In this document: in pieces, positions 1 through 10,113 of the stretch
Numbering within the stretch: the stretch's first letter is position 1
Layout: every line of letters begins with the position of its first letter
NCBI RefSeq assembly: GCF_002737765.1
Contig: NZ_PEGG01000043.1
Location: forward strand, 1-10,113
DNA: 10,113 nucleotides
Direction of reading: 5' to 3'
Source: Caulobacter sp. B11
GTDB lineage: Bacteria; Pseudomonadota; Alphaproteobacteria; Caulobacterales; Caulobacteraceae
Translations under genes and position numbers: made by a program
The notes under the pieces: model-generated
Databases searched by the model: none
What the model was told of the DNA's origin: nothing
Seen by the model: the letters and a program-made list of their open reading frames with translations, nothing else

Positions 1-377
1 CAGCAGCAGCACCTCGTCCGGTGCAAAGGCGGCCACCGCCTTGGCGGTCTCCGAGGTCAGCGGATGCCAGTAGCGCATGGCGATAAAGCAGCGGGTCTCC
101 AGCTCGGGAAGCCGGACGTCCAGATCGGCCTGCAGGGCCTTGGCCTGTTTCTCGGTCTCGGGCAGCAGGGGAGAACCGCCGCCCATGATCGCGTAATTGG
201 CCCGGGCTGACTTGGCGCGAGTGGTCGAGATCAGGGCCGCCAGGGCGTAGCGGATCGGCGCCGGGGCGCCGATGATCGCCTTGTCCCGGAACAGATTGAA
301 CAGAAACGGCCGAACGGCCTTGGCCCGTCGGGTCCGCCCAGATTGAACAGGACGACAGCGACCTTGCGACGGCTCAC
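1..377 (-). CDS. hemH: Ferrochelatase, N-terminal part, with an apparent 1-base frameshift; runs off the window
   Basis: Ferrochelatase inserts Fe2+ into protoporphyrin IX, the last step of haem synthesis. A GTG at 377-375 starts the reading V-S-R-R-K-V-A-V-V-L-F-N-L-G-G-P-D-G-P, the typical ferrochelatase N-terminus. At about 321-322 the frame breaks. Supplying one base after GGGCC restores P-K-A-V-R-P-F-L-F-N-L-F-R-D, then I-I-G-A-P, an M-G-G-G-S-P-L-L-P motif and F-I-A-M-R-Y-W-H-P, all typical of the family, open to base 1. About 125 residues are visible; the catalytic C-terminal half lies outside. The start overlaps the hemE stop by 4 bp (GTGA), so the two genes are probably co-transcribed and translationally coupled. 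The missing base sits next to a C/G run and the gene is normally essential, so a sequencing error is likelier than a pseudogene. Identity is confident; the intactness of the real gene is inferred. Confidence 0.9.
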
Positions 378-1402
378 TTGCCGGTCACCCGCGCCAGCAC
401 CGCCTCGACATGGGCGATCGGCGTGTCGGGCAGGATCCCGTGGCCGAGGTTGAAGATATAGGGCCCGCCGCCCCACTGTTCGAGCAGCTGGTCGACCCGG
501 CGCAACAGGCCGTCGCCGCCGGCCCGCAGCAGAAGCGGATCCAGGGCCCCCTGGATGGTCTTGGTCTTCTGGATGGTCTGGCCCAGGGCCGCCGAGGCCT
601 GGGTGTCCAGCGCCACGCCCTGCACCGGCACGGCGCGCGCATAGGCTTCGACCAGGGTCCCGGCTCCCCGCGGAAAGCCGATCAGCGGGACCGTGACGCC
701 GCGCGCCCGCAGGCCTTGAGCGATGGCGATATGGGGTTCGATGACCAGCCGTTGGAACAGGGGCTCTGAAAGCCCTTCGGCCCAGCTCTCGAACAGTTTC
801 AGGGCCTGGGCGCCGGATCGGGCCTGCATGGCCAGATAGTCGACGGTGGCCTCGACCAGAACAGCGATCAGCTGATCCAGAACCTCGGGGTGCTCATAGG
901 CGAAGGTCCGCGCGCCCGAACGGTCGCTGGAGCCGCCTTCGATCATATAGGTCGCCACGGTCCAGGGCGCGCCGGCGAAGCCGATCAGGGCCCGGTCAGG
1001 CTCCAGGGCGGCCCGGACCCGGCTGAGGGTCTCGCCCACGGCGCCGAGGGCCTCGCCGGCTTGCTGCGTCAGCGCCGCCATCGACTCGATCGACGGCAGG
1101 GCGCCCAGCTTGGGCCCCTCGCCGGCCTCGAACCAAACCTTTTGGCCGAGGGCTTGCGGGATCAGCAGGATGTCGGCGAAGACGATGGCCGCGTCGTAGG
1201 GAAAGCGCCGCATCGGCTGCAGAGTGACCTCGGCGGCCTTTTCGGGGTTGAGGCAGAAATCGATGAAGCTCGGCTCGGTGGCCCGCACCGCCCGATACTC
1301 CGGGAGATAGCGGCCCGCCTGGCGCATGAACCAAATCGGCGGGCGTTCGGCGGTTTCGCCGGCCAGGACGGAAAGCAGCTTGGGGATCGGGAGCGTCGTC
1401 AT
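374..1402 (-). CDS. hemE: Uroporphyrinogen decarboxylase
   Basis: A cytoplasmic enzyme that removes four carboxyl groups from uroporphyrinogen III to give coproporphyrinogen III in haem synthesis. The 342-residue product is the usual family length. Visible motifs are P-P-I-W-F-M-R-Q-A-G-R-Y at residues 21-32 (first family signature), the catalytic-type Asp77 in V-F-A-D-I-L, G-F-A-G-A-P-W-T at 141-148 (second signature) leading to Tyr152, and His321 in F-N-L-G-H-G-I. These match the Asp/Tyr/His set known from the human enzyme. The ATG at 1402-1400 has only a weak AAGG ribosome-binding site, but nothing upstream extends the family N-terminus. hemH follows with a 4-bp overlap. The gene points away from the putative origin, as hemE does in Caulobacter crescentus, and a CtrA-type site lies about 70 bp upstream. 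Confidence 0.97.
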   Translation of the reverse strand: MTTLPIPKLLSVLAGETAERPPIWFMRQAGRYLPEYRAVRATEPSFIDFCLNPEKAAEVTLQPMRRFPYDAAIVFADILLIPQALGQKVWFEAGEGPKLGALPSIESMAALTQQAGEALGAVGETLSRVRAALEPDRALIGFAGAPWTVATYMIEGGSSDRSGARTFAYEHPEVLDQLIAVLVEATVDYLAMQARSGAQALKLFESWAEGLSEPLFQRLVIEPHIAIAQGLRARGVTVPLIGFPRGAGTLVEAYARAVPVQGVALDTQASAALGQTIQKTKTIQGALDPLLLRAGGDGLLRRVDQLLEQWGGGPYIFNLGHGILPDTPIAHVEAVLARVTGK

Positions 1403-1470
1403 ACCGGCCTTAAATCCCGTCAGGCCCTTGGGCTCAAGCCCGGATCGATACGGAAGCCTTCTTCCTTATC

Positions 1471-1485
1471 TTAATTAGATTTTAA
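1471..1485. promoter_or_regulatory. CtrA binding site (TTAA-N7-TTAA) on the hemE side
   Basis: The sequence TTAATTAGATTTTAA matches the full CtrA consensus TTAA-N7-TTAA. It lies in the most AT-rich patch of the gap, about 70 bp upstream of the hemE start codon. In C. crescentus a CtrA site overlaps the hemE promoter within the origin, so a dual role in repressing initiation and tuning hemE transcription is plausible. Confidence 0.8.
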
Positions 1486-1613
1486 TGAAGATGGTAGGAG
1501 ATGGAGGGCAGGTGCAGCAAATCGGGGACAACCCTGTCGCGCCGCACGCATCCCACACAGGATTGACCGTCTGTCCCCGGACCGCTCACAGGGTATCAGA
1601 CCCCTGTTAAGTC

Positions 1614-1622
1614 TGGGGATAG
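1614..1622 (-). promoter_or_regulatory. Weak DnaA-like box
   Basis: Read on the minus strand this is CTATCCCCA, 7/9 to TTATCCACA. It lies within the first copy of the repeated decamer GTCTGGGGAT (1611-1620; second copy 1745-1754). Caulobacter origins are known to use weak, off-consensus DnaA boxes, but this assignment is tentative. Confidence 0.4.
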
Positions 1623-1643
1623 CCCGACAGCACGGCGAATTTC

Positions 1644-1658
1644 TTAATAAATCTTAAC
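1644..1658 (+). promoter_or_regulatory. CtrA-like site with a 6-base spacer
   Basis: TTAA-taaatc-TTAAC has both half-sites and the preferred trailing C, but a 6-base rather than 7-base spacer. It sits in the second AT-rich patch (about 1637-1657). The spacer contains an A-run, and this sequence drops single bases from short runs elsewhere, so the true spacer may be seven. Confidence 0.6.
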
Positions 1659-1702
1659 GGCCCCCGGTGCGAAACGCGGGCCGACGCGCCGATCCCACAG
1701 CC

Positions 1703-1725
1703 CGGTGAACGAGTCAGATTCACCG
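1703..1725. repeat. Inverted repeat enclosing two GANTC methylation sites
   Basis: CGGTGAA-N9-TTCACCG is a perfect 7-bp-arm inverted repeat. Across its spacer and right arm lie GAGTC (1711-1715) and GATTC (1717-1721), two GANTC sites one base apart. GANTC is the target of the cell-cycle methyltransferase CcrM in Caulobacter and relatives. Which protein, if any, reads the repeat is unknown. Confidence 0.7.
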
Positions 1726-1747
1726 CCGGCCGTTCACTATCTCAGTC

Positions 1748-1756
1748 TGGGGATTG
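1748..1756 (-). promoter_or_regulatory. Weak DnaA-like box
   Basis: Read on the minus strand this is CAATCCCCA, 6/9 to TTATCCACA. It lies within the second GTCTGGGGAT copy (1745-1754), in the same orientation as the first. It is supported mainly by that repetition. Confidence 0.3.
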
Positions 1757-1851
1757 TCCGGCGTCAACGCGACCGTTTAACACAGGGGTCGAGGGTGGGT
1801 CCTGATGGGCCCGGATTGATGCCCGCTCGTCCCCAGAGGCTGCGCCAGTGG

Positions 1852-1867
1852 TTAAGCAATCATTAAC
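1852..1867 (+). promoter_or_regulatory. CtrA binding site (TTAA-N7-TTAAC) beside the DnaA box
   Basis: TTAA-gcaatca-TTAAC is a complete CtrA consensus including the trailing C. It ends three bases before the best DnaA box in the gap, close enough for bound CtrA and DnaA to interfere with each other. Confidence 0.83.
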
Positions 1868-1870
1868 GGA

Positions 1871-1879
1871 TAATCCACA
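1871..1879 (+). promoter_or_regulatory. DnaA box, 8/9 match
   Basis: TAATCCACA differs at one position from the classical TTATCCACA. It is the best DnaA box in the intergenic region and directly follows the CtrA site at 1852-1867. Confidence 0.72.
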
Positions 1880-1927
1880 GGACAACGGCGGTTCGGACAA
1901 CGACCGCCCTGCCCGCGGTTCGCAACC

Positions 1928-2748
1928 TACTTCCACATCCATCTGGTTTCCGACTCGACCGGCGAACCCTTAACGCCATGGCAAGGGCGGTCTGCGCCCG
2001 ATTCACCGACATTCTGCCGATTGAGCACATCTATGCGCTGGTCCGTTCGACCCGGCAGCTGGACCGGGCCCTGGACGAGATCGCCGGCGCGCCGGGCGTG
2101 GTGATGCACACCATTGTCGACGCCGGACTGCGGGCCGCGCTCGAAGAGGGTTGTCGGCGGCTCGAAATGCCCTGTATCGCCGCGCTCGACCCGGTGGTCA
2201 GCGCCATGTCGCGCTATCTCGGCGCCCGGATCTCGACCCGGGTCGGGGCTCAGCACACCCTGAACAACGACTATTTCGACCGCATCGACGCACTGGACTA
2301 CGCCATCGCCCATGACGACGGCCAGGGCGGCCAGGATCTGTCGGTGGCCGATGTGATCCTGGTGGGGGTGTCGCGCACCTCCAAGACCCCGACCTGCATC
2401 TATCTGGCCCATCGCGGGGTGCGGGCCGCCAATGTGCCGCTGGTTCCGGGCCGGCCGCCGCCCACCCAGCTGTTCGAGCTGAAGAACACCCTGGTCGTCG
2501 GCCTGATGACCTCGCCGGACCGGCTGATCCAGATCCGCCGCAACCGCCTGCTGTCGCTGAAAGAGAACCGCGAGAGCGACTATATCGACAGTGACGCCGT
2601 GCGGGCCGAGATCATCGCCGCCCGCCGCCTGTTCGAGAAGATGGGTTGGCCGATCATCGACGTGACGCGGCGCTCGGTCGAGGAGACCGCCGCGGCGATC
2701 ATCAACCTGCTGTCGGGCGGGCGCGGTCAGGTGGAGGTGCTCGGTTGA
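1928..2748 (+). CDS. Pyruvate, phosphate dikinase / PEP synthase regulatory protein (PPSR, DUF299), with an apparent N-terminal frameshift
   Basis: A bifunctional kinase/pyrophosphorylase that uses ADP and phosphate to switch PEP synthase or pyruvate phosphate dikinase off and on, controlling PEP supply. The diagnostic nucleotide-binding loop G-V-S-R-T-S-K-T-P-T lies at 2365-2394, followed by C-I-Y-L-A-H-R-G and a K-N-T-L-V-V-G-L segment. An ATG at 1978 opens a 256-residue frame, but family members begin earlier. The conserved Y-F-H-I-H-L-V-S-D-S-T-G-E is encoded at 1928-1966 in another frame, and one extra A near 1964-1966 would join it to T-L-N-A-M-A-R. In that upstream frame there is a TAA at 1871 and no ATG, GTG or TTG between it and 1928, so the true start is unresolved. 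This is the RP001 position bordering Cori. The TTG of maf overlaps its stop. Confidence 0.93.
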
Positions 2749-3338
2749 CCCCGGTCACCCTGGCCTCGAAGAGCGCGGCCCGCGGCGCCATCCTGCGCAA
2801 TGCCGGCGTCGCCTTCGAGGCGGTGGTCGCCGGCGTCGACGAGGACGCCGCCAAGGCCGGGCTTATGGCCGAGGGCGCGACGCCGCGCGACGTGGCTGAC
2901 GCCCTGGCCCAGCTGAAGGCCGTCAAGGTTTCGACCAAGCGTCCGGGTCTGGTGATCGGGGCCGACCAGACCCTGGATTTCGCCGGTCGCCTGATCGACA
3001 AGGTCGAGACCCTGGACCAGGCCCGCGACCTGCTGCGCGCCCTTCGCGGCCAGACCCACAAGCTACATTCGGCGGTGGTGGTGGCCCGGGACGGCCAGCC
3101 GATCTGGCGGGTGGTCGAGACCGCCAAACTGTCGGTGCGGCCGTTCAGCGACGCCTGGCTTGAAGGTTATCTGCAGCGCCGGGGCGAGGCGATCCTGCAC
3201 TGCGTCGGCTGCTATGAGCTGGAGGGCGAGGGCGTGCAGCTGTTCGACGCCATCGACGGCGACTATTTCACCATCCTGGGCCTGCCCCTGGTCGGGCTGC
3301 TGGATTTCCTTCGCCTGCACGGAGCCCTCGAGACATGA
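2745..3338 (+). CDS. maf: Maf-family nucleoside triphosphate pyrophosphatase
   Basis: Maf proteins hydrolyse non-canonical or modified nucleoside triphosphates to monophosphates plus pyrophosphate, cleaning the nucleotide pool; some homologues influence septation. I place the start at TTG 2745, which overlaps the PPSR stop (TTGA) and gives 197 residues, the normal family length. Starting further upstream would add a tail unlike the family. Visible are L-A-S-K-S-A-A-R at residues 6-13 (the conserved substrate-loop Ser and Arg), V-I-G-A-D-Q at 70-75 with the catalytic-type Asp74, and G-C-Y-E-L-E-G-E-G at 155-163 leading to [11 protein letters not shown] at 172-182. The usual D-T-V after G-A-D is replaced by D-Q-T, so specificity cannot be read off. 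The stop overlaps the aroE ATG by 4 bp, making it a middle gene of a translationally coupled operon. Confidence 0.92.
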
Positions 3339-4191
3339 GCGGTTCGATTAGCGGTGCGGCCATGGTCGCCGGGGTCTGCGGCGCCCCGATCCGCCATTCG
3401 ATGAGCCCGTTGATCCACAATGCCTGGATCGCCGCCGCCGGGCTCGACGCGGTCTATGCGCCCTTCGCCCCGGCCCCGGAGCGGTTCGTCGCCTTCATCG
3501 AGGGTCTGCGCGGCGGGGCCATACGCGGCCTGAACGTCACCATCCCGTTCAAGGAACAGGCCCTGGCGGTCGCCGACAGCGCCAGCGACCTGGCCAAGAT
3601 GGCCGGCGCGGCCAATCTGCTGGTCTTCGAGGCCGACGGTTCGATCCGGGCCGACAACACCGACGGACCCGGCCTGCTGGCCGCCATCGCCATCCAGGCC
3701 CGGGCTTTGACCTGACTGCCCGGCCGGTGGTGATGCTGGGGGCCGGCGGCGCGGCGCGCGGCGCGGGGGCGGCTCTTCTGCTGGCCGGAGCGCCGCGCAT
3801 CGCCATCGTCAATCGCACCCTGGCCCGGGCCCAGGACCTGGCCGCCGACTTTGGAGCCAAGGTCAGCGCCGCGGCCGAAGGCGACCTTCCCGTCCTGCTG
3901 CGAACAGCCGGACTGGTGATCAACGCCACGTCGCTTGGCCTCGGCGGCGGGACCGGTCCGGCGGCGGACCTCGACCTAACCCCGCAAGAGGCGGTGATCG
4001 TCGACATGGTCTACAAGCCGCTGCGAACCGAGTTCCTTCAGCGCGCCGCCGCCGCTGGCCGTCGTACGGTCGACGGCCTGGAAATGCTGCTGCGCCAGGC
4101 GGTCCCGTCTTTCGAAGCCTTCTATGGCCAGGCCCCGCCCGACACGGTCGATGTGCGCGCCCTGGCCTTGCGTCATCTGGGCGAGGTCTGA
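3335..4191 (+). CDS. aroE: Shikimate dehydrogenase (NADP+), with an apparent 1-base frameshift
   Basis: Reduces 3-dehydroshikimate to shikimate in aromatic amino acid biosynthesis. The first frame (3335 to TGA at 3713-3715) carries H-S-M-S-P-L at residues 21-26 (shikimate-binding serines), N-V-T-I-P-F-K with catalytic-type Lys73, and N-T-D-G with Asp110. The second frame (from about 3703) carries the NADP loop [25 protein letters not shown] and G-L-E-M-L-L-R-Q-A. One extra C in the CCCGGG at about 3699-3704 would read Q-A-P-G-F-D-L-T and fuse them into one protein of about 285 residues, the normal length. The break falls between the two domains, but that is where the missing base happens to be; I do not read it as a natural split gene. 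The ATG overlaps the maf stop, and coaE follows after three bases. Confidence 0.93.
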
Positions 4192-4194
4192 GCG

Positions 4195-4818
4195 ATGATT
4201 ATTCTGGGACTGACCGGTTCGATCGGCATGGGCAAGTCGACCACCTCGGCGATGTTCGAGGCGGAAGGCGTGCCGGTCTATGATTCCGACGCCGCCGTGC
4301 ACGCGCTCTACGCCCCGGGCGGCGCGGCCGTGGCGCCTGTCGAGGCGGCCTTCCCCGGCGTGGTGGTCGACGGCGCGATCGACCGGGTCCGGCTCAGCGC
4401 CCGGGTCCTGGGAAATCCCGAAGCGCTCAAGGCGCTGGAAGTCATCGTCCACCCGTTGGTCGGCTCGGACCGTATCGCCTTCTTTGAAAAGGCCGCCGCG
4501 GCCGGCAAGGACATCGTCGTCCTCGACGTGCCCCTGCTCTACGAGACCGGCGGCGACAAGCGGGTCGACAAGGTGGTGGTGGTCACCGCCCCGGCCGAGG
4601 TCCAACGGGCCCGGGTCATGGCCCGTCCGGACATGGACGCCGCCAAGTTCGCGGCCATCCTGGCCCGCCAGCTGCCGGACGCCGAAAAGCGGGCCCGCGC
4701 CGATTTCGTCATCGACACCAGCCAGGGCCTGGAGCCGGCTCGTCAACAGGTTCGGGCGATCCTGCAGGCCCTGCGACATCCTGAGCGTCTTGATGACGGC
4801 GCCGAAGCGGCCCATTGA
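4195..4818 (+). CDS. coaE: Dephospho-CoA kinase
   Basis: A cytoplasmic P-loop kinase that phosphorylates the 3'-hydroxyl of dephospho-CoA to complete coenzyme A. The 207-residue product has the Walker A loop G-S-I-G-M-G-K-S-T at residues 8-16, the substrate-side V-Y-D-S-D motif, an I-V-H-P-L helix and the V-P-L-L-Y-E-T segment typical of the family, then the lid-like region with Q-R-A-R and a closing R-A-D-F-V-I-D-T strand. Length and motif order are normal. ATG 4195 lies three bases after the aroE stop, and dnaQ begins six bases after the coaE stop, so it is an internal cistron of the operon. No separate promoter is apparent. Confidence 0.96.
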
Positions 4819-4824
4819 ATCGCC

Positions 4825-5547
4825 ATGGCCCGGGAAATCATCCTCGACACCGAAACCACCGGCTTTGATCCGAAGACGGGCGACCGTCTGGTTGAAATCG
4901 GCTGTATCGAGGTGGTCGACTTCATGCCGACCGGCCGCTCGTTCCACGAATATTGCGACCCCCTGCGCGACATGCCGGCCGAGGCCGAGAAGGTGCATGG
5001 CCTGTCCAGCGCCTTCCTGACCGGCAAGCCGAAATTCGACGCCATCGCCGACCGCTTTCTGGAGTTCGTCGGCGATGCGCCGGTGATCGCCCACAACGCC
5101 GCCTTCGACCGCAGCTTCGTCAATTTCGAGCTGGAGAAATGCGGCCGCGCCCTGCTGCCCGAAAGCCGCTGGATCGACACCCTGGCCATGGCCAAGAAGC
5201 GCTTTCCGGGCATGTACAACTCGCTCGACGCCCTGTGCAAACGCTTCAAGATCAGCCTCGACAGCCGCGACAAGCACGGCGCCCTGATCGACGCCCACCT
5301 GCTGGCCGAGGTCTATCTCGAGCTGCAGGGCGGCAAGGAACGGGTGCTGGAACTGACCGCGGTGGTGTCGATCAACACCGTCGCCATCGCCCAGGCCGGA
5401 TCCTACGGTCTGCGCACCCGGCCCCTGGCCCCGCGCTCGACCGAGGCCGAGCGCCTGGCCCATGCCGAGTTCGTCCGCAAGAATCTCAAGGACAAGGCCG
5501 TTTGGCTGAGCTTTGGTCTGGAAGAGCTCCCCAGCGCCCTGTCCTGA
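4825..5547 (+). CDS. dnaQ: DNA polymerase III epsilon subunit, 3'-5' proofreading exonuclease
   Basis: The proofreading subunit of the replicative polymerase core. The 240-residue protein shows the DEDDh exonuclease set: D-T-E at residues 8-10 (Exo I), H-N-A-A-F-D-R-S-F at 90-98 with Asp95 (Exo II), and H-G-A-L-I-D-A-H at 151-158 with His151 and Asp156 (Exo III). Spacing matches the E. coli enzyme. After the core, where E. coli has the clamp-binding Q-T-S-M-A-F, this protein reads K-E-R-V-L-E-L following G-G, so the canonical glutamine is absent. The tail to 240 should carry the alpha-subunit contact. It is the last gene of the rightward run that starts beside the origin, and it ends 38 bp before the convergent LysR gene. 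I see no clear terminator in that gap. Confidence 0.96.
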   Translation: MAREIILDTETTGFDPKTGDRLVEIGCIEVVDFMPTGRSFHEYCDPLRDMPAEAEKVHGLSSAFLTGKPKFDAIADRFLEFVGDAPVIAHNAAFDRSFVNFELEKCGRALLPESRWIDTLAMAKKRFPGMYNSLDALCKRFKISLDSRDKHGALIDAHLLAEVYLELQGGKERVLELTAVVSINTVAIAQAGSYGLRTRPLAPRSTEAERLAHAEFVRKNLKDKAVWLSFGLEELPSALS

Positions 5548-5585
5548 AGGCCGACACGCGGTCTCGTTCGACGGACTGGCCGCGC

Positions 5586-6461
5586 TCAGACCGTGGGGTG
5601 ACGCTGACGATCCAGGGCGGCGAGAATGTAGTCGGCCAGGCGTTCGGCGGCCGCCGGCGCCGTGCCCTTGGCCCTGAGCAAGGCGATCTCGGCATCAGCC
5701 AGGCGGGGTAAATCCTCGCCCAGGACGGAAAGGTCGTCCGGGACCATTTCGCGCGGCAGAACCGTCACGCCCAGTCCGCCCCGCAAGGCCGCCAACTGGC
5801 CCGCCAGGGAGGGACTGGTATAGGCGGCGCGCCAGGACCGTCCGTCCATCTCCAGCGCCGCCACGGCGCGCTTGCGATAGACGCAGGGCGACGGGGCCGC
5901 CACGAGGGAAACCGGTCCTTCCTTTATGGCGAAGTCAGGATCCAGAGCTACCCAAACCAGGGGCTCGCGCCAGACCCGCACGCCGAGATCGGGTCCCAGC
6001 GGCTCGCGCTTGACCAGGGCCAGGTCCAGTTCGCCGTTCTGCAGGCGATCCAGAAGATTGAGGGTCAGATCGCAGGTCACGGTCAGAGCGATTTTCGGAT
6101 GACTTCTGGCGAAGGCTCCAAGCACCGTCGGCAAGTGAATGGTCGCGAAATCCTCCGGCGCGCCCAGACGAACCTCGCCCTCGACATCATCGGCCGCAAG
6201 CCCGGCCAGGATGTCGTCATTGACCCGCAGCAACCGCCGGGCCTGCGGCAGGAAGGCTTCGCCCTGCTCGGTCAGAATGACATGGCGCGGATCCCGCGAC
6301 AGCAAGGCCTGCCCCAACTGGTCTTCTAGGCGGCGGATCTGCAGGCTGACCGCGGACTGGGATCGTCCGAGGCGGCCGCCTGCCCGCGTGAAGCTCTTTT
6401 GCTCCGTGACCACCAGAAAGGTGCGGACGAGGTCGAGATCCAGGTTGATCAGACGCGGCAT
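5586..6461 (-). CDS. LysR-family transcriptional regulator
   Basis: A 291-residue LysR-type DNA-binding protein. The winged helix-turn-helix occupies about residues 8-67, including L-V-R-T-F-L-V-V and the recognition segment G-R-S-Q-S-A-V-S-L-Q-I-R-R-L-E; the substrate-binding domain starts near residue 92. The start is ATG 6461 and the distance to the helix-turn-helix is normal; the ribosome-binding site is weak. It is divergent from the SbtA-type permease across 115 bp, the classic LysR arrangement, so it most likely controls that permease and itself. CbbR and CmpR of carbon-fixing bacteria are LysR proteins that control bicarbonate uptake, but nothing in the sequence shows this is an orthologue. 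The effector is unknown. Confidence 0.93.
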   Translation of the reverse strand: MPRLINLDLDLVRTFLVVTEQKSFTRAGGRLGRSQSAVSLQIRRLEDQLGQALLSRDPRHVILTEQGEAFLPQARRLLRVNDDILAGLAADDVEGEVRLGAPEDFATIHLPTVLGAFARSHPKIALTVTCDLTLNLLDRLQNGELDLALVKREPLGPDLGVRVWREPLVWVALDPDFAIKEGPVSLVAAPSPCVYRKRAVAALEMDGRSWRAAYTSPSLAGQLAALRGGLGVTVLPREMVPDDLSVLGEDLPRLADAEIALLRAKGTAPAAAERLADYILAALDRQRHPTV

Positions 6462-6503
6462 GGTCGCACTCTAATATGAAAACGTCATCAGAACGATAGC
6501 TAA

Positions 6504-6523
6504 AATCAACGATGAGAATGATT
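6504..6523. promoter_or_regulatory. Candidate LysR operator between the divergent regulator and permease genes
   Basis: AATCA-N10-TGATT is a 5-bp-arm dyad in the AT-rich part of the divergent intergenic region, 53 bp before the permease ATG. A related direct repeat (ATCAGAACGAT at 6487-6497, ATCAACGATG at 6505-6514) lies about 18 bp apart, fitting two LysR contact sites. A T-N11-A pair exists but is not centred on the dyad, so support is moderate. Confidence 0.4.
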
Positions 6524-6576
6524 GGTCCACCTCTAAAGCCGCCCAGCGCCAAGCACGACGGCGTTTGGAGACTTCC

Positions 6577-7566
6577 ATGGACATCCTCACCCAGATCCTG
6601 ACGCCGGCCGCCAGCAATCTTCTGCAGCCTGCTGTCCTGTTCTTCGCCCTGGGATGTTTCGCCGCCCTGACCCGCTCGAACCTGGCCCTGCCGGCCAACG
6701 CCACCAAGATGCTGTCTCTGGTCCTGATGCTGTGCATCGGCTTCAAGGGGGGCGTCGAAGCGCGGGCGCACGGATTGAACGCCGACTTCCTCAAGGCCGG
6801 CGCCCTGGGCTTGGCCCTGAGTTTCTTTCTCCCGCTGCCGGCCTTCCTGCTGCTTCGCCGGTCCGGTCTGAACCGCGTGACCAGCGCCGCGACCGCCGCC
6901 CACTATGGATCGGTGTCTGTCGTCACCTTCGCGGCCGCCCATAGCTATCTTGTCAGCACTGGCCTGGCGCCGGGCGGCTACATGTCGGCGGTTCTGGCGC
7001 TGATGGAGACACCGGCCCTGTTGACCGCCATCGCCATCGCCGCCTTCAGCGACCGCGATGACGCCACCCGCGCGCCGACCGGAAAGGTGCTGCATGAGGT
7101 CCTGCTGAACGCCGCCAGCGTCATGCTGATCGGCAGTTTCCTGATCGGCCTGGTGACGGGGTCCTCGGGCGGCGCGAAGCTCTCCACCTTTGTCGGTCCC
7201 GTGTTCCAGGGCTTCCTCTGCCTGTTCCTGCTCGATCTGGGGGTCACGGCCGCCCGGCGATTGATGTCGGCGCGCCAGATCGCGCCGGCGGTCCTGGCCA
7301 TGGGCGTGCTCCTGCCGCTCGTCGGGGCGGGCGTTGCACTGGGCGTCGGCCGGCTCGCTGGACTGGGTGTCGGCGACCTCGCCGCGCTGGCGGTGCTGGC
7401 GGGCTCAGCCTCCTATATCGCCGCGCCGGCGGCGATGGGCCTGGCCCTGCCCAAGGCCGACGCCGGAGTCTACCTGACCCTGTCGCTTGGGGTCACCTTC
7501 CCCTTCAACCTGATCCTCGGCATCCCGCTCTACACCCTGCTGGCGACCCTTCTGGCGCGAGGCTAG
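6577..7566 (+). CDS. SbtA-family sodium-dependent bicarbonate permease
   Basis: A very hydrophobic inner-membrane protein of 329 residues, with about ten membrane segments by eye. Family features are I-G-F-K-G-G-V-E at residues 54-61, A-H-Y-G-S-V-S-V-V-T-F at 108-118, Y-I-A-A-P-A-A at 280-286, A-L-P-K-A-D at 290-295, and L-G-V-T-F-P-F-N-L-I-L-G-I-P-L at 304-318 near the C-terminus. These match SbtA, the cyanobacterial Na+/HCO3- symporter, and its heterotroph homologues. I chose ATG 6577 over an in-frame TTG at 6565 because a GGAG at 6567-6570 is placed correctly for it. The regulatory PII-like partner SbtB is not adjacent. Bicarbonate as substrate is a family-based inference. The stop codon overlaps that of the convergent DUF2236 gene. 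Confidence 0.88.
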   Translation: MDILTQILTPAASNLLQPAVLFFALGCFAALTRSNLALPANATKMLSLVLMLCIGFKGGVEARAHGLNADFLKAGALGLALSFFLPLPAFLLLRRSGLNRVTSAATAAHYGSVSVVTFAAAHSYLVSTGLAPGGYMSAVLALMETPALLTAIAIAAFSDRDDATRAPTGKVLHEVLLNAASVMLIGSFLIGLVTGSSGGAKLSTFVGPVFQGFLCLFLLDLGVTAARRLMSARQIAPAVLAMGVLLPLVGAGVALGVGRLAGLGVGDLAALAVLAGSASYIAAPAAMGLALPKADAGVYLTLSLGVTFPFNLILGIPLYTLLATLLARG

Positions 7567-8912
7567 CCCGCCGGGCTCGCCGCCAAGGGATCGCCGGTCT
7601 CCGAGGGCCGGGTCGGTCGGTACTGGGCCGCGTCGGTGGTGAACTCGGCATGGCCATAGCGCACCAGATGGCGGCGCAGCTGGGCCACCAGGTCGCGGTC
7701 GGCCAGGTCGCGCAGGCCGGGGATCTTCAGGGCCAGGCCATAGGCGGCCATGCGGCTGACGACCACCGCCGCCACCAGGCCGAACAGCACGCGGTCGGCC
7801 AGGGTGACGCTCACCCCCATCCGCGTCGCCGCCTGCAGGTCGCCGCCCAGGAACTGGCGCAGGAAGAAGACCTTGGCGAAGCCGCGCTCAACCGTGTCGA
7901 ACAGGCGATTGGGCCATGAGCGGTCGGGCGGCAGATAGGCCGCCAGGGTGGCGCGGACCAGGGCGCCGCAGGTCTCGTCGTCGAAGCCCTTTCGCAGGGT
8001 CTGGTTGCGGGCGGTCATGGTCTGGACCACCCCGACCGGTGTATCGGCCAGCAGGTCCTCGGGCAGGCCCAGCAGATAGCAGCGATAGCGGCTCAGCTCG
8101 ACCCGGGCCCGCTCGGCCGGGGTGAAGGTGGTGCGGCCCTGGCGCAGCAGCTTGTAGCTGAGCAGGAAGATCGGGATCAGGCCGGCCGGCATCTGGTCGA
8201 CCTGCGGAATCGGCACGCCATAGACCGAGGCGTCCCAGGCCCCGGGCCGACGCAGGGCGTTGAAGCGGACCATCGAATGCATCAGCCGCACCATGGCCGC
8301 GGCCTTGAAGCCCGCCCCATGTCGCTCCAGGGCGCCGGGCAGCAGGGTGGTGGTGAAGAAGCTGGCCGTCTCATTGACCCGCCGCGCGGCGCTCTCGTGA
8401 CCCAGGGTCCCGGTCAGGGCCATGGGCAGGGCGGCGTACTTGTTCATGAAGGTGGCGACAAAGGCCCCGCGGATCGCGAAAGGCGACAGGATCGCGGCGG
8501 CCGGACGGTCCAGCCGGGCGCCCTCGCGGACCAGGTCCATGTCGACCCAGTCGGGCACGTGCTCCATGTCGCGGATGAAGGCGACCAGTTCGGGCGGGGC
8601 GTCGGGCACGGCGTCCAGGCCCTCGTCGCAGGCCTTGGTCAGCAGGGCGATCAGGCCGCGAAAGCCGTGCTGCGGCATCAGGCCGGCATAGGCGTCGGCC
8701 ACCCGGTCGCCCAGCAGGGTGTAGGCGCGGATCAGGGCCAGTTGCTCGGCCGTCGGTTCGGCCCCGGCCACGCCCCTGGGCGCGACGCTGTCGGCGGGAT
8801 CGTCGGTGAAGCGCTCGGGCGCGCGGTCGAAATCGATGTCGCCATAGAGCGCCGGCTGACGGGTCTTCTGGTCGGCGACCCGGGCCCGGACCTGTTCGAT
8901 CGTGCCGTTCAT
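7563..8912 (-). CDS. DUF2236 / MpaB-like, latex-clearing-protein-like oxygenase
   Basis: A 449-residue protein of the oxygenase MpaB / rubber-oxygenase (Lcp) superfamily, haem b proteins of which Lcp cleaves polyisoprene; most members have unknown substrates. The family core is V-R-L-M-H-S-M-V-R at residues 208-216, with His212 as the probable haem ligand, preceded by R-R-V-N-E-T at 177-182 and followed by Y-G-V-P-I-P-Q-V-D-Q at 231-240. Measured from His212, Arg178 and Thr182 sit at the same offsets as the Arg, Thr and His I recall for Lcp of Streptomyces K30. A hydrophobic stretch near the C-terminus (V-L-F-G-L-V-A-A-V-V-V) may associate with membrane. I see no signal peptide. ATG 8912 is preferred over TTG 8918 because AGGAG lies 8 bases upstream. 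It is divergent from a TetR regulator, its likely controller. Confidence 0.82.
   Translation of the reverse strand: MNGTIEQVRARVADQKTRQPALYGDIDFDRAPERFTDDPADSVAPRGVAGAEPTAEQLALIRAYTLLGDRVADAYAGLMPQHGFRGLIALLTKACDEGLDAVPDAPPELVAFIRDMEHVPDWVDMDLVREGARLDRPAAAILSPFAIRGAFVATFMNKYAALPMALTGTLGHESAARRVNETASFFTTTLLPGALERHGAGFKAAAMVRLMHSMVRFNALRRPGAWDASVYGVPIPQVDQMPAGLIPIFLLSYKLLRQGRTTFTPAERARVELSRYRCYLLGLPEDLLADTPVGVVQTMTARNQTLRKGFDDETCGALVRATLAAYLPPDRSWPNRLFDTVERGFAKVFFLRQFLGGDLQAATRMGVSVTLADRVLFGLVAAVVVSRMAAYGLALKIPGLRDLADRDLVAQLRRHLVRYGHAEFTTDAAQYRPTRPSETGDPLAASPAG
7565..7577. terminator. Possible shared hairpin between convergent genes
   Basis: AGCCC-gcc-GGGCT forms a 5-bp stem with a 3-base loop right at the two overlapping stop codons. 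There is no T-run on either side, so intrinsic termination is uncertain. It also encodes the last residues of the DUF2236 protein. Confidence 0.22.
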
Positions 8913-8967
8913 GCTCAAAGCTCCTGCGACGAAAACGCGTCCCTCGCCCTGGTCAGCAGGTTATGTA

Positions 8968-8976
8968 AGCATTGCT
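8968..8976. promoter_or_regulatory. Candidate TetR operator
   Basis: AGCATTGCT is a 9-base dyad (AGCA-t-TGCT) in the 119-bp region between the divergent oxygenase and TetR genes, 55 bp from the GTG start of the TetR gene. The flanks are only partly symmetric, so this is a weak prediction based on position and symmetry. Confidence 0.35.
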
Positions 8977-9031
8977 CATGTTTCTACTCGCCTTGTCGGG
9001 CGGATGGGCCAGCCGCCGGGGAGCTTCACAA

Positions 9032-9685
9032 GTGACTGAAAAGACGAGGCGAACCCCGCGCCAGGCCCGGGCCGAGACCACGGTCGAGGCGATCTTCGAC
9101 GCCACCTTTCAACTTCTGGAGGCCGGCGGGGTCGAGGCCCTGACCACCAATCACATCGCCCAGCGGGCCGGGGTCAGTATCGGCACGCTCTATCAGTATT
9201 TCAGCGGCAAGCCGGCGATCCTGGCGGCCATGGCCCAGCGCCGGGCCGAGGCGGCGCGGGCCACGATCGCCCAGACCCTGATCGCCGCGCCGCAGCTGGG
9301 CAGCGTCCGGCCGATCGTCCAGGCCCTGATGACCACCTTCGAGGGCTCGCCCGAAACCCGGAAGGCCCTGCTCGACGCCCTGTTCGACCACGGCGGCGAC
9401 GCGGTGATGCTGCATCACCACCAGGCCTTTCTGGCGGCGATCGCCGGCAAGGCCGAGCTCAGCCTCGCCCTGTCGCCGGAGTCTCTGTTCGTCCTGACCC
9501 ACGCGGTGGCCGGCCTGCTGCGCGCGGCGGCGGCCGAGCCCGACCTGAACCTGTCCCCCGCCGTGCTGGAGGACGAGTTCGTGCTGCTGATGGAGAGCTA
9601 TCTGTCGGCGCTGATGGCGCGGGCCAAGGGCGGCTTTTCGGCGCCTCAGTCCCCTGCCCCGGCCAAGGCTGGGCCAGGAGACTGA
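9032..9685 (+). CDS. TetR-family transcriptional regulator
   Basis: A 217-residue TetR-type repressor. The N-terminal helix-turn-helix is clear: A-I-F-D-A-T-F-Q-L-L at residues 20-29, then T-T-N-H-I-A-Q-R-A-G-V-S-I-G-T-L-Y-Q-Y-F at 38-57. The remaining helices form the ligand-binding and dimerisation domain, which gives no clue to the ligand. I chose GTG 9032 because GGGAG at 9018-9022 precedes it at good distance and the result is a normal arginine-rich leader; in-frame TTG 8972 or ATG 8978 would add about 20 residues (M-L-M-F-L-L...) unlike the family. It is divergent from the DUF2236 oxygenase, implying local regulation, and convergent with the hydrolase gene nine bases downstream. Confidence 0.92.
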   Translation: MTEKTRRTPRQARAETTVEAIFDATFQLLEAGGVEALTTNHIAQRAGVSIGTLYQYFSGKPAILAAMAQRRAEAARATIAQTLIAAPQLGSVRPIVQALMTTFEGSPETRKALLDALFDHGGDAVMLHHHQAFLAAIAGKAELSLALSPESLFVLTHAVAGLLRAAAAEPDLNLSPAVLEDEFVLLMESYLSALMARAKGGFSAPQSPAPAKAGPGD

Positions 9686-9694
9686 CGCGTCCGG

Positions 9695-10113
9695 CTAACG
9701 CTTCACGACAGGCAGTTCGATATAGGATTCTTCGCCCGGCGCGTGGTGGATCGCGTTGCGAGCCACGACGAAGGCCGTGTCGCTCTCGTTGTTCCCGCCG
9801 GTGTTCAGGTTGCGGGTAAACTTCGGGAAGTTGGACGAGGTGATCTCGACGCGGATGCGGTGTCCGGGAAGGAAGGTGTTGCTGGTGGTGATCGGCGTGG
9901 GCCGGATCGAGTGCACCGCCCCCGGGGTCATCATCTTGGGCTTGTCATAGCCGTCGCGATAGCGGGCCCGCTGGATGGTGTCGCCGAGGATATAGGCCGT
10001 GCCGTCCGGCGCCACATCGACCAGCTTGACGGCGAAGTCGGTGTCCTTGGCGTCGGAGGAGACGTTGAGAACGGCGCGGACGAAGCCCGTCACCTCCATC
10101 GCCTCGGTGAGGG
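9695..10113 (-). CDS. CocE/NonD-family hydrolase, C-terminal domain; runs off the window
   Basis: The last roughly 139 residues of a serine hydrolase of the X-Pro dipeptidyl-peptidase / cocaine-esterase type. The visible part is the PepX-C beta-sandwich: P-L-T-E-A-M-E-V-T-G at the window edge, D-T-D-F-A-V-K-L-V-D-V-A-P-D-G, then I-L-G-D-T-I-Q-R-A-R-Y-R, L-P-G-H-R-I-R-V-E-I-T-S-S-N-F-P, R-N-L-N-T-G-G and a final V-V-A-R-N-A-I-H-H strand. The catalytic alpha/beta-hydrolase domain, and any signal peptide, lie beyond 10113. The apparent ATG at 10099 is internal; the frame stays open to the edge. Substrate cannot be judged from this domain; family members cleave acyl esters, amides or X-Pro peptides. 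It converges with the TetR gene, so no operon link to it is implied. Confidence 0.87.
   Translation of the reverse strand, partial: LTEAMEVTGFVRAVLNVSSDAKDTDFAVKLVDVAPDGTAYILGDTIQRARYRDGYDKPKMMTPGAVHSIRPTPITTSNTFLPGHRIRVEITSSNFPKFTRNLNTGGNNESDTAFVVARNAIHHAPGEESYIELPVVKR

Follow-up and report, generated by a model that had tools for sequence, protein, structure and literature searches.

A probable replication origin between hemE and PPSR in a Caulobacter draft genome and the variable CtrA boxes of its relatives

The window analyzed here spans all of contig C43 (10,113 bases) in a Caulobacter draft assembly of 405 contigs and 2.52 Mb, with an estimated completeness of 61.7%. The contig start falls inside hemH, and NCBIfam searches of the remainder gave the order hemE (minus strand) / PPSR (plus strand)-maf-aroE-coaE-dnaQ, confirming the divergent arrangement of C. 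crescentus Cori named in the original prediction. The products of hemE, PPSR, coaE and dnaQ scored over a model's cut-off. The Maf-like protein fell below NCBIfam cut-offs (best 211 bits), and aroE is split into two pieces in different frames, each of which matches shikimate dehydrogenase models. Further along, positions 5586-7566 encode a divergent pair, a LysR-type regulator and a PF05982 Na+-dependent bicarbonate transporter superfamily protein, situated between dnaQ and a gene at 7563-8918 whose 451-aa product matched nothing in NCBIfam or Pfam at E 0.001. In G098, which has the best PPSR match among 199 genomes searched (PPSR 95% identical), dnaQ is followed directly by a relative of the 7563-8918 gene (proteins 88% identical), without the LysR/PF05982 pair in between. 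Features at and around the hemE-PPSR gap are as follows.

374..1402, minus strand: hemE, left boundary gene (NCBIfam TIGR01464, 379 bits, cut-off 303)
1453..1505, no strand: AT-rich stretch next to hemE, a candidate for unwinding judged by AT content
1471..1485, plus strand: perfect CtrA box TTAA-N7-TTAA, aligned with perfect boxes in many relatives
1607..1610, plus strand: isolated TTAA half-site where C. vibrioides has CtrA/IHF site c, by alignment with L026
1614..1619, minus strand: W-box TCCCCA, a weak DnaA site (consensus from PMC4285127)
1644..1657, plus strand: variant CtrA box TTAA-N6-TTAA, a motif match where aligned relatives have N7 or substitutions
about 1680..1861, plus strand: putative CcnA-equivalent interval, placed by position
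1748..1753, minus strand: W-box TCCCCA, identical in 33/33 sequences of alignment A1
1830..1835, plus strand: W-box TCCCCA, identical in 33/33 sequences of A1 and present in L039
1848..1850, plus strand: GTG, probable true PPSR start codon (in-frame GTG or TTG there in 33/33 other distinct Caulobacter gaps)
1848..2748, plus strand: PPSR, pyruvate, phosphate dikinase regulator (NF003742, 305 bits, cut-off 225; PF03618)
1852..1866, plus strand: perfect CtrA box TTAA-N7-TTAA (motif match), inside PPSR codons 2-7
1871..1879, plus strand: DnaA box TAATCCACA at the G-box position by alignment, one base off TGATCCACA, PPSR codons 8-11

Two sets of relatives were compared. The first, drawn from genomes of the same genus, holds the 30 best-scoring loci, our own included, out of 197 genomes with a match; the second consists of contig records titled Caulobacter and others, and the two overlap in species. 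In the first set, hemE adjoins PPSR divergently in 28 of 29 relative loci, and the two genes are neighbors in 79 of 80 named loci (the best 80 of 578). Both misses are loci cut by contig starts, one of them L021 of the first set. The gap in the window thus lies where a Caulobacterales origin is expected, between divergently transcribed hemE and COG1806/PPSR. Gaps from 29 first-set loci (own included, L021 left out) and 79 of the 80 named loci gave 108 sequences, 89 of them distinct. In the proposed alignment with other Caulobacterales hemE-PPSR gaps, the end CtrA boxes recur in many relatives and two of the three W-boxes in nearly all aligned sequences.

The same comparison moved the right boundary of the gap. 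Among 34 distinct Caulobacter-type gaps (first set plus L033-L056, window included), an in-frame start codon stands just before the right CtrA box in all 33 relatives, as GTG in 32 and TTG in 1. Thirty-one of the 33 lack any later ATG, GTG or TTG ahead of the conserved FHIHLVSD core; the exceptions are one locus with TTG, and L039 with GTG. Stop codons are absent in 32/32 relatives (L039 lies outside this count), and variation in the first 11 codons falls almost entirely at third positions. Many more distant relatives have an in-frame M close to the FHIHLVSD core instead. PPSR coding therefore most likely begins at 1848, leaving 1403-1847 as the gap proper rather than the 1403..1927 first proposed. 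With that start, the right-edge CtrA and DnaA boxes would be coding sequence, doubling as PPSR codons 2-11. In published coordinates the C. crescentus gap extends to base 159 (PMC1914354, Table 1), so an upstream PPSR start may already be implied by the annotation of that species.

The two perfect CtrA boxes lie 381 bp apart and form the box cluster typical of Caulobacterales origins; none of 200 dinucleotide shuffles of the window contained a perfect TTAA-N7-TTAA. The 2.52-Mb assembly has six perfect boxes, two of them here, and this draft-wide number is barely above that of a reversed-pattern control (6 versus 5). Judged by order, 1471-1485 would take the position of C. crescentus site a, 1644-1657 that of site d, the likely ccnA promoter box, and 1852-1866 that of site e. 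At the position of site c, L026 holds TTAACGCTCTGTTAA whereas the window lacks the other half-site. C. vibrioides site c overlaps a published IHF site, TAACGCTCTGTT, and the gap in the window contained neither TAACG-N4-TGTT nor a match to the IHF consensus.

DnaA sites are of the kinds described for Cori, where two classes are known: G-boxes (TGATCCACA) of moderate strength and very weak W-boxes (TCCCCA) (PMC4285127, PMC4468827). The single 9-mer TAATCCACA is by itself not beyond chance (0.15 boxes expected within one mismatch, P 0.14), and the aligned position is occupied by TGATCCACA in 26 of 29 loci. The three W-boxes, overlooked in the original prediction, exceed the 0.55 expected (P 0.019), so that with the weak class included the locus offers three W-boxes and one variant 9-mer. 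L039, which was left out of alignment A1, has CGGGGA/GGGGGA in place of the 1748-1753 W-box and only one W-box. The W-boxes at 1748-1753 and 1830-1835 are inverted and form part of a longer repeat, CTGGGGAT / GTCCCCAG, with the potential for pairing in RNA or DNA. The paucity of good DnaA boxes had been taken as a possible sign of difference. One 9-mer is indeed all the window holds, but few good boxes are expected at an origin served by moderate G-boxes and very weak W-boxes, and the feature is normal for Cori. Base composition also sets the gap apart: GC content is 59.4% over 1403-1848 versus 68.0% for the whole window, and the window's highest-AT 40-bp stretches (72.5%) start at 1453-1466. 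Of the gap contents originally listed, the CtrA sites, one DnaA box and the AT-rich stretches stand, whereas GANTC sites are at chance level (3 versus 2.05 expected by shuffling) and uninformative.

Comparison with C. crescentus Cori reveals a near equivalent with a somewhat altered set of sites. Shared are the hemE-COG1806/PPSR location, the TTAA-N7-TTAA boxes, the TCCCCA W-boxes, a DnaA box adjoining the right CtrA box and a nearby parS, 8 kb away in C. crescentus (PMC1914354, PMC4468827, PMC4285127). The window has two perfect CtrA boxes, one N6 variant and lone half-sites where five CtrA sites are reported for Cori, one DnaA box with A rather than G as its second base versus two G-boxes, and three W-boxes versus five. 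Cori also has an IHF site overlapping CtrA site c, which has no match in the window, and the 6-base spacer of the middle box, as assembled, is unlike Cori. Closer at hand, Caulobacter loci L006-L010, L014, L017 and L043 share two perfect end boxes and a degenerate middle box with the window. They differ in having the DnaA box TGATCCACA rather than TAATCCACA and a middle box altered by substitution (CTAA-N7-TTAA, seven first-set loci) rather than by a short spacer. Rickettsia hemE-COG1806 origins have the same boundary genes (PMC1914354), a likeness in gene context. An arrangement unlike that of C. crescentus had been suggested as possible, and the layout does differ; the two perfect end boxes are nonetheless common to sister species, and the unusual middle box may reflect a base lost in assembly.

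The short spacer merits scrutiny. It is one base shorter than in the two most similar relatives (AATCTTAA in the window versus AATTCTTAA in L004 and AGCTCTTAA in L013). Any TTAA-N6-TTAA occurs in only 4 of the 89 distinct gaps, and the other three (L071, L072, L077) have it elsewhere, at gap position 9. A shorter spacer could be real and tuned, weakening CtrA binding at the ccnA promoter box: the contig bases read so, and sister species have weakened the same box by substitution. We consider this appreciably less probable than an artefact, since the window stands alone among the 89 distinct gaps with N6 at that place and the draft is also broken in frame in hemH, PPSR (twice), aroE and rho. 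Because no relative has the N6 spacer there and the assembly shows other one-base losses, the 6-base spacer may be a one-base deletion introduced by assembly.

The frame breaks themselves were mapped against G098. Frame changes occur in PPSR (frames 3, 2, 1; from 1848 to about 1970), in aroE near 3700 and in hemH near 315; on another contig, C68, conserved stretches of rho lie in different frames. PPSR is broken twice near its 5' end, the breaks align as single missing bases, and an intact ORF runs from 1978. Although the breaks in PPSR, aroE and hemH are written in the contig, true pseudogenes are an improbable explanation: several housekeeping genes are hit within 10 kb, together with rho on a separate contig, for which sequencing or assembly error is simpler, and hemE, maf, coaE and dnaQ are intact. 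The breaks in hemH, PPSR, aroE and rho thus point to an indel-prone draft assembly.

In C. crescentus, a 182-nt noncoding RNA, CcnA, is transcribed inside Cori between CtrA boxes (PMC8959179, PMC4287350), with CtrA boxes 23 bp upstream of its start and at its end (PMC8959179). By position, the equivalent interval would be about 1680..1861, and its promoter box would here be the doubtful N6 box. The interval gave no Rfam match over gathering scores, no excess fold stability (z-score -0.69) and no convincing covariation (compensatory change in 1 of 17 pairs). The sole long helix in the predicted fold joins the two invariant W-boxes and was set aside as uninformative.

Fragmentation of the draft precludes chromosome-wide skew analysis, and skew and parS distance were therefore taken from relatives. 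GC skew was calculated for G098 from 39 sampled stretches (~0.69 Mb of a 3.86-Mb contig, assumed to be one circular chromosome). The best two-arm split placed the origin at 3.76-3.84 Mb, an interval containing the hemE-PPSR gap at 3.80 Mb. The contrast at the locus (0.0164) was the highest and was reached by none of 5000 permutations, and the opposite switch lay near 1.82-1.92 Mb. The peak is broad, with values of 0.0159 at 0.02-0.08 Mb and 0.0156 at 0.14-0.18 Mb, giving a resolution of about 0.2 Mb. TA skew alone was highest at 3.70 Mb (0.0224 versus 0.0210 at the locus), and the samples closest to the origin had skew of either sign. A skew inversion mapping elsewhere would have spoken against an origin here; at about 0.2-Mb resolution, the switch of this close relative falls in an interval that includes the locus. 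Local skew within the 10-kb window runs against expectation, with positive values across hemE and mainly negative ones in the first kilobase past the gap, and with its sign opposite to that expected it was not relied on as evidence.

Partition sites map to the same region. Eighteen of 20 parS-like sites in six relatives fall 4.9-11.2 kb from PPSR, with all six genomes represented; the remaining two are remote, one each in G196 and G047. The hemE neighbor was checked in the parS genomes other than G047 and G172. Within some 13 kb, G098 encodes successively rho, mnmG, a ParA-like ATPase for which no NCBIfam model reached its cut-off, and ParB. Our draft has a single parS-like site, on C68. This contig carries rho and hemH pieces and matches the G098 stretch left of hemE, a similarity from which we infer that C68 adjoins C43 and that parS would lie nearby in this genome as well.

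Collectively, the sequence elements and their conservation, gene context, the chromosome-scale skew switch of a relative and the parS sites of relatives indicate that window positions 1403 to ~1880, between hemE and PPSR, are the chromosomal origin of a Caulobacter species and an ortholog of C. crescentus Cori, with a probability of about 0.95. The original prediction of a chromosomal origin at this place is accordingly borne out by the CtrA boxes, gene context, the G098 skew and the relatives' parS sites. A Pfam profile search did not find dnaA, which says little in an assembly 62% complete, and a plasmid collection contained no match to 1403-1847. CtrA boxes also regulate many promoters, and with hemE and PPSR divergent and a broad G098 skew peak, within which an origin could be displaced by as much as about 0.2 Mb, the gap could be merely a CtrA-controlled promoter region for both genes with the origin elsewhere. 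This we regard as very improbable, as the orthologous locus falls in the best skew interval, parS is close by and the W-boxes are conserved. Moreover, Cori is published as mapped between the same genes (PMC1914354). The locus is best described as an ordinary but well-supported Cori ortholog with a set of control sites somewhat unlike that of C. crescentus. By analogy with Cori, DnaA would assemble at a single moderate box close to PPSR together with several weak W-boxes, and would open AT-rich DNA beside hemE. In the non-replicating swarmer cell, phosphorylated CtrA at the two end boxes, and perhaps at the middle one, would exclude DnaA.

Across the 89 distinct gaps, 79 have at least one perfect CtrA box. 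The ten without comprise eight from Caulobacter and those of Phenylobacterium loci L073 and L098. In a midpoint-rooted tree of 45 rows, the window belongs to a 26-row Caulobacter branch, supported at 92/88, that adjoins the C. vibrioides branch. Rows of the C. vibrioides branch have four or three perfect boxes; those of the window's branch have four, three, two or none. Fourteen loci with eight distinct gaps (L005, L011, L012, L022, L023, L024, L027, L028, L033, L041, L042, L048, L049 and L051) belong to a clade around C. radicis, C. zeae and C. endophyticus whose origins lack any perfect CtrA box. The 13 of them placed in the tree, again eight distinct gaps, make up one side of a branch supported at 100/100; among their titles are C. 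radicis, C. zeae and C. endophyticus, and one record is labelled C. vibrioides T5M6. Because each of the 12 box-less loci tested retains three one-mismatch boxes, above all 300 shuffles, CtrA control in this clade is probably weakened, not absent. G196, a member of the clade, has nine perfect CtrA boxes elsewhere in its genome. A review states that four of the five CtrA sites are conserved in freshwater Caulobacter (PMC4468827), a statement that the box-less clade qualifies. Our literature search found no paper describing lost origin CtrA boxes for the C. radicis/zeae/endophyticus clade.

The window adds one origin to the classic model of cell-cycle control of replication. Tentatively, and at somewhat less than even odds, strong CtrA control of the origin may have been dialled down within the window's branch, from four perfect boxes to three, two and none (the direction being inferred), while the W-boxes and the right edge stayed nearly fixed. 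That edge, made of a CtrA box, a DnaA box and the first 11 PPSR codons, would tie a metabolic regulator to the origin. The most interesting by-product of this analysis is that origin CtrA boxes vary strongly within one genus, with one clade lacking any perfect box. Such natural variation could be used to gauge how strongly origin licensing relies on high-affinity CtrA sites.
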